This document shows positions 1 through 64,000 of a stretch of 64,000 nucleotides of DNA, piece by piece. This DNA is from Flavobacterium silvisoli (GTDB lineage Bacteria; Bacteroidota; Bacteroidia; Flavobacteriales; Flavobacteriaceae), in the NCBI RefSeq assembly GCF_004329815.1, contig NZ_SJPE01000004.1, positions 128,926-192,925 on the forward strand, read 5' to 3'. Below the pieces are notes generated by a model, which saw only the letters and a list, made by a program, of their open reading frames with translations, was not told the DNA's origin and did not search any database. The number at the start of each line of letters is the position of its first letter. Positions within the stretch are counted from its first letter, which is position 1. A program made the translations under genes and the position numbers.

Positions 1-399
1 ATTCCATCCTTTTTCAAAGTTTTCCGTTGCCAATTCAGGTTGGGTAACATCAAATGGGACTGTAAATACATGACTGAACAGCAGTTCGGTAGTGTGTTCA
101 TCAATGGAGTGCAACTCCCAAGTTACTACAGAAGTTCCTGTGTAACCTACATATTCCCAACTATGAACCAGTTTTTGATTTTCAATAATTTCCAACATTT
201 TGCCACGATGCAGCCATTGTTTGCCCTTGTTGTCTCCGGCAGACCACTCAAATGTACTGCCAATCTCCATCTTCCAATCTTCGTCAAAATCAAAATACCA
301 TTGTTGTAAATGCTTCCTTTCGGTGATTACTTTCCATAGTAATGCTACCGGCGCCTTGTATACTTTTTTGAGCGTAAGGCTGTTGTCTGTTTTTTCCAT
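1..399 (-). CDS. SRPBCC (AHSA1-like) domain protein, partial
   Basis: The gene starts at an ATG at 399 and runs off the left edge, so only 133 codons are visible. The N-terminus (VYKAPVALLWKVITE, then QWYFDFDEDWKMEIGSTFEW) is typical of the AHSA1 group of START/SRPBCC ligand-binding folds, with the conserved pattern in which an APV..LW helix is followed by a W-rich strand. It lies 8 bp after the preceding SRPBCC gene and is the third gene of an operon led by an ArsR regulator. Such operons are common, but the ligand is usually unknown; no function beyond a hydrophobic-ligand pocket can be inferred. Confidence 0.85.
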   Translation of the reverse strand, partial: MEKTDNSLTLKKVYKAPVALLWKVITERKHLQQWYFDFDEDWKMEIGSTFEWSAGDNKGKQWLHRGKMLEIIENQKLVHSWEYVGYTGTSVVTWELHSIDEHTTELLFSHVFTVPFDVTQPELATENFEKGWN

Positions 400-407
400 A
401 TGTTTAA

Positions 408-863
408 TTATTGATGATTTTTTAGGTATACTTCCAGTTTGTCAACATTTTGTTTCAAGCCATCATTGATAGGATATAGTTTGGCAATTCGGATTAGTTC
501 TTCAGCTGTGTCAAAAAGCATTTGCCAATGGATGTAAGTTTGATTACCTCGTGCTTCAAACTCAATTGTGGCGGTGAATTGATGATCTCCCAAATGACGA
601 TAAACAATTTTTTTGTGATGAATAACTTCTGTAAAAATACTTTGATTATCATAATCAGTACCGTCAGGTCCATGCATGATTAAGTTCCATTGACCATTGG
701 GTATTATTTCCATTTTTGTTATGGTATTGGTAAATCCGTTTGGTCCCCACCAGTTTTTAATGTGATCCGGATTTGTCCATACTTCCCATACTAACTCGAT
801 GGGGGCATTGAGCAGTCTTGAAATTATTATCTCACGATCTGCAGTGTTACTTGTTGTTGTCAT
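408..863 (-). CDS. SRPBCC (AHSA1 family) domain protein
   Basis: This 151-residue protein is a complete AHSA1-type SRPBCC domain. It shows the N-terminal LLNAPIELVWEVWTNPDHIKNWWGPNGF signature in two parts (APIELVWEVWTNP and NWWGPNGF), the central GPDG turn, a YRHLGDHQF strand and the long C-terminal helix ending in a LEVYLK-type motif. Its start overlaps the end of the ArsR gene by 17 bp, so the two are probably translationally coupled. ArsR-AHSA1 pairs are a frequent arrangement in Bacteroidota and Firmicutes. The substrate is unknown; the fold binds small hydrophobic molecules in a deep cavity. Confidence 0.9.
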   Translation of the reverse strand: MTTTSNTADREIIISRLLNAPIELVWEVWTNPDHIKNWWGPNGFTNTITKMEIIPNGQWNLIMHGPDGTDYDNQSIFTEVIHHKKIVYRHLGDHQFTATIEFEARGNQTYIHWQMLFDTAEELIRIAKLYPINDGLKQNVDKLEVYLKNHQ

Positions 864-1179
864 TGTTGTTTTTTTGAATTTTATCTAAATAGTTTTCTAA
901 TGCATCTAATTTATTTTCCCAGAATTGTTTGTATTGTTCAATCCAAACAGATACTTCGTTCAAATTTTCGAGCTTGGCTATACAATACCTTTCCCTACCT
1001 TTATTTTGAATTTCAATTAAACCGCATTCATTGAGTATTTTAATATGTTTGGATATGGCCGGGCGGCTTATATCAAAGTTTTCTGCGACAGCATTTAACG
1101 TCAATGTTTGAGCTGCTAATAGACTTAATATGGCTCTTCGTGTAGGGTCTGCTATGGCTTGAAATACATCTCTTCTCAT
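847..1179 (-). CDS. ArsR-family winged-helix transcriptional regulator
   Basis: This 110-residue protein opens with MRRDVFQAIADPTRRAILSLL, the classic ArsR N-terminal helix, read here in two parts (VFQAIADPTRRAIL and LSLLAAQ). A winged helix-turn-helix follows at residues about 27-70, with recognition helix SRPAISKHIKIL and wing NKGRERYC. No metal-binding ELCVCDL-type cysteine motif is present, so it is probably not a metal sensor but one of the ArsR proteins paired with SRPBCC partners. Two identical palindromes just upstream (1196-1211 and 1222-1237) flank its -7 box and make autoregulation likely. Confidence 0.92.
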   Translation of the reverse strand: MRRDVFQAIADPTRRAILSLLAAQTLTLNAVAENFDISRPAISKHIKILNECGLIEIQNKGRERYCIAKLENLNEVSVWIEQYKQFWENKLDALENYLDKIQKNNNDNNK

Positions 1180-1195
1180 GGTTTTACATTAATAG

Positions 1196-1211
1196 GTAAC
1201 TAATCGGTTAC
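1196..1211. promoter_or_regulatory. Proximal palindromic operator of the ArsR operon
   Basis: GTAACTAATCGGTTAC is a 16-bp imperfect palindrome (arms GTAAC/GTTAC around AT). The identical sequence recurs at 1222-1237, 26 bp centre to centre. This copy sits immediately downstream of the -7 box on the minus strand, over the expected transcription start, which is a repressing position. The protein that binds is inferred to be the adjacent ArsR regulator. Confidence 0.7.
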
Positions 1212-1242
1212 AAATATATGTGTAACTAATCGGTTACGCAAA
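1211..1242 (-). promoter_or_regulatory. Promoter of the ArsR-SRPBCC operon (TTTG-N20-TATATTTG)
   Basis: On the minus strand TTTG at 1242-1239 and TATATTTG at 1218-1211 are separated by 20 bp, matching the Bacteroidota -33/-7 consensus. The -7 box lies between the two operator copies, and the distal operator fills most of the spacer. Confidence 0.65.
1222..1237. promoter_or_regulatory. Distal palindromic operator of the ArsR operon
   Basis: This is a second exact copy of the 16-bp palindrome GTAACTAATCGGTTAC, placed inside the -33/-7 spacer of the ArsR promoter. A dimer bound here would block RNA polymerase directly. The 26-bp spacing between copies is about 2.5 helical turns. Confidence 0.7.
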
Positions 1243-1384
1243 TAATTTTCGATTTATTTAATTTTTAGAAAAGAGTAGGTTTGGTGGACCTTCATAAGGA
1301 ATTGTTGAACAAGCAATAAAATATGATTTATTGTAAAAAAGAAAGAAGAAGAGTTGGGTAAAAAAAATCAGTATTTATATGAAG

Positions 1385-1771
1385 TCATTTTTTATAACTG
1401 CGAAATAGTAATAAAGACAAAACGACAAAAGGTACTGCTGAGCTTAATATTTTGAACTCTAAAGTCCAAATCCCTATAAAAAGAAGCATCAACATGAGCA
1501 ATCCTGAACAAGCTATTCCTGTGAAAGTAATTGTTTTTCCGGGTTCTTTTTGAAACAATGCAAACAGCAGCAGAAACTGGCCTAATAACGGTATCATTAT
1601 AAAAGGATGAATCAGTGACAATGGGTCGGTCATCAGCTCGCGGAATAGTTTAGCTTCTGTCTGAAAAACAAATGAAGAGCTATTGTTTCCCCATGACAAA
1701 TACCCAAATTGGAAGCTCATAAGCAACAAAAAAATAAGTATTTTTTTAATGATGGTGGGCTTATTAGTCAT
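1385..1771 (-). CDS. Small four-helix membrane protein, unknown function
   Basis: This is a 128-residue, strongly hydrophobic protein with about four membrane segments (near residues 9-28, 52-72, 82-101 and 105-124) and a short basic C-terminus (RSYKK). I recognise no family motif. It is transcribed away from the DUF1275 gene, and a minus-strand -7-like box TACATTTG lies at 1846-1839. It is annotated as a hypothetical inner-membrane protein. Composition resembles the neighbours, so there is no sign of transfer. Confidence 0.7.
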   Translation of the reverse strand: MTNKPTIIKKILIFLLLMSFQFGYLSWGNNSSSFVFQTEAKLFRELMTDPLSLIHPFIMIPLLGQFLLLFALFQKEPGKTITFTGIACSGLLMLMLLFIGIWTLEFKILSSAVPFVVLSLLLFRSYKK

Positions 1772-1838
1772 TAGATTATCCAGAGCATAAATTGTATTTA
1801 ACTATTTTGATTGTATTTTAAAGCTAAAAAAATAATCA

Positions 1839-1854
1839 CAAATGTATATATTTG
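1839..1854. promoter_or_regulatory. Back-to-back divergent -7 boxes
   Basis: CAAATGTATATATTTG contains TATATTTG on the plus strand (1847-1854) abutting TACATTTG on the minus strand (1846-1839). They face the DUF1275 gene at 1907 and the membrane-protein gene starting at 1771. No good -33 TTG is visible for either, so strength is uncertain. Confidence 0.4.
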
Positions 1855-1906
1855 AGTGAGATTTTATACAGGGAGGGTTTTCCTGTAAATGTAAAATTAA
1901 GAACAG

Positions 1907-2632
1907 ATGTTTATCCATCAAGGCAAAAGAAGAACCGCCAAGCACAATTTACAAATAGCATCCTTGTTGTCTTTTGTGGCGGGCATTGTAAATGTAGCCG
2001 GTTTTTTGGCGGTAGCCAAACTCACTACAAATGTTACGGGACACTTTGCCTTTTTTGTAGATGAAATATTTAAACTCAACTTTTGGCAGGGATTTATTTA
2101 CTTCCTCTATATTTTTTTCTTCTTTTTGGGGTCTTTTACCTCCAGTTTTATGGTGGAGTTGATTTCACGCCGAAACCATAGTTTTGTATATATCATCCCA
2201 ACTTCGGTAGAAAGTATCATTTTGATGTTAGTAGCGTTCATGGGCAAAAGCACAATAGTTGAAAATCCTAATTTGATAGCTTGTAGTTTACTTTTTGCTA
2301 TGGGTTTACAAAATTCGTTGGTTACCAGAATTTCCAACGCCACAGTCAGAACCACTCATTTAACCGGACTTTTCACAGATTTAGGAATCGAATTGTCACA
2401 GTTGTTTTTTTATAGGGAGAAAGAATCCAGAGAAAAATTGTTTTCATCTGTTAAGTTACGATTGATAATCATCAGTTTCTTTTTTATAGGCGGAATCATC
2501 GGTGGAATTTTTTATTCCAGAATAGGATTATTGGTCTTACTGATAGGTTCACTTTCTTTAATTCTGGGCATTATTTTCGATAATTTGAAATTGAAAATTA
2601 AGTTACTCCAAAAAAGACAGCATTCCCATTGA
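1907..2632 (+). CDS. DUF1275 (YoaK-like) membrane protein
   Basis: This 241-residue polytopic membrane protein has about six membrane segments. It carries the DUF1275 hallmarks: an N-terminal SFVAGIVNVAGFLAV segment, TTNVTGHFAFF, the central GLQNSLVTRISNATVRTTHLTG motif (seen as AMGLQNSLV and TVRTTHLTGLFTDLG), and a C-terminal GGIIGG helix. The biochemical role of the family is unknown. Its stop overlaps the TTG start of the next gene, so the two are probably co-translated. Confidence 0.88.
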   Translation: MFIHQGKRRTAKHNLQIASLLSFVAGIVNVAGFLAVAKLTTNVTGHFAFFVDEIFKLNFWQGFIYFLYIFFFFLGSFTSSFMVELISRRNHSFVYIIPTSVESIILMLVAFMGKSTIVENPNLIACSLLFAMGLQNSLVTRISNATVRTTHLTGLFTDLGIELSQLFFYREKESREKLFSSVKLRLIIISFFFIGGIIGGIFYSRIGLLVLLIGSLSLILGIIFDNLKLKIKLLQKRQHSH

Positions 2633-2928
2633 ACGGAAAAATTAAATATGAATTTCGGGCAAAAACCTGGCAGCATTCACCACCAGGCGGATGGTGTTTT
2701 GTGGCGCTTCCCCAAACAATGTCAGAAGAAATAAGAAGCATGCTGAAAGTGCAAGAAGAAGGCTGGGGCAGGTTAAAAGCAATCGCCTTGATTGGAAAGA
2801 CAGAATGGGATACAGCCTTATGGTTTGATACCAAAAGCGGCACCTATTTGTTACCTCTAAAAAGCGAGATAAGAAAAAAAGAATCCATCTCGGCAGAAGA
2901 GGAGCTGATGGTCACTGTTTGGCTCTGA
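2629..2928 (+). CDS. DUF1905 domain protein
   Basis: This small 99-residue soluble protein matches the DUF1905 pattern: IKYEFRAKTWQH, GGWCFVALP, EEIR, then WGRLKAIALIGKTEWDTALWFD and a C-terminal LPLKSEIRKKE strand. The chosen start is TTG at 2629, which overlaps the preceding TGA stop as TTGA; no in-frame ATG precedes the conserved domain, so an unusual start with translational coupling is the best reading. DUF1905 proteins form small beta-barrel folds of unknown function, sometimes fused to YdeI/OmpD-type domains. Confidence 0.85.
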   Translation: MNGKIKYEFRAKTWQHSPPGGWCFVALPQTMSEEIRSMLKVQEEGWGRLKAIALIGKTEWDTALWFDTKSGTYLLPLKSEIRKKESISAEEELMVTVWL

Positions 2929-3078
2929 GTATTTTATCAATAGAAATACTCTTTTCAAATTATTTCAAGTCCAAACTTTTACAATAAATTTCCAATTTAC
3001 AACTAATAAACATAGTTAAATCGATGTTAGGATTGACTAATTCATTTTAAAATTTAGTAAATTAGGGCTCAATTAAAC

Positions 3079-3096
3079 GTGGAGTCCAGAGACCAC
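3079..3096. repeat. Short imperfect palindrome before the DUF4242 gene
   Basis: GTGGAGTCCAGAGACCAC has arms GTGG/CCAC and inner TC/GA pairs. It lies in a locally GC-richer stretch (3078-3118) of an otherwise AT-rich 226-bp gap, and is flanked by two copies of TAAACG. No gene or RNA was recognised in the gap. Confidence 0.3.
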
Positions 3097-3154
3097 TTAC
3101 TAAACGGGGCGTATCCGAAAAGCCATATGAATAGGAATTTAAATAGAATGCCTT

Positions 3155-3427
3155 ATGCCAAAGTATATTATTGAAAGAGAAATTCCGGGAGCAGGCGACT
3201 TAACTCCTGAGCAATTAAAAGGTATTTCACAAACCTCTTGCGGGGTGTTGAGTAATATGGGACCCCAGATTCAGTGGGTGGAGAGTTTTGTAACCGGTAA
3301 CAAAGTATATTGTGTTTACATTGCCCCAGATGAAAAAATGATATTGGAGCATGCCCGACAGGGTGGGTTTCCGGCGAACAGCATTTCAAAGATTACAGCC
3401 ATTATCAATCCGGTAACGGCTGAATAA
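3155..3427 (+). CDS. DUF4242 family protein
   Basis: This 90-residue protein matches DUF4242 over its whole length: MPKYIIEREIPGAGDLTPEQL at the start (seen as YIIEREIPGAG), SCGVLSNMGPQIQWVESFV, KVYCVYIAPDE and HARQGGFPAN near the end. The family is a small ferredoxin-like alpha-beta fold that has been proposed to bind metal, but its role is not established. The ATG at 3155 was chosen because the upstream ATG at 3148 is out of frame and stops at once. The gene is monocistronic, closed by the hairpin at 3437-3478. Confidence 0.88.
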   Translation: MPKYIIEREIPGAGDLTPEQLKGISQTSCGVLSNMGPQIQWVESFVTGNKVYCVYIAPDEKMILEHARQGGFPANSISKITAIINPVTAE

Positions 3428-3436
3428 AGCGCAATA

Positions 3437-3478
3437 AAAAAAAGCAAGTGATTCCATAAAAAGACACTTGCTTTTTTT
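3437..3478. terminator. Hairpin terminator after the DUF4242 gene
   Basis: A stem AAAAAAAGCAAGTG / CACTTGCTTTTTTT with a 14-nt loop is followed by a T-run on the plus strand and is symmetrical enough to work on both strands. Confidence 0.85.
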
Positions 3479-3506
3479 GTTGATTCATTTCATGATTCAT
3501 ACCAAA

Positions 3507-3956
3507 ATGATTTTCAGAGAAGCACGAGAAACCGATATTAAAGCCATACAAATCGTCAGAAATGCGGTTACCGAAAATACGTTGTCTAACCCTGATTTGG
3601 TGACTGATGAGGATTGCAAAACTTTTATGTTTGAAAGAGGCAAAGGCTAGGTTTGTGAAATAGATTGCCAAATAGTAGGTTTTGCCATAGCCGATTTGAA
3701 AGAACAGAACATTTGGGCTTTGTTTGTGCATCCTGAGCATGATAAAAAAGGGATTGGCAGGAAACTGCATGATCTTATGTTGGAGTGGTACTTTTCTCAA
3801 AATCTGGAAACCGTTTGGCTGGGAACCGCACCCGGAACACGAGCTGAGGGGTTTTACAAAAAAATGGGTTGGAAACCGACGGGTAGACACGGCTCTAATG
3901 AAGTAAAATTTGAAATGAACCATAGCCATTGGCAGCAATTGCAAAAAAATAAATGA
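3507..3956 (+). pseudogene. GNAT N-acetyltransferase interrupted by an amber codon
   Basis: One continuous reading frame encodes a GNAT acetyltransferase of about 149 residues except for a TAG at 3648-3650 (codon 48). The part before the stop gives MIFREARETDIKAIQ and FMFERGKG; the part after it continues in frame with VCEIDCQIVGFAIAD, ALFVHPEHDKKGIGRKLHD (the acetyl-CoA-binding R/Q-x-x-G-x-G/A-like loop), TAPGTRAEGFYKKMGW and a C-terminal FEMNHSHW. Relatives usually have GKGW at the break, so TGG to TAG is the simplest change. Start at 3507 chosen by homology to the fold; 3492 is possible. It may be a recent pseudogene or a sequencing error. Confidence 0.8.
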
Positions 3957-3991
3957 AACGTTGAATAATTAATTAATACAAGCACTTACAT

Positions 3992-4954
3992 ATGAATTCA
4001 CTTTGGAAGAAAATAATACTGAATACCACATTAAAAACTAACGAAAGCAAAGATTACTCAAGCTATGTTTTGGCAAAAGCTTACCGATTATTTGTCATCA
4101 CAACCCGCAGACACATAAAAGACTTTTTTCTGATTACAATAGGAATTTTTTCGGCTTCCTTTGGCTTTAAAGCTTTTTTATTGACTAACCATTTCATTGA
4201 CGGCGGAGCCACCGGGATTTCGTTATTGGTCTCTGCCATAACCGGAATTCCGTTGTATTTACTCATTATAGGGATTAATATTCCGTTTATTATTTTGGGT
4301 TATATAGTCATGGGTAGAGTTTTCGCAATCAAAACAGCATTAGCCATTGCAGGGCTTTCGACATGTTTGGCTTTAGTTACCTTTCCGAATGTTACCAATG
4401 ATAATTTGTTAGTGGCTGTTTTCGGCGGATTTTTTCTCGGAGCCGGCATCGGTTTTGCTGTTCGAGGCGGAGCTGTTATTGATGGTACAGAGGTATTGGC
4501 AATTTATTTAAGTAAAAAGTTAGGAACAACTATAGGTGATTTTATCATCGTAATAAATGTTATTATTTTCTCTACAGCAGCTTATTTTTTAGGCATTGAA
4601 ATAGCTTTGTATTCCATGATTACTTATTTGGCCGCTTCTAAAACCTTAGACTTTATAGTAGAAGGAATAGAAGAATACATAGGGGTTACCATAGTATCTG
4701 CTTACAGCGATGAAATCAAACGTATGATTGTGAATAAATTAGGGAGAGGTGTCACAGTTTATAGCGGCAAACGCGGTTACGGTAAGCGAGGAGTCAGCAA
4801 AGAAGTTGATATTATTTATACGGTAATAACCCGATTGGAACTAAACAAACTCAATACTGAAATTGAAAAAATCGAATCAAATGCTTTTGTAGTCATGACC
4901 AGTGTAAAAGATACCAAAGGAGGGATGATTAAGAAGCGCCCTTTAAATCATTAG
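3992..4954 (+). CDS. YitT family membrane protein with DUF2179 domain
   Basis: This 320-residue protein has a cytosolic N-terminal tail, five to six membrane segments (about residues 43-215) and a soluble C-terminal DUF2179 domain. Family signs are FGFKAFLLTNHFIDGGATGISLL, seen as NHFIDGGATGISLL, the GAGIGFAVRGGAVIDGTEVLA region (GGAVIDGTEVLA) and the C-terminal GRGVTVYSGKRGYGK plus VDIIYTVITRLEL. YitT proteins are predicted transporters or channels of unknown substrate; the DUF2179 domain is a ferredoxin-like fold thought to sense a ligand. It lies downstream of the broken GNAT gene and may share its transcript. Confidence 0.88.
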   Translation: MNSLWKKIILNTTLKTNESKDYSSYVLAKAYRLFVITTRRHIKDFFLITIGIFSASFGFKAFLLTNHFIDGGATGISLLVSAITGIPLYLLIIGINIPFIILGYIVMGRVFAIKTALAIAGLSTCLALVTFPNVTNDNLLVAVFGGFFLGAGIGFAVRGGAVIDGTEVLAIYLSKKLGTTIGDFIIVINVIIFSTAAYFLGIEIALYSMITYLAASKTLDFIVEGIEEYIGVTIVSAYSDEIKRMIVNKLGRGVTVYSGKRGYGKRGVSKEVDIIYTVITRLELNKLNTEIEKIESNAFVVMTSVKDTKGGMIKKRPLNH

Positions 4955-5034
4955 AAGTAAAAGCAATAGTTTTTCTGCTTTGATATTTATCTTACAGAAT
5001 ATTTCGTAACTTTATGACTTAAAATCATTTGGCT

Positions 5035-7614
5035 ATGAAAAAAAACTACCTCTTATTTTTGATTGTAATAGCGAGTTTTACTGCTCCGGCACAGATTATA
5101 AATTTTCCGGATGCGAATTTTAAGGCTAAATTACTTGCAGCTAATACAACCAATGAATATGCAAAAGATATCAATGGCAACAGTATTGTTATTGATGTTA
5201 ATGGTAATGGTCAGATAGAACAGAGTGAAGCGCTCATGGTATATAAGTTATTTGATATTACAGCGTCAACGCCGCCCTTTAAATTGGCCTATGGTCTTAT
5301 ATCAGATTTGACAGGGATAGCCGCTTTTGCAAATTTGAGGTATTTAAATATAAGCGGAAATCAATTAACAACATTGGACCTCAGTAATAACGTACTGTTA
5401 ACGTATTTGAACTGCAATCAAAACCAACTTACCACATTAGACCTCACTGCTAATACTTTATTGATTTCTTTGAATTGCAATGATAACCAGTTAACGAATA
5501 ATTCCCTTAACCTGTCCGGCCTGATTCATTTGGAAAATTTGGGTATCGGTAATAATTTATTTACCACATACACTACAGACGGACTTTCGGCACTAAAATC
5601 ATTCAGTTGCATCGGTAACCAAATGACCAGTATCAACGTAAACAACAGCCTGCAATTGGAAAGTTTGGTTTGTAGTAATAATCAACTTACATCATTGGAA
5701 ATAAGCAATTTAATGTATTTGAAAACTTTGAATTGTAGTGGGAACTTGCTTACGGCACTCAATTTATCAACGTCTACCCAATTACTGACATTGGTCTGCA
5801 ACAATAATCTTCTCACGGCTTTAGATACCGGGAATGCCATTCTCTTGAACCGATTGGTTTGTTCTTACAACAATATTGCTATTTTGGATTTTTCACACAA
5901 TCCCAATTTAAAATCGGTTAATTGCAACTATAATTTAATTAATACCATTGTCTTTGATGATAATCCGTTGCTGACCGAATTTAATGGTGATAACAATCTT
6001 CTGGTGCAGTTAGACTTTTCCGCTACCGGAATTCGCAAACTGAAATGCAGTAATAATCCTAATCTTGTGTTTATTAATATTAAAAATGGTTTTGTTTCGT
6101 CTGATACTTATCTTGAACCAATGGTGCCTTTTCCATTCTATAATTTCTATTTGCAAAATCTACCTGCTCTAAATTATATCTGTCATGATGAGGGAGAGAT
6201 TGGAGCAGCGACCATAAGTAACAACCCGGGTTTGGAAAACGTTAGTCATGGCACGTATTGTTCGTTCGAACCTGGTGGCACTTATAATACAGTTAATGGT
6301 ACAGTCAAATTTGATTGTGCTGGATCGGATACTTCATTTTACAATCAAAAAATAATCATAACAAACGGTTTCCAAACTGGATTTACGTATACCAATACCG
6401 CTGGAAACTACACCTTTTATACCGGTGTAGGGAATGTTACCGTTATGCCGCAATTGGAAAATTCTACCTATTTTACGGTTTCTCCAACCAATTACACTTT
6501 TAATTTTACTAACATTGGGAATACTGAAACGGCAAATTTTTGTTTGACACCAAACGGGCTCCATTCGGATGTAGAGGTTGCTTTGATTCCGGTTACTCCA
6601 GCACGTCCGGGATTTGATGTCGTATATAAAATTGTTTATAAAAATAAAGGAAATCAAATTCAATCGGGTACTGTGTCCCTAACATTTGACGACACTGTTT
6701 TGGATTTTATTACAGCAACTCAGTCTTTGAGTCTTCAAACGGAAAATTTGTTGTCGTGGGATTTTATGAATTTAAATCCGTTTGAAAACAGAAGTATTGT
6801 GGTTACACTAAATGTTAATGCACCAACAGAAACTCCGGCCGTTGTTAACGGAGATATATTGCATTATCAAGTTGTTATAGCCACCGCTCAAAACGATGAA
6901 ACGCCTAATGATAATCTAATGGATTTCAGTCAAACGGTTGTGGGGTCATTTGATCCAAATGATAAAACTGTATTACAAGGTGAGCAACTTAGCATAGCTC
7001 ATGTCAATGATTATCTGCATTATATTGTCCGTTTTCAAAATACAGGTACTGCTGTAGCAGAAAATATTGTGATAAAAGATTTACTCGATCCTGCATTGGA
7101 TTGGAGCACATTAGAAATGGTTTCGAGCAGCCATCCGTATCGAAGTGTCTTGACTTCAGGTAATAAATTAGAAGTATTTTATGAAGGTATTAATTTGGTA
7201 TCATCCATAACTGACGAGGATGCTAGTCATGGATACATTGCTTTTAAAATAAAACCCAAAAATACGACTGCCATAGATGACGTTATTTCAAATACCGCCA
7301 GTATCTATTTTGACTATAATTTTCCTATTATAACGAATACTGTAACCACTACTGTTACTGCGTTGGGAACTGAAACTTTTAATGGGGAACAATTATTTAC
7401 ATTTTATCCAAATCCGGTTCGAGATGAGTTGCAGGTGTCTGTTGCCATCGGCACTAGCCTTAAAACGATTTCAGTTCATAATACTTTGGGGCAAAATCTA
7501 ATTACGGTTTCTGGTCAAGCCCAAATTGATTTAAGTACATTATCTAAAGGGGTTTACTTTGTAGTCATTGAAACAGATAGTGCATCAGCAACTCAGAAAA
7601 TTATTAAACTGTAA
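5035..7614 (+). CDS. Secreted leucine-rich-repeat protein with T9SS sorting domain
   Basis: The ATG at 5035 gives a clean signal peptide (MKKNYLLFLIVIASFTAPAQ), so it is preferred over the TTG two codons earlier. Residues about 85-345 hold a dozen leucine-rich repeats of the Bacteroidota pattern LxxLxCxxNxLTxLDLS, with a cysteine in many repeats. After this come beta-sandwich regions, including a DUF7619-like domain beginning GSFDPNDKTVL. The C-terminus (FYPNPVRDELQV ... LSKGVYFVVIET ... QKIIKL) is a type A T9SS sorting domain. It should be exported by T9SS and anchored to the cell surface or released. Partner unknown; LRRs suggest protein or glycan binding. Confidence 0.88.
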   Translation: MKKNYLLFLIVIASFTAPAQIINFPDANFKAKLLAANTTNEYAKDINGNSIVIDVNGNGQIEQSEALMVYKLFDITASTPPFKLAYGLISDLTGIAAFANLRYLNISGNQLTTLDLSNNVLLTYLNCNQNQLTTLDLTANTLLISLNCNDNQLTNNSLNLSGLIHLENLGIGNNLFTTYTTDGLSALKSFSCIGNQMTSINVNNSLQLESLVCSNNQLTSLEISNLMYLKTLNCSGNLLTALNLSTSTQLLTLVCNNNLLTALDTGNAILLNRLVCSYNNIAILDFSHNPNLKSVNCNYNLINTIVFDDNPLLTEFNGDNNLLVQLDFSATGIRKLKCSNNPNLVFINIKNGFVSSDTYLEPMVPFPFYNFYLQNLPALNYICHDEGEIGAATISNNPGLENVSHGTYCSFEPGGTYNTVNGTVKFDCAGSDTSFYNQKIIITNGFQTGFTYTNTAGNYTFYTGVGNVTVMPQLENSTYFTVSPTNYTFNFTNIGNTETANFCLTPNGLHSDVEVALIPVTPARPGFDVVYKIVYKNKGNQIQSGTVSLTFDDTVLDFITATQSLSLQTENLLSWDFMNLNPFENRSIVVTLNVNAPTETPAVVNGDILHYQVVIATAQNDETPNDNLMDFSQTVVGSFDPNDKTVLQGEQLSIAHVNDYLHYIVRFQNTGTAVAENIVIKDLLDPALDWSTLEMVSSSHPYRSVLTSGNKLEVFYEGINLVSSITDEDASHGYIAFKIKPKNTTAIDDVISNTASIYFDYNFPIITNTVTTTVTALGTETFNGEQLFTFYPNPVRDELQVSVAIGTSLKTISVHNTLGQNLITVSGQAQIDLSTLSKGVYFVVIETDSASATQKIIKL

Positions 7615-7755
7615 TAATTATGCTATATCCTTAAATTATAGTTGTAGTTACATCATAATCAATTTGTACAAACAGAATAGTTTTTATCTATCATGAATTT
7701 TATTTCAATAAGATATAATAAATAAATTAGCTCAACTAATTTATAAACCAAATAA

Positions 7756-9975
<2,220 letters not shown>

Positions 9976-9991
9976 ATAAAGTAATAATAAG

Positions 9992-10024
9992 AAAAAGGTG
10001 GTCTAAATCAGGCCACCTTTTTTA
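9992..10024. terminator. Bidirectional terminator between katG and the permease gene
   Basis: The stem AAAAAGGTGG / CCACCTTTTT around a short loop (tctaaatcagg) has T-runs on both strands and lies between convergent stop codons. Confidence 0.85.
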
Positions 10025-10026
10025 CT

Positions 10027-11943
10027 TTATATTGTATTCAATTTACTGTTTTTATAACTGAAACTAAAATAAATGATGAGGCCTAACAATAACCAGCAGG
10101 TAAAGTAAATCCAATTCCAAATACTCAATTCGGCCATCATGTACAAACAACAAATCAATCCTAATAGTGGAATTAACGATAGATTTTGTTTCCAAGACCA
10201 TACGGCAAATCCAATCAACGACAATAGGAAAATCCACATTGGAATTTTGTGTTTGAACAGTTTAAAACCACTTTCGTATTTCAAAGACTGATCAATAGGT
10301 AGGGAGTCAACTACCTTTTTGTAGGTTGTTTCATTTTCGTTTAAAGAACTCAACAAAGCTTCTAAATCGGTGGTTTCCGTAGTCGGATTTTGCGTGACTA
10401 AATAGTCATAAACCTGTTTGGCTTGTGTTTTATCGAGCGAAGTTACAATATCAGCCGGAGCGTTCACCTGTTTTTCATTGGTTAAAAAATCCATCGTTGC
10501 TTGCTTGTTGATCGTAAAAGCAATGGAAGCACCAACAACCAAGAGCAGCGGAAACACGTACTTCGAATTGATATAAGGCGTTTTAAATTTACCTCTCGGG
10601 ATGTCTTTTTTGTTTTGTAAAATTAAAACTCCGGCACATACCAATACAAAAGCAAATAAAGTCCCTATACTGCACAAGTCGGTTACCATGGTTAAATTTA
10701 AAAACAAAGCGGGTATAGCCACCACAAAACCGGTAACTATGGTCGCATAGGAAGGAGTGTGGTATTTCGGATGCACTTTAGAAAATCGCTTGGGTAACAA
10801 TCCGTCGCGACTCATGCTCATCCAGATGCGCGGTTGTCCCATCTGGAAAACCAACAACACGCTCGCCATGGCAACAACGGCACTTACCGCGATGATACCC
10901 GACATCCATTTTAAATTCAGTTTGTTGAACACAAATGCCAGAGGATCCCCCACATTCAAATCGGCATAATTTACCATCCCCGTTAACACCAAAGCAATCA
11001 CGACGTACAAAATGGTACAGATAATGATGGCCCACATCATCCCTCGGGGTAAGTCGCGCTGAGGGTTTTTGCATTCTTCGGCTGTGGTGGATATCGCATC
11101 AAAACCAATATAAGCGAAGAATACTGCGGATACACCTTTTAAAATACCTCCAACACCATTTGGCGCAAACGGATTCCAATTGGCTGTATCAACATAAAAT
11201 ATTCCAACGGCTATGACTAACAGAATGATACACAACTTTACCACAACCATAAGATTACTTGCGTTTCGGGATTCTTTCATCCCTCGATAAACTAAATAAG
11301 TAATTACAATGATAATAAGCAACGCCGGTAAATCGGCCACGAGGTGGAAGTTTCCTATGGTAGGACAAGTTGTCCAGGCAGTGTAGGCGGCTTGTAAGCC
11401 TTCGGATAAATTGTCAAACGATTTCCCCCCTTGCATCAGGGCAGAGGCATCTTTAAAACCGTTCGAGGCGGTCAAATAATCCATTTGAACCCATTGAGGT
11501 AACGTTATTCCACCACTTTCAAGCAGTCCGGTAAAATAATCGCTCCAGGAAATGGCGACGGTAATGTTCCCGATAGCATATTCCATAATCAAAGCCCAGC
11601 CTATAATCCAAGCGATTAATTCTCCAAAAGCCACATAAGAATACGTGTAGGCACTGCCCGAAACAGGCACCATCGAAGCGAATTCGGCATAAGCAAAGGC
11701 AGCAAAACTACAGGCAATAGCGGTAAAAATGAACAAAAAAATTACGGCAGGTCCGCCATCGGCACTGGCTTTTCCTATAGTGCTGAAAATACCGGCTCCT
11801 ATAATGGCGGCAATTCCGAAGGCGGTTAAGTCTCTGGCAGTTAAATGTTTTCCGAGTCCCTGATGTCCGTCAGCTTCATTTTTAGCTACTTGATTTAGAA
11901 TATCCTGAACAGTTTTTTTTCGGAATAAATTGGAAAAATTCAT
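10027..11943 (-). CDS. APC-superfamily amino-acid permease (cationic amino-acid transporter type)
   Basis: This inner-membrane transporter has about 14 membrane segments and 638 residues from the ATG at 11943 (an earlier TTG at 11964 adds only seven residues and is less likely). The start LGKHLTARDLTAFGIAAIIGAGIF is the standard APC helix I pattern (GIAAIIGAGIFSTIGKAS), followed by VPVSGSAYTYSYVAFGELIAW and the FFAYIGFDAISTTAEE motif of the CAT/YfnA group. An unusual hydrophilic insert of about 75 residues lies between helices 12 and 13 (about residues 475-550, MDFLTNEKQVNAPADIV region). A minus-strand -7 box TATATTTG at 12000-11993 is a likely promoter element. Confidence 0.92.
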   Translation of the reverse strand: MNFSNLFRKKTVQDILNQVAKNEADGHQGLGKHLTARDLTAFGIAAIIGAGIFSTIGKASADGGPAVIFLFIFTAIACSFAAFAYAEFASMVPVSGSAYTYSYVAFGELIAWIIGWALIMEYAIGNITVAISWSDYFTGLLESGGITLPQWVQMDYLTASNGFKDASALMQGGKSFDNLSEGLQAAYTAWTTCPTIGNFHLVADLPALLIIIVITYLVYRGMKESRNASNLMVVVKLCIILLVIAVGIFYVDTANWNPFAPNGVGGILKGVSAVFFAYIGFDAISTTAEECKNPQRDLPRGMMWAIIICTILYVVIALVLTGMVNYADLNVGDPLAFVFNKLNLKWMSGIIAVSAVVAMASVLLVFQMGQPRIWMSMSRDGLLPKRFSKVHPKYHTPSYATIVTGFVVAIPALFLNLTMVTDLCSIGTLFAFVLVCAGVLILQNKKDIPRGKFKTPYINSKYVFPLLLVVGASIAFTINKQATMDFLTNEKQVNAPADIVTSLDKTQAKQVYDYLVTQNPTTETTDLEALLSSLNENETTYKKVVDSLPIDQSLKYESGFKLFKHKIPMWIFLLSLIGFAVWSWKQNLSLIPLLGLICCLYMMAELSIWNWIYFTCWLLLGLIIYFSFSYKNSKLNTI

Positions 11944-11992
11944 AGTTTGATGGGTTTTGTACAAAGCTTTGAAACAAAAGGTTTGATTTCAA

Positions 11993-12000
11993 CAAATATA
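11993..12000 (-). promoter_or_regulatory. Putative -7 box of the permease gene
   Basis: TATATTTG on the minus strand, 49 bp before the chosen ATG, matches TAnnTTTG exactly. No good -33 TTG was found at the usual distance. Confidence 0.35.
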
Positions 12001-12118
12001 TAAAACTCTCTCAATGTTTTATTATAAAGGTATTTCAGCAATAATTATAAAATAGAACAAGACTATTAAAAAATAGTGAAATATGATGAAAATCATGTGT
12101 AAGACGGAGTAGATTTCT

Positions 12119-12126
12119 TAGTTTTG
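12119..12126 (+). promoter_or_regulatory. Putative -7 box of the peroxiredoxin gene
   Basis: TAGTTTTG matches the TAnnTTTG consensus 38 bp before the start codon. The -33 region is not clear. Confidence 0.45.
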
Positions 12127-12164
12127 CGCCATCAAAAATATATAACATTTAAACCTTATACATT

Positions 12165-12800
12165 ATGTCATTAGTAGGAAAGAAATTCCCAAGCATTACT
12201 GTGGATGCCATTTCATTCATGGGAGAGAATTTGAAAATTAACGTTTTAGAGGAAGCAACCAAAAACAACAAAAAGGTAATTTTATTTTGGTATCCGAAAG
12301 ATTTTACATTTGTATGTCCAACGGAATTACATGCTTTTCAAGCGGCTTTGGAAGAATTTGAAAAAAGAAATACCATGGTAATCGGTGCTTCATGTGATAC
12401 TAATGAAGTACACTTTGCCTGGTTGAATACTCCAAAAAATCAAGGAGGAATTGAAGGTGTAAAATACCCGCTTTTGGCAGATACTACCCGAAATCTTTCT
12501 GCGGCTTTGGATATTCTTGATGCCGAATGGGTTTATGATGCCGAATTGAACGATGAGATTTTAGAAGGATCAAACGTAACGTTCAGAGCTACTTATTTGA
12601 TTGATGAAACCGGAAAAATATTCCACGAAAGCGTAAATGATATGCCGTTGGGAAGAAATGTAAACGAGTATTTACGACTAATTGATGCCTATACTCACGT
12701 ACAGACCGTTGGTGAGGTTTGTCCGGCTAACTGGCAAAAGGGACAAGAAGCCATGCACGCTGACCGCAATAGTACAGCCGCATATTTAAGCCACAATTAA
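12165..12800 (+). CDS. 2-Cys peroxiredoxin (AhpC/Prx1 type)
   Basis: This 211-residue cytosolic thiol peroxidase reduces hydrogen and organic peroxides. The peroxidatic Cys51 lies in FTFVCPTELHAF and the resolving Cys186 in GEVCPANW, as in typical 2-Cys peroxiredoxins; the conserved active-site Arg is in FRATYLID. Its reductase partner (AhpF or thioredoxin) is not in the window. It is monocistronic, with a -7 box upstream and a strong hairpin downstream, and shares the peroxide-defence theme with nearby katG and osmC-like genes. Confidence 0.95.
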   Translation: MSLVGKKFPSITVDAISFMGENLKINVLEEATKNNKKVILFWYPKDFTFVCPTELHAFQAALEEFEKRNTMVIGASCDTNEVHFAWLNTPKNQGGIEGVKYPLLADTTRNLSAALDILDAEWVYDAELNDEILEGSNVTFRATYLIDETGKIFHESVNDMPLGRNVNEYLRLIDAYTHVQTVGEVCPANWQKGQEAMHADRNSTAAYLSHN

Positions 12801-12815
12801 TTATTGGTTAAAAAT

Positions 12816-12840
12816 AAAAAGCCCCGTTTCGGGGCTTTTT
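12816..12840. terminator. Bidirectional terminator after the peroxiredoxin gene
   Basis: AAAAAGCCCCG / CGGGGCTTTTT with a TTT loop is a strong GC stem with T-runs on both strands, directly abutting the stop of the convergent DoxX-like gene. Confidence 0.92.
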
Positions 12841-13215
12841 TTATGGAGTAAAAACAGATTTGTAATTGGGCCAGTACCTATAAATCAGGAATAAATTACC
12901 TAAGAAAAGAGCAATAGCAATGGGCAGTGTTTCGGGAGTCATAAAATAATTAATCAGCAATATATTCAACGTAACCGGTAAAATAACGATATTGGCCAAG
13001 GTTACGTACTTTCCTGATACATATGACAAACCACACAATAATTCAACTGCCTTTGCCAGAGGCATTAAATAAACTGAAGCAATTAATCCAGTGTTAAATG
13101 CTTTAAAATTTCCTGTTGCTTCCGTTTCCGGAGTTAATTTTAAAAAGAAACAGACAGAAGCGAACAATAAAAACAAACCGATAAGAACTCTGATAATAGT
13201 AGTGCTGGTTTTCAT
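12841..13215 (-). CDS. DoxX-like membrane protein
   Basis: This 124-residue protein has four membrane helices (about residues 6-25, 45-62, 73-91 and 97-114). The arrangement and the patterns IRVLIGLFLLFAS at the start and YLMPLAKAVELLCGLSYVSGKYV in the middle (seen as LAKAVELLCGLSYVSG) match the DoxX/MauE-like fold. Such proteins are linked loosely to thiol redox or quinone-related work at the membrane, but the exact role here is not known. A minus-strand -7 box TAACTTTG lies at 13251-13244. Confidence 0.7.
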   Translation of the reverse strand: MKTSTTIIRVLIGLFLLFASVCFFLKLTPETEATGNFKAFNTGLIASVYLMPLAKAVELLCGLSYVSGKYVTLANIVILPVTLNILLINYFMTPETLPIAIALFLGNLFLIYRYWPNYKSVFTP

Positions 13216-13243
13216 CTTAGATAGTTTTAAAAGAATGCACTAT

Positions 13244-13251
13244 CAAAGTTA
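13244..13251 (-). promoter_or_regulatory. Putative -7 box of the DoxX-like gene
   Basis: TAACTTTG on the minus strand, 29 bp before the start codon, matches TAnnTTTG. The same octamer is used before truA, the phosphoesterase gene and the T9SS gene at 26859. Confidence 0.45.
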
Positions 13252-13258
13252 ATCAAAA

Positions 13259-13289
13259 AAATACCACGGCTTAAAAAACTGTGGTATTT
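13259..13289 (-). terminator. Terminator of the DUF4349 lipoprotein gene
   Basis: Arms AAATACCAC / GTGGTATTT enclose a 13-nt loop; on the minus strand the stem is followed by a run of T (GTGGTATTTTTTTG). Confidence 0.8.
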
Positions 13290-13306
13290 ATTTAACAATC
13301 AGCAGT

Positions 13307-14221
13307 TTATTTTTGTTTGCTGTTCCGTTTTTGATAGGCTAAGTAGCCCAAAAATGCAATCAGTAGTATAGCCCATAGTTGTACCACAAAGGCGATAATA
13401 CCCTCAAGCATAAACCAACCTGTTTTTAAGCTGTCCCAAATTTGTAAACCAATATGTGGTCGGTAAGCATTGATGCTTTTTTCATTGGCAATCAATTCAT
13501 TTTTAATGGTTTCTTTTTGATACAGATATAACGTAACTGTGCTGAAATTAACCTGATCCTCCAACGAAAGATTTTTAAGTAGGGTATCGTCACTTTCCGT
13601 TGCTTTTTCTAATACCTTGTCTTCGGCTGTTGAAATTTCATTGAGTTTTTTACCTTTAGTATCAATCCCTTTTTCCAATCGTTTTTGGCTGTTGGTCATT
13701 CGTTTTTGGGCTAATTTATTCGAGAGCAATTGCAACGCTACGTCATCAGCTTTGATTAAACGGCTGTCGAGAAAATTAACTTCCTTGGTGATAGCAGTTA
13801 ATACAGTATCCAACTGTGTATTCGGTACCCGCAATGTGATGGTGTTGTCAACCGTAAAGCGTGTCGTTTCGAGCGTACTGTCCTGACTGACTTGAGTTAA
13901 CTTGTGCTCGCTGATGTTGCTTTTTAAGTCCGAAAATGTAATGAATCCGCCGTGTTTTTCAACAATTCTTTCAATGGCATAGGTTGATTTGGCAACGTTT
14001 TTCACTTTGAATTTTAAATCTGCTGTTCGAATAAACTTTCGTTCGAGTTCTTTCTTTTCAAGATTTTTAGTTGGATTGTTTTTCGCACTAACGGTGCTGT
14101 CGGCGGTGATGGCTGCTGATTCAGTTGCTGCTGTAGCTTCTGCATTGTAATCAGCTTGTTTGCAGGCAAAGACTAATCCGAATAGGAGTAATGCCAAACA
14201 TAATTTTGATAAGTGTTTCAT
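13307..14221 (-). CDS. DUF4349 lipoprotein
   Basis: This 304-residue protein has a lipoprotein signal peptide ending in LVFAC, so Cys20 would be lipidated. A disordered Ala/Thr-rich stretch follows, then the DUF4349 core: RKFIRTADLKFKVKNV, ERIVEKHGGFITFSDL and TITLRVPNTQLDTVL, a coiled-coil region (about residues 165-215) and SLEDQVNFSTVTLYLYQ. One membrane helix near residues 272-295 is followed by a basic tail. DUF4349 proteins are envelope proteins of unknown function, common in Bacteroidota and Firmicutes. Both a lipid anchor and a C-terminal helix would hold it at the membrane. Confidence 0.88.
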   Translation of the reverse strand: MKHLSKLCLALLLFGLVFACKQADYNAEATAATESAAITADSTVSAKNNPTKNLEKKELERKFIRTADLKFKVKNVAKSTYAIERIVEKHGGFITFSDLKSNISEHKLTQVSQDSTLETTRFTVDNTITLRVPNTQLDTVLTAITKEVNFLDSRLIKADDVALQLLSNKLAQKRMTNSQKRLEKGIDTKGKKLNEISTAEDKVLEKATESDDTLLKNLSLEDQVNFSTVTLYLYQKETIKNELIANEKSINAYRPHIGLQIWDSLKTGWFMLEGIIAFVVQLWAILLIAFLGYLAYQKRNSKQK

Positions 14222-14377
14222 TTTCGTTCATTTTAAATAGTTAGTAATAGAGTTCCTGTCGATTATTGATCAATCAAAAGACAAAGTGTAGTTTTCTATC
14301 AATACTAAAATGAATTACTGGTTAAACCTTAATTGGAATCTTACTAAAAAGCGTGCCAAAATTTTGAATCCTTTGAT

Positions 14378-14410
14378 TTTGCATCGGGAATAAATTTTGT
14401 CGTAATTTTG
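14378..14410 (+). promoter_or_regulatory. Promoter of pabB-tilS-dsbD (TTTG-N21-TAATTTTG)
   Basis: TTTG at 14378-14381 and TAATTTTG at 14403-14410 are 21 bp apart, matching the Bacteroidota consensus. The start codon follows about 20 bp after the -7 box. Confidence 0.55.
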
Positions 14411-14429
14411 AATGCATTAAATACACACT

Positions 14430-15713
14430 TTGAGAACCTTATTATCCAAACAAATTGCTAATTCCAAAACGTTTAAAAATCAGTTGCTAGGCTGGTCAAA
14501 ACAGTTTAGAGAAGTAATTTTTTTAGATTCAAATCAGTATCATCAGCGGTATTCAGACTATGACTGTGTTTTAGCTGTTGAAGCGTTTACCTCGATAAAA
14601 ACAGATTACCACAACGCTTTTGAAGATTTAAAACAATACCAATCCCAAGCCAGAGACTGGCTGTTTGGGTATTTGTCGTATGATTTGAAAAATGATGTAG
14701 AGGATTTGCGTTCCAATAATTTTGACGGATTGCAGTTTGCAGATTTGTTTTTCTTTCAGCCCAAAAAGATATTTCTGATAAAAAACAATACCGTCGAAAT
14801 TCAGTACCTGCGTTTGTGTGACGATGAAATGGAAGAGGATTTTAAAGCTATACTGAGCTATACTGAAACAGTTCATCATCAAGCTTCTCAGGCTATTCAG
14901 CAACGCATTTCAAAAGAAAATTATTTGGCAAAAGTAGCGAGGATGCTTGAGTATATTCATAGAGGGGATATTTATGAAGCCAATTTCTGCATGGAATTTT
15001 TTGCCGAAAATGTTACCATTAATCCGATTGAAATTTACAGTAAACTCAACAGTATTTCCAAACCTCCTTTTGCTGTTTTTTTTAAAAACAATGATCATTT
15101 TCTGCTTTCTGCATCGCCCGAACGGTATTTGAGGAAAGAAGGCACCAAAATCATTTCACAACCTATAAAAGGCACAGCCAAACGTTTTAATGACTCAGTT
15201 TTAGATGAAAAAGCCAAAGTTGATTTAGTTCAAAATCCGAAAGAACGCTCCGAAAACATTATGATTGTTGATTTGGTTCGCAATGATTTGTCGCGCACTG
15301 CTACAAAAGGTTCTGTTCAGGTAGAGGAATTGTGTGGTATTTATTCGTTTGAACAAGTGCATCAAATGATATCCACCATAGTTTCCGAAGTTGATACTGC
15401 AACTCCTGTTGTTGATATTTTAAGAACTACATTTCCTATGGGAAGCATGACGGGAGCGCCCAAAATTTCAGCCATGAAAATCATCGAAGAATTGGAAGAA
15501 ACCAAACGTAGTTTGTACAGCGGTGCTGTTGGATATTTCACCCCTAATGGAGATTTCGATTTTAATGTGGTCATTCGCAGTATTTTGTATAATGCCCAAA
15601 ACAGATATTTATCATTTTCAGTGGGAAGCGCCATTACTTCTCAGGCAGTTCCCGAACAGGAGTACGAAGAGTGTTTGTTAAAAGCGAAAGCCATGTTTGA
15701 AGTATTAAAATAG
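14430..15713 (+). CDS. pabB: Aminodeoxychorismate synthase component I
   Basis: This 427-residue chorismate-binding enzyme adds ammonia to chorismate to give 4-amino-4-deoxychorismate for folate synthesis, working with a PabA glutaminase (not in the window). The PIKGTA motif carries Lys247; PabB has this lysine where TrpE has alanine, which favours PabB over anthranilate synthase. Other motifs are RGDIYEANF, SPERYL, NDLSRTA and the C-terminal GSMTGAPKISAM. The start is TTG at 14430; no earlier in-frame start fits. It is the first gene of a run with tilS (15735) and dsbD. Confidence 0.9.
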   Translation: MRTLLSKQIANSKTFKNQLLGWSKQFREVIFLDSNQYHQRYSDYDCVLAVEAFTSIKTDYHNAFEDLKQYQSQARDWLFGYLSYDLKNDVEDLRSNNFDGLQFADLFFFQPKKIFLIKNNTVEIQYLRLCDDEMEEDFKAILSYTETVHHQASQAIQQRISKENYLAKVARMLEYIHRGDIYEANFCMEFFAENVTINPIEIYSKLNSISKPPFAVFFKNNDHFLLSASPERYLRKEGTKIISQPIKGTAKRFNDSVLDEKAKVDLVQNPKERSENIMIVDLVRNDLSRTATKGSVQVEELCGIYSFEQVHQMISTIVSEVDTATPVVDILRTTFPMGSMTGAPKISAMKIIEELEETKRSLYSGAVGYFTPNGDFDFNVVIRSILYNAQNRYLSFSVGSAITSQAVPEQEYEECLLKAKAMFEVLK

Positions 15714-15734
15714 AAATAATTACTATTTTTGAAC

Positions 15735-17042
15735 ATGCTGCAACAATTTGAAAATCATATTCGTAAAAACTTTCCTTTTTTAAAAGAAAAACGGTTACTC
15801 GTTACCGTTAGCGGAGGTATTGACAGTATGGTTTTGTTGTATTTATGTCATCAGTTGCAGCTGAATTTTGCCGCTGCTCATTGTAATTTTCAATTACGCG
15901 GGGATGAAAGCGATGGAGATGAACAGTTTGTGAGAACGCTTTGTCAGGAATTGCACATTCCTGTTTTTGTCGAAAAGTTTGTTACCGAAGCCTTTGCCGC
16001 TCAACATAAATTATCCATTCAGGTTGTAGCCCGAAAACTGCGTTACGACTGGTTTGAAACCATTTTGCAAAACCACGATTACGATTACATTCTGACCGCT
16101 CATCATTTAGATGATAGTCTGGAAACATTTTTAATCAATTTCACCCGCGGAACCGGACTTGACGGTTTGACCGGAATTCCTGAGCAAAATGATAAAATCA
16201 TCCGGCCTCTGTTGATTTTTTCAAGAGAAGAAATTATAACTTTTGCCAAAGAAAACAAAGTGCCTTGGCGAGAAGACAGTAGTAATGCAACGGATAAATA
16301 CCTACGCAACAAACTTCGTCACCAAATCATTCCTGCTTTAAAAGAGCTTAATTCGGGACTGTTACAGTCTTTTGAAAAAACAACCGAACATTTGAAACAA
16401 GCGCAATCATTGGTAGATGATGCATCGCTAATAGTATTTCAAAATATAGTTGAAGAAGCCGATAATCAGTTAAAAATAAACATTCAGGAGTTGATTCGCT
16501 ATAAAAATCACAACGCATATATATACCAATGGCTCAAACCAATGGGGTTTACTGATTGGACGGCAGTTTATGATTTAATTGATGCGCAATCAGGCAAACA
16601 GGTTTTTTCGGATACACATGTTGTCTTGAAAGACAGAAATCATTTGATAGTTTATCCAATACAACAAGTTGAAGAAACCGTTTATTTGATTAAGCAAAAC
16701 CAAGCAGACGTTAAAGTTCCCTTAAAAATGACCTTTTGTAAGGCAGAGGCTGTTTCGGTTCAAACAACTAATACTATCTTTGTAGACGAAGCCAAACTTC
16801 AGTTTCCGTTGCAAGTCAGAAAATGGCAGGAAGGCGATGTCTTTTATCCGCTGGGTATGAACGGAAAAAAGAAAGTCAGTAAGTTTTTTAAAGATGAAAA
16901 AACAGCTTTACCTGATAAATTAAATACTTGGCTTTTATGTTCAGAGAATCAAATCGTTTGGATTATAGGAAAAAGAGCTGATGATCGGTTTAAAATAACA
17001 AATCAAACCACTAGTATATTACAAATACAACTACAAGAATGA
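15735..17042 (+). CDS. tilS: tRNA(Ile)-lysidine synthase
   Basis: This enzyme attaches lysine to C34 of the CAU-anticodon isoleucine tRNA so that it reads AUA. The N-terminal PP-loop ATP-binding motif VSGGIDSM is at residues 25-32, followed by AAAHCNFQLRGDES, TAHHLDDSLETFLINFTRGTGLDGL (seen as AHHLDDSLET and RGTGLDGLTGI) and KYLRNKLRHQIIP. The C-terminal TilS domain has the RKWQEGDVFYPLGM motif. The ATG at 15735 is preferred over a TTG six bases upstream. Its stop overlaps the start of dsbD (ATGA), so the two are coupled. Confidence 0.95.
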   Translation: MLQQFENHIRKNFPFLKEKRLLVTVSGGIDSMVLLYLCHQLQLNFAAAHCNFQLRGDESDGDEQFVRTLCQELHIPVFVEKFVTEAFAAQHKLSIQVVARKLRYDWFETILQNHDYDYILTAHHLDDSLETFLINFTRGTGLDGLTGIPEQNDKIIRPLLIFSREEIITFAKENKVPWREDSSNATDKYLRNKLRHQIIPALKELNSGLLQSFEKTTEHLKQAQSLVDDASLIVFQNIVEEADNQLKINIQELIRYKNHNAYIYQWLKPMGFTDWTAVYDLIDAQSGKQVFSDTHVVLKDRNHLIVYPIQQVEETVYLIKQNQADVKVPLKMTFCKAEAVSVQTTNTIFVDEAKLQFPLQVRKWQEGDVFYPLGMNGKKKVSKFFKDEKTALPDKLNTWLLCSENQIVWIIGKRADDRFKITNQTTSILQIQLQE

Positions 17043-19021
17043 ATAGATTAATAGCCACGCTTTTACTTCTTTTGGCTTTTGCCAATACCAATGCACAAAT
17101 CGTAAAACCTGTTAAATGGACTTCTAAAGTAGAAAAGATTTCGGATGCCGAATTCAATTTAATCATGAACGGTAAAATTGATCCCGAATGGCATGTATAT
17201 TCTCAGTATACGCCTGAAAACGGTCCGCTGCCGGCTGAGTTTAAATTTGAAAATGCCAAAGACAATTATGAACTGGTGGGCAAAGTAAAGGAATCACCTT
17301 ATAAAAAACAGTTCAATGATATTTTCGGAGTAGACGAATACTACTTTGAAAAGCAAGTTACATTTACTCAGAGAGTTAAAATTTTGAATCCGAAATTAAC
17401 TTCAATCAAAGCCAAAATAGATTATCAGGTTTGTAAGGACGCTTGTATAAATGACAACAAAGATTTCGTTTTTGAAATCCCGACAGCTGCTTCGGCTGAA
17501 ACAGTGGCAGCAGTTGATACCCTGAAAACTACTGATAGTGATACTCTGACAGCAACTGCAAAAGAGCAAGCTAAAACTACTGCGGAAACACCAAAACATG
17601 AGGAAGAAAGAGGATTGTGGACTATTTTCTTTTTGGCCTTTTTGGGTGGTTTTGCCGCGTTGTTAACACCGTGTGTTTTCCCAATGATTCCTATGACCGT
17701 CAGTTTTTTTACCAAGCAAAGTAAAAACCCGGGACAAGGGAAACGCAACGCCATTTTATACGGAATTTCAATCATTGCAATATATGTAGTACTAGGACTG
17801 GCCATTACCGGTGTTTTTGGTGCCGATGCTTTGAATGCTTTGTCAACCAATGCCTGGTTTAATGTATTCTTCTTTATACTATTGGTAGTTTTTGCGGCCT
17901 CTTTTTTGGGAGCTTTCGAAATCATGCTGCCTAATTCCTGGGCTAATAAAGTGGATAGACAAGCAGACAGAGGAGGGGTAATAGGTATTTTATTTATGGC
18001 CTTGGCTTTGGCTATTGTATCATTTTCATGTACCGGCCCTATAGTGGGAACACTTTTAGTAGAATCAGCTTCTAAAGGGGGAATAGCTCCTATTGTTGGG
18101 ATGCTCGGTTTTTCTTCGGCCTTGGCTTTACCGTTTATGTTGTTTGCCATGTTCCCGAGCTGGTTGCAATCATTGCCCAAATCAGGAGGCTGGTTGAATA
18201 CGGTAAAAGTATCATTAGGATTTTTAGAGTTGGCCTTAGCCTTTAAATTTTTATCCAATGCCGATTTGGTATTACAGTTGCATTTGTTGGAAAGAGAAGT
18301 GTTTTTAGCCATTTGGATTGCAATATTCGGAACTTGGGCTTTGTATCTTTTGGGTAAAATTATGACTCCTCACGATAGTCCGATTCAACATCTTTCTGTA
18401 GGAAGATTATCTCTGGGAATGTTGGTGCTGGCCTTTACAGTTTATATGATTCCGGGACTTTTCGGTGCGCCGTTAAAATTAATCAGTGCTTTTCCACCAC
18501 CGCAAACTTACAGCGAAAGCCCTACAGGCTTTTTTGGCAGTTCGGCTACAGTTTCCAATAATGATTTGCCCGAAGGAGCAAAGTGGGGCGAGCACGGTAT
18601 AATGACTTTTAATGATTATGATAAAGGATTGGCCTACGCCAAAAAAGTAAATAAGCCGGTAATGCTCGATTTTACCGGATTCGCCTGCGTAAATTGCAGA
18701 AAAATGGAGATCAATGTATGGTCAGACGAACAAGTTTTGAAGGTTTTGAAAAATGATGTTGTATTGATTTCGTTATATGTAGACGACAAGAGAGATTTAC
18801 CAAAAGAGGAGCAAACCGTTTCGAAAACTACCGGAAACGAAATTGTAACAATAGGAGATAAATGGACCGATTTTATCATAACTAAATACAAAACCAACAC
18901 TCAGCCTTTTTATGTGTTAATAGATTTGGAAGAGCAAAAACTCAATGAGCCAATCAGTTATACACCTAACGCAAAAGAATATTTAACTTGGTTAAAAGAG
19001 GGAGTAGCCAAGTTTAAATAA
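17039..19021 (+). CDS. dsbD: Thiol:disulfide interchange protein DsbD
   Basis: This 660-residue inner-membrane protein carries reducing power from cytosolic thioredoxin to the periplasm. It has a signal peptide (to about residue 20), a periplasmic N-terminal domain with Cys132 and Cys136 (VCKDAC), eight membrane segments (about 195-480) with the paired cysteines in LLTPCVFPMIP and VSFSCTGPIVG, and a C-terminal thioredoxin-like domain with C550-V-N-C553 in FACVNCRKME. The order alpha-beta-gamma matches DsbD. It overlaps the tilS stop by 4 bp, a coupling without an obvious functional link. Confidence 0.95.
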   Translation: MNRLIATLLLLLAFANTNAQIVKPVKWTSKVEKISDAEFNLIMNGKIDPEWHVYSQYTPENGPLPAEFKFENAKDNYELVGKVKESPYKKQFNDIFGVDEYYFEKQVTFTQRVKILNPKLTSIKAKIDYQVCKDACINDNKDFVFEIPTAASAETVAAVDTLKTTDSDTLTATAKEQAKTTAETPKHEEERGLWTIFFLAFLGGFAALLTPCVFPMIPMTVSFFTKQSKNPGQGKRNAILYGISIIAIYVVLGLAITGVFGADALNALSTNAWFNVFFFILLVVFAASFLGAFEIMLPNSWANKVDRQADRGGVIGILFMALALAIVSFSCTGPIVGTLLVESASKGGIAPIVGMLGFSSALALPFMLFAMFPSWLQSLPKSGGWLNTVKVSLGFLELALAFKFLSNADLVLQLHLLEREVFLAIWIAIFGTWALYLLGKIMTPHDSPIQHLSVGRLSLGMLVLAFTVYMIPGLFGAPLKLISAFPPPQTYSESPTGFFGSSATVSNNDLPEGAKWGEHGIMTFNDYDKGLAYAKKVNKPVMLDFTGFACVNCRKMEINVWSDEQVLKVLKNDVVLISLYVDDKRDLPKEEQTVSKTTGNEIVTIGDKWTDFIITKYKTNTQPFYVLIDLEEQKLNEPISYTPNAKEYLTWLKEGVAKFK

Positions 19022-19066
19022 ATTTTATTTTATTTTCAATATATTCATGTTTAGTTTAGCCTTTTG

Positions 19067-19098
19067 ATTGTTTTTCATATAAGATTTTATCATATTTG
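19067..19098 (+). promoter_or_regulatory. Putative promoter of the fibronectin-type T9SS gene
   Basis: ATTG at 19067-19070 and CATATTTG at 19091-19098 (one mismatch from TAnnTTTG) are 20 bp apart and end 28 bp before the start codon. Confidence 0.4.
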
Positions 19099-19126
19099 TG
19101 TACCAATTATTAAAATCTAAACTATT

Positions 19127-21340
19127 ATGAAAAAAATTACTTTAAGGCGAGGCCACAATTTAGCTCTGCTGTTCTTTTTATTAATGTACTCCTTCAGTAG
19201 CGCGCAGTGTATCAGAACAGCAGCATTTGGCTCTGCTGTGTCTAACAATTCAGGGGTGGCTCAAACCATTACAACCTGTGCTTATGCAACAGAATATTCT
19301 ACAGTGACCGGTTTGTTGGTTGGTAGTAATTATTTGTTTTCCGAGCAATCCGGTTCAACAGGAGGGCAGGGAACCCATTTATTTCTAACGGTAACAGATT
19401 TATCGAATAACGTTATTGCTTTTGGAACCTCACCACTTACGATTGACGCCATTAACACTGATTCTGTCAGATTGCACTACGCTGACGATTCGTCTTGTGC
19501 CGGTGGGAATACTTGTCGTAATTCTCAGGTGAAGTACTTAGCCAGTTGTCAGGCACCTACTGCTGTTGTAGCTTCTAATATAACTACAACTTCAGCAACG
19601 ATTTCGTGGACTGCTTCAGGAACTCCTCCCGCTAACGGATATGAGTATTATTATGCCACAGTAAATACAGCACCTACTGCTTCCACAACTCCCATGGGAA
19701 GTGTTGGTGCCGATGTACTTACGGTTGATTTAGCCGACTTGGCCATTGGAACAAATTATTATATTTGGGTTCGTTCTGTTTGTAGTGATACCGACACATC
19801 GCTTTGGAGTACGATAGCTAATTTTTCAACGGCATGTGACCCGGTAACTGATTTTACCGAAAACTTTGATGCAGCTGTGGCTTTTCCGGCTTGTTGGGCT
19901 AAAGTAGGACCTCTGGGTTCTTCTTATGTTCAGGCATCTGCTACGACAACTTCAACACCAAACAATTTATATATTTATAGTACTAGTTCTGCAAGTCAGG
20001 CAGTAGTAGCCATGAGACCGGTATCTAATGCCGGTGACGGAACACACAGATTGCGTTTCAGAGCCAGAGGTAATTTCACCGCCGGTGACACGGTTCAAGT
20101 TGGTTATTTGACCAATCCTTCAGATGCGACTACCTTTGTTTCTTTACAAGAATTCACCACAACATCTACTTCAGTATACGATTCATTTACAGCTGTACTG
20201 GGAACAGCACCGGGAGCTAATCAAGTATTAGCGTTTAGACACAAAGGAACTTTAGGATATAGTATATTAATTGATGATGTGGTTTGGGAAGCTCTGCCGT
20301 CATGTATTGAGCCTACGGCTCTGACAGTGACTAACGTAACGGAGTCATCAGCAACCATTGCTTGGACTGCTTCAGTTACACCTCCAGCGAATGGTTATGA
20401 ATATTTTTATTCTACATCAAATACTGCTCCAACGGCTGCAACTGCGGCTATGGGCTCTGTTGGTGCTAACGTCCTTTCTGCAGATTTAACAGATTTAGCA
20501 GCTTCAACAGTATATTATTTTTGGGTAAGATCGGTATGTTCTTCTTCTGATAGCAGCGTTTGGAGTATAAGAGGTACATTTACGACTCCATGTCCGGCTT
20601 CAACTGTGCCATACAGCCAGGATTTTGAATCTGCGGTTGTTCCGGCCATTCCGTCGTGTACTACCATTCAAAATGCAGGTAATGGTAATAACTGGACTGT
20701 AGCGAGCAATCCGGGTTATGGTTTTACTTCTAAAACATTACGCTATGCTTGGAATACCACTAACGCGGCAAACGCATGGTTCTATACTAACGGTATTCAA
20801 TTAAATGCCGGTACCAGTTACACCATTTCATACCGATATGGTAATAATAGTACAACTTATGTAGAAAAATTAAAAGTTTCGTATGGTACTTCTCCGGTTA
20901 ACACGGCTATGACAACCCTAGTTGATCATCCTTCAATTACCGGTGGTACAACAACTTCAACGGCTTTACAAGGATTAGTAGAATTTACTCCGAATACCTC
21001 AGGAATATACTATTTCGGATTTAATGCTTATTCAGACGCCGATCAATTTTATTTACTTGTTGATGATATCAGTGTTGTTGAAACATTAGCAACTCCTGAT
21101 TTTGAATCGAATAAATTTACATTTTATCCAAATCCTGTGAAAGATGTATTAAACATCGGATACAGCAAAACAATTGCCAAAGTTGCTTTGTTTAACATTG
21201 TAGGTCAGGAAGTATTGGCCAAAACAATCAATGCAGATCAATCACAAGTTGATATGTCTAACCTGCCAAAAGGTACTTACTTGGTAAAAGTAACCGCCGA
21301 AAACGGAGCAGTTAAGACCATCAAAGTGATTAAAGAATAA
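19127..21340 (+). CDS. Secreted fibronectin type III protein with T9SS sorting domain
   Basis: A signal peptide (to about residue 26, SFSSAQC) leads a 737-residue protein. An N-terminal beta domain is followed by two near-identical fibronectin type III domains (about residues 140-235 and 385-485), each with the pattern SATI-x-WTAS-x-TPPANGYEY and YYIWVRSVCS or YYFWVRSVCS. Each is followed by a jelly-roll domain of the cleaved-adhesin type (FTENFDAAVAFPACW and YSQDFESAVVPAIPSC). The end (FTFYPNPVKDVLNIGY ... LPKGTYLVKVTAENGAVKTIKVIKE, in parts) is a type A T9SS sorting domain. Likely a surface or released adhesin-like protein. Confidence 0.88.
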   Translation: MKKITLRRGHNLALLFFLLMYSFSSAQCIRTAAFGSAVSNNSGVAQTITTCAYATEYSTVTGLLVGSNYLFSEQSGSTGGQGTHLFLTVTDLSNNVIAFGTSPLTIDAINTDSVRLHYADDSSCAGGNTCRNSQVKYLASCQAPTAVVASNITTTSATISWTASGTPPANGYEYYYATVNTAPTASTTPMGSVGADVLTVDLADLAIGTNYYIWVRSVCSDTDTSLWSTIANFSTACDPVTDFTENFDAAVAFPACWAKVGPLGSSYVQASATTTSTPNNLYIYSTSSASQAVVAMRPVSNAGDGTHRLRFRARGNFTAGDTVQVGYLTNPSDATTFVSLQEFTTTSTSVYDSFTAVLGTAPGANQVLAFRHKGTLGYSILIDDVVWEALPSCIEPTALTVTNVTESSATIAWTASVTPPANGYEYFYSTSNTAPTAATAAMGSVGANVLSADLTDLAASTVYYFWVRSVCSSSDSSVWSIRGTFTTPCPASTVPYSQDFESAVVPAIPSCTTIQNAGNGNNWTVASNPGYGFTSKTLRYAWNTTNAANAWFYTNGIQLNAGTSYTISYRYGNNSTTYVEKLKVSYGTSPVNTAMTTLVDHPSITGGTTTSTALQGLVEFTPNTSGIYYFGFNAYSDADQFYLLVDDISVVETLATPDFESNKFTFYPNPVKDVLNIGYSKTIAKVALFNIVGQEVLAKTINADQSQVDMSNLPKGTYLVKVTAENGAVKTIKVIKE

Positions 21341-21357
21341 GGGTATTGCCCATTATC

Positions 21358-21386
21358 AAAAAGTCCCGAGCAATCGGGACTTTTTT
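21358..21386. terminator. Bidirectional terminator after the T9SS gene
   Basis: AAAAGTCCCGA / TCGGGACTTTT around GCAA, with T-runs on both strands, lies between the convergent T9SS and OsmC genes. Confidence 0.92.
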
Positions 21387-21405
21387 ATTTATTCTGTTTT
21401 CTAAA

Positions 21406-21819
21406 TCAGGAATTCAGAGTGTAAGTTACGCTTATAGCGGTATTCAACAATTGAGAAATAGGACAGTTTTGTTCAGCATCTTTTACTAATTCGGCAAATT
21501 GACTTTCAGTGATGCCGTCTACTTCAGCTGTTAGTTGCAGCTTGGAAGCTACGATTTTACCATCCTCAAAAAGTATATCACAACTCGTTTTTAATTTGGT
21601 TGCAGCAAAGCCGGCAGCCTGCAGATTGAAAGCCAATTTCATGGTAAAACATCCTGAATGCGCGGCCGCTATCAGTTCCTCGGGATTGGTGCCGATTCCA
21701 TTTTCAAATCGGGAACCAAATGAATACTGCGTTTGATTTAAAACGGTGCTTTGTGTAGTTAAATGACCTTTGCCTTCTTTTCCGGTGCCGTTCCAAACGG
21801 CTGTTGCATTTCTTATCAT
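21406..21819 (-). CDS. OsmC family peroxiredoxin
   Basis: This 137-residue protein matches OsmC/Ohr-type hydroperoxide reductases. The catalytic cysteines are Cys57 in [13 protein letters not shown] and Cys119 in [21 protein letters not shown] before Cys57 favours the OsmC subgroup over Ohr. It probably detoxifies organic hydroperoxides in the cytosol, using a dithiol reductant. It is monocistronic and sits about 9 kb from the 2-Cys peroxiredoxin gene. An upstream ATAACTTTAG stretch near 21844 is a weak -7 candidate. Confidence 0.92.
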
Positions 21820-21920
21820 ACCTAAATTTTTTAATGAATCCTAAAGTTATGAAAAATGACTAAGAAAGAGGTCAATCTACTGTTAAATGTTTTTTAGGAA
21901 ATATGAAGCAGTACTTTTAG

Positions 21921-22448
21921 TTATACTTGTTTGGTTTTGCGTTTCAATATCCAGGCACAAATTATTGGAACCAACAATCCCACCGGAAGCAAGGCCTCGG
22001 CATAGGTGAGTAGTATGACCATGATCGGGCTTTTATAAAGCTCTTTGTACTGCATCAATTCAGCGGTTTTAGCTTTTATTTCTGCTGCAGTCATGGTAGT
22101 TGTATCTAATTTTTTTAAAGCACTGGCTATATATTTGTCCATAAAATCAGGAAAAAAGCAATAGTACTCAATCAGCCAAACTCCAACGTAAATGGTAGAG
22201 GCAATGAATGTAATCATCAACCCGATTGATAATGCTTTTCCGAAAGAAATAATGCCTTCATTCTGTCGGTCGCGATAATTTTTGATGCCTACATAACAGA
22301 GTGAAAAGGCTATAATCATTCCGGCATAACCCAACAACATTCCGGCATCAAAATTGGGATTATTGCTGAATAAATACACGCCAAAAAGCATAAAAGCGGC
22401 TACAATTCCTCCGGCCATAAGACCATAAGTAAGTACAATTTTTTTCAT
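21921..22448 (-). CDS. DUF4199 membrane protein
   Basis: From the ATG at 22448 the 175-residue protein begins MKKIVLTYGLMAGGIV and has four membrane segments (about residues 8-27, 39-57, 71-93 and 147-170). This layout, the GYAGMIIAFSLCYVGIKNYRD segment (seen as AFSLCYVGIKNYRD) and GIISFGKALSIG match DUF4199, a Bacteroidota family of unknown function. An in-frame ATG at 22535 would overlap the upstream LuxR gene; it adds a poorly conserved 29-residue extension and is not preferred. The pair with a membrane-bound LuxR regulator is recurrent in this phylum. Confidence 0.85.
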   Translation of the reverse strand: MKKIVLTYGLMAGGIVAAFMLFGVYLFSNNPNFDAGMLLGYAGMIIAFSLCYVGIKNYRDRQNEGIISFGKALSIGLMITFIASTIYVGVWLIEYYCFFPDFMDKYIASALKKLDTTTMTAAEIKAKTAELMQYKELYKSPIMVILLTYAEALLPVGLLVPIICAWILKRKTKQV

Positions 22449-22531
22449 TTCATTTAGATTTAAAATTTGACGACAAAGGTTGGTTATCGATACGAAGAAC
22501 AAGTCATCCTTTAGGGTGATTTTGTTGGTAA

Positions 22532-23008
22532 TCATCCTAAAGTACCAGGCAGAAGGTGTAATTTTTTTGCGGTTTCAATAGCTTGTGTTCGGCGCTTTGC
22601 TTCCAGTTTTTCAAACAAGTTAGCGCTGTGAGTTTTAACGGTGTTGAGTGAAACAAATAATTTCTCTGCAATCTCTTTATTACTCATACCCTGAGCCATT
22701 AGAGTAAGGACTTCTAATTCTCGCTTGCTGATTTTTCGTTCGGCTAATTCTTTTTCATTTAATACAAATTCGGATTCAGGGATGCGTATTTCTTTTTCAA
22801 CCACCACAGTATTAATTTTTGGCTCTGTTAGTTTTCCGGCCAGCCAAATGCCAAAGAGTAAAAACAGAACGGCGATTAAACCAATATAAATATCATATTG
22901 ATTTTGCAACAGGACAAACTTAAACTCCAACCAGCGTACAAGCAGTAATAGGATTGCCATAGCTGCCGAATAGGTGATAAGTTCTCTGTAGCGTTTTAAT
23001 CTTTTCAC
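22532..23008 (-). CDS. Membrane-anchored LuxR-type HTH regulator
   Basis: This 158-residue protein has two membrane helices (about residues 12-27 and 40-59) and a C-terminal GerE/LuxR helix-turn-helix (about 92-150): ISKRELEVLTLMAQGMSNKEIAEKLFVSLNTVKTHSANLFEKL, recognised by RELEVLTLMAQGMSNKEIA and VSLNTVKTHSANLF. There is no receiver domain or autoinducer domain, so the signal may come through the membrane part. The downstream DUF4199 membrane protein may be a sensor partner or target; that is an inference from gene order only. Confidence 0.9.
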   Translation of the reverse strand: MKRLKRYRELITYSAAMAILLLLVRWLEFKFVLLQNQYDIYIGLIAVLFLLFGIWLAGKLTEPKINTVVVEKEIRIPESEFVLNEKELAERKISKRELEVLTLMAQGMSNKEIAEKLFVSLNTVKTHSANLFEKLEAKRRTQAIETAKKLHLLPGTLG

Positions 23009-23024
23009 GGATTTTTACAAAAGT

Positions 23025-23549
23025 TTATTTGTGTAAAATTGGCAGGTATTCTTTCCACGGGCCTACCTCATCAGCATACTGTTTGGCCATAACTCTTGCA
23101 ATTTGTGCCAAATGTCCTAAATCGTGTGCTACCCATGTAGCCAGCAATTGTTTGAGGGTAACTTGGCCAAAAGCAGGATGAATACCTTTTAGGGCCAAAG
23201 TTTCCTTGTCAATAGGTTTGGATAAAAGAATCATCAGATTCTGTTGCCGTAAATCTCGAAACTCATTAAGTAATTGTTCTAAATTTTTTCCTTTGCTTTC
23301 CTCAAATTGCGCGAATCGGTCAAACGGTTTGAATTCTTTATCATTTCCGTTGTCCAGTATGATCTCTATTCTTTGTATCCAATCGGTCTTTTCGCCATGA
23401 ATTAAATGTCCTATAACATCAAAAGGGCTCCAGGTTTCTTCACCTTCATTTTGATAAATCCATTCATCGCTCAAACCCGTCAAAAGTGTAGCTAGTACTT
23501 CGGGAGTTCGGGTGAGAATTTCTATTGCTTTTTCTAAATCAAATGGCAT
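23025..23549 (-). CDS. DinB family protein
   Basis: This 174-residue protein has the DinB/YfiT four-helix bundle pattern. The three conserved histidines of the metal site are visible in VIGHLIHGEKTDW and in WVAHDLGHLAQIARV. The WSPFDVIGHL motif is typical of the DinB_2 branch. Many family members act as bacillithiol- or mycothiol-dependent transferases; the presence of a YtxJ gene in the same window makes a bacillithiol link possible. It ends 16 bp before the LuxR gene and may be co-transcribed with it. Confidence 0.88.
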   Translation of the reverse strand: MPFDLEKAIEILTRTPEVLATLLTGLSDEWIYQNEGEETWSPFDVIGHLIHGEKTDWIQRIEIILDNGNDKEFKPFDRFAQFEESKGKNLEQLLNEFRDLRQQNLMILLSKPIDKETLALKGIHPAFGQVTLKQLLATWVAHDLGHLAQIARVMAKQYADEVGPWKEYLPILHK

Positions 23550-23597
23550 AACGGTACAAATTAGTATATCAAAAATACAAATAAATAATTGTTTGGG

Positions 23598-24143
23598 TTA
23601 AGAGTTATACTCGCGGCGCAGTAAACTATAAACCACTGAATCTTCCATGCAATTTTTATTGAAATAATGCTCGCGCAAAATACCTTCCTGAGTGAAACCA
23701 AATTTTTTGACCAAGTTTAAGGAGGCTTTATTTTCCTTGCCAATGAAAGCTTCAATCCGATTTAGGTTCATTTGGTTAAAACCATAATCTAAGATAACTT
23801 TTGTAGCTTCGCTCATCAAACCTTTTTGTTTGTAGCTGTCGTCAAATAAACCGTAGCCTATTTCAGCGCGCTTGTGATCTAAGTACCAAGTGTGATACCC
23901 ACACCAGCCAATAATTTGTTGGTTGGTTTTATCTAAAATCTGAAAATAGCAAAACGACTTGTTGAAGGTAGACAACCCTTTGCGGTGTTTTTCCTTTTCT
24001 TTAGATAATGCTTCTTCATTGGGAGCACCTATGAATTCCATCAAATCTTCGTCAGAAAAGTGATTGTAGACGTAATCAAAAATTTCAGGTGTCAGTTTGC
24101 GCAGCAAAAGACGTTCTGTACTTAGTGTTTCAAATGGTGACAT
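23598..24143 (-). CDS. GNAT acetyltransferase (RimJ/RimL type)
   Basis: This 181-residue protein matches the RimJ/RimL branch of GNAT enzymes: LSTERLLLRKLTPEIFDYVY at the start, IIGWCGYHTWYLDHKRAEIGYGL in the middle (seen as WCGYHTWY and AEIGYGLFD), the acetyl-CoA loop YKQKGLMSEA, and the C-terminal NLVKKFGFTQEGILREHYF. It probably acetylates an N-terminal alanine-type or small-molecule amine; the substrate cannot be read from sequence. Unlike the GNAT gene at 3507 it is intact. Confidence 0.9.
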   Translation of the reverse strand: MSPFETLSTERLLLRKLTPEIFDYVYNHFSDEDLMEFIGAPNEEALSKEKEKHRKGLSTFNKSFCYFQILDKTNQQIIGWCGYHTWYLDHKRAEIGYGLFDDSYKQKGLMSEATKVILDYGFNQMNLNRIEAFIGKENKASLNLVKKFGFTQEGILREHYFNKNCMEDSVVYSLLRREYNS

Positions 24144-24257
24144 GGTTTATAAAAAGATTGTTTGATATTGGTTTCGTTTCGGCTGCCTGTCTGATTTGTA
24201 TCGTTTGCAATTTCACTGAAAAGATAACACAACAAGTATAAATAAAAAGAATAACAA

Positions 24258-24291
24258 TTTGAAAAAACGCAGCGATATAATTGTAGTTTTG
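24258..24291 (+). promoter_or_regulatory. Promoter of the ABC exporter gene (TTTG-N22-TAGTTTTG)
   Basis: TTTG at 24258-24261 and TAGTTTTG at 24284-24291 are 22 bp apart, matching the -33/-7 consensus, 25 bp before the start codon. Confidence 0.55.
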
Positions 24292-24316
24292 CATCACTTT
24301 TTAAGCAATTCTATAC

Positions 24317-26086
24317 ATGAAAATATTATATACTTACATTAAAGAACACAAAGCATTATTGTTTTTAGCGTTGTTTTTAGCAGCCGTTAACCAGTGTTTT
24401 TCATTGAGTGATTCTATCATTATTGGTAAATTATTAAACCAATGTGGTGTTGGTGTGGCTAATTTTAATCACAACCAACCCATGTTTATAAAAGCGGTTT
24501 TAGGCTGGTTAGGACTGTCGTTGGGAGCCGCCATGATGTCGCGTATAGCCAAAAACTTTCAGGATTATTTTACCAACATTATCATTCAGCGTACCGGAGC
24601 CCGCATGTATACCGACGGGATTCAGAAAGCACTGCAATTGCCGTATCAGGATTTTGAAGACCAACGCAGTGGAGAAACATTGGGCAAATTGCAAAAAGTA
24701 AAAATCGATTGCGAAAAGTTTATCACACTATCAATTTCCATGATTTTTCAAACGTTAATTGGTATCGTTTTTGTCGTGGTATACGCCATTAATATCCACT
24801 GGTTGTTGGGGCCTATTTTCCTGGCCACCGTTCCTGTGATTGCTTTTATCAGTTCCTTTTTGGGGAAAAGAATAAAGAAAGTTTCCCGTGAAATACTAGG
24901 CGAAACCACGGCTTTGGCCGGAGCGACTACCGAGTCACTACGTAACATTGAATTGGTGAAAAGCCTTGGTTTGACCGAGCAGGAAGTCAACAGGTTGAAC
25001 AGTACTACAATCAAAATTTTAGGATTAGAATTAAAGAAAGTACGGTTCATCCGCTCGCTGAGTTTTGTACAAGGAACAACGGTGCATTTCATGCGAACCA
25101 GTCTGGTTTTTGCACTGTACATGTTCATTTTTAACGGTATTATTAAACCGGGTGATTTGATTACCCTGATGTTCTTCTCGTTCTTTTTGTTCAATCCGCT
25201 GCAGGAATTGGGAAATGTTATTGCTACTTATAACGAAACCAAAGCCTCAATGGATAATTTCGCCGCGTTGATGAATGCCAAAAGCGAAGAAAAACCGTTG
25301 CATCCGCAAACCATCGGACCGATACACAGTTTGAAGTTTTCACATATTTCGTTTAAGCACCAAACGGCCAGTTCTTACGCGGTGAAAAACATTTCTTTTG
25401 AAGCCAAAGCCGGCGAAACCATTGCCTTTGTTGGACCATCCGGAAGTGGTAAAACGACTTTGGTCAAAATGCTGGTGGGACTTTATACGCCTGAGGAAGG
25501 GACTATTTTTTATAACGAAAAGAACGCCAAGGAAATTGATTTGACCGAGTTGCGCCAACAATTGGGCTTTGTGACTCAGGATGCGCAATTGTTTTCGGGA
25601 ACGATTAAAGATAATTTATTGTTTGTAAAACCATCGGCTACCGATGAAGAATTACAAGATGTGTTGCAAAAAGCTGCCTGTCAAAACCTATTGGCTCGTG
25701 CCGAAAACGGCATCAATACCACCATAGGCGAGGGGGGAATCAAGGTTTCGGGAGGCGAAAAACAACGTCTTTCGATAGCCCGTGCTTTGTTGCGCAATCC
25801 AAGGTTGTTGTTGTTTGATGAAGCGACTTCGGCACTGGATTCGATTACAGAAGAGGAAATTACCAAAACCATTCGCAGTATTTCGTCTAAGCAGGATCAA
25901 ATCACGGTCTTAATCGCTCATCGCCTGTCAACCATCATGCATGCCGATAAGATATTTGTTCTGGAACAAGGACAAATTATAGAGCAAGGTAAGCATCAGG
26001 ATTTATTAGACGAAAAAGGATTATATTATGCTATGTGGCGTCAACAAATAGGTGAGCGAGCACATGCTCAGGGAGCTAACGTTTAA
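24317..26086 (+). CDS. ABC transporter, fused permease and ATP-binding half-exporter
   Basis: This 589-residue half-transporter has a six-helix type IV permease (about residues 10-305) and a C-terminal ATPase. The Walker A motif GPSGSGKT is at residues 373-380, the signature is VSGGEKQRLSIARALL, Walker B is LLLFDEATSALD, and the H-loop is LIAHRLSTI. It should work as a dimer in the inner membrane, exporting lipid, drug or peptide; the substrate is not clear. It is monocistronic and unrelated in sequence detail to the second exporter at 54989-56746. Confidence 0.93.
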   Translation: MKILYTYIKEHKALLFLALFLAAVNQCFSLSDSIIIGKLLNQCGVGVANFNHNQPMFIKAVLGWLGLSLGAAMMSRIAKNFQDYFTNIIIQRTGARMYTDGIQKALQLPYQDFEDQRSGETLGKLQKVKIDCEKFITLSISMIFQTLIGIVFVVVYAINIHWLLGPIFLATVPVIAFISSFLGKRIKKVSREILGETTALAGATTESLRNIELVKSLGLTEQEVNRLNSTTIKILGLELKKVRFIRSLSFVQGTTVHFMRTSLVFALYMFIFNGIIKPGDLITLMFFSFFLFNPLQELGNVIATYNETKASMDNFAALMNAKSEEKPLHPQTIGPIHSLKFSHISFKHQTASSYAVKNISFEAKAGETIAFVGPSGSGKTTLVKMLVGLYTPEEGTIFYNEKNAKEIDLTELRQQLGFVTQDAQLFSGTIKDNLLFVKPSATDEELQDVLQKAACQNLLARAENGINTTIGEGGIKVSGGEKQRLSIARALLRNPRLLLFDEATSALDSITEEEITKTIRSISSKQDQITVLIAHRLSTIMHADKIFVLEQGQIIEQGKHQDLLDEKGLYYAMWRQQIGERAHAQGANV

Positions 26087-26094
26087 AGACATAG

Positions 26095-26125
26095 TAAGCT
26101 ATCAGTAATCTAAGCTATCAGTAAT
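26095..26125. repeat. Tandem 15-bp direct repeat
   Basis: TAAGCTATCAGTAAT occurs twice with one base between copies (period 16), just after the ABC exporter stop. No function is evident. Confidence 0.6.
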
Positions 26126-26229
26126 GTTAGTGGCTAGGTAACTATTAACTCAATGCAGAATTTTTAATGTTTAGTAGGTTTGAGTTTGTCATGGTTATGC
26201 ACTTTGACAGGTTCAGTATGACAGCAATA

Positions 26230-26859
26230 TTATTCTTTGATGAATTTTTTATGCCTTTTTTGATTATTTGTGGATACTTCAATTAAGTAAACGCCTTTTG
26301 ATAGACTTTCTACATTAATTTCATTACAGTTTTGAGTTTGGATTAGGATTGCTTTCCCTGTAGAATCAAATACAGTTATTTGATCAATGTTGGTGTCAGT
26401 TTTTAGATGAATAACATTTTTGGATGGGTTAGGAAATAGTTGTAACTCATTGTTGTCTTTTGCCGAAAAGGAGTCATTAGATAAAGTTGTAAGATAGTTG
26501 AGTATATCAGAAGAACATTCTGTCGATCCAACAGCTGCCCAGAGGCTGACATCGGTTGATGAACAAATTGACCGAACGAAAAAAGCATAGCAGCCAGAAC
26601 TTTGAGGTAAATTGGTTAATAGGAGAGGATTGTTTGCTGCATAAGAAACCCAGATAGTAGAAGGTAAAGATGATGTAACATCAAAATTGGGTATGACTGC
26701 TACATCCCATGATGTTGCATTACCGCTTTCTACCCAAGACAATTCAGCAGTAGTTATCAGAGCAATATTATCTATTACAGTAAGATTTGAAGGTGCCTGG
26801 CATTGTGTATTGCCTATGAAATTGGCAAGTAAAATGATTGAAAGTATTGTTTTTTTCAC
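26230..26859 (-). CDS. Secreted fibronectin-like protein with T9SS sorting domain
   Basis: This 209-residue protein has a signal peptide (MKKTILSIILLANFIGNTQC), one fibronectin type III-like domain (about residues 24-110, TTAELSWVESGNATSWDVAV and FFVRSICSS seen), and a T9SS sorting domain (LQLFPNPSKNVIHLK ... LSKGVYLIEVSTN ... KFIKE). It is a small exported protein, probably displayed at the surface. It is the last of three T9SS cargo genes on this strand. A -7 box TAACTTTG at 26895-26888 precedes it. Confidence 0.85.
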   Translation of the reverse strand: MKKTILSIILLANFIGNTQCQAPSNLTVIDNIALITTAELSWVESGNATSWDVAVIPNFDVTSSLPSTIWVSYAANNPLLLTNLPQSSGCYAFFVRSICSSTDVSLWAAVGSTECSSDILNYLTTLSNDSFSAKDNNELQLFPNPSKNVIHLKTDTNIDQITVFDSTGKAILIQTQNCNEINVESLSKGVYLIEVSTNNQKRHKKFIKE

Positions 26860-26887
26860 TTGTATTGATGTTAATATTCTTTTTTTT

Positions 26888-26895
26888 CAAAGTTA
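26888..26895 (-). promoter_or_regulatory. Putative -7 box of the small T9SS gene
   Basis: TAACTTTG on the minus strand 28 bp before the start codon matches TAnnTTTG; no clear -33 box. Confidence 0.45.
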
Positions 26896-26948
26896 GTACT
26901 TTGGTATTGGATGGTGTTGGTTTTTGGTTTTATTTAGTTGACTGTGAG

Positions 26949-27010
26949 AAGAGTAACAAGGTAAACTGGTTTTTGTATGAAACCCTTGTCGCCAGCAGAC
27001 TATTACTCTT
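26949..27010. repeat. Long imperfect stem-loop
   Basis: AAGAGTAACAAGG at 26949-26961 pairs with CCTTG (26984-26988) and TTACTCTT (27003-27010) across an interrupted stem. It lies between two minus-strand T9SS genes, near a second hairpin at 27026-27055. Confidence 0.4.
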
Positions 27011-27025
27011 TTCTTTTCCTATTTG

Positions 27026-27055
27026 TGGGTAGACAAATTATAGTAAGTCTATCCA
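27026..27055 (-). terminator. Possible terminator hairpin of the delta-60 T9SS gene
   Basis: TGGGTAGAC / GTCTATCCA (one wobble) encloses a 12-nt loop about 50 bp beyond the stop at 27106. There is no long T-run, so this may be weak. Confidence 0.35.
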
Positions 27056-27105
27056 AATTATTAGATACTTCTTGATCATTTAAAATTTATTAGAATAGAT
27101 AAAGG

Positions 27106-28554
27106 CTATTCTTTAATGAATTTAAAAATCTCATTATTACCTTCAAAAAAAATATTTAAAAAATAAATTCCTTTAGTAAGCTGGTCTATATTTATTTGAT
27201 CAGAGTCTGATTTATTGGTAAGAATTGTTTTCCCATCAATTCCCTGTATCATTAATTTATCTATCGAATGGTTGAAATCGTTTTTTATAAAAAGCTTTTC
27301 CGAAGCTGGGTTTGGATATACTGTAAAATTGTTTTTTTGATTTCCTTCAGTGATGCCTAGAGCAGTCTCTTGCAAACGAATCATAGTGAGGCTTCCACCA
27401 TATCCGGCAAGAAAAATTTTCCCATCATTGTGTATATAAATTGCATTGGCAAACGATTTTGCATTCGGAGCATAGTTATAAGTATATTGTCCCATAGAAT
27501 TAAACGTAAGATCTAGACTGTCATCACTATTGAGTCGTTGTACCCGAAATGCTTCAACATTGCAATAGGCACAAGTACCATCAGCTATGTATAGTTTTCC
27601 GTTGTATTCACTAAAATAAGCATCTCTACCTGTACTGATGTTTCCCATAACTTGGGTAGTTGAAGCCAAAAGGTTATAGGATTTTACATAACCAGAAACA
27701 TTTCCTGCTCCTCCTATGGTATAAGATAAATATAATTTAGTGCCAAAAACATAGGTATTAACTAAACTTGGCGTAATTAAGTCAGTGGGTTTGCTAATAT
27801 TTAGTATGCCATTGGTGCCAAATGAGTTAATGTTGTTACCATTAAAGTCAATGTTAACAATCCTCGAAGAAAAATCTGGATAGCCTCCTTTACCTGCTAG
27901 TAGTAAACCTCCTTGATAGTCAAAAATTTTGAATCCTTGTCCGTAACCGTAATTTATGCTTCCCATGATGCCAAAAGTGGTATCCAATAGTTGTGAAGAG
28001 GTAATTCGGCATAGAACATAATAGCTTTCCGTTGTAGAACCAATGTAAGCAGTTCCAATGGCATAAATCGTTTGATCGGAATTAACTCTTATATCATTAA
28101 AAAAGTCACCTCCAGAGGAACTTTCTGAATCACCAATATGAAATGTAGCTATACCACCCGTACCAAAACTAGTGTCAAATGCTCCGTTTGCCGATGCTTT
28201 AGCCAAAAAAGCACTATCTAAGCCCGAAGTATGCACTCCCCCAAAAAAGTATATGAATTGATCTACCAGTTTAGCACCATAAATCGTATGTGTTGTAGGT
28301 AAAATTAGTGAACCATTGTTTCCAAAAGTAAGATCTTTAGACCCATCATAATTATAACATACCAAAGTACGATCCATTGCTATAATGTATTTATTATTTG
28401 AGTACAGTATTGTTTTTTTATGGTATTGGTAACTTTCAGATATAATGTTTTCATATTTTACTCCTCCTGTTGCAAAAGTTGGGTCTAATGCATAATTCTG
28501 AGCATAGCAGTTGAAATAGAATATCATTGTTATTATTAGAAAGATTTTCTTCAT
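27106..28554 (-). CDS. Secreted delta-60 repeat protein with T9SS sorting domain
   Basis: A signal peptide (to about residue 18) leads a 482-residue protein made of delta-60 repeats, recognised by recurring LDPTFATGG, DLTFGNNGS, FDTSFGTGG, LDTTFGIMGS and LDLTFNSMG motifs at about 50-residue spacing. The repeats probably form a beta-propeller. The C-terminus (FTVYPNPASEKLFIK ... LTKGIYFLNIFFEGNNEIFKFIKE, in parts) is a type A T9SS sorting domain. It is likely exported to the surface; no enzymatic motif is visible. Confidence 0.88.
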   Translation of the reverse strand: MKKIFLIITMIFYFNCYAQNYALDPTFATGGVKYENIISESYQYHKKTILYSNNKYIIAMDRTLVCYNYDGSKDLTFGNNGSLILPTTHTIYGAKLVDQFIYFFGGVHTSGLDSAFLAKASANGAFDTSFGTGGIATFHIGDSESSSGGDFFNDIRVNSDQTIYAIGTAYIGSTTESYYVLCRITSSQLLDTTFGIMGSINYGYGQGFKIFDYQGGLLLAGKGGYPDFSSRIVNIDFNGNNINSFGTNGILNISKPTDLITPSLVNTYVFGTKLYLSYTIGGAGNVSGYVKSYNLLASTTQVMGNISTGRDAYFSEYNGKLYIADGTCAYCNVEAFRVQRLNSDDSLDLTFNSMGQYTYNYAPNAKSFANAIYIHNDGKIFLAGYGGSLTMIRLQETALGITEGNQKNNFTVYPNPASEKLFIKNDFNHSIDKLMIQGIDGKTILTNKSDSDQINIDQLTKGIYFLNIFFEGNNEIFKFIKE

Positions 28555-28697
28555 TTTATTTTTTCATAAAGTTAGGTATTTATTTAAAATAATAACACAA
28601 ATTTTAAGAACGATGTATAGAGGTGCTATCGTTTATAAGGTTTTCGAAAGGCGGTTTCAAATTTTTAGCTCTTTGCTTTCTGCGGTCTATCATCTCT

Positions 28698-28755
28698 CCG
28701 TCTATTATCTATCATCTAAAAAGAGCCCCAACAGCACAACACCGTCAGGGCCTTA
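28698..28755 (-). repeat. Repeat copy A with degenerate terminator hairpin
   Basis: About 58 bp matching copy B (29880-29940): a TCTATTATCTATCATCT tract followed by AGCCCCAACAGCACAA-CCGTCAGGGC. It sits after the stop of the T9SS gene at 28786. On the minus strand it has GGCCC / GGGCT arms and a T-run, so it can serve as terminator, but the inner stem seen in copy B is disrupted. Confidence 0.6.
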
Positions 28756-28785
28756 TCACCAAAGCTATAAATAGCTATGCTTTAC

Positions 28786-29661
28786 TTACTTCATCACTAC
28801 TACTTTAAACGTATGACTGATATTACTGCCGCTTACTTTTAGCAAATACAGTCCGTTGTCTATTGCCAGTGCACTCAACGGGCACGATAGGATATGTGGC
28901 CCCGCAGCCAAAGTACCTTTATGTATTGTAGTGATGGCTTTACCACTAAGGTCAAAGAGGGTTACAGTTATTGGACTAGTCTCCTCAAGGTAAAAAGACA
29001 ATACAGTATCTTGGGTAATAGGATTGGGACTCAATATACCCGCACCGCTGACATCATTGTGCGAAATCACCGCCATGTTTATGGGGGTTACCTGCATATT
29101 GTCGGCCATAAAAATCACACCATAATCCTGACAGGTAGGCGGGTGGCTGGCATAATGTACAATGACATTGTTAAATCCGGCCGGAAAACTGCAACTCAAC
29201 GTACCCGTTGGCCAAGTTCCCGGGTTAAGTACCGTTGCCGTATTGGTACCAACCCAATTGGTATCCATATAAGCCGTAACCCGCATAGTGGCCGAGTCAT
29301 CACAGCCTAATTCCTGCGGAGAATACATGATAGAAAAATCACTCAGGGTTTGATTAAAACTAATCAGCAGGTCGGCAGCAAAAACACTATTGGGATAAAT
29401 ACAAAGTCCGTCAAAACCGACTGGAGTAAATCCTAACACATTAGCTTGTTGAATTGAAAATCCCGAGCCTGTGGCAGACAAATAAGCCGTAATACCGTTC
29501 TCGGTCAGGGTTACAGGAAGTGAGGTTTGCACCGGTGCCGTGTTAAAATCAAACAATACCGCCTGCGCATACAACGAACCGGAGGATATCAATCCAACCA
29601 TAAAAAACAGCAGCATAGGAACTGCGGTTACACCTCTAATAAAAGTAATTGTTGTTCTCAT
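28786..29661 (-). CDS. Secreted protein with T9SS-type C-terminal domain
   Basis: From the ATG at 29661 the protein has 291 residues and a signal peptide with hydrophobic core AVPMLLFFMVGLISSGSLYA. The body (about residues 35-200) is a predicted beta-rich domain I do not recognise, with LISFNQTLSDFSIMYSPQELGCDD resembling carbohydrate-binding jelly rolls. The end (ILSPNPITQDTVLSFYLEE ... GLYLLKVSGSNISHTFKVVVMK, in parts) resembles a T9SS sorting domain in which YPNP is replaced by LSPNP. An in-frame ATG at 29721 would add 20 residues before the signal peptide and is rejected. Confidence 0.78.
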   Translation of the reverse strand: MRTTITFIRGVTAVPMLLFFMVGLISSGSLYAQAVLFDFNTAPVQTSLPVTLTENGITAYLSATGSGFSIQQANVLGFTPVGFDGLCIYPNSVFAADLLISFNQTLSDFSIMYSPQELGCDDSATMRVTAYMDTNWVGTNTATVLNPGTWPTGTLSCSFPAGFNNVIVHYASHPPTCQDYGVIFMADNMQVTPINMAVISHNDVSGAGILSPNPITQDTVLSFYLEETSPITVTLFDLSGKAITTIHKGTLAAGPHILSCPLSALAIDNGLYLLKVSGSNISHTFKVVVMK

Positions 29662-29964
29662 AACAATGCGTTTTAATGATGAAAATAAAAAGTTATGCAC
29701 TGATAAATTTAATAAAAACAACAGTAAAAAAACATGATATTAATCATCTTAAAAGCTTTATTTTGAGTGATAAAGATTGTGTTACTGCAGTACTCCAACT
29801 GTTTCTTTTAGATAACAGACGAAGAGATAATAGATAATAGACTGAAAATAATATTTTGATGTTGCTGTCCATCATCCATCCGTCTATCATCTATTATCTG
29901 AAAAAAAAGCCCCAACAGCACAATGCCGTCAGGGCTTTTTCAATCAAACTAAAAAACCAAATTC
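29662..29964. other. 303-bp gap with inverted repeat and repeat copy B
   Basis: No gene is visible. The gap holds AGATAATAGATAATAGAC (29825-29842), nearly the reverse complement of GTCTATCATCTATTATCT (29882-29899), and the terminator-bearing repeat copy B. The remaining part before 29800 would contain the promoter of the T9SS gene starting at 29661, but no clear -7 box was seen. Confidence 0.5.
29880..29940 (-). terminator. Terminator of clpB, repeat copy B
   Basis: On the minus strand AAAAAGCCC pairs with GGGCTTTTTTTT, with an inner stem ACGGCA / TGCTGT around TTG. It is a good intrinsic terminator 25 bp past the clpB stop, and it shares about 58 bp with copy A at 28698-28755. Confidence 0.8.
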
Positions 29965-32574
29965 TTATTCTGTAGTTACTTCTTCGCTTTGATTCCTAAA
30001 CACCAGCTGCCCATCGAAACAGTCGAGCAGGATGATGCTGTCGGTAGTTATTTTGCCGGCCAGAATCTCTTTCGAGAGTTGGTTCAGTACTTCGCGTTGT
30101 ATGATTCGTTTTACCGGACGGGCTCCGTACTGAGGGTCATAGCCTTTGTCGGCCAGGTACTCAATAGCCTCGGGAGTGGCATCCATAGTAATGTTTTGCT
30201 GTGCCAGCATTTTGGTAACACTTTTCAACTGCAGTCCAACAATTTGTTTGATGTTGGCCGAAGTCAGCGGCGTAAACATCACGATTTCATCAATACGATT
30301 AATGAATTCAGGACGTACCGTTTGTTTGAGCAAGCCCAGTACTTCAACCTTAGCCGACTCGGTAGCGGCTTCGAGACTTCCCTTTAAGTTTTCAAACTTC
30401 TCTTGTATAATATGGCTTCCTATGTTAGAAGTCATGATGATAATCGTATTTTTAAAATCGGCTACACGACCTTTGTTATCCGTCAATCGGCCTTCGTCAA
30501 GTACTTGCAGCAAGATGTTAAAGGTATCGGGGTGCGCTTTCTCAATCTCATCAAGCAATACGACCGAATACGGTTTGCGTCTGACGGCTTCGGTTAGTTG
30601 TCCGCCTTCGTCATAACCTACATAACCAGGAGGCGCACCTACCAATCGGCTCACGCTGTGACGCTCCTGATACTCACTCATATCAATGCGAGTCATGGCG
30701 TTTTCATCGTCAAAGAGGTATTCGGCGAGAGCTTTAGCCAACTCGGTTTTACCCACCCCGGTAGTACCTAAGAAAAGGAAAGAACCAATAGGTTTCTTCA
30801 TGTCCTGCAAACCGGCACGGCTACGACGCACAGCATCACTCACGGCTTCTATAGCTTCTTCCTGGCCTACCACGCGGTGGTGAAGAGCATCCTCAAGGTG
30901 CAACAGTTTTTCGCGTTCGCCCTGCAGCATTTTCATTACCGGTATGCCGGTCCATTTGGCTACGACTTCGGCTATGTCTTCGCGGGTTACTTCTTCTTTT
31001 ATAAGAGAAGAACCCGACTGGTTTTCAATCAGTTGCTTCTGTAACACTTCTAAACGTTCCTGAGCTTCTTTGCTTTTACCGTATCTGATTTCGGCTACTT
31101 TACCATAATCACCGTCGCGTTCGGCACGTTCGGCTTCAATTTTAAAGTCTTCTAACTCTTGTTTGACCGCTTGTATGTTATCAACTACATCTTTCTCTGA
31201 TTTCCATTTGGCAAAAATCTCATTGCGTTCCTCTTTCAGGTTGGCGAGGTCTAAGCCCAGACTTTTGAGTTTGGTTTCGTCGTTTTCGCGTTTGATAGCT
31301 TCAATTTCGATTTCGAGCTGCATGATTTTTCTATCCAAAACATCGAGTTCCTCGGGTTTGGAGTTGATTTCCATACGCAGTTTTGAAGCCGCTTCGTCCA
31401 TCAGGTCAATAGCCTTATCGGGCAGAAAACGGTTGGTAATGTAGCGTTGCGACAACTCCACAGCAGCAATAATAGCATCGTCTTTGATGCGTACCTTGTG
31501 ATGGGTTTCGTATTTCTCTTTGATACCGCGCAGAATAGAGATGGCACTTTCGGTATCGGGCTCATCGACCATTACTTTTTGAAAACGACGCTCGAGGGCT
31601 TTGTCTTTCTCGAAGTATTTTTGGTATTCGTCAAGCGTGGTTGCACCAATGGCTCTCAGCTCACCACGAGCTAAAGCAGGTTTCAGTATGTTAGCGGCAT
31701 CCATCGCGCCTTCGCCACCGCCGGCACCAACAAGAGTGTGAATTTCATCAATAAACAGGACGATATCGCCTTCGGCAGAAGTTACTTCTTTTACCACCGA
31801 TTTTAATCGTTCTTCAAACTCTCCTTTGTATTTGGCTCCTGCAATGAGCGCGCCCATATCCAACGAATAGACGATTTTGTCTTTCAGGTTTTCGGGTACG
31901 TCGCCGTCAACAATACGATGGGCGAGGCCTTCGGCAATGGCGGTTTTACCAACACCGGGTTCACCCACCAGCATAGGGTTGTTTTTGGTGCGGCGGGTAA
32001 GGATTTGCAACACGCGTCTAATCTCCTCATCGCGACCAATGACCGGATCGAGTTTGCCGGTTTTGGCCAGTTCGTTTAAGTTCTTAGCATATTTGTTGAG
32101 CGCATTATAAGTTTCCTCAGCCGAGGCCGAAGTTACCCTTTCGCCTTTGCGTATTTCGGCTATGGCCGCTTCCATACCCTTTTCGGTTACGCTTTGATCT
32201 TTCAGGATTTGAGCTACCTTGCTTTTAGACTTGAGTACAGCCAGTAATAAATGTTCGATTGAAATGTATTCGTCTTTCATTTTTTTGGCAATATGCTCTG
32301 CTTCGTTCAGCGTAGCATTGGTTTCCCGCGAAAGCATGATGTTAGCTCCCGATACTTTTGGGAAACTTTGAAGCATACTGTCGAGTACTTTTTTAAATAA
32401 ATCAACATTTACGTTGAGTTTTTTCAGGATGAAAGGCGTTACATTTTCATCTACTTCGAGTATTCCTTTTACAAGGTGTTCGTTCTCGATTTGCTGATGG
32501 CCTAATGCTTGGGCAATGCTTTGTGCCTGTTGTATAGCTTCCTGAGATTTAATGGTTAAATTGTTTATGTTCAT
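29965..32574 (-). CDS. clpB: ATP-dependent chaperone ClpB
   Basis: This 869-residue Hsp100 disaggregase rescues aggregated proteins together with DnaK. It has two Clp_N repeats (about 1-145), a first AAA+ domain with GEPGVGKTA and [20 protein letters not shown] (seen as [11 protein letters not shown]), a full-length coiled-coil M-domain (about 410-525), and a second AAA+ domain with GTTGVGKTE and [11 protein letters not shown]. The full M-domain and lack of a ClpP-docking loop distinguish it from ClpC. Its start is 105 bp from an element also found before dnaK and clpC. Confidence 0.97.
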
Positions 32575-32678
32575 TTTTTTTTAAATTGTGAGTTGTGAGT
32601 TATCTGATGTCTATTTGTTGTGTAAAAGTTAAATTCAATTTGTAACTGTTTTAATTTTTTTAGTTTTGAAAACAAGTC

Positions 32679-32695
32679 GTCAAGATGTATTCCAA
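32679..32695 (-). promoter_or_regulatory. TTGG-N8-TTG-N-C element before clpB
   Basis: On the minus strand TTGGAATACATCTTGAC is 17 bp and matches the elements before dnaK and clpC in length and in TTGG and TTGNC. It ends 104 bp before the clpB start. GG and G are 10 bp apart, as in sigma54 -24/-12 promoters, although the usual GC at -12 is GA here. Confidence 0.5.
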
Positions 32696-32745
32696 TTTAC
32701 AAAACCAGACAAAATGACTGATTTATTAGTGTTTTTCATTTTATT

Positions 32746-32778
32746 TCAAGTCAAAATGTCCTAAATCAAGTCAAAATG
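32746..32778. repeat. Direct repeat TCAAGTCAAAATG before ytxJ
   Basis: Two exact 13-bp copies (32746-32758 and 32766-32778), period 20, with a third CAAAATG at 32710-32716. The second copy includes the ytxJ start codon. The period of about two helical turns would suit a regulator binding as a dimer of dimers. Confidence 0.5.
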
Positions 32779-33162
32779 AACCTATTTAAAAGCATATTCG
32801 GCAATTCAGATGAAGTACAAAATACGTCCAGAGTAGGATGGAAGCCCTTAACCCATGAGGAGCAGCTAAATGAAATTATGACCGAGTCGGTTGAAAAACC
32901 GGTTGCTATTTTTAAGCACAGCACCCGTTGTGGTATTAGCCGTATGACTTTGAAACAGTTCGAGAACGAGTATGATTTGCACGATAAAATTACGCCATAT
33001 TTTATCGATTTACTAGAAAACAGAAAGGTTTCTGATGCTGTCGCCCATCGTTTTAATGTAACCCATGAGTCACCGCAGTTGCTTTTAATCAGAGACGGAA
33101 ATCCGGTTTATGTAGCCTCGCACGGCGACATTTTTGCTGATGATTTGAAGCGATATATTTAA
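32776..33162 (+). CDS. ytxJ: Bacillithiol system redox protein YtxJ
   Basis: This 128-residue thioredoxin-fold protein is of the YtxJ type (monothiol bacilliredoxin-like). The single active-site Cys52 lies in IFKHSTRCGISRMTLKQFE, seen as FKHSTRCGIS, where glutaredoxins have CPYC. The ESPQLLLIRDGNPVY cis-proline strand follows. It is thought to remove bacillithiol from protein thiols. It is divergent from clpB and its start codon lies within a 13-bp direct repeat. It suggests that this organism makes bacillithiol, as many Bacteroidota do. Confidence 0.88.
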   Translation: MNLFKSIFGNSDEVQNTSRVGWKPLTHEEQLNEIMTESVEKPVAIFKHSTRCGISRMTLKQFENEYDLHDKITPYFIDLLENRKVSDAVAHRFNVTHESPQLLLIRDGNPVYVASHGDIFADDLKRYI

Positions 33163-33188
33163 CAAATTTTTAAGAAAATTGTAACATT

Positions 33189-33225
33189 TTTGATGTCGAC
33201 TGAATGTTGAAGTTATTTAGTTTTG
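33189..33225 (+). promoter_or_regulatory. Putative promoter of the serine hydrolase gene
   Basis: TTTG at 33189-33192 and TAGTTTTG at 33218-33225 are 25 bp apart, slightly long for the consensus; the -7 box is perfect and lies 40 bp before the start. Confidence 0.45.
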
Positions 33226-33265
33226 TCGGAACTTTTTAACAAAACCAAAAAACTAAACTAAACAA

Positions 33266-34279
33266 ATGACATTATTTGCTTCCCGGAAATTTTCTCTTTT
33301 CCATGTAGCTATCTTTTCAGTTGTGATTTCTTTAATGGCTTCTGCCGGAATTTATGCCTGGATAAGCCGTAAAGACACTACTACTGTAGCCATCAATTCG
33401 GTCAAAAGGAATTGCGAATACAATATTAAACGAATTTCAGGTTTGAAATTTGTAAAGCCTATTTTATGGGTTGATGAAAACTGCGAGTCGGATGAACTGA
33501 CGGGTACCAAGATTAAGCTAACTGAAATTATTGAAAAGTATAAACAAACCAGCGAGGTCAACACTGCTTCTGTTTACCTGCGTGTAAACGGTAAATGGAC
33601 GGTAATCAATCCGAATGATAAATATGATCCGGGGTCACTGTTCAAAGTTCCGGTACTGATTACCATTTTAAAAATGGAAGAAGAACATCCGGGTTTTTTA
33701 AACATGCCGGTTGTGTATAAAAACAAGGTGGAAACCGGCAAAAACATTGCTTACGCCTCTAAAACCATACAGTTAGGGCAGACCTACACTATTCGAGAAT
33801 TGTTGAATTACATGATCAAATATTCGGATAATGCAGCCACTATTTTGCTGGAAAACAACATGGATAACAAGATATTGCAGAAACTGTTTTCGGATGTAGG
33901 TGTTGAAATTCCTAATATTTATGCCGATAAATACCAGTTTACAGCCAGTGATTATTCACTTTTTATGCGTGTTATTTTCAATGCCGGTTATTTGACCATC
34001 AAAAATTCTGAATTTGCAGCCGAACTTTTGAGCGAATGTGACTTTAAAGAAGGGATTGTAAAAGGGATTCCGGCAGGTACTAAGATTGCTCACAAGTTTG
34101 GAGAATCGGGTGACCAAGTAGAAAAACAACTGCACGAATCAGCAGTAGTATATCTGGATAACGGAGGCGGTTACCTGCTGACGATTATGACTAAAGGAAA
34201 AGACATGAAAAAGCTCTCTAATTTGATAGGTGAAATTTCAAGAGCTGTTTATGATGATGCCACTGTCAATTCAAATTAA
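33266..34279 (+). CDS. Class A beta-lactamase-like serine hydrolase, membrane anchored
   Basis: This 337-residue protein has one N-terminal membrane helix (about residues 12-33) and a periplasmic serine beta-lactamase-fold domain. The SxxK motif is Ser124-L-F-Lys127 in DPGSLFKVPV, the SDN loop is residues 187-189 in IKYSDNAAT, and the KTG box is replaced by KFG at 277-279 (HKFGESGD). A clear omega-loop ExxLN motif is not seen, so true beta-lactamase activity is doubtful; a peptidase or D-Ala-D-Ala processing role is possible. It shares a terminator with the convergent lipoprotein gene. Confidence 0.85.
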   Translation: MTLFASRKFSLFHVAIFSVVISLMASAGIYAWISRKDTTTVAINSVKRNCEYNIKRISGLKFVKPILWVDENCESDELTGTKIKLTEIIEKYKQTSEVNTASVYLRVNGKWTVINPNDKYDPGSLFKVPVLITILKMEEEHPGFLNMPVVYKNKVETGKNIAYASKTIQLGQTYTIRELLNYMIKYSDNAATILLENNMDNKILQKLFSDVGVEIPNIYADKYQFTASDYSLFMRVIFNAGYLTIKNSEFAAELLSECDFKEGIVKGIPAGTKIAHKFGESGDQVEKQLHESAVVYLDNGGGYLLTIMTKGKDMKKLSNLIGEISRAVYDDATVNSN

Positions 34280-34286
34280 AATAACG

Positions 34287-34315
34287 AACCCCGAAATTTC
34301 TTCGGGGTTTTTTTA
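34287..34315. terminator. Terminator after the serine hydrolase gene
   Basis: AACCCCGAA / TTCGGGGTT around ATTTC, followed by T-run on the plus strand. It may also serve the convergent thr operon, whose last gene stops at 34339. Confidence 0.85.
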
Positions 34316-34338
34316 TAAGCTCTTGTGGACTTAATGTT

Positions 34339-35523
34339 TTATTTTCTGAATTTGTGTTGAGCAATGAGATCTTTGAGTTTATTTTTTAAATCGTTTCCGG
34401 CATCATATATCATTTGTTCATTGGCAGGAAACGGTACTGCTTTTCGGTCAAAATTACTGTAATAAGTGTCTTCACAAGCTCTCTTATCACCTTTGTAAGT
34501 GGCAAAAATATTTGAGAAGACAAATTCACTGCTCAATGGAAAGGTTTCGAGGAGTTGATTATTTTTGAAGTTAATGTAGTCAACTTTAGCGGTTACTTGA
34601 CAGGATTTTAGTTGAGAAAATTCAAAAATACTGATACGGATGGTTTTCATATTATCAACTTTGATAGGGTTACCTAAACTGTCTTTAACCACATTGCCTT
34701 TGGAGTCGAGCAGGTTTTTTACACCGTCTTTGATTTGCTTTTCTTTTTCAAATTGTTTTTCTTTTTGTTGTTCGGGCGAAATTTTGATGTCGCGAAATGT
34801 AACAATCAAACCATAATCATAATCAATTCCTTTTACGCGATTACTGTGATATACCGTCCATTTGTCATTCAGTCCGTAAGTGCTGAAGTCTAATAAATCA
34901 TTTTCCAAACGAACGGGGATAGCCATGTTGGTTTCGTTCTTGGTGTATACATTTACATAATCAGTTCCTTTACTGCGGGCCTCTTCAATAAGCTTTGAGG
35001 TGTCTTTGAATCCGGGGTTGATGCTTTCTAAATACATCAAATCGTCATAAGCTCTGCGAATGGTCATTTTATCTTTAGTAACCAACAAAGCTTTTGAGTT
35101 ATCATACAAATATTTGCACAAAGCGTTCTTACTACTTACAATTTCATCGGTATAATCTTCAAAAGGGAACTTAGCATCACGGCCCTCTTTTAACAGTCTC
35201 AGAGGAAGCAATGGTCGAATTTGTTCCTGGCGATAGTTGAGTTGAACATAGGTGTTGTATATCTTTTCTAAATTTCGCGGATTTGCATCTTTAAACCACG
35301 ATTGAATGTCGCGTGTATCACGTTCTTTGGCTTTGGCGAAAGCTTCTTCTAACAGATAAACGTAGTCCTGTTTGCTTTTGGCGTTTTTATTGCCTTGTAG
35401 TCCTTCAACCGAGTTGCGAATCGCAGCGTCATAGTCGCCCGAGGTTACCAGTTCTCGGGTTTGTTTGACACCACAGGCTGTAATTATCAAAAAAAAGGAA
35501 AGGAGTAGAGTAGTTTTTTTCAT
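34339..35523 (-). CDS. Lipoprotein of unknown function at the end of the thr operon
   Basis: The ATG at 35523 gives a lipoprotein signal (MKKTTLLLSFFLIITACG), with Cys17 as lipid site; an earlier ATG at 35556 overlaps thrC and is unlikely. The 394-residue mature part is mostly helical at first (ELVTSGDYDAAIRNSVEGL, resembling a TPR hairpin) and then beta-rich. I recognise no family with certainty. It lies 29 bp after thrC, so it may be read through with the threonine operon, without an evident functional link. Confidence 0.78.
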   Translation of the reverse strand: MKKTTLLLSFFLIITACGVKQTRELVTSGDYDAAIRNSVEGLQGNKNAKSKQDYVYLLEEAFAKAKERDTRDIQSWFKDANPRNLEKIYNTYVQLNYRQEQIRPLLPLRLLKEGRDAKFPFEDYTDEIVSSKNALCKYLYDNSKALLVTKDKMTIRRAYDDLMYLESINPGFKDTSKLIEEARSKGTDYVNVYTKNETNMAIPVRLENDLLDFSTYGLNDKWTVYHSNRVKGIDYDYGLIVTFRDIKISPEQQKEKQFEKEKQIKDGVKNLLDSKGNVVKDSLGNPIKVDNMKTIRISIFEFSQLKSCQVTAKVDYINFKNNQLLETFPLSSEFVFSNIFATYKGDKRACEDTYYSNFDRKAVPFPANEQMIYDAGNDLKNKLKDLIAQHKFRK

Positions 35524-35552
35524 GGATTTGATTTTCAACAAATGTAAAAAAA

Positions 35553-36839
35553 TCAAGCTAAAAATTTCTTTAACTCCTCGTAGGTTTTAATCTTAGTGCT
35601 TATCTTGTCTTTATGCAACACACTTTCAATTTGTTGCGGAATGGGTAACTTTACATTTAATAAGGGTTCTACAATGTCTGAAAACTTGATAGGATGTGCG
35701 GTTTCCAGGAAGACGCCAATGCTGTCAGGATGTTTTTGCAGTTCTTTCCTCAATCCCAGATATCCGACAGCACCGTGTGGTTCTGCTATGTATTGGGTTC
35801 GTTGATAAATGTCTTTCATAGCTGTTTGAGTCTCGGTATCAGTAAAACTGAAGGAGGAAAAGTCCTGCTCAAATTCATTCAAATTGTTGTGGTACAACTC
35901 CTGAATGCGAATAAAATTACTTGGATTTCCAACATCCATAGCGTTTGAAATAGTTACCACAGAGGGTTTGGGTTCGTATGTTCCGTGTTCTAAAAAGCGC
36001 GGAACAGTATCGTTGGCATTGGTTGAAGCTACAAAATGTGCGATTGGGAGTCCCAAACGTTTAGCCATGATACCCGCACAAATATTTCCAAAGTTACCGC
36101 TGGGACAAGATAAGATAAGTGGTTTGTTGAGTTTTTTCAGTTGTTGGTAAGCAAAGAAAATGTAAAACATTTGCGGCAACCAACGAGCAATGTTGATGGA
36201 GTTGGCCGATGTGAGATTTTTATGTTTCAGGCTGTCGTCTAAAAAAGCTTTTTTGACCATGTCCTGACAATCATCAAATACACCGTTTACTTGTAATGCT
36301 TTAATATTTTTTCCTAATGTAGTAAGTTGGCGTTCTTGTATTTCACTAACTTTACCTGAAGGATATAATATAACTACATCAACGCCTTTCACGTCTAAAA
36401 AACCACTGGCAACAGCTCCTCCGGTATCACCTGAAGTAGCTACTAAAACGGTGACTTTTTTATCGCTGTTTCGGTTGAAATAGCCCAGACATCTCGACAT
36501 GAATCGGGCACCCACATCCTTGAAAGCCATCGTTGGTCCGTGGAATAGCTCTAATGCGTAAACATTGTCTTCCACCGGCACGCACGGAAAATCAAAACAC
36601 AAAGTTTCGGCTATAATGCGTTTGAGTTCCGTTTCCGGAATTTCATCACCCACAAATTGTTTGATGGCTTCAAAAGCAATTGCTTCATGTGAAAGTTTTT
36701 CGATATTATCAAAAAAAGAAGCAGGAAGCGGCGTGATGCTTTCCGGAAAATACAATCCTCTGTCAGGGGCCAGGCCCAGCACGACAGCTTCCTGAAAACC
36801 AACTTTAGGAGAGGCGTGATTTAAACTATAGTATTTCAT
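35553..36839 (-). CDS. thrC: Threonine synthase
   Basis: This 428-residue PLP enzyme converts O-phosphohomoserine to threonine. The PLP lysine is Lys107 in HGPTMAFKDVGARFM, and the phosphate-binding loop is ATSGDTGGAVASGF. The N-terminus (MKYYSLNHASPKVGFQEAV, seen as YYSLNHASP) and the length match the bacterial ThrC group II. It is the third gene of thrA-thrB-thrC, 11 bp after thrB, with Bacteroidota-typical order. Confidence 0.96.
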   Translation of the reverse strand: MKYYSLNHASPKVGFQEAVVLGLAPDRGLYFPESITPLPASFFDNIEKLSHEAIAFEAIKQFVGDEIPETELKRIIAETLCFDFPCVPVEDNVYALELFHGPTMAFKDVGARFMSRCLGYFNRNSDKKVTVLVATSGDTGGAVASGFLDVKGVDVVILYPSGKVSEIQERQLTTLGKNIKALQVNGVFDDCQDMVKKAFLDDSLKHKNLTSANSINIARWLPQMFYIFFAYQQLKKLNKPLILSCPSGNFGNICAGIMAKRLGLPIAHFVASTNANDTVPRFLEHGTYEPKPSVVTISNAMDVGNPSNFIRIQELYHNNLNEFEQDFSSFSFTDTETQTAMKDIYQRTQYIAEPHGAVGYLGLRKELQKHPDSIGVFLETAHPIKFSDIVEPLLNVKLPIPQQIESVLHKDKISTKIKTYEELKKFLA

Positions 36840-36850
36840 GAGGTTGTTGT

Positions 36851-37777
36851 TTAATAGTCAATAGTTTTAGTTCCTTCATCATTAACTTTAGATAGATGAA
36901 TATCGAAAGGAATTCCGGTATCAAGATAACTACTGCTCATGGCGTAAGCCACTCTTTCAGCTGAGCTTTGTCCTTTACATAACGCAAAAACAGAAGGTCC
37001 TGCGCCGGATATACCTGCGCCCAATGCACCATTGTCGAGGGCACTGTTTTTTACCAAATCAAAATTAGGAATCAAAGATTTGCGAAAAGGTTCAGCAACC
37101 ACATCTTGTAATGATCGGCCTATGAGTTCATAATCTTTACTATATAAGCCGGCTATTAATCCGCCTAAATTCCCCCATTGTGTGATAGCTGTTTTTAAAG
37201 GAATACTGGAAGGTAATACGGCTCTGGAATCGGCTGTTTTGACTTCGATGTGTGGATGCAGCACCACGGCGTAAATTTCACTTGGACTTTCAATTTTAAT
37301 GACATCCAAAGGGTTATAACCTCGAACCAAGGTGAAGCCGCCCAAAAGACAGGGTGCGACATTATCGGCATGTTCCGACCCGCTGGCAATGACTTCTCCT
37401 TTCATGGCAAATGCTACCAGCTCATGTTTTGAAAATGGCCTGCCCAGCAGCTCGTTGATTCCGTAAACAGCTCCGGCTGCACTGGCCGAAGAACTTCCGA
37501 TACCGCTGCCGGCTTTGATTTTTTTGTGAATTTCGATTTCAAAACCAAAATCGGGATTTGCTGACTTTATCAGGGCTAAAGCTGCAACTCCGGCTACGTT
37601 TTTATCGGTTTCATAAGGCAGGTCAGCTCCGGTAATTTCGGTTATTCTGATGCCTTTTTCGGGTACTTTGCGAAAAATCATTTCGTCCCCAATACCTTCG
37701 AGACATAAACCCATTACGTCGAATCCGCAATTGAGGTTGGCAATGGTGGCCGGGCAGAATACTTTTATTTCGTTCAT
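36851..37777 (-). CDS. thrB: Homoserine kinase
   Basis: This 308-residue GHMP-family kinase phosphorylates homoserine with ATP. The ATP-binding GHMP motif is GSGIGSSSASAAGAV (about residues 90-105), the N-terminal strand is VFCPATIANLNCGFDVMG, and the C-terminal GAGISGAGPSVFALC motif is conserved. It lies 18 bp after thrA and 11 bp before thrC, within the thr operon. Confidence 0.96.
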   Translation of the reverse strand: MNEIKVFCPATIANLNCGFDVMGLCLEGIGDEMIFRKVPEKGIRITEITGADLPYETDKNVAGVAALALIKSANPDFGFEIEIHKKIKAGSGIGSSSASAAGAVYGINELLGRPFSKHELVAFAMKGEVIASGSEHADNVAPCLLGGFTLVRGYNPLDVIKIESPSEIYAVVLHPHIEVKTADSRAVLPSSIPLKTAITQWGNLGGLIAGLYSKDYELIGRSLQDVVAEPFRKSLIPNFDLVKNSALDNGALGAGISGAGPSVFALCKGQSSAERVAYAMSSSYLDTGIPFDIHLSKVNDEGTKTIDY

Positions 37778-37795
37778 TTCTGTTAGTTGTTGTGT

Positions 37796-40243
37796 TTAAA
37801 CATTTCCAATTCGGATTACATCGGCAAAAATACCTGAGGCCGTCACAGCGGCACCGGCACCGGCTCCTTTGATTAACAAAGGTTGTTCTACATAACGATC
37901 GGTGTAAAACTGAACAATGTTGTCTTTTCCTTCTAAATTGTAAAACGGACTGTCGGCAGGAATGAACTGCAGACCTACACTGGCTTTGCCGTTTTCAAAA
38001 GAAGCCACAAATTTCAGACGGCTGTTTTTGGATTTAGCTTCGGCCAACAAGCTGTCAAAGTGATCGGCATGTTTGATTAATGACTCAAAGAAGTCCTTAT
38101 TATTGGTTGTTTCCATACATTCTTTGGGTAGGAAAGAGTTGTTGATAATGTCTTCCATTTCCATCTCATAACCGCTTTCGCGAATCAGGATTAGTATTTT
38201 GCGTGCTACATCTACTCCGCTTAAATCAATTTTCGGGTCAGGTTCTGTAAATCCCTGAACACCGGCTTCTTTTACTACATCATGAAAGCTGTAGGTCTCG
38301 CTGAAATTATTGAAAATAAAGTTCAAACTTCCGGACAATACTGCATTGATTCGGTTGATTTTATCTCCTGAAGCAATCAGGTGCTTCAATGTGTCAATAA
38401 TAGGTAGTCCGGCGCCTACGTTAGTTTCAAAAAGAAACGGAGCGTTGTATTTTCGGGATAAGTTTTTGAGGTTTTTATAATGGCTGTATTCCGAAGAACA
38501 GGCGATTTTGTTACAAGTTACCACGGCCACGTTTTGCGACAGGAATTGGTCGTAAATGTTGGCAATGTTATAATTGGCAGTAATATCAACAAAGATGCTG
38601 TTGCGTAAATTAAGGGCAATTACCCGTTTGATGAAATCGGTCACATTGGCTTTTTCGCCTTGGTCTATTTTATCTTTCCAGTCGTTGAGTGCGATTCCGT
38701 CTTCATCAAAAACCATTTTGCGGGAATTGGCCAGAGCAATTACACGGAGATTGATTTTAAGGTGTTCTTTCAGGAATTTCTTTTGTTGCTGTATTTGGGC
38801 GATAAACTTTTCGCCTACATTACCGACGCCTATTACAAATAAATTCAACTGCTTGGTGTTGTCTTCAAAAAAGCGTTCGTGTAAAGTATTCAGGGCTTTT
38901 TTAACGTCTTTTTCGTTGATTACTACCGAGATGTTTCTTTCGGAAGCTCCTTGCGCTATGGCTCTGATGTTGACATTGTTTTTACCCAATGTACTGAACA
39001 TTTTGCCACTAATACCTTGATGGTTTTTCATGCTTTCGCCTACCAGGGCTACAATGCAAAGATCTTTTTCGACTATGCAGGGATCTACGCGATTTTGGGT
39101 AATTTCTGTTTCAAATGTTTTGTCGATGGCAATTTTCGCTTTATCTGCGTCGGCGGTGAGTATACCTATGCAAATTGAATGCTCTGAGGAAGCCTGAGTA
39201 ATAAAGATGACATTTATATTTTCATTAGACAGTACTTCAAATAATCGTTTTGAGGAACCCGCTACACCAATCATACCGGAGCCTTCCAAGGTGAGTAAAG
39301 CAATATGGTCTATGTGTGTAATTCCTTTGATGGGATTGCTACCCTCGGCGGGATGATCTGAAATCAAGGTTCCGAAGGCTTCGGGTTCAAAAGTGTTTTT
39401 GATAAAAATTGGAATACGGTCTTTAAGTACCGGCTGGATGGTAGGCGGATAGAGCACTTTGGCACCAAAATGTGACAATTCCATGGCTTCCTGATACGAA
39501 ATGGTTTCTATAGGTCTTGCCTGTTTTACAATTTTCGGGTTGGCGGTGAACATGCCGTTGACATCAGTCCAGATTTCCAAAACCGAAGCTTTGACCGCTG
39601 CGGCCAGTATAGCAGCAGTATAATCAGAACCGCCACGTCCCAGAGTTGTGGTGTTGCCGTCAGGAGAAGAAGCTATAAATCCGGGAAATAAAACTACCTG
39701 ATGAGTGTTGTTTTTAAAATAATCAGCAATCAGTTGGTTGGTAGTTGTAAAATCGACACTGGCTTTTCCGAAATTAGAATTGGTTTTAATGACTTCTCTA
39801 CTGTCTTTAAAGCCGGTATTACTTACTTTTTGTTTCAGAGCCAAAGCAATAATCTGAGACGACAGCAATTCGCCAAAACCGGCTATCATATCGGCGGTTC
39901 GGCTGGAAAGTTCCCCAAGCAGGTAGCAACCGTCCAGTAAGGTTTTCAGGAGATTGATGTCGCTGTTGATAGTGTTGATGATATCGCTTTGTTCGCTTAA
40001 CGGTATCAGTTCGTCAATGGCTTCCTTGTGTTTTTTATCAATCTGATTGATGATTTCTTTGTAGTTTCTGTCTTTGGCAGCAGCAGTTTTACCGGCCAAA
40101 ATGAGTAAATCAGTAACACCACTGAAAGCAGAAACCACTACAGCCAGTTTGTTTTCCTTGCTTTTTTGGGTTACAATGTCAATTGCTTTGGAGATATTGT
40201 GGGCATTGGCTACCGAAGTTCCGCCAAATTTTAATACTATCAT
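37796..40243 (-). CDS. thrA: Bifunctional aspartokinase/homoserine dehydrogenase I
   Basis: This 815-residue fusion catalyses the first and third steps from aspartate to homoserine. The N-terminal aspartokinase begins VLKFGGTSVANAHN; two ACT domains (about residues 310-460) allow feedback control, probably by threonine; the C-terminal homoserine dehydrogenase (from about 470) has the NAD(P) motif VIGVGNVGEKF and FETNVGAGLPII. Length and order match ThrA of E. coli. The operon is preceded by a threonine-rich leader peptide at 40328-40432. Confidence 0.96.
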   Translation of the reverse strand: MIVLKFGGTSVANAHNISKAIDIVTQKSKENKLAVVVSAFSGVTDLLILAGKTAAAKDRNYKEIINQIDKKHKEAIDELIPLSEQSDIINTINSDINLLKTLLDGCYLLGELSSRTADMIAGFGELLSSQIIALALKQKVSNTGFKDSREVIKTNSNFGKASVDFTTTNQLIADYFKNNTHQVVLFPGFIASSPDGNTTTLGRGGSDYTAAILAAAVKASVLEIWTDVNGMFTANPKIVKQARPIETISYQEAMELSHFGAKVLYPPTIQPVLKDRIPIFIKNTFEPEAFGTLISDHPAEGSNPIKGITHIDHIALLTLEGSGMIGVAGSSKRLFEVLSNENINVIFITQASSEHSICIGILTADADKAKIAIDKTFETEITQNRVDPCIVEKDLCIVALVGESMKNHQGISGKMFSTLGKNNVNIRAIAQGASERNISVVINEKDVKKALNTLHERFFEDNTKQLNLFVIGVGNVGEKFIAQIQQQKKFLKEHLKINLRVIALANSRKMVFDEDGIALNDWKDKIDQGEKANVTDFIKRVIALNLRNSIFVDITANYNIANIYDQFLSQNVAVVTCNKIACSSEYSHYKNLKNLSRKYNAPFLFETNVGAGLPIIDTLKHLIASGDKINRINAVLSGSLNFIFNNFSETYSFHDVVKEAGVQGFTEPDPKIDLSGVDVARKILILIRESGYEMEMEDIINNSFLPKECMETTNNKDFFESLIKHADHFDSLLAEAKSKNSRLKFVASFENGKASVGLQFIPADSPFYNLEGKDNIVQFYTDRYVEQPLLIKGAGAGAAVTASGIFADVIRIGNV

Positions 40244-40286
40244 TGTTTTGTGTTTTTATAGAAATATAAAGTCATCGTTTTTCTTT

Positions 40287-40301
40287 CTTTCGTTCCGAAA
40301 G
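40287..40301 (-). promoter_or_regulatory. Hairpin between leader peptide and thrA
   Basis: CTTTCG / CGAAAG around three bases forms a short stem 43 nt before the thrA start. It has no T-run after it; it might be an alternative structure in the thr leader RNA. Confidence 0.3.
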
Positions 40302-40327
40302 TGCCTAAAGCGGATTATATGTAATGA

Positions 40328-40432
40328 TTAAACCCCAAACGGGGTGGTAGTTGTTGATGTGGTTGTAGCAGAAATGGCAGCCAAAGAGTTGGTTGACGAA
40401 GTATTATTATTTGTTAAAAAACTACACATCAT
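40328..40432 (-). CDS. thrL: thr operon leader peptide (threonine-rich)
   Basis: This 34-codon frame starts ATG ATG and ends TAA. Ten of its 34 residues are threonine, and the last codons read A-T-T-T-S-T-T-T-T-P-F-G-V, that is seven Thr codons in eight positions just before the stop. A perfect -7 box (TATATTTG, 40446-40439) lies only 6 bp before the first ATG, so the mRNA is nearly leaderless. A hairpin ACCCC / GGGGT (40345-40332) overlaps the last codons, 84 nt before thrA. The design matches ribosome-mediated attenuation as in E. coli thrL, but no clear T-rich terminator follows. It is too short to be called by usual length cut-offs. Confidence 0.8.
   Translation of the reverse strand: MMCSFLTNNNTSSTNSLAAISATTTSTTTTPFGV
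40332..40345 (-). promoter_or_regulatory. Hairpin over the end of the thr leader peptide
   Basis: ACCCC / GGGGT with a 4-nt loop covers the last Thr, Pro, Phe, Gly and Val codons, followed by UUUAAUC in the RNA. A ribosome stalled on the threonine codons would sit on or next to it. It is the best candidate for the attenuation structure. Confidence 0.5.
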
Positions 40433-40438
40433 GATTTT

Positions 40439-40446
40439 CAAATATA
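40439..40446 (-). promoter_or_regulatory. -7 box of the thr operon
   Basis: TATATTTG on the minus strand matches TAnnTTTG exactly, 6 bp before the leader-peptide ATG. The -33 region has no clear TTG. Confidence 0.5.
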
Positions 40447-40564
40447 AAACTTTTTAATAATTAAAAAAGAAATTGGTAAATTTTTGAAAATATATCAATT
40501 TTAACGTATTCAGTATTTGTTTTTAAAGACATTAGTAGCAGAAGTCAGTTTTTTTTAATGATTC

Positions 40565-40594
40565 AACAATAAAATAGTAGTTGTTTTTATTGTT
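40565..40594. repeat. AT-rich perfect inverted repeat before hutH
   Basis: AACAATAAAA / TTTTATTGTT is a perfect 10-bp inverted repeat with a 10-nt centre, overlapping the presumed -33 region of hutH; it could be an operator, or a weak terminator because a T-run follows. Confidence 0.45.
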
Positions 40595-40620
40595 TTTTAC
40601 CAATTGTTTACGGAATTTTG
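40589..40620 (+). promoter_or_regulatory. Putative promoter of hutH
   Basis: ATTG at 40589-40592 and GAATTTTG at 40613-40620 (one or two mismatches from TAnnTTTG) are 20 bp apart, 21 bp before the ATG. Confidence 0.3.
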
Positions 40621-40641
40621 GGCCTTAAATCACCTGCCAAA

Positions 40642-42144
40642 ATGGAAAATACACATTATATCAGTACGGAAGTATTGACTTTAGAGACCTTACAGGAAAT
40701 CATTGCCCAACATAAAACACTTTCACTTTCAGAAGAAGCTCAGTTAAACATTCAAAAATGCCGCGAGTATTTGGATAAAAAAATGGCTTCGAATGAAACA
40801 CCTATTTATGGAATCAATACCGGTTTCGGGTCTTTATGCAATGTGAAGATATCCAATGAAAACCTTTCGCAACTTCAGGAAAACCTCGTAAAATCACATG
40901 CTTGTGGTACAGGAGAGGAAGTTCCGGCTGAAATTGTAAAAATCATGCTGTTGCTGAAAATCCAGTCTTTAAGTTACGGTCACTCAGGGGTTCAGTTACA
41001 AACGGTGGAGCGTTTAGTTGATTTTTACAATCACGATATCCTGCCGGTAATTTACACACAAGGTTCGTTAGGAGCCAGTGGTGACTTGGCACCGCTAGCG
41101 CATTTGTCGTTGCCTTTGTTAGGCGAAGGCGAAGTATACTGCGATGGTTTTCGTCAACCGGCTAAAAAGGTGTTGGAAAAGATGGGGTGGAAGCCCATTG
41201 TATTGCAATCAAAAGAAGGATTGGCTTTATTGAACGGCACACAGTTTATGAGTGCTTATGGTTGTTATGTGTTGTTGAAAGCCATGAAATTTTCTTATTT
41301 GGCTGATGTAATTGGCGCTATTTCGTTGGAAGGGTTTGACGGGCGTATAGAGCCTTTTAATGAATTAATACATTATGTAAGGCCTCACAAAGGACAAATT
41401 GTTACCGCCAAGCGCATGATGGATTTGCTTGAAAACAGTGAAATTATTGCGCAACCCAAAGCTCACGTTCAAGATCCGTATTCTTTCCGTTGTATCCCGC
41501 AGGTACATGGTGCTTCTAAAGATACTATTGAGTATGTGAAAAAAGTCTTTAAAACTGAAATTAATTCGGTTACCGATAATCCCAATGTATTCATCAATGA
41601 AGACATCATTATATCCGGAGGCAATTTTCACGGACAGCCTTTGGCTTTAGCACTCGATTTTTTAGGCATAGCTTTGTCTGAATTGGGCAGTATATCCGAA
41701 AGAAGAACCTATCAACTAATTTCAGGATTGAGAGGATTACCGGCTTTCTTGGTTGACAATCCGGGCTTAAATTCGGGCTTTATGATACCGCAATATACAG
41801 CTGCGGGTATTGCCAGTCAAAACAAACAATTGGCTACTCCGGCCAGTGTAGACAGTATTGTTTCTTCAAACGGACAGGAAGATCATGTGAGTATGGGAGC
41901 GAATGCTGCTACCAAAACATTGCGCATCATGGAAAATCTGGAGCGTATTTTGGCCATAGAACTGATGAATGCTTCGCAGGCAATATCATTCAGAGCACCC
42001 TTAAAATCAAGTCCGTTTATAGAAATGTTTTTAAAATCTTACCGCGAAGAAGTGCCGCTGGTTAAGGAAGACAGAATTCTTCATTATGACATTGTCAATT
42101 CGGTGGCTTTCTTAAACAGTTTTATGATTGATTTGGAGGAGTAG
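40642..42144 (+). CDS. hutH: Histidine ammonia-lyase
   Basis: This 500-residue enzyme deaminates histidine to urocanate. The MIO prosthetic group forms from Ala145-Ser146-Gly147 in GSLGASGDLAPLAHL, and the active-site Tyr lies in YGINTGFG. Ser85-His86 (VKSHACGTG) is the pattern of histidine-specific lyases, whereas tyrosine lyases have HH-type residues here; this favours HAL over TAL or PAL. The ATG at 40642 is preferred over a TTG at 40618. No other hut gene is in the window. It ends 5 bp from a convergent gene, with no room for a terminator between them. Confidence 0.92.
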   Translation: MENTHYISTEVLTLETLQEIIAQHKTLSLSEEAQLNIQKCREYLDKKMASNETPIYGINTGFGSLCNVKISNENLSQLQENLVKSHACGTGEEVPAEIVKIMLLLKIQSLSYGHSGVQLQTVERLVDFYNHDILPVIYTQGSLGASGDLAPLAHLSLPLLGEGEVYCDGFRQPAKKVLEKMGWKPIVLQSKEGLALLNGTQFMSAYGCYVLLKAMKFSYLADVIGAISLEGFDGRIEPFNELIHYVRPHKGQIVTAKRMMDLLENSEIIAQPKAHVQDPYSFRCIPQVHGASKDTIEYVKKVFKTEINSVTDNPNVFINEDIIISGGNFHGQPLALALDFLGIALSELGSISERRTYQLISGLRGLPAFLVDNPGLNSGFMIPQYTAAGIASQNKQLATPASVDSIVSSNGQEDHVSMGANAATKTLRIMENLERILAIELMNASQAISFRAPLKSSPFIEMFLKSYREEVPLVKEDRILHYDIVNSVAFLNSFMIDLEE

Positions 42145-42149
42145 TGTTT

Positions 42150-42518
42150 TTAATTCAAATCCAACAAAAAACTCAGCAATCCTAAAATTGCAGGCACGGC
42201 CTGTATTAAAAATATTCGTTTGGAAGCGGTCATTGCACCATAAATTCCGGCTATCAGAACACAGGTCAGGAAAAATATGGCAATGTTACTACTCCAATCT
42301 GTGTCGCTTATATAGAGCGACCAAATTAATCCGGTAGCCAGAAAACCATTGTATAATCCTTGATTTGCCATTATGATTTTAGTTTTTTCAAACTGTTCCT
42401 CAGGAATGTGTTTAAAAACTTTTCTTCCTCGGGTTGTCCAGGCAAACATTTCTAGCCAAAGAATGTAAAGATGCAGTACTGCAATAAATCCGATAATAAG
42501 TTGGGATAACAGATTCAT
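42150..42518 (-). CDS. DUF1304 membrane protein
   Basis: This 122-residue protein has four membrane helices and matches DUF1304: an N-terminal GFIAVLHLYILWLEMFAW segment, the basic TRGRKVFKHIPEEQ loop, NQGLYNGFLATGLIW, and IAGIYGAMTASKRIFLIQ near the end. The function is unknown. It is the last of four minus-strand genes spaced 3 bp apart or overlapping, led by the RimK fusion, so an operon is likely. Confidence 0.88.
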   Translation of the reverse strand: MNLLSQLIIGFIAVLHLYILWLEMFAWTTRGRKVFKHIPEEQFEKTKIIMANQGLYNGFLATGLIWSLYISDTDWSSNIAIFFLTCVLIAGIYGAMTASKRIFLIQAVPAILGLLSFLLDLN

Positions 42519-42521
42519 AAT

Positions 42522-43103
42522 TTAGTCATTTTCGTTGAAAATCTTTTCAATGCGTTTGTCCGGTATCAGCCACATTAGTGCCACAAAAATATAGATGAGT
42601 CCGGATACTATCGGATAATAATTGGCAAATACTACGGCTATGATGTAAAGGATGGGAGAGGACTTGCCTTTAAAATCGGTACCAATGGCTTTTTTTAAAA
42701 TAGAATTGGCTCCTTGCTGTGTCAGTATCAATCGCTGTAAAACGAAATAGGCTACTCCGTTCATCAGCAGCACAATTCCGTACATCATCATCGGGAAAGG
42801 AGCAAAATGATTGTCACCAATCCAGGCAGTGGTAAACGGAATGAGGGATAGCCAAAACAGCAAATGCAAATTGGCCCAAAGGATTTTGCCGTTTACATGT
42901 TTAACGGTATGCAACATATGATGGTGGTTATTCCAATAAATACCAACATAAATAAAACTCAACAGATAACTCAGAAACTTAGGAAGCAGTGGTTTCAACG
43001 AATTAAAGTCCATGCCTTCGGGTACTTTTAATTCGAGTACCATAATGGTAATGATGATGGCCAGCACGCCGTCGCTAAAAGCTTCAAGTCTGTTTTTATT
43101 CAT
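42522..43103 (-). CDS. TMEM175-family potassium channel
   Basis: This 193-residue protein has about six membrane helices and starts with NKNRLEAFSDGVLAIIITIMVLELKVP, which contains the RxxxFSDG signature of bacterial TMEM175 channels (seen as RLEAFSDGVLAI). Helix 1 would line the pore. Bacterial TMEM175 forms a tetramer in the inner membrane and conducts potassium. It lies 3 bp after the DUF421 gene and 3 bp before the DUF1304 gene. Confidence 0.9.
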   Translation of the reverse strand: MNKNRLEAFSDGVLAIIITIMVLELKVPEGMDFNSLKPLLPKFLSYLLSFIYVGIYWNNHHHMLHTVKHVNGKILWANLHLLFWLSLIPFTTAWIGDNHFAPFPMMMYGIVLLMNGVAYFVLQRLILTQQGANSILKKAIGTDFKGKSSPILYIIAVVFANYYPIVSGLIYIFVALMWLIPDKRIEKIFNEND

Positions 43104-43106
43104 AAC

Positions 43107-43622
43107 CTAGTTGTTTAGGGTTCCTAATGTTTTATGAATTTTTCGTTTGTGATGCGTTTGTTTCAAATGGTCATTACCCGAAATGATGCTGATGCTGCCG
43201 TCAATTTCGAACATGGCCAATTTTACATCTTTGTAAAATTCAACTCCGTGCTCGCGCATGGCTTCCTGAAGTTCTTCTGAAGTGATTCCTAATTTTGCAA
43301 GAGATTTAAAGTAAATTTTACCGTTGTGTACTAAAATCTCGGGCTTGTCCTGCACCAAATCTTTAATAAATTTGGAATTGAGCATTATTTTTTTGAAAAT
43401 CATATTGATGATAAACAGTGCTATGGCAGCCGTAATGCCTCCTAAAAGAGAAGAATTAGTTCCTACCATGGCATTTTGCACCGAGTTACTGATGAGCAAA
43501 ATCAGGATTACATCGGCGGTATTGAGTTGTGACAGTTCCTTTTTGCCAAAAATGCGCAAGGCTATCACCATGAAGACATATACCGCCACACTGCGGATGA
43601 CAATGTCAAGATACGGATTCAC
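43107..43622 (-). CDS. DUF421 (YetF/YcaP-like) membrane protein
   Basis: This 171-residue protein has about three N-terminal membrane helices (to about residue 80) and a soluble C-terminal domain. The [33 protein letters not shown] region (seen as [15 protein letters not shown] and [11 protein letters not shown]) and [21 protein letters not shown] are DUF421 markers. The role is unknown; Bacillus YetF-type proteins are implicated in envelope and sporulation contexts. It overlaps the end of the RimK fusion by 17 bp, so the two are probably coupled. Confidence 0.88.
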
Positions 43623-44994
43623 TTTCTTTTATTTTAAAATTCTTTTCGATGGCTTTAATCATTTCTCCGGCTATGTCTTTGTTGGTAGCACCTTCGATGC
43701 CTTCGAGTCCGGGCGATGAATTCACCTCAAGTAATAAAGGACCTTTAGACGAACGAATAATGTCAACACCGGCCACTTTCAAGTCCATGGCTTTGGCTGC
43801 TTTAATGGCAATTTTCTTTTCTTCGGCGGTAGGCTTGATGATAGAAGCCGTTCCTCCCATGTGGATGTTGGCTCTGAATTCACCTGCAGCTGCTTCACGC
43901 TGAATGGCGGCTACCACTTTGCCGTCAACTACAAATAGGCGTAAATCTTTACCATTCGCTTCTTTGATGAATTCTTGTACCAAAATATTAGCATTCAAAC
44001 TTTTGAACGCATTGATTACCGATTCAGCCGCTTTTTTGGTTTCGGCCAAAACAACACCTTTACCTTGGGTTCCTTCCAAGAGTTTTACAATCAGAGGAGA
44101 TCCGCCCACCATTTTTATCAAGTCATCAGTATCCAAAGGAGAATTGGCGAAGCCGGTAGTTGGAATATCGACCCCGTGATGCAGTAATAACTGAAGCGAA
44201 AAAAGCTTATCTCTGGATTGGGTTATGGCTGCTGCCGAATTGAGACAGTATACCTTCATGGCTTCAAACTGGCGCGTTAAGGCACAGCCGTAAAAAGTGA
44301 TACTCGGACGTATTCTGGGAATAATCGCATCAAAATTATCGAGGATTTTTCCTCCTCTGTAGTGAATTTCGGGTTTATCGGCATCCAGTTTCATGTAACA
44401 TTCTTTGATGTTCAAAAAATGCATTTCATGCCCGCGCATTTCACCGGCTTCCATGATTCTTTTGTTGCTGTACAGTTCAGGATTACTGGCTAATACCCCA
44501 ATGCGAAGTCCTCTCTTATTGGGAACCGAATTGATGTACAATTCTTTCAAACTTTCTGTTGATGTTTGTCCCAAAAGATATTTTTGTTCTGGGTCAACCA
44601 AAATTCTGCCGCTCATGGCTTCTCTTCCTAACAACATGCGGAATCCCATGGAATCCCTGTTGGTTAAAGTCATCTCAATTTCCCAGGCATCATTACCAAT
44701 TTTTAAATTGGCACTGATAACATAGCGTTGTTCTCTGAAACCGCTCGAGCTTTTAACAATGCGTTTGTCAATGAGTTTGGCTTCGCAATGAATCACCGTT
44801 TTTAAATTGTTTTGAATGGGGTTGATGTCAAATTTAACCCAGTTTTCTCCATCTTTTATAAAAGGAGCAATGTTTATGGCATGAAGCGCCGATGTTTTGG
44901 CCCCCGAATCGACGCGGGCTTTAATAGCAGGAATACCGAGTTCCGGAAAGGAACACCATTCTTCGGAACCTAATATGATTTTGTTTTGTGGCAT
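43606..44994 (-). CDS. Fusion of retropepsin-like protease domain and RimK ATP-grasp ligase
   Basis: The 462-residue protein (ATG at 44994; a TTG at 45003 is less likely) joins two domains. Residues about 5-140 are a zinc-protease/retropepsin-like domain with the catalytic-type Asp29-Ser-Gly in [14 protein letters not shown]. Residues about 160-455 are a RimK-type ATP-grasp ligase with [33 protein letters not shown] and [15 protein letters not shown]. In Pseudomonas the separate RimB protease and RimK act on glutamate tails of ribosomal protein S6; here they are one polypeptide. Target inferred, not shown. It leads an operon with DUF421, TMEM175 and DUF1304 genes. Confidence 0.9.
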
Positions 44995-45008
44995 GGATAT
45001 CAATTAAA

Positions 45009-45061
45009 AAGCCACGAATTATCGAATATAACTAACAATCATAATTCGCAATTCGTGGCTT
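45009..45061 (-). terminator. Long terminator hairpin after clpC
   Basis: AAGCCACGAATT / AATTCGTGGCTT is a perfect 12-bp stem with an inner CGAAT / ATTCG stem, and on the minus strand is followed by TTTTTAATT. It separates clpC from the RimK fusion operon. Confidence 0.88.
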
Positions 45062-45078
45062 GTAAAGGTTAAACAGTC

Positions 45079-47622
45079 TTATTTTGTAGGCTTTTCGGCT
45101 TTTTGAATAGTTACGGTCAACTCTTGAGCTGTTTCGTCTAAATCCATGAGGATTTCGTCGCCTGATGCAATTTTAGAAGTAATGATTTCTTCAGCTAAAG
45201 CATCTTCTACATATTTCTGAATGGCTCTTTTTAGCGGACGGGCTCCAAATTGTTTGTCGAAACCTTTGTCTGCAATAAACGCTTTTGCTTTATCGGTAAG
45301 GGTCAATTTGTAACCCAACTCAGCGATACGGGCATATAGTTTTTTCAATTCGATTTCGATGATTAAATCGATATCGTGTTTTTCTAATGCGTTGAATACA
45401 ATTACGTCGTCAATTCGGTTTAAGAATTCAGGAGCAAAAGTTTTTTTCAAAGCATTTTCAATTACACCTTTTGAATGTTCATCTGCTTGTGCTACTTTGG
45501 CCGAAGTTCCAAAACCTACACCTTGACCGAAGTCTTTCAACTGACGAGCACCTACATTTGAGGTCATGATGATTATGGTGTTTTTGAAATCGATTTTTCT
45601 TCCCAAACTATCCGTCAGATAACCGTCATCTAATACCTGCAACATCATATTGAATACGTCAGGGTGGGCTTTCTCAATCTCATCTAACAGTACTACACAA
45701 TAAGGTTTTCTGCGTACTTTTTCGGTCAATTGACCGCCTTCTTCATATCCTACATAACCCGGAGGTGCACCAATCAATCTTGATATGGCAAATTTCTCCA
45801 TGTATTCGCTCATGTCAATGCGGATAAGGGCATCTTCTGAGTCAAATAGTTCTTTGGCTAAAACTTTGGCTAACTGTGTTTTACCAACGCCTGTTTGACC
45901 TAAAAATATAAATGAACCAATAGGTCGGTTAGGGTCTTTCAATCCGGCGCGATTGCGTTGAATTGAACGGGCTATTTTGAGTACGGCTTCATCTTGACCA
46001 ATTACTTTTCCTTTAATCAGTTCTGGTAAATGAGCCAGTTTGTTGCTTTCGGTTTGAGCAATACGATTTACCGGAATTCCGGTCATCATCGAAACTACAT
46101 CGGCAACATTGTCTTCGGTTACTCTGATTCGGTTACTTTTAGATTCTTCTTCCCATTGTTCTTGAGCTATGGCTAAATCTTTTTCCAGACGTTTTTCATC
46201 ATCACGCAATTTAGCCGCTTCTTCATATTTCTGTTTTTTAACTACAGAATTTTTAAGTTCGCGGACTTCCTCCAGTTGGCGTTCCAAATCCAGGATTTGT
46301 TTCGGTACATCAATATTAGTAATGTGAACACGGGAACCGGCTTCATCCATAGCATCAATTGCTTTGTCCGGTAGGAAACGCTCCGACATGTAGCGGTTGG
46401 TTAATTTCACACACGCTTCAATCGCTTCCGGAGTGTAAATTACATTATGATGGTCTTCGTATTTGTTTTTGATGTTGTTCAAAATAGTAATGGTTTCTTC
46501 TACCGAAGTAGGTTCTACAATTACTTTTTGAAAACGTCTTTCCAAAGCGCCGTCTTTTTCTATGTACTGTCTGTACTCGTCCAAAGTTGTAGCGCCAATA
46601 CATTGTATTTCGCCACGGGCTAAGGCAGGTTTAAACATATTAGAGGCATCCAAAGATCCTGTAGCACCACCGGCACCTACAATCGTGTGGATCTCGTCTA
46701 TAAACAGTATGATATCATCGTTTTTCTCCAGTTCATTCATTACGGCTTTCATACGCTCCTCAAATTGTCCGCGGTATTTAGTACCGGCCACTAAAGAAGC
46801 CAAATCAAGGGTAACGACTCTTTTGTTGAAAAGAATACGCGATACTTTCTTTTGTATGATTCGAAGGGCTAAACCTTCGGCTATGGCTGATTTACCCACA
46901 CCCGGTTCTCCAATAAGTAACGGATTGTTTTTCTTTCTGCGGCTCAAAATTTGAGAAACACGTTCAATTTCTTTCTCGCGTCCCACTACCGGGTCGAGTT
47001 TGCCTTCTTCAGCTAATTCGGTTAAATCGCGACCAAAGTTATCCAAAACCGGAGTTTTTGATTTCTTGTTCGTTTTACTGCCCGGATTGTTGAAGCTGCC
47101 TTCTTTTAAACTGTCATCTTGACCTGAATCGTCATTATAAGACTCGTTTCGTGGCAGATTGTCCATAAAATCTTCTTCGTTCGGTGTCATATTTAAATAT
47201 TGTTCTTTGACCACATTATAGTCTATTTTTAGCCTATGCAGCAGTTTGGTTGTAGGATCGTTTTCATTTCTTAATATGCACAAAAGTAAATGGGCTGTAC
47301 TGATTGAAGTGGCCTGAAATACCTTGGCTTCTAAGAAGGTTGTTTTTAAAGCGCGTTCCGCTTGACGGGTCAGGTGCAGATTTTTCTTTTCGTTGCTTAT
47401 CTCTACATTCGGATTGGCAGGACTCAGGACCTCTACCTTTTTGCGCAAATGTTCCAAATCAATAGATAAGTTATTTAAAATAGCAATCGCTTTACCATTT
47501 CCATCTCTCAAGATACCAAGCATCAGATGCTCAGTTCCAATAAAGTCGTGGCCCAATCGTAGTGCCTCTTCTTTGCTGTAAGTGATTACATCTTTGACTC
47601 TTGGTGAAAAATTATCATCCAT
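45079..47622 (-). CDS. clpC: ATP-dependent Clp protease ATP-binding subunit ClpC
   Basis: This 847-residue Hsp100 unfoldase feeds substrates to ClpP. It has two Clp_N repeats (MDDNFSPRVKDVITYSKEEA start, GHDFIGTEHLMLGIL), a first AAA+ domain with GEPGVGKSA and IDEIHTIVGAGGATG, a short UVR-containing middle (YEEAAKLRDDEKRLE), and a second AAA+ domain with GQTGVGKTQ and [10 protein letters not shown]. The short middle domain with a UVR motif distinguishes it from ClpB. Divergent from gyrA. An element shared with clpB and dnaK lies 86 bp upstream. Confidence 0.96.
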   Translation of the reverse strand: MDDNFSPRVKDVITYSKEEALRLGHDFIGTEHLMLGILRDGNGKAIAILNNLSIDLEHLRKKVEVLSPANPNVEISNEKKNLHLTRQAERALKTTFLEAKVFQATSISTAHLLLCILRNENDPTTKLLHRLKIDYNVVKEQYLNMTPNEEDFMDNLPRNESYNDDSGQDDSLKEGSFNNPGSKTNKKSKTPVLDNFGRDLTELAEEGKLDPVVGREKEIERVSQILSRRKKNNPLLIGEPGVGKSAIAEGLALRIIQKKVSRILFNKRVVTLDLASLVAGTKYRGQFEERMKAVMNELEKNDDIILFIDEIHTIVGAGGATGSLDASNMFKPALARGEIQCIGATTLDEYRQYIEKDGALERRFQKVIVEPTSVEETITILNNIKNKYEDHHNVIYTPEAIEACVKLTNRYMSERFLPDKAIDAMDEAGSRVHITNIDVPKQILDLERQLEEVRELKNSVVKKQKYEEAAKLRDDEKRLEKDLAIAQEQWEEESKSNRIRVTEDNVADVVSMMTGIPVNRIAQTESNKLAHLPELIKGKVIGQDEAVLKIARSIQRNRAGLKDPNRPIGSFIFLGQTGVGKTQLAKVLAKELFDSEDALIRIDMSEYMEKFAISRLIGAPPGYVGYEEGGQLTEKVRRKPYCVVLLDEIEKAHPDVFNMMLQVLDDGYLTDSLGRKIDFKNTIIIMTSNVGARQLKDFGQGVGFGTSAKVAQADEHSKGVIENALKKTFAPEFLNRIDDVIVFNALEKHDIDLIIEIELKKLYARIAELGYKLTLTDKAKAFIADKGFDKQFGARPLKRAIQKYVEDALAEEIITSKIASGDEILMDLDETAQELTVTIQKAEKPTK

Positions 47623-47708
47623 AATAGTATGTGATTTGTATTGTAAATTTAGTTATAATGGGACGTTAATGCAAAAATCATTCCCGCTAAATGTACTGTC
47701 AGCTAATT

Positions 47709-47725
47709 GACAAAAAAAAAGCCAA
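47709..47725 (-). promoter_or_regulatory. TTGG-N8-TTG-N-C element before clpC
   Basis: On the minus strand TTGGCTTTTTTTTTGTC is 17 bp, with TTGGC and TTGTC exactly as before dnaK (62582-62598). It ends 86 bp before the clpC start. The middle is a T-run, so the information content is lower here. Confidence 0.5.
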
Positions 47726-47813
47726 TAATAAAAGTACCGATAAAGGTTATTTATTAACTAAAAAAAGCCCTTGTTTTGTTAATAAATCATTGAAATTTGT
47801 GCATGAAAATCCC

Positions 47814-47842
47814 TTGTATTTTTTTCAAATAGTCTATATTAG
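47814..47842 (+). promoter_or_regulatory. Putative promoter of gyrA
   Basis: TTG at 47814-47816 and TATATTAG at 47835-47842 (one mismatch from TAnnTTTG) are 18 bp apart, 44 bp before the start codon. Confidence 0.45.
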
Positions 47843-47886
47843 CACGTTTTGAATTTAAACTAATTTTTATTAATAATTTATAAAAT

Positions 47887-50433
47887 ATGTCTGACGGAGA
47901 AAGGTTAATTCCGATTAACATCGAAGATGAAATGAAATCAGCTTACATCGATTATTCGATGTCTGTAATTGTCTCAAGAGCACTGCCTGATGTGCGTGAC
48001 GGTTTGAAACCCGTACACCGAAGAGTGTTATACGGAATGTATGATTTGGGTGTTTTTTCTAACAGGGCACACAAAAAATCCGCGAGAATTGTTGGAGAAG
48101 TTTTAGGAAAGTATCACCCGCACGGAGATTCTTCTGTATATGATGCCATGGTACGTATGGCACAAGAATGGAGTTTACGTTATTTATTGGTAGACGGACA
48201 AGGGAACTTTGGTTCAGTTGACGGTGACAGCCCCGCTGCGATGCGTTATACCGAAGCCAGGATGAAAAAGATGTCAGAAGACATAATGGCAGATATTGAT
48301 AAAGAAACGGTTGATTTTCAGTTAAATTTCGACGATACCTTACAAGAGCCAACAGTAATGCCAACCCGTATTCCTAATTTATTGATTAACGGGGCTTCGG
48401 GTATTGCGGTAGGTATGGCTACCAACATGGCACCTCACAACTTAACTGAGGTGGTAGACGGTACCTTAGCATATATTGATAATAATGACATTGAAATAGA
48501 TGAATTAATCAATCACATCAAAGCACCTGATTTTCCTACCGGAGGTATCATTTACGGTATGGATGGCGTTCGGGAAGCATTTAAAACCGGTAGAGGCAGA
48601 GTCGTTATTCGTGCCAAAGTAGCTTTTGAAGAATCTAATGGCAAGGAATGCATCGTAGTTACCGAAATCCCATACCAAGTCAATAAAGCTGAAATGATTA
48701 AGAAAACAGCGGATTTGATTAACGAAAAAAGAATTGAAGGGATTTCAAACATTCGTGATGAGTCGGACAGAAGCGGTATGCGTATCGTATACGAACTCAA
48801 ACGCGATGCCGTGCCGAATGTGGTATTGAATACCTTATACAAATACACACAATTGCAGTCTTCTTTCAGTGTAAACAATATTGCTCTGGTAAACGGAAGA
48901 CCGCAAATGTTGAATCTGAAAGATTTGATTCACTACTTCGTAGAACACCGACATGATGTTGTGGTAAGAAGAACTCAGTTTGAATTGCGCAAAGCAGAAG
49001 AAAGAGCTCATATTTTAGAAGGGTTAATCATCGCTTCGGATAATATTGATGAAGTAATTGCTTTGATTCGCGCATCAAAAGACGGTGATGAAGCGCGTGC
49101 CAAGTTAATTGAAAGATTCAATTTGTCTGATATTCAGGCTCGTGCTATTGTTGAAATGCGTTTACGTCAATTAACAGGATTGGAACAAGACAAGTTAAGA
49201 GCCGAATACGAAGAAATCATGAAATTAATTCAACGCTTGAAAGATTTATTGGCAAGCAAAGAATTAAGAATGGAGTTGATTAAAGAAGAATTGATTGAAA
49301 TCAGAGATAAATATGGTGACGCCCGTCGCTCATCTATTGAATACTCAGGTGGTGATGTAAGTATTGAAGATTTGATAGCCGATGAAAATGTGGTGATTAC
49401 TATTTCTCACGCGGGTTATATCAAACGAACTAATTTATCTGAATACAAAACTCAAAATAGAGGCGGAGTAGGGCAAAAAAGTGCCGGTACCCGTGATCAG
49501 GATTTCTTAGAGCATTTGTTTGTGGCCACCAACCACCAATATTTATTGTTCTTTACGCAAAAAGGAAAATGTTTCTGGATGCGTGTATACGAAATTCCGG
49601 AAGGAAGCAAAACCAGCAAAGGACGCGCTATTCAAAACTTAATCAACATAGAAAGTGATGATAAAGTGAAAGCATTCATCTGTACACAAGATTTAAAAGA
49701 CGAAGAATACATCAACAGTCATTATGTTATCATGGCCACTAAGCAGGGTCAAGTTAAAAAAACTCCGTTAGAGCAATATTCTCGTCCGCGTCAAAACGGT
49801 ATCAATGCCATTACCATCAGAGAAGACGACGAACTATTAGAAGCAAAACTAACCGATGGGGAAAGCCAAGTATTAGTTGCTGTGAAATCCGGTAAATTGG
49901 TGCGTTTTGAAGAAGAAAAAACGCGTCCGATGGGAAGAACCGCTTCGGGAGTTCGCGGTATTACTTTAGCAGACGATAAAGACGAAGTAATCGGAATGGT
50001 ATCAGTTAAAAAAGAAGATATCAACGATACACAACTTTTAGTTGTTACCGAAAACGGGTACGGAAAAAGAACCAAGTTGGTGGATGAAGACGGTGAAGAT
50101 GTTTATCGTATCACCAACCGTGGAGGAAAAGGAGTAAAAACCTTAAATATTACCGAAAAAACGGGAGCACTGATTTCTATTAATGCTGTAACGGATGAGG
50201 ATGATTTGATGATTATTAACAAATCAGGATTAACCATCAGAATGGAAGTTTCTGATTTAAGGGTAATGGGAAGAGCCACACAAGGAGTTCGTTTGATTAA
50301 CATCAAAGGAAATGATTCGATTGCGGCTGTGACCAAAGTAATGAAAGAAGAAGAATCAGAAGAAGAAATCGAGGAAGGTACTGAAAACCATTCGGCTGAA
50401 ACTGCTGATGACGCTTCAGAAACACAAGAATAA
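47887..50433 (+). CDS. gyrA: DNA gyrase subunit A
   Basis: This 848-residue topoisomerase subunit cuts and rejoins DNA. The catalytic tyrosine lies in [11 protein letters not shown]. The quinolone-region sequence [17 protein letters not shown] keeps the susceptible-type Ser and Asp at the positions of E. coli Ser83 and Asp87. The C-terminal six-bladed DNA-wrapping domain starts near residue 505. Its expected GyrA box is degenerate (QNRGGVG, residues 523-529), while a second box-like NRGGKG occurs at 744-749. The end is an acidic tail ([12 protein letters not shown]). It lies 20 bp before a TPR gene, probably one transcript. Confidence 0.96.
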
Positions 50434-50453
50434 TTACTTAAAATAAATACCAC

Positions 50454-51776
50454 ATGAAAATTAAACACATTGTATTGGCTTCAGCAATACTGGTTTCTGC
50501 TTCAGGTTTTGCTCAAAAAGATGAGTTAAAAGCGCTGAAAAAGATTTATGCAAAAGATGAAATCAAAGGAAATGATTTAGCCGAATATAAAGCATTGGTA
50601 ACCAAAGTTCAACCTTTGGCTACCGAAGAAGGAGATAAGATTTATGCAAGCTTTTACAGAGCGATGACTCCTGTACTCGAGTATTTAGCATTAGATCAAA
50701 CGATGCCGCCGGCTCAAATTCAGGCAGCCCTACTGAAAATGGCTAATCCAAAAGCCATAACCGATTTGGCTGTGAGCTTGAATGCTACTTTAGACTATGA
50801 AAAAAAGACGGGTAAAAAGATTTACACCGATGATATCAATGAAACCATTGGTGCATTCAAACCACAAATGGTGAATTTGGCTGTAGGTCTGGGAAATGTA
50901 AAAAAATTCAAAGAAGCTGCCGAGGTGTTATATGCTATTTATCAATTGGATAAAAAAGATCAGGATAAATTGTTCTATGCAGCCAGTTATGCCGTAAATG
51001 CTCAGGATTATGACAAAGCTTTAGACTATTACAGTCAACTGAAAGCTTTGAATTATACCGGAGAAGGAACGGTTTATTGGGCAACCAATAAAGCTTCGAA
51101 GCAAGAAGAAACGTTTCCGACTAAAACTGATCGCGATTTGTTCATCAAAGCGGGTAGTCACGAAAAACCAAGAGATGAAAAGTTGGAATCAAAAAGAGGA
51201 GAGATTTATAAAAACATCGCCTTGATATTAGTTGAACAAGGTAAAACTAACGAAGCTAAATCTGCGGTTGAAGAAGCTCGTAAAGCCAATCCAAACGACG
51301 ATTCATTATTATTGACCGAATTGGATTTATATCTGAAAATAAAAGATTACGATACTTATACCAAATTAGTGAATGAAGCATTGCAAAAAAATCCGAACAA
51401 TGTTGATTTGCTTTATAACCTTGGGGTAATCAGTTCAGATGCCGGTAAATTGGATGAAGCTGAGAAATATTACAGAAGAGCTTTGGAAGTAAATCCGAAT
51501 TATTTCAATGCTAATTTGAATTTAGCCGAGTTAAAATTAAGAGCCGATGAAAAATGGGTAAATGAGATGAATAAATTGGGGACTTCTGAAAAAGACAACA
51601 AACGATACGAAGTTCTGAAAGGAGAAAGAGATAAAAATTTTAAAGCGGTATTGCCTTACCTTGAAAAAGCTGTAGAGATTGAACCTACAAATGAGGCAGC
51701 TAAAAAGACCCTTTTAAGTGTTTACAATGCGCTTGAAATGACAGATAAATATAAAGCATTGAAAGCTAAAATGTAA
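50454..51776 (+). CDS. Secreted tetratricopeptide-repeat protein
   Basis: This 440-residue protein begins with a signal peptide (MKIKHIVLASAILVSASGFAQ) and is otherwise helical. TPR motifs are visible at about residues 185-215 (AASYAVNAQDYDKALDYYSQL, seen as AQDYDKALDYYSQLKAL), 260-290 (AKSAVEEARKANPND) and 310-345 (NVDLLYNLGVISSDAGKLDEAEKYY, seen as GKLDEAEKYYRRALEVNPNY). It is probably periplasmic and acts as a protein-binding scaffold. Its position after gyrA in one transcript looks conserved in flavobacteria but has no evident functional link. Confidence 0.88.
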   Translation: MKIKHIVLASAILVSASGFAQKDELKALKKIYAKDEIKGNDLAEYKALVTKVQPLATEEGDKIYASFYRAMTPVLEYLALDQTMPPAQIQAALLKMANPKAITDLAVSLNATLDYEKKTGKKIYTDDINETIGAFKPQMVNLAVGLGNVKKFKEAAEVLYAIYQLDKKDQDKLFYAASYAVNAQDYDKALDYYSQLKALNYTGEGTVYWATNKASKQEETFPTKTDRDLFIKAGSHEKPRDEKLESKRGEIYKNIALILVEQGKTNEAKSAVEEARKANPNDDSLLLTELDLYLKIKDYDTYTKLVNEALQKNPNNVDLLYNLGVISSDAGKLDEAEKYYRRALEVNPNYFNANLNLAELKLRADEKWVNEMNKLGTSEKDNKRYEVLKGERDKNFKAVLPYLEKAVEIEPTNEAAKKTLLSVYNALEMTDKYKALKAKM

Positions 51777-51793
51777 TTTAAGCTAGCTGTAAT

Positions 51794-51824
51794 AAAAAAG
51801 CCGAAACTTAGTTTCGGCTTTTTT
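51794..51824. terminator. Bidirectional terminator between the TPR gene and lpdA
   Basis: AAAAAAGCCGAAAC / GTTTCGGCTTTTTT is a perfect 14-bp stem with a 3-nt loop and T-runs on both strands, between convergent genes. Confidence 0.95.
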
Positions 51825-51844
51825 CATGCTAATTAAATGCTGTT

Positions 51845-53233
51845 CTATAAGTGAATCACTTCTCCGTAAGCATCAGCTACGGCTTCCATAACTGCTTCAC
51901 TCATGGTTGGGTGTGGGTGAACCGCTTTTAAGATTTCATGTCCGGTGGTTTCCAGTTTACGGGCTACAACTGCTTCAGCAATCATATCCGTAACTCCGGC
52001 TCCAATCATGTGGCAGCCTAACCATTCGCCGTATTTGGCATCAAAAATTACTTTTACGAAACCATCCGGAGTTCCGGCAGCTTTGGCTTTTCCTGAAGCA
52101 GTGAACGGGAACTTACCAATTTTTAATTCATAGCCTTTTTCTTTGGCCGCTTTCTCGGTTAAACCAACCGAAGCAATTTCGGGAGATGCATAAGTACAAC
52201 CCGGTATGTTACCGTAATCCAGAGGCTCAACATGTAAACCGGCAATTTTTTCAACACAAAGAATTCCTTCGGCTGAAGCTACGTGAGCTAATGCTTGTCC
52301 AGGAGTAACATCACCTATGGCGTAATAACCCGGAACATTGGTTTGGTAATAATCGTTTACCAAAATTTTATCTTTGTCGGTTTTAATGCCGGTTTCTTCC
52401 AAACCTATATTTTCAATGTTGGTTTTGATACCAACGGCTGATAGTAAAATATCGGCTTCTAAAACTTCTTCTCCTTTAGCTGTTTTTACAAAGGCTTTTA
52501 CTCCGTTACCGGTGGTGTCAATTTTTTCTACAGAAGAATTGGTCATTACCGTGATTCCCGATTTTTTCAACGAACGTTCAAATTGTTTGGAGATATCTTC
52601 ATCTTCTACCGGAACGACATTTGGCATAAACTCTACGATGGTAACTTCTGTTCCCATAGAATTGTAGAAATGAGCAAACTCAACACCAATAGCTCCCGAA
52701 CCCACAACAATCATTTTCTTAGGCTGGGTTGGTAAAGTCATCGCTTGGCGATACCCAATCACTTTTACACCATCCTGAGGAAGATTTGGTAGTTCTCTTG
52801 AGCGTGCGCCGGTGGCAATAATGATATGGTCAGCTGAATATTCAGTTACTTTACCGTCTGCTGCGGTTACATCAACTTTTTTGCCCGGTTTTACTTTACC
52901 GAAACCATCAATAACATCGATTTTATTTTTTTTCATCAAGAATTGTACGCCTTTACTCATTCCGTCAGCAACGCCACGCGAACGTGCGATTACGGCACTA
53001 AAGTCTTTGTCGAATTCTTTTACGGTTAATCCGTAATCAGAAGCATGTTTTAGGTAATCAAAAACCTGAGCTGATTTCAGCAATGCTTTGGTTGGAATAC
53101 ATCCCCAATTTAAACAAATACCACCAAGGTTTTCTTTTTCGATTACGGCTACTTTAAAGCCTAATTGTGATGCGCGGATAGCTGTTACATAACCGCCCGG
53201 ACCACTTCCTAAAACAATAATGTCGTATTTCAT
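51845..53233 (-). CDS. lpdA: Dihydrolipoyl dehydrogenase
   Basis: This 462-residue FAD enzyme (E3) re-oxidises dihydrolipoamide in 2-oxoacid dehydrogenase and glycine-cleavage complexes. The redox pair is Cys40 and Cys45 in GGICLNWGCIPTKALL, the FAD motif is VLGSGPGGYVTAIRA, and the NAD motif is VVGSGAIGVEFAHF. The catalytic His lies in AVHPHPTMSEAV near the C-terminus. Length is standard. It is monocistronic and convergent with the TPR gene. Confidence 0.96.
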   Translation of the reverse strand: MKYDIIVLGSGPGGYVTAIRASQLGFKVAVIEKENLGGICLNWGCIPTKALLKSAQVFDYLKHASDYGLTVKEFDKDFSAVIARSRGVADGMSKGVQFLMKKNKIDVIDGFGKVKPGKKVDVTAADGKVTEYSADHIIIATGARSRELPNLPQDGVKVIGYRQAMTLPTQPKKMIVVGSGAIGVEFAHFYNSMGTEVTIVEFMPNVVPVEDEDISKQFERSLKKSGITVMTNSSVEKIDTTGNGVKAFVKTAKGEEVLEADILLSAVGIKTNIENIGLEETGIKTDKDKILVNDYYQTNVPGYYAIGDVTPGQALAHVASAEGILCVEKIAGLHVEPLDYGNIPGCTYASPEIASVGLTEKAAKEKGYELKIGKFPFTASGKAKAAGTPDGFVKVIFDAKYGEWLGCHMIGAGVTDMIAEAVVARKLETTGHEILKAVHPHPTMSEAVMEAVADAYGEVIHL

Positions 53234-53320
53234 TTTATTAAAATTTCTTTAAAGATTTGAGTTGCGAATTTAAGGATTTATTTTTGAAATTTGGAGTCTT
53301 TTTTAGCGGGCTAATTGTTT

Positions 53321-53857
53321 TTAGAAAATATAGGTTAAACCAATTTGGTATCCGTTTGGATCTTTGTCAAATCCGACTTGAATTTTTTTTTGATAAGGTT
53401 TGGTAAAGATATAAGCCGTTCCTGTACCAATAGTTGCACCGGCTAACACATCCCAACCGTCATGTTTTTTTGCTTGTATTCGAGAGTATCCTACAAATGA
53501 TGCTAAAACATAAGACGGAATTCCGTATTGCCAGCCATGTCGTCTTTGAATAAAAGCAGCTCCGGCAAAAGCGGAAGTTGTATGGCCCGATGGGAACGAA
53601 TAATTATCGGAGCAATCGGGTCTTGGTTTAAGAACGATGCGTTTGAGGGATTGTTGAATTGCACAGCCCGTAAAATAGGTCAGAGTAAGCTGAAGAGCCG
53701 GTTTGGTACCGTCGTCATTATAAATGAGTGCAGAAGTTAAAGCTGTTGCAGGAATGGCAAACTGAAGAATATCTCCGGCACTGGTTATATCCCTGTTCTG
53801 GGCATCTAAATGGTTGGTTTGGCAAATAAACAAAAAGAGGAAGGTAATTTTTTTCAT
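53321..53857 (-). CDS. PAP2-family phosphatase
   Basis: This 178-residue membrane phosphatase has a cleavable N-terminal signal (LFLFICQTNHLDAQ) and the full PAP2 set: KX6RP in KRIVLKPRPD, PSGH in NYSFPSGHTTSAF, and SRX5HX3D in SRIQAKKHDGWDV. It probably dephosphorylates a lipid such as undecaprenyl or phosphatidyl-type phosphate at the membrane. It lies 9 bp after a second PAP2 gene, so the two are likely co-transcribed. Confidence 0.9.
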   Translation of the reverse strand: MKKITFLFLFICQTNHLDAQNRDITSAGDILQFAIPATALTSALIYNDDGTKPALQLTLTYFTGCAIQQSLKRIVLKPRPDCSDNYSFPSGHTTSAFAGAAFIQRRHGWQYGIPSYVLASFVGYSRIQAKKHDGWDVLAGATIGTGTAYIFTKPYQKKIQVGFDKDPNGYQIGLTYIF

Positions 53858-53866
53858 GCTGAATTT

Positions 53867-54898
53867 CTAAAATTTTATAGTCACTCCGGCTAAAGGCGTA
53901 TTGTAAAATTGATTCAAGCTATAACTGATGTCATAACGCGGTTTTTTAGGAATCATACCTACTGCATCATCTTTCTTGACAGTAATTCTTCTCTCAGCAA
54001 TGTTTTTACCAATCATGTAACCGATAAGAATTCCGATAGGATAATCGGAGGCCCAATGCACTTTATTACTGACCATACTAAAGGCTAATAATCCACCTAG
54101 CGAATAACCTACCGGTTTTATCCATTTGTATTCCGGATAATTGGTCGAAATAATAACTAAAGTAGCCATGAAGGTAGCCATGTGTCCTGAGGGCATAGCG
54201 TCGTAATATGGAGTATGTTTGCCAAAAGCACTAAAGCTTGGGAATGGCGTCCAATGTCCTCCGTCGTGATTAGTTTCCAGGGCGGCAACAGGACTTTGAC
54301 GTCCTGTTATTCTCTTAAAAGCTTGTGTGGTAACACCAACACTTAATAGAGCTTCTACAAGTTCGCTTGAAGTATTAAGAGCTCTGTAATCTTGTCGATT
54401 GATCAATCCTTTTACATAAAAAAAACCGCTTAGAAAAAGAGTTGTATTTCCATTACCTATGTAATAAACAGCTGAGCTGACGCTAGTAGGAATGAATTCC
54501 AATCCCAAGACACGTTTGTATCGTGGTGATTCATCCCAGCCGCCCAAACGATCTCCTAAATCAATACCGTCTTCTAATATTTTTTGGTCATACGGTATCA
54601 TAGCGACAGTAGTTCCTACCGCCAATGCATCCCATTTGAGGTTTTCTTTGCGGGTTAGTGAAACACCAAATTGATAAATGTCGGAAGGAATATATCGAAT
54701 AAGGTCAATGGTACGGGGTTTAGAAAAAATGTATGTTGTGTTGATATCTATACGTACTGATTGCTGGTAAGTATTTTTAATTGTATCCGTTAGAAGTGAA
54801 TTGACTTTGACAGAATCGACGGCTACTTGTGCGTAGGAAGAAAATGAAAATAAAAATAATGTACCGAGTACAACGAAATAGTAGATTTTGGCGCGCAT
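53867..54898 (-). CDS. PAP2-family phosphatase with atypical motifs
   Basis: This 343-residue protein has a signal peptide (LFLFSFSSYAQ) and a C-terminal PAP2 domain. The central motif is intact (AMPSGHMATFMA), but the first motif reads KRITGRQSP (S where R is usual) and the third reads SNKVHWASD (N where R is usual). The His and Asp of the third motif remain. It is probably active, with altered phosphate contacts. It is the first gene of a two-gene PAP2 pair. Confidence 0.85.
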   Translation of the reverse strand: MRAKIYYFVVLGTLFLFSFSSYAQVAVDSVKVNSLLTDTIKNTYQQSVRIDINTTYIFSKPRTIDLIRYIPSDIYQFGVSLTRKENLKWDALAVGTTVAMIPYDQKILEDGIDLGDRLGGWDESPRYKRVLGLEFIPTSVSSAVYYIGNGNTTLFLSGFFYVKGLINRQDYRALNTSSELVEALLSVGVTTQAFKRITGRQSPVAALETNHDGGHWTPFPSFSAFGKHTPYYDAMPSGHMATFMATLVIISTNYPEYKWIKPVGYSLGGLLAFSMVSNKVHWASDYPIGILIGYMIGKNIAERRITVKKDDAVGMIPKKPRYDISYSLNQFYNTPLAGVTIKF

Positions 54899-54988
54899 TA
54901 AATTTTTTTAAGAGCGCTAAAAATATAATTTTTTTAAGATATTATTTAAAAATTTACATTTTTTTGATATTTTTTTAAAAAATAGTAA

Positions 54989-56746
54989 TCATTCCGTTGT
55001 AGTCATAAATTGAGCGATATATAATTTTTTGTAGTAACCGTCTGATTTATCGATTAATTCCTGATGCGTTCCTTCTTCTACAATTTGCCCTTTGTCCATG
55101 ACAATAATCTTATCAGCATTGATGATAGTAGCCAAACGATGGGCAATGATAATAGAGGTTCTGTTTTGGGTAATTCTATCGGTCGCTTTTTGGATTAATT
55201 CTTCCGAATAAGTGTCAATGGAAGAAGTGGCTTCATCCAAAATTAAAATACTCGGATTACTGACATAAGCCCTTAAAAAAGCTATGAGTTGTCTTTGACC
55301 CGATGACAGCATCACACCACGTTCTTTTACATCATAATCATATCCGCCCGGTAAGCTTTTGATGAATTTGTGCACACCAATCTTTTTAGCAGCTTCAATA
55401 ACATCTTCTCTTGAAATTGACGGGTTATTGAGTGTGATATTGTTGTGAATGGTGTCGGCAAAAAGAAATACATCTTGCAAAACAATGGCAATTTGTTTGC
55501 GCAGACTTTCCATTTGAAAGTCGTTGATGTTGTGTTCATCTATGTAAATGCCCCCCGAATCAATTTCGTAAAAACGGTTTAACAAATTAATGATTGTCGA
55601 TTTCCCGGCACCGGTGGCCCCGACTATAGCTACGGTTTCTCCCGGTTTTACATTGAAATTAATGCCTTTTAGTACTTCTTCCTTTTCAATATAACTGAAA
55701 CGTACATTCTCAAAACGGATAGCTCCTTTAAAATGTCCGGCCACTTTGGTTCCTCCAAGTTGTACGTCTTTATCAGTATCTAAAATATCAAAAACACGAT
55801 TGGCCGCAATCATTCCCATTTGCATTTCGTTGAATTTATCCGCAATTTGTCGCAACGGGTTGAACAACATCGTAATAAACATGGTGTAGGAGAATAAATC
55901 TCCGAAGGTGGTGAATTTATCCCCGTCTAAAATATGAAAACCACCATACAACACTACTGCAGCCAATGTTAATGAGGAAATGATTTCGGCTACCGGAAAG
56001 AAAATTGAGTTGTAAAAAATAGTCTTAATCCAGGCCTTATTGTGTTTTTCGTTAATTTGTTTGAATTTTTGATATTCGATTTCTTCACGATTGAAAAGTT
56101 GAACGATTTTCATTCCGGTTACACGTTCCTGTACGAATGTATTCATATTGGCAACCTGTGTACGCACTTCTTCAAATGCGACCTGCATTTTGCGCTGAAA
56201 AATTCGGGTTATGTATACCAATATTGGCATGGCTATAATGACAATCCAGGTCAGTCTCCAATTCATGAAAAACATAAAAAGCAACACGACAGCCATCTTC
56301 ATTAAATCACTGAAAATCATGAATAGTCCCTGGCTGAAAATACGCGCTATCTGTTCGATATCCGAAACGGAGCGAGTCACCAATTGTCCAACCGGTGCAG
56401 TATCGTAGTACTTCATCCTGAAACTGAGCATGTGTTTGAAGAGTTTGGTTCGGATGTCTTTGATGATATCTTGTCCGAGCCAATTGGCCCAATACACAAA
56501 GTAAAATTGCGAGAGCGTTTCTAACAATAAAACAATCCCCATCATCATGACATAAAACAACAACCCGTGTTCGTCTTTGGGTTTGATGTAGGCATCCACG
56601 GTTTGTTTTAATAAATAGGGGCGAAGTGCTGCGAAAACAGACAAGGACACGGCAAATAAAATGACACCGTAATACCTTTTTCGATAGGGCTTGGTGTATT
56701 TTAAAATACGTTTAAACAAATGAGTGTCGAATGCTTTTGCCTGCAT
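54989..56746 (-). CDS. ABC transporter, fused permease and ATP-binding half-exporter
   Basis: This 585-residue half-exporter (MdlB/MsbA-like) has six membrane helices (about residues 20-310) and a C-terminal ATPase with Walker A VGATGAGKSTI, signature MLSSGQRQLIAFLRA, Walker B LILDEATSSIDT, and H-loop IIAHRLATI. It should dimerise in the inner membrane and export a lipid or drug. It starts 3 bp after truA, so the two are co-transcribed. Confidence 0.93.
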   Translation of the reverse strand: MQAKAFDTHLFKRILKYTKPYRKRYYGVILFAVSLSVFAALRPYLLKQTVDAYIKPKDEHGLLFYVMMMGIVLLLETLSQFYFVYWANWLGQDIIKDIRTKLFKHMLSFRMKYYDTAPVGQLVTRSVSDIEQIARIFSQGLFMIFSDLMKMAVVLLFMFFMNWRLTWIVIIAMPILVYITRIFQRKMQVAFEEVRTQVANMNTFVQERVTGMKIVQLFNREEIEYQKFKQINEKHNKAWIKTIFYNSIFFPVAEIISSLTLAAVVLYGGFHILDGDKFTTFGDLFSYTMFITMLFNPLRQIADKFNEMQMGMIAANRVFDILDTDKDVQLGGTKVAGHFKGAIRFENVRFSYIEKEEVLKGINFNVKPGETVAIVGATGAGKSTIINLLNRFYEIDSGGIYIDEHNINDFQMESLRKQIAIVLQDVFLFADTIHNNITLNNPSISREDVIEAAKKIGVHKFIKSLPGGYDYDVKERGVMLSSGQRQLIAFLRAYVSNPSILILDEATSSIDTYSEELIQKATDRITQNRTSIIIAHRLATIINADKIIVMDKGQIVEEGTHQELIDKSDGYYKKLYIAQFMTTTE

Positions 56747-56749
56747 AGT

Positions 56750-57484
56750 TTAAGGTAGGTATTCGTATTGAATTTGGGTTAGATACAATCCGTGAGCAGG
56801 AACCGAAAAGCCGGCCTTACTGCGGTTTTTACTTTCTATAATTTTTTCAAAATCGTCCAGCGTTATTTTGCCCAAACCAATATTAATCATAGTTCCCACT
56901 ATGGCCCGAACCATATTGCGCAGAAACCTGTCAGCCGAAATAGTAAACACTATTTTGGTGCCGTTTTGTTGCCAATGTGCTTCAAAAATAACACAGTTAA
57001 ACGTTCGGACATCAGAATTAGTTTTTGAAAAACATTCAAAATCTGTGTGCTTGAATAACAGTTTACAGGCAGCATTCATTTGATCTAAGTCCAATTTGTT
57101 TTGGTACTGCCAACTGCCGGTTTCAAACGCATCTTTAAAGGTGTGTATATGGTATTCATATGTCCGCTTGATCGCATCAAAACGGGCATGGGCTTCATCA
57201 GCTACTTTTAAAATATCGTAAATGACAATGTCTTTTGGTAAAAAAGAATTGAGTTTACGGACTAATCCTGTGGGTTCTATTTCATCCTCAAAATCAAAGT
57301 GAGCATACATTTGCTTGGCGTGTACACCGGTATCGGTTCTTCCGGCACCAACAATGTCGATTTCAGTTTTCAATAAGATGCTCAGTGCTTTGTTGAGGGT
57401 TTCCTGTACCGAATCAGCATCGGGTTGGTATTGCCAGCCGTGGTAATGGGTTCCGTTATAAGCTAATTTGATAAAATATCTCAA
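56750..57484 (-). CDS. truA: tRNA pseudouridine(38-40) synthase
   Basis: This 244-residue enzyme converts U38-U40 of tRNA anticodon arms to pseudouridine. The catalytic Asp51 lies in GAGRTDTGVHAKQ. The N-terminus RYFIKLAYNGTHYHGWQ and the later RFLRNMVRAIVGT motif are TruA signatures. It leads a two-gene operon with the ABC exporter. Its promoter region shares an inverted repeat with that of the divergent phosphoesterase gene. Confidence 0.96.
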   Translation of the reverse strand: MRYFIKLAYNGTHYHGWQYQPDADSVQETLNKALSILLKTEIDIVGAGRTDTGVHAKQMYAHFDFEDEIEPTGLVRKLNSFLPKDIVIYDILKVADEAHARFDAIKRTYEYHIHTFKDAFETGSWQYQNKLDLDQMNAACKLLFKHTDFECFSKTNSDVRTFNCVIFEAHWQQNGTKIVFTISADRFLRNMVRAIVGTMINIGLGKITLDDFEKIIESKNRSKAGFSVPAHGLYLTQIQYEYLP

Positions 57485-57510
57485 GATGTGACAGACAATT
57501 TTTGAAGTAA

Positions 57511-57586
57511 CAAAGTTACAAAGTTTTTAGGTTGTGAAAAGCCTAAAGTTTTCTCAAAAAATATACTTTCTTACTTTGTAACTTTG
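57511..57586. promoter_or_regulatory. Divergent promoter region with inverted repeat (truA / phosphoesterase)
   Basis: CAAAGTTACAAAGT at 57511-57524 and ACTTTGTAACTTTG at 57573-57586 are perfect 14-bp inverted repeats. Each contains TAACTTTG, a -7 consensus, directed at truA (minus) and at the phosphoesterase gene (plus). A smaller stem TTTAGG / CCTAAA lies between them. Confidence 0.6.
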
Positions 57587-57608
57587 CCTCTCAGCTATTT
57601 TATAATTT

Positions 57609-58115
57609 ATGAAAAAAATTTTGCTGCTTTCAGACACGCACAGTCATATTGATGACAGTATTTTGAAATATGTTCATCAGGCAGATGAAGTTTGGCATGC
57701 TGGAGATATAGGAGATTTGAAAGTGACCGATGCCATTAAAGCAATCAAACCGATGAGAGGTGTTTACGGCAATATTGACGACGACAAGGCAAGGTTAGAG
57801 TTTCCGTTAAATAACCGCTTTTTTTGTGAAGATGTGGATGTTTGGATTACCCACATCGGCGGCTATCCCGGAAAATACAATCAGGCAATAAGAACAGAAA
57901 TACAACAAAATCCGCCAAAACTTTTCATTTGTGGGCATTCCCACATATTAAAAGTCCAATTTGACAAACAACTGAATCTCCTGCATATGAATCCCGGGGC
58001 TTGTGGCATTTATGGTTTTCATCAGGTGAGGACTATGCTCCGTTTTGAGATTGATGGTGATAAGATTCAGCAATTAGAGATAATTGAACTGGGTAAGAAA
58101 CAGCAATCTGTTTGA
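57609..58115 (+). CDS. YfcE/MJ0936-type metallophosphoesterase
   Basis: This 168-residue cytosolic phosphodiesterase shows all metal-binding blocks of the calcineurin-like fold: LLLSDTHSH, VWHAGDIGD, VYGNIDD, THIGG and ICGHSHI, ending in NPGA. Such enzymes hydrolyse phosphodiester bonds; the natural substrate is not known for this branch. It is divergent from truA, with a strong bidirectional terminator downstream. Confidence 0.93.
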   Translation: MKKILLLSDTHSHIDDSILKYVHQADEVWHAGDIGDLKVTDAIKAIKPMRGVYGNIDDDKARLEFPLNNRFFCEDVDVWITHIGGYPGKYNQAIRTEIQQNPPKLFICGHSHILKVQFDKQLNLLHMNPGACGIYGFHQVRTMLRFEIDGDKIQQLEIIELGKKQQSV

Positions 58116-58133
58116 GATAACTCCACATAAAAT

Positions 58134-58164
58134 AAAAAACCCGAATCAACGATTCGGGTTTTTT
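58134..58164. terminator. Bidirectional terminator after the phosphoesterase gene
   Basis: AAAAAACCCGAATC / GATTCGGGTTTTTT is a perfect 14-bp stem around AAC with T-runs on both strands, between convergent genes. Confidence 0.95.
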
Positions 58165-58192
58165 GCAGCACTAAAAAACTAAGTTTATAGGT

Positions 58193-58603
58193 TTATCGCA
58201 ATCGATCCACAGATTTTACAAGATCTTCATCCTTTTTGATGGCTTTGTTGGCCAAAACCAAGAATACGATAGAAAAAATAGGTAAGAACATCCCAATACC
58301 CTTCTCAGAAACGGTAGCCGCTTCTCCGGATAAGTTTAGTGTCCGATACACAAATAATCCTAATAAAATTAAATTCAATATGATATTCAATCTGCCCATG
58401 ACAAATTGTTGTTGTCTTTTTGCGTGTGATAAAATACTCAGTAATGACAATGTTGCACTCAATCCGAATAAAGCTACGTAAGCAATATCCATCATAAAAT
58501 AGAAGGGTTTCCCCTCAGCATCTTTCCACAACGGAAAAATAAAAGGAAATACTCCCGTCAACAGCAGACACACCAATAAAAAGTAAGTTTGTTTTCTAAA
58601 CAT
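58193..58603 (-). CDS. DUF4293 membrane protein
   Basis: From the ATG at 58603 the 136-residue protein has four membrane helices (about residues 8-25, 36-57, 69-88 and 105-122) and the pattern MFRKQTYFLLVCLLLTGVF then FPLWKDAEGK that marks DUF4293. This family is found mostly in Bacteroidota, often divergent from rho, as here. An in-frame ATG at 58708 would add 35 unlike residues and is rejected. Function unknown. Confidence 0.85.
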   Translation of the reverse strand: MFRKQTYFLLVCLLLTGVFPFIFPLWKDAEGKPFYFMMDIAYVALFGLSATLSLLSILSHAKRQQQFVMGRLNIILNLILLGLFVYRTLNLSGEAATVSEKGIGMFLPIFSIVFLVLANKAIKKDEDLVKSVDRLR

Positions 58604-58789
58604 GGTTTTGAAAAATGTGGGACAAAAATATAGTTTCTTTTTAAAAAATACTATTGCATGATTAAATATTATTTGTATTATTGCATGGTAAATCCGTAAG
58701 TACTTCATCCTTCGGACTATTCTTTACAAAAAATTCTACCCACAAATTGTACTATTTTCCAAATTCGAATTTAAATCAAAACACTATTC

Positions 58790-60472
58790 ATGTTTGATAT
58801 TTCTGCCCTAAAAGAAATGAAGCTTACTGAGCTTCAGGAAATTGCCAAGTTGGCTAAAACCATAAAAGTAGCCGGTGCCAAAAAGGATAAATTGATTGCA
58901 GATATTTTGGAACACCAAAATAAAACTCTCAAAGAACAGCAATCGCAAGCCCCTGAGCAACCCGCTGAAAATAAAACCAAACGAACGCGAATTACCCCAG
59001 CCCCCAAAATAACCCCTGAAACCCAACAAAGCGATTTGTTTACAGCCGATGCCTCTGCAGCAGCTACTGAAGAAAAGCCGGTTTTTCAGAATAAAAAAAC
59101 AAAATTCAAAAAACCTCTTTTTGAGAAAAAGAACAAAAATGCGGCAACTCCCGTTTTAGACGAACCTCTTGACATAGAAACAGAGGCTGTTGAACCTCAA
59201 ACTACTCCTGAAGAAACCGATACTCCTTCTGCAATTCAAGCTCCGGAAAGCATTAAAGAAGACAAACCAAAACAGCATAACCCTAATCAAAACGGCAACG
59301 GCAATCCTAATTTCAAAGGAAAGAAGCAAAACAATTTCCGCGATTCCGATTATGAATTTGACGGTATCATAGAAAGCGAAGGTGTTCTGGAAATGATGCC
59401 CGACGGATATGGATTTTTGCGCTCTTCGGATTATAACTATTTAGCTTCGCCCGATGATATTTATTTGTCCACCTCACAAATCCGTTTGTTTGGTTTAAAA
59501 ACCGGTGATACGGTAAAAGGTGTGGTGCGTCCGCCAAAAGAAGGAGAAAAGTTTTTCCCTTTGGTAAAGGTATTAAAGATTAACGGACATGATCCTCAGG
59601 TAGTGCGTGACCGTGTATCATTTGAACACCTCACACCCTTATTCCCAGAAGAAAAATTCAACCTGGCCGGAAGACAATCGACTATTTCTACCCGTATTAT
59701 AGATCTTTTTTCACCCATTGGAAAAGGACAGCGCGGTATGATTGTCGCGCAACCCAAAACCGGTAAAACAATGTTGTTGAAAGACATTGCCAACACCATA
59801 GCCGCCAATCACCCTGAAGTGTATTTAATCGTATTGTTGATTGATGAACGCCCGGAAGAGGTAACCGATATGCAGCGCAGTGTCAGGGGAGAGGTTATTG
59901 CCTCAACTTTTGATGAACCGGCAGACCGGCACGTAAAAGTAGCCAATATCGTTTTGGAAAAAGCCAAACGATTGGTAGAATGCGGGCACGATGTGGTGAT
60001 TTTATTAGATTCCATTACGCGTTTGGCGAGAGCTTATAACACAGTTCAACCTGCATCCGGTAAAGTATTATCGGGTGGAGTAGATGCCAACGCCTTGCAA
60101 AAACCGAAGCGTTTCTTTGGCGCCGCGCGTAACATTGAAAACGGTGGTTCACTGAGTATCATTGCCACAGCCTTAACCGAAACCGGTTCAAAAATGGACG
60201 AAGTAATCTTTGAAGAGTTTAAAGGTACCGGTAATATGGAGTTGCAATTAGATCGAAAAATTGCCAACAAACGTATTTTCCCTGCTATTGATTTGACGTC
60301 TTCCAGTACACGTCGAGATGATTTATTACAAGATGAAAAAACAATTCAACGCATGTGGATTATGCGTAAGTATTTGGCCGACATGAATCCGGTGGAAGCG
60401 ATGGATTTCATCAACGACCGTTTCAAAAAAACTAGAAACAATGAAGAGTTCCTCATTTCGATGAACGACTAA
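58790..60472 (+). CDS. rho: Transcription termination factor Rho with long disordered insert
   Basis: This hexameric RNA helicase ends transcription at Rho-dependent sites. The N-terminal SAP-like helical domain (about residues 1-45) is followed by about 140 residues of low-complexity Q-, P-, K- and N-rich sequence (about 46-185) not found in E. coli Rho (419 residues; here 560). The RNA-binding domain ([16 protein letters not shown]) and ATPase core follow, with Walker [33 protein letters not shown] and the Q-loop/R-loop region [17 protein letters not shown] (seen as [11 protein letters not shown]). Bacteroidota Rho inserts of this type are reported to drive condensate formation. Confidence 0.96.
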
Positions 60473-60477
60473 ATATA

Positions 60478-60507
60478 AAATCCCAACCTGACAGTTGGGA
60501 TTTTTTT
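60478..60507 (+). terminator. Terminator after rho
   Basis: AAATCCCAAC / GTTGGGATTT around six bases, followed by TTTT, 5 bp past the rho stop. Confidence 0.85.
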
Positions 60508-60563
60508 ATACAAATCTTCATTTACACTTCATCAATTTTAGTTTCATTTGCAATAAAAACAGT

Positions 60564-62525
60564 ATGTCTTTGAGCCGTTTCGTTATTGTATGTTACCTTT
60601 TGTTTTCGGGAGTTCTTTGGGCTCAAAATGAAAATGCGACCGTAAAAGATTCTGTGAAAGAAAATAAGTTGGAGGAAGTCATAGTAACTTCTTCCCGCAC
60701 CAATTCTCGTATAGAAAACACCCCCACACGCGTTGAAGTTTTGGGATTGGAGGAAATGAATGAAGAAAACAATATTAAACCCGGGAACATCATGAGTCTT
60801 TTGGGGGATATTGCCGGAATTCAAATGCAGCAAATGTCCGCCAGCACCGGAAATACTTTGGCCAGAATACAAGGACTTCACGGGCGATATACACAATTAT
60901 TAAAAGACGGCATGCCTTTATATGGAGGGCTTTCGGGCAACTTTGGGATTATGCAGATTCCCCCTATGGATTTAAAACAAATTGAGATTATCAAAGGATC
61001 GGCGTCAACACTGTATGGTGGCGATGCTATCGGAGGAATAATCAATTTGATTAGCAAAAATCCCGACTTTAAGAGGGAACTCAGTTTTACAGCAAATCAA
61101 ACATCGCTTTCTGAAACTAATTTGAACGGGTATTTTTCAAAACGAAATAAAAAATTTGGGTTTACATGTTTTATCGGGCAAACATTTCAGCATCATTTAG
61201 ATATAGATGACGATGGATTGACTGATGTGGCAAAAGTGAACAATACAGTAATACATCCTAAATTCATTTTTTATCTTTCTCCTGCGTCTACTGTGACAGT
61301 AAATTATTCGGCGACTTTTGATGCCCGAAAAGGAGGGGATAATCGATATTTTGCGCATTATGACAGCAACTTATATCATATTGTTACTCAAATGCAACGG
61401 CACAGCCTTGATGCCAAATGGCAATACAATTTGTCTGAGAAAAGTAATCTAATGTTCAAAACCAGCAGCAGTTTTTTAGACCAAAAGTTGGATACTAAAG
61501 CCTATGTTTTCAGCGGAAAACAAACACTGTTGTATGCTGAAGCTTCCTATTTTCATAAATCAGAGAAAATGGATTGGGTAGCGGGAATTAATTGTAATGG
61601 TGACTTTTTTACAGATAATTCATCACAGATATTGCCTTTGGTTTCTGATTACCACAATACAACTTTGGGAACATTTGTACAAAACACTTATAAACCAACA
61701 AAAAAATGGGTTTTGGAAAGTGGATTTCGATATGATTTCAATTCCAAATACGGCAATTTTGCACTGCCAAGACTTTCACTATTGTACAAAATCAATGCTG
61801 ATTTTTCGACACGGTTGAATGGCGGATTTGGTTACAAATCACCGGTAGCGCTTAATTATCTTGATTTAGAAACCGATTTGGCAAATACAAATAACAATAA
61901 TTCATTAAAAGCGGAATGGTCACGCGGATGGAATGCCGATGTGAACTACAAAAAACGATTGGGTAATAATATGAGTATTACTTTTAATCAGTCTTTTTTT
62001 TATACCCTGATTAAAAATCCTATTTACGACAGTTCAGCAACAGCTGGACAAACCGCATTGCAAAATGCTTCTAATTCACTAGTTACAAGAGGATTTCAGT
62101 CTTATTGTCGACTCGAACACGATGATTTTGAGTTGTACTTGGGCTATGTGTTTACCGATGTGCAAAAAGAATACGATACCCTTCACAAAAGTTTGACAGT
62201 TACTCCGAAGCATAATTTTTCTTCGACGCTGTTTTATGAGCCTTCAGAAACCTGGCGTTTTGGTCTAGAGAGCAGTCTCATTGCCAGCCAACTGGATCAA
62301 AATTACCAACCGGTAAAAAATTATGTATTGGCAGCGGCTATGCTGCAGTATAAATGGAGTCATTTTACAATGGTGCTTAACATTGAAAATCTGTTCGATT
62401 TCAAGCAAAGTAATTATGGTAAAATTTATTCAGGTACCATTGACAATCCGAAATTCGACAAGCTTTGGGCGCCAATTGACGGTCGTGTATTTAATTTTTC
62501 GATAAAGTATTCACTCCAACAATAG
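60564..62525 (+). CDS. TonB-dependent outer-membrane receptor
   Basis: The ATG at 60564 gives a signal peptide (FVIVCYLLFSGVLWAQ); a TTG at 60495 falls inside the rho terminator and is rejected. The 653-residue protein has a TonB box-like LEEVIVTSSR, a plug domain (about 50-170: RIQGLHGRYTQLLKDGMPLYGG, seen as QGLHGRYTQLLKDGMP; IEIIKGSASTLYGGDAIGGIIN, seen as IKGSASTLYGGDAIGG) and a 22-strand-type barrel ending with a phenylalanine-rich FNFSIKYSLQQ. The short size and plug resemble BtuB- or siderophore-type receptors. The substrate is unknown. No SusD partner is adjacent, which argues against a glycan system. Confidence 0.92.
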   Translation: MSLSRFVIVCYLLFSGVLWAQNENATVKDSVKENKLEEVIVTSSRTNSRIENTPTRVEVLGLEEMNEENNIKPGNIMSLLGDIAGIQMQQMSASTGNTLARIQGLHGRYTQLLKDGMPLYGGLSGNFGIMQIPPMDLKQIEIIKGSASTLYGGDAIGGIINLISKNPDFKRELSFTANQTSLSETNLNGYFSKRNKKFGFTCFIGQTFQHHLDIDDDGLTDVAKVNNTVIHPKFIFYLSPASTVTVNYSATFDARKGGDNRYFAHYDSNLYHIVTQMQRHSLDAKWQYNLSEKSNLMFKTSSSFLDQKLDTKAYVFSGKQTLLYAEASYFHKSEKMDWVAGINCNGDFFTDNSSQILPLVSDYHNTTLGTFVQNTYKPTKKWVLESGFRYDFNSKYGNFALPRLSLLYKINADFSTRLNGGFGYKSPVALNYLDLETDLANTNNNNSLKAEWSRGWNADVNYKKRLGNNMSITFNQSFFYTLIKNPIYDSSATAGQTALQNASNSLVTRGFQSYCRLEHDDFELYLGYVFTDVQKEYDTLHKSLTVTPKHNFSSTLFYEPSETWRFGLESSLIASQLDQNYQPVKNYVLAAAMLQYKWSHFTMVLNIENLFDFKQSNYGKIYSGTIDNPKFDKLWAPIDGRVFNFSIKYSLQQ

Positions 62526-62532
62526 TGTCATC

Positions 62533-62563
62533 TTGTCAGCCTGATTTAGTCTGAAACTGACAA
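62533..62563. repeat. Inverted repeat TTGTCAG / CTGACAA before dnaK
   Basis: Two 7-bp arms (62533-62539 and 62557-62563) lie just after the TonB receptor stop and 18 bp before the dnaK element. It may be an upstream binding site or a weak terminator; there is no long T-run. Confidence 0.4.
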
Positions 62564-62581
62564 TTTATTACTGATTGCCGC

Positions 62582-62598
62582 TTGGCATAATAGTTGTC
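62582..62598 (+). promoter_or_regulatory. TTGG-N8-TTG-N-C element before dnaK
   Basis: TTGGCATAATAGTTGTC is 17 bp and shares TTGG and TTGNC with the elements before clpC and clpB. GG and GT are 10 bp apart, as between the -24 GG and -12 GC of sigma54 promoters. It ends 81 bp before the dnaK ATG. No CIRCE element or E. coli-type sigma32 promoter was seen. Confidence 0.55.
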
Positions 62599-62679
62599 AT
62601 TCTCGAAACCGTACAACACAAAGTACTATTCACTCGTAGAGGAATAATCAAACAAAAGACTAAAAAAGGAGATAAAGTT

Positions 62680-64000
62680 ATGAGTAAAATTATTGGTATC
62701 GATTTAGGTACAACCAATTCATGTGTAGCAGTTATGGAAGGCGGAGAGCCGGTAGTAATCGCAAACGCTGAAGGAAAAAGAACAACCCCTTCTGTAATTG
62801 CATTTGTAGAAGGCGGCGAAATTAAAGTAGGTGACCCTGCAAAACGTCAGGCGGTTACCAACCCTACCAAAACCATTGCGTCTATTAAACGTTTTATGGG
62901 AAATAAGTATACAGAAAGTGCTAAAGAAGCCTCTACTGTAGCTTACAAAGTGGTAAAAGGAGATAACGACACCCCACGTGTTGATATCGACGGAAGATTA
63001 TATACACCACAAGAGTTGTCAGCCATGACACTTCAAAAAATGAAAAAAACTGCAGAAGACTATTTAGGTCATGCCGTTACCGAAGCCGTAATCACTGTTC
63101 CGGCTTACTTTAACGATGCGCAACGTCAGGCTACTAAAGAAGCCGGTGAAATTGCAGGTCTTAAAGTAATGCGTATCATTAATGAGCCTACAGCAGCAGC
63201 TTTGGCTTACGGATTAGACAAATCAGGTAAAGACCAAAAAATTGCCGTTTACGATTTAGGTGGAGGTACTTTTGATATCTCAGTATTGGAATTAGGAGAC
63301 GGTGTTTTTGAAGTATTGTCAACCAACGGAGATACTCACTTAGGAGGAGATGACTTTGACCAGGTAATCATCGACTGGATGGCTAACGAATTCAACAGCG
63401 AAGAAGGTGTTGATTTGCGCAAAGACCCAATGGCATTGCAACGTTTGAAAGAAGCTGCTGAGAAAGCAAAAATCGAGTTGTCTTCCTCAACACAAACCGA
63501 AATTAACTTGCCATATGTTACCGCTACCGCTTCAGGTCCGAAACACTTGGTAAAAACGTTAACTCGTGCCAAATTCGAGCAATTGGCTGAAAGCTTGGTA
63601 AAACGTTCTATGGAACCTGTTGCCAAAGCCTTGAAAGATGCCGGTTTATCTACTTCAGATATCGATGAAGTAATCTTGGTAGGAGGATCAACCCGTATTC
63701 CGGTAATCCAAGAGCAAGTAGAAAAATTCTTTGGTAAAAAACCATCAAAAGGGGTGAACCCGGACGAAGTAGTAGCTATTGGTGCGGCTATCCAAGGTGG
63801 TGTTTTAACCGGAGATGTGAAAGATGTATTGCTGCTTGACGTTACCCCGCTATCATTAGGAATCGAAACCATGGGTAACGTAATGACAAAATTAATCGAA
63901 GCCAACACTACCATTCCTACCAAAAAATCACAAGTATTCTCAACAGCAGCCGATAACCAGCCAAGTGTTGAAATCCATGTATTGCAGGGGGAAAGAACCA
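62680..64000 (+). CDS. dnaK: Molecular chaperone DnaK, partial
   Basis: The gene starts at ATG 62680 ([21 protein letters not shown]) and runs off the right edge after 440 codons, so only the ATPase domain and the start of the substrate-binding domain are seen. Hsp70 signatures are [43 protein letters not shown] and [17 protein letters not shown], and the linker is [16 protein letters not shown]. Length and order match bacterial DnaK. It acts with ClpB (29965-32574) in disaggregation. A regulatory element shared with clpB and clpC lies upstream. An A-rich/GGAG-like stretch before the ATG (AAAAAAGGAGATAAAG) could serve as ribosome-binding site. Confidence 0.97.

Follow-up and report, generated by a model that had tools for sequence, protein, structure and literature searches.

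What switches on the chaperone genes of a Flavobacterium, in a phylum—the Bacteroidota—whose members, to our knowledge, usually lack sigma-32? We analysed a window of 64,000 nucleotides of the draft genome of Flavobacterium silvisoli (2.89 Mb, 39 contigs), in which Pfam domains identify one Hsp70 gene and two AAA+ genes of the ClpB/ClpC type: dnaK (62680–63999, forward strand, running off the window; PF00012, E 1.6e-93 over the first 200 amino acids), clpB (29965–32574, reverse strand; domains including ClpB_D2-small and Clp_N), and clpC (45079–47622, reverse strand; domains including Clp_N and UVR). A first-pass annotation had described these as the only Hsp70/Hsp100 genes present; Pfam bears out all three, and no further one appeared among 20 other large open reading frames scanned. 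It had also placed a 17-bp element of the form TTGG-N8-TTG-N-C before each of them, namely TTGGCATAATAGTTGTC at 62582–62598 (forward), TTGGAATACATCTTGAC at 32679–32695 (reverse), and TTGGCTTTTTTTTTGTC at 47709–47725 (reverse), ending 81, 104, and 86 bp ahead of the ATG of dnaK, clpB, and clpC, respectively. These positions and distances are accurate; the question is whether the element is shared, and what reads it.

Counting matches does little to answer this. The pattern had been expected once or twice by chance in the window, an estimate that proves too low: 3.26 matches are expected and nine are found (a number reached by one of 100 shuffles), and the six other than the three above fall within open reading frames. 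Since the pattern count alone is weak, conservation in related genomes and position were taken as evidence instead. The genus set was drawn from 41 genomes, with loci taken as the best 30 of 41 for each gene; the dnaK loci include our own, 25 of the 30 groES loci were usable (L257, L258, L260, L265, and L266 lacked a recognised start), as were 29 of the 30 clpB loci (L047 yielded no upstream sequence). The phylum set comprised 72 hand-picked genomes, about one per family, from 70 of which dnaK was recovered. The named set held 80 dnaK loci, one of them titled Chlorobiota; being the best of at least 588 matches, it is biased towards close relatives. Additionally, the window was scored with four promoter matrices, all built from other genomes, one of them from groES and lon only and one from five genes.

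The dnaK and clpB elements are real, conserved sigma-54 promoters of the -24/-12 type with a loose -12 base. In the dnaK copy, GG occupies 62584–62585 and is followed, after 10 bp, by G; both copies carry GG at -25/-24 and G at -13 with this spacing. Position 62582 ranks first among all window positions on both strands with every one of the four matrices, and even the groES and lon matrix, which is blind to dnaK, scores it at 16.3 bits against 14.4 for the runner-up. The form NNGGCA-N6-TTG lies ahead of dnaK in all 30 genus loci (the best 30 of 41), most commonly as TTGGCACAAAGATTGAC. In the named set the site precedes dnaK at 75 of the 80 loci (the best 80 of at least 588), with a median distance of 65 bp from GG to ATG; the opposite strand and the reversed sequence of the same 80 loci each gave 0/80. 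The five misses are three Chryseobacterium loci, one Flavobacteriales MAG, and the reduced symbiont Karelsulcia, whose dnaK upstream sequence (L425) is without the site. The three Chryseobacterium loci (L402, L412, and L415) carry sequences resembling TGGTACAAATATTGA, together with TGTCAATTTGTCA; in these the -24 element is of a GGTA type.

Across the phylum, NNGGMAYN5YTG occurs within 250 bp upstream of dnaK in 41 of 70 genomes (shuffles: mean 2.0, largest 6), and the strict promoter form in 40 of 70; near-canonical copies in other families include CTGGCACGGTGGTTGCAC (L168) and ATGGCACGATGGTTGCAG (L240). Among the 30 upstream sequences without the strict form, 17 contain an hsp20-like C-terminal peptide motif, as recognised by a loose text pattern, so the promoter of these 17 dnaK genes may lie further out, before an hsp20 gene. 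As for the sigma factor itself, our genome encodes one RpoN with all three Pfam domains, and of 296 genomes sampled from the phylum 295 gave an RpoN match. The sole genome without a match, G334, has no strict site upstream of dnaK (L177); it is no natural test of RpoN absence, because the activator query matches it twice and its dnaK upstream sequence contains an hsp20-like motif.

For clpB, GGAA-N6-TTG precedes the gene in 27 of 29 genus loci (from the best 30 of 41 genomes, L047 left out), and the promoter was found again by a pattern search of the 41 genomes. The two misses are L048, which is cut at a contig end, and L052. With the groES and lon matrix the clpB copy comes only 12th in the window, near the clpC 17-mer at 16th. 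The gene of a beta-lactamase-family protein (PF13354) occupies 33266–34279, some 0.7 kb away from the start of clpB.

The clpC copy is a coincidence, and the claim of a common element thus stands for dnaK (30/30) and clpB (27/29) and falls at the third gene. Over 30 genus loci only its 3' TTTTGTC is conserved, as the left half of an inverted repeat, TGTCA-ATTAGC-TGACA (47697–47712, reverse), that is itself conserved in much of the genus; relatives keep TTTTTTTGTCAATTAGCTGACA or near variants, of which TTGTC forms part of the first repeat half. The 17-mer ranks between 16th and 38th in the window across the four matrices, and its assignment as a member promoter was rejected. More likely as the -24/-12 site of clpC is CGGGAATGATTTTTGCA at 47670–47686 (reverse), with GG-N10-GC. 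This GGAATGATTTTTG(C/T) site lies 39 bp downstream of the 17-mer, and its place is held by GG-N-A-N6-TTG in all 30 genus loci, as also by the looser GG-N10-G (30/30). It ranks third in the window with the matrix that includes the relatives' clpC sites and outside the top twelve without them, which makes it less certain.

The same layout extends to other genes. Counted together, a GG-N10-G site stands in 142 of 144 genus upstream sequences of five genes (the best 30 of 41 genomes each): dnaK 30/30, groES 25/25, lon 30/30, clpB 27/29, and, with the looser pattern, clpC 30/30. In groES it takes the form GGCA-N6-(C/T)TG in 25 of 25 relatives (TGGCAYAATTTCTGA), and in lon GGCA-N6-TTG at 30 of 30 loci (the best 30 of 41). 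Searched over the whole genome, TTGGCAYANNNNTTGNC has two exact matches, before dnaK and lon; with one mismatch allowed, the core pattern is found 63 times and its reversed control 43 times, which leaves discriminating power to exact matches alone. The final C of the 17-bp pattern, in contrast to its first description, is not general in the genus (dnaK 25/30, clpB 11/27, groES 6/25, clpC site 0/30). The canonical C at -12 is missing here, being T in the dnaK copy and A in the clpB copy; the base after TTG is A in 76, T in 47, and C in 19 of the 142 genus sites, and C at -12 is rare also among the phylum dnaK sites (5 of 40) and the named loci (6 of 75). Because of this missing C, the promoters are classed as a variant of the sigma-54 type.

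Several further sites were noted. Ranked fourth with the five-gene matrix, a window match at 14385 (forward) lies ahead of the gene of a chorismate-binding enzyme. At lon (contig C38 of our genome, L100, and L319–L348) the sigma-54-type promoter lies far upstream, an AATGWCA-N3-WGWC block stands ahead of the start codon in 23 of 30 loci, and the copies examined have a TAnnTTTG-like sequence between the two; lon may be served by two promoters, an operator separating them from the gene. Elsewhere in our genome, TTGGCACATGTATTGAA (L117; contig C3, 23844–23860), with CTGACA and TGACA upstream, lies 75 bp ahead of the gene of a small secreted protein and is a possible further member. In a relative, a companion site of the kind described below and a promoter (L129; G038, contig C22, 531337–531372) stand 24 bp before the gene of a protein whose start resembles a signal peptide.

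This promoter class has been published before, and dnaK and clpB here are a further case of it. According to the accessible part of a study of Flavobacterium psychrophilum, its motif SM4, of the -24/-12 type, has mapped 5' ends at groESL, lon, dnaK, grpE-dnaJ, htpG, and clpB (PMC9723704)—the same type, and for dnaK, clpB, groESL, and lon the same genes, as in our analysis. That agreement supports the earlier suggestion of a sigma-54-like element with a relaxed -12 for dnaK and clpB, as does the motif search upstream of orthologues that had been proposed as its check. SM4 is not confined to heat-shock genes, since genes for gliding motility and for exported proteins belong to it as well, and clpC is absent from the printed selection of its genes (PMC9723704, accessible part). 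A matrix survey from 2025, as far as its accessible text goes, finds the chaperone and protease groups DnaK, GroEL/ES, GrpE, COG0542, and COG0466 enriched among predicted sigma-54 targets, most strongly in Flavobacteriia, and lists grpE and groES of B. thetaiotaomicron and grpE of F. psychrophilum as sigma-54-dependent (PMC12316311).

Other readings of the promoter fare poorly against these data. It is very improbable that dnaK is served by a primary-sigma (TAnnTTTG) or other promoter of the sigma-70 family, with TTGG...TTG as an upstream box. In F. psychrophilum, -7 boxes read TAnnTTTG and one promoter class is of the TAnnTTGY form (PMC9723704), and our dnaK copy contains TA-N4-TTG; however, this spacing matches neither box, most relatives have no TA at that place (GGCACAAAGATTGAC), and the GG-N10-G layout recurs in nearly all genus upstream sequences of the five genes (142/144; the best 30 of 41 genomes for each), so a primary-sigma or TAnnTTGY promoter for dnaK was rejected. 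HrcA, acting at a CIRCE operator, commonly controls dnaK and groESL in other phyla. Such control is here improbable in the extreme and was also rejected: the best matches to CIRCE (TTAGCACTC-N9-GAGTGCTAA) have 6 of 18 positions wrong in 27 genus dnaK upstream sequences (L017, L019, and L020 left out) and 7 wrong in 25 of groES, which makes at least 6 and at least 7 mismatches. A chance likeness of three sequences would fit the six coding matches among the nine in the window and does account for the clpC copy. Set against the 75 of 80 named dnaK loci (the best of at least 588) with controls at 0, and the 27 of 29 clpB loci, the odds of it are negligible; for dnaK and clpB chance is excluded by conservation.

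Sigma-54 promoters open only through the action of an ATP-driven enhancer-binding protein, and a second conserved sequence suggests where such a protein may bind. Upstream of dnaK, GTCATCTTGTC (62527–62537, forward), of the form GWCA-N3-TGWC, follows closely on the preceding TonB-receptor reading frame, which ends at 62525, and is centred 52 bp upstream of GG; a half-site TGACA (62558–62562, forward) is placed as it would be in a companion site whose centre lay 20 bp ahead of GG, and TGACA begins 26 or 27 bp upstream of GG in 23 of 30 genus dnaK upstream sequences (the best 30 of 41). Upstream of clpB, both positions hold full sites: GTCATTTTGTC (32708–32718, reverse), centred 20 bp upstream of GG, and GACATTTTGAC (32750–32760, reverse), centred 62 bp upstream, with offsets of -20 or -21 in 20 genus sites and of -62 or -63 in 15, respectively. 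GWCA-N3-TGWC is present in 28 of 30 dnaK and 22 of 28 clpB genus upstream sequences (the best 30 of 41), where dinucleotide shuffles average 0.2, and in 24 of 70 phylum dnaK upstream sequences (0.8 in shuffles). Palindrome-like, upstream, and recurring at both promoters, it has the features of an enhancer site, but not at every member promoter: the full site was found in 0 of 25 groES and 1 of 30 clpC genus upstream sequences, and upstream of the lon start in 12 of 30 by the strict and 25 of 30 by the relaxed pattern. At groES, dnaK, and clpC there are also half-sites aligned with the -20 position. A search of the 41 genomes for GTCA-N3-TGWC followed at 10–40 bp by TGGMAY-N5-TTG returned 20 matches against 3 for the reversed control; by position, 16 lie before clpB, 2 before dnaK, 1 before the secreted protein of L129, and 1 at L148.

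The distances between the companion site and the promoter are not arbitrary. From site centre to GG they are 20, 31, 41, 52, 62, and 83 bp in the genus, and 20, 21, 30–32, 51, 62, 70, 73, 84, 103, and 144 bp in the phylum, where one site lies downstream. It was the genus set that drew attention to the period; tested afterwards on the phylum set, periods from 8 to 13 bp gave their best fit at 10.5 bp. With adjacent offsets merged, the phylum set gives R 0.83 (p 0.0001, eight classes), or R 0.79 (p 0.0003) when the far offset is added; the named set gives R 0.73 (p 0.0008), the two tests being not fully independent because the sets may share species. Of the phylum sites, 19 of 21 deviate from phase by no more than 1.5 bp (the exceptions are -144 and -70), as do 44 of 47 sites in the named set (the exceptions are -81, -78, and -70). 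The distances thus step by one helical turn, which keeps the companion site nearly always on the same face of the DNA—an arrangement that, on sequence grounds, would be what an activator contacting the polymerase from one side of the helix needs. The companion site may accordingly be bound by a dedicated activator of chaperone genes. Among the papers listed in searches of open-licence full texts, we found none that describes the companion site, its phasing, or this activator at chaperone genes of Bacteroidota. The description of SM4, in its accessible text, gives none of the three (PMC9723704), and the 2025 survey, also as far as accessible, works at the level of COGs and names no companion site or activator for chaperone genes (PMC12316311).

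Which protein might this be? The F. psychrophilum study, in its accessible part, counts three activator-domain proteins and leaves the activators open (PMC9723704). A search of our genome with the Pfam sigma-54 activator domain gave seven matches; judged by sequence and position, three of these fall within clpB and clpC and two in other AAA+ proteins, which leaves two true activators. One of the two activators (L092; contig C37, 46689–47189) joins a receiver to an AAA+ domain, has GAFTSA instead of GAFTGA, and shows no Pfam match to a helix-turn-helix or other DNA-binding domain. The other, of 420 amino acids, starts directly with the AAA+ domain, carries GAFTGA, ends in a Fis-type helix-turn-helix, and has no sensor domain. 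It is the only enhancer-binding protein with a DNA-binding domain found in the genome and so, by elimination, the foremost candidate for the companion site; that it acts at chaperone promoters is what we infer from this.

Its gene lies in a cluster with groESL. On one strand the order runs miaB, activator, lptE, a small gene, secG, groES, groEL. In 11 of 40 regions compared, groES lies downstream of the activator on its strand; all 11 belong to the 18 regions from the class of our genome (our own included), and none to the 22 from outside it. The best activator matches end in a helix-turn-helix with RTLYRK in all 40 genomes; this string is common in Fis-type helix-turn-helix domains. These are the best AAA+ matches, so their orthology in distant families is not proven, and the absence of a sensor outside our genome was judged from open-frame lengths. 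The loop reads GSFTGA in 14 of the 40, GAFTGA in 13, GAYTGA in 8, and otherwise in 5. Between the two domains lies a helix-like stretch (ERDILYKVLFDMKSDLNDLKKL in our genome), recognisable in most of the 40 (L279–L318) and flanked by two variable linkers; it is a possible control or dimer element. PspF-like enhancer-binding proteins have the same plan of an AAA+ and a DNA-binding domain without a sensor; the partly conserved stretch between the domains sets the 420-residue protein apart from them.

Taken together, we consider it highly probable that the dnaK and clpB elements are sigma-54 promoters, with a sensorless activator at the phased companion site as the likely means of opening them. 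RNA polymerase with sigma-54 (RpoN) would read 62582–62598 and 32679–32695, where the -12 base would be free and mostly A or T. The activator would bind the 11-bp GWCA-N3-TGWC, about 20, 31, 41, 52, 62, 73, or 83 bp from GG, and would be the AAA+/Fis-type protein of the miaB-lptE-secG-groES-groEL cluster; induction would presumably follow heat or protein damage. A different division of labour, which we regard as unlikely though well ahead of the promoter alternatives, would keep the sigma-54 promoter and make GWCA-N3-TGWC a repressor site or other operator, with another protein, such as a receiver-type activator working from solution, opening the promoter. The receiver-type L092 is present without a helix-turn-helix match, activators without enhancer-binding domains have been described for Bacteroidetes (PMC3372290, accessible part), and at lon a repressor could sit at the related block just before the start codon, after the TAnnTTTG-like sequence. 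However, phasing of 10.5 bp over about six turns fits an activator in contact with polymerase better than a repressor, and the companion site resembles in shape the sites of two sigma-54 activators, NorR (PMC1274295) and FleQ (PMC6120874), as given in the accessible parts of those reports.

We put this resemblance forward as a likeness, with no claim of homology. NorR sites, in the accessible description, are tandem inverted repeats with a GT-N7-AC core upstream of sigma-54 promoters, but serve nitric oxide genes (PMC1274295), and NorR has a regulatory GAF domain, unlike the sensorless candidate (PMC2941729, accessible part). The clpC inverted repeat shares its half-sites, and the 6 bp between them, with the FleQ consensus GTCaNTAAAtTGAC; FleQ acts at flagella and biofilm genes of Pseudomonas, and its consensus is described as unreliable genome-wide (PMC6120874, accessible part).

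Chaperone induction in the Bacteroidota is thinly described in the searchable literature. A promoter class known for one Flavobacterium is now joined by a dnaK site found in many families of the phylum, and matrices that require GC may easily overlook such promoters on account of their loose -12 base. More broadly, we suggest—tentatively, at slightly under an even chance—that the core chaperone response of the Bacteroidota relies on sigma-54 and one dedicated sensorless activator that reads phased GWCA-N3-TGWC sites. If so, the activator would be encoded together with groESL in many members of the class, and for some companion sites the distance to the -24 element would be no more than two helical turns; enhancers seldom sit as close as about 45 bp to the start point. 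The switch would then be chaperone availability itself, or the partly conserved stretch between the two domains of the activator. With a phased companion site and one plausible activator in hand, the chaperone regulator of the phylum becomes testable.
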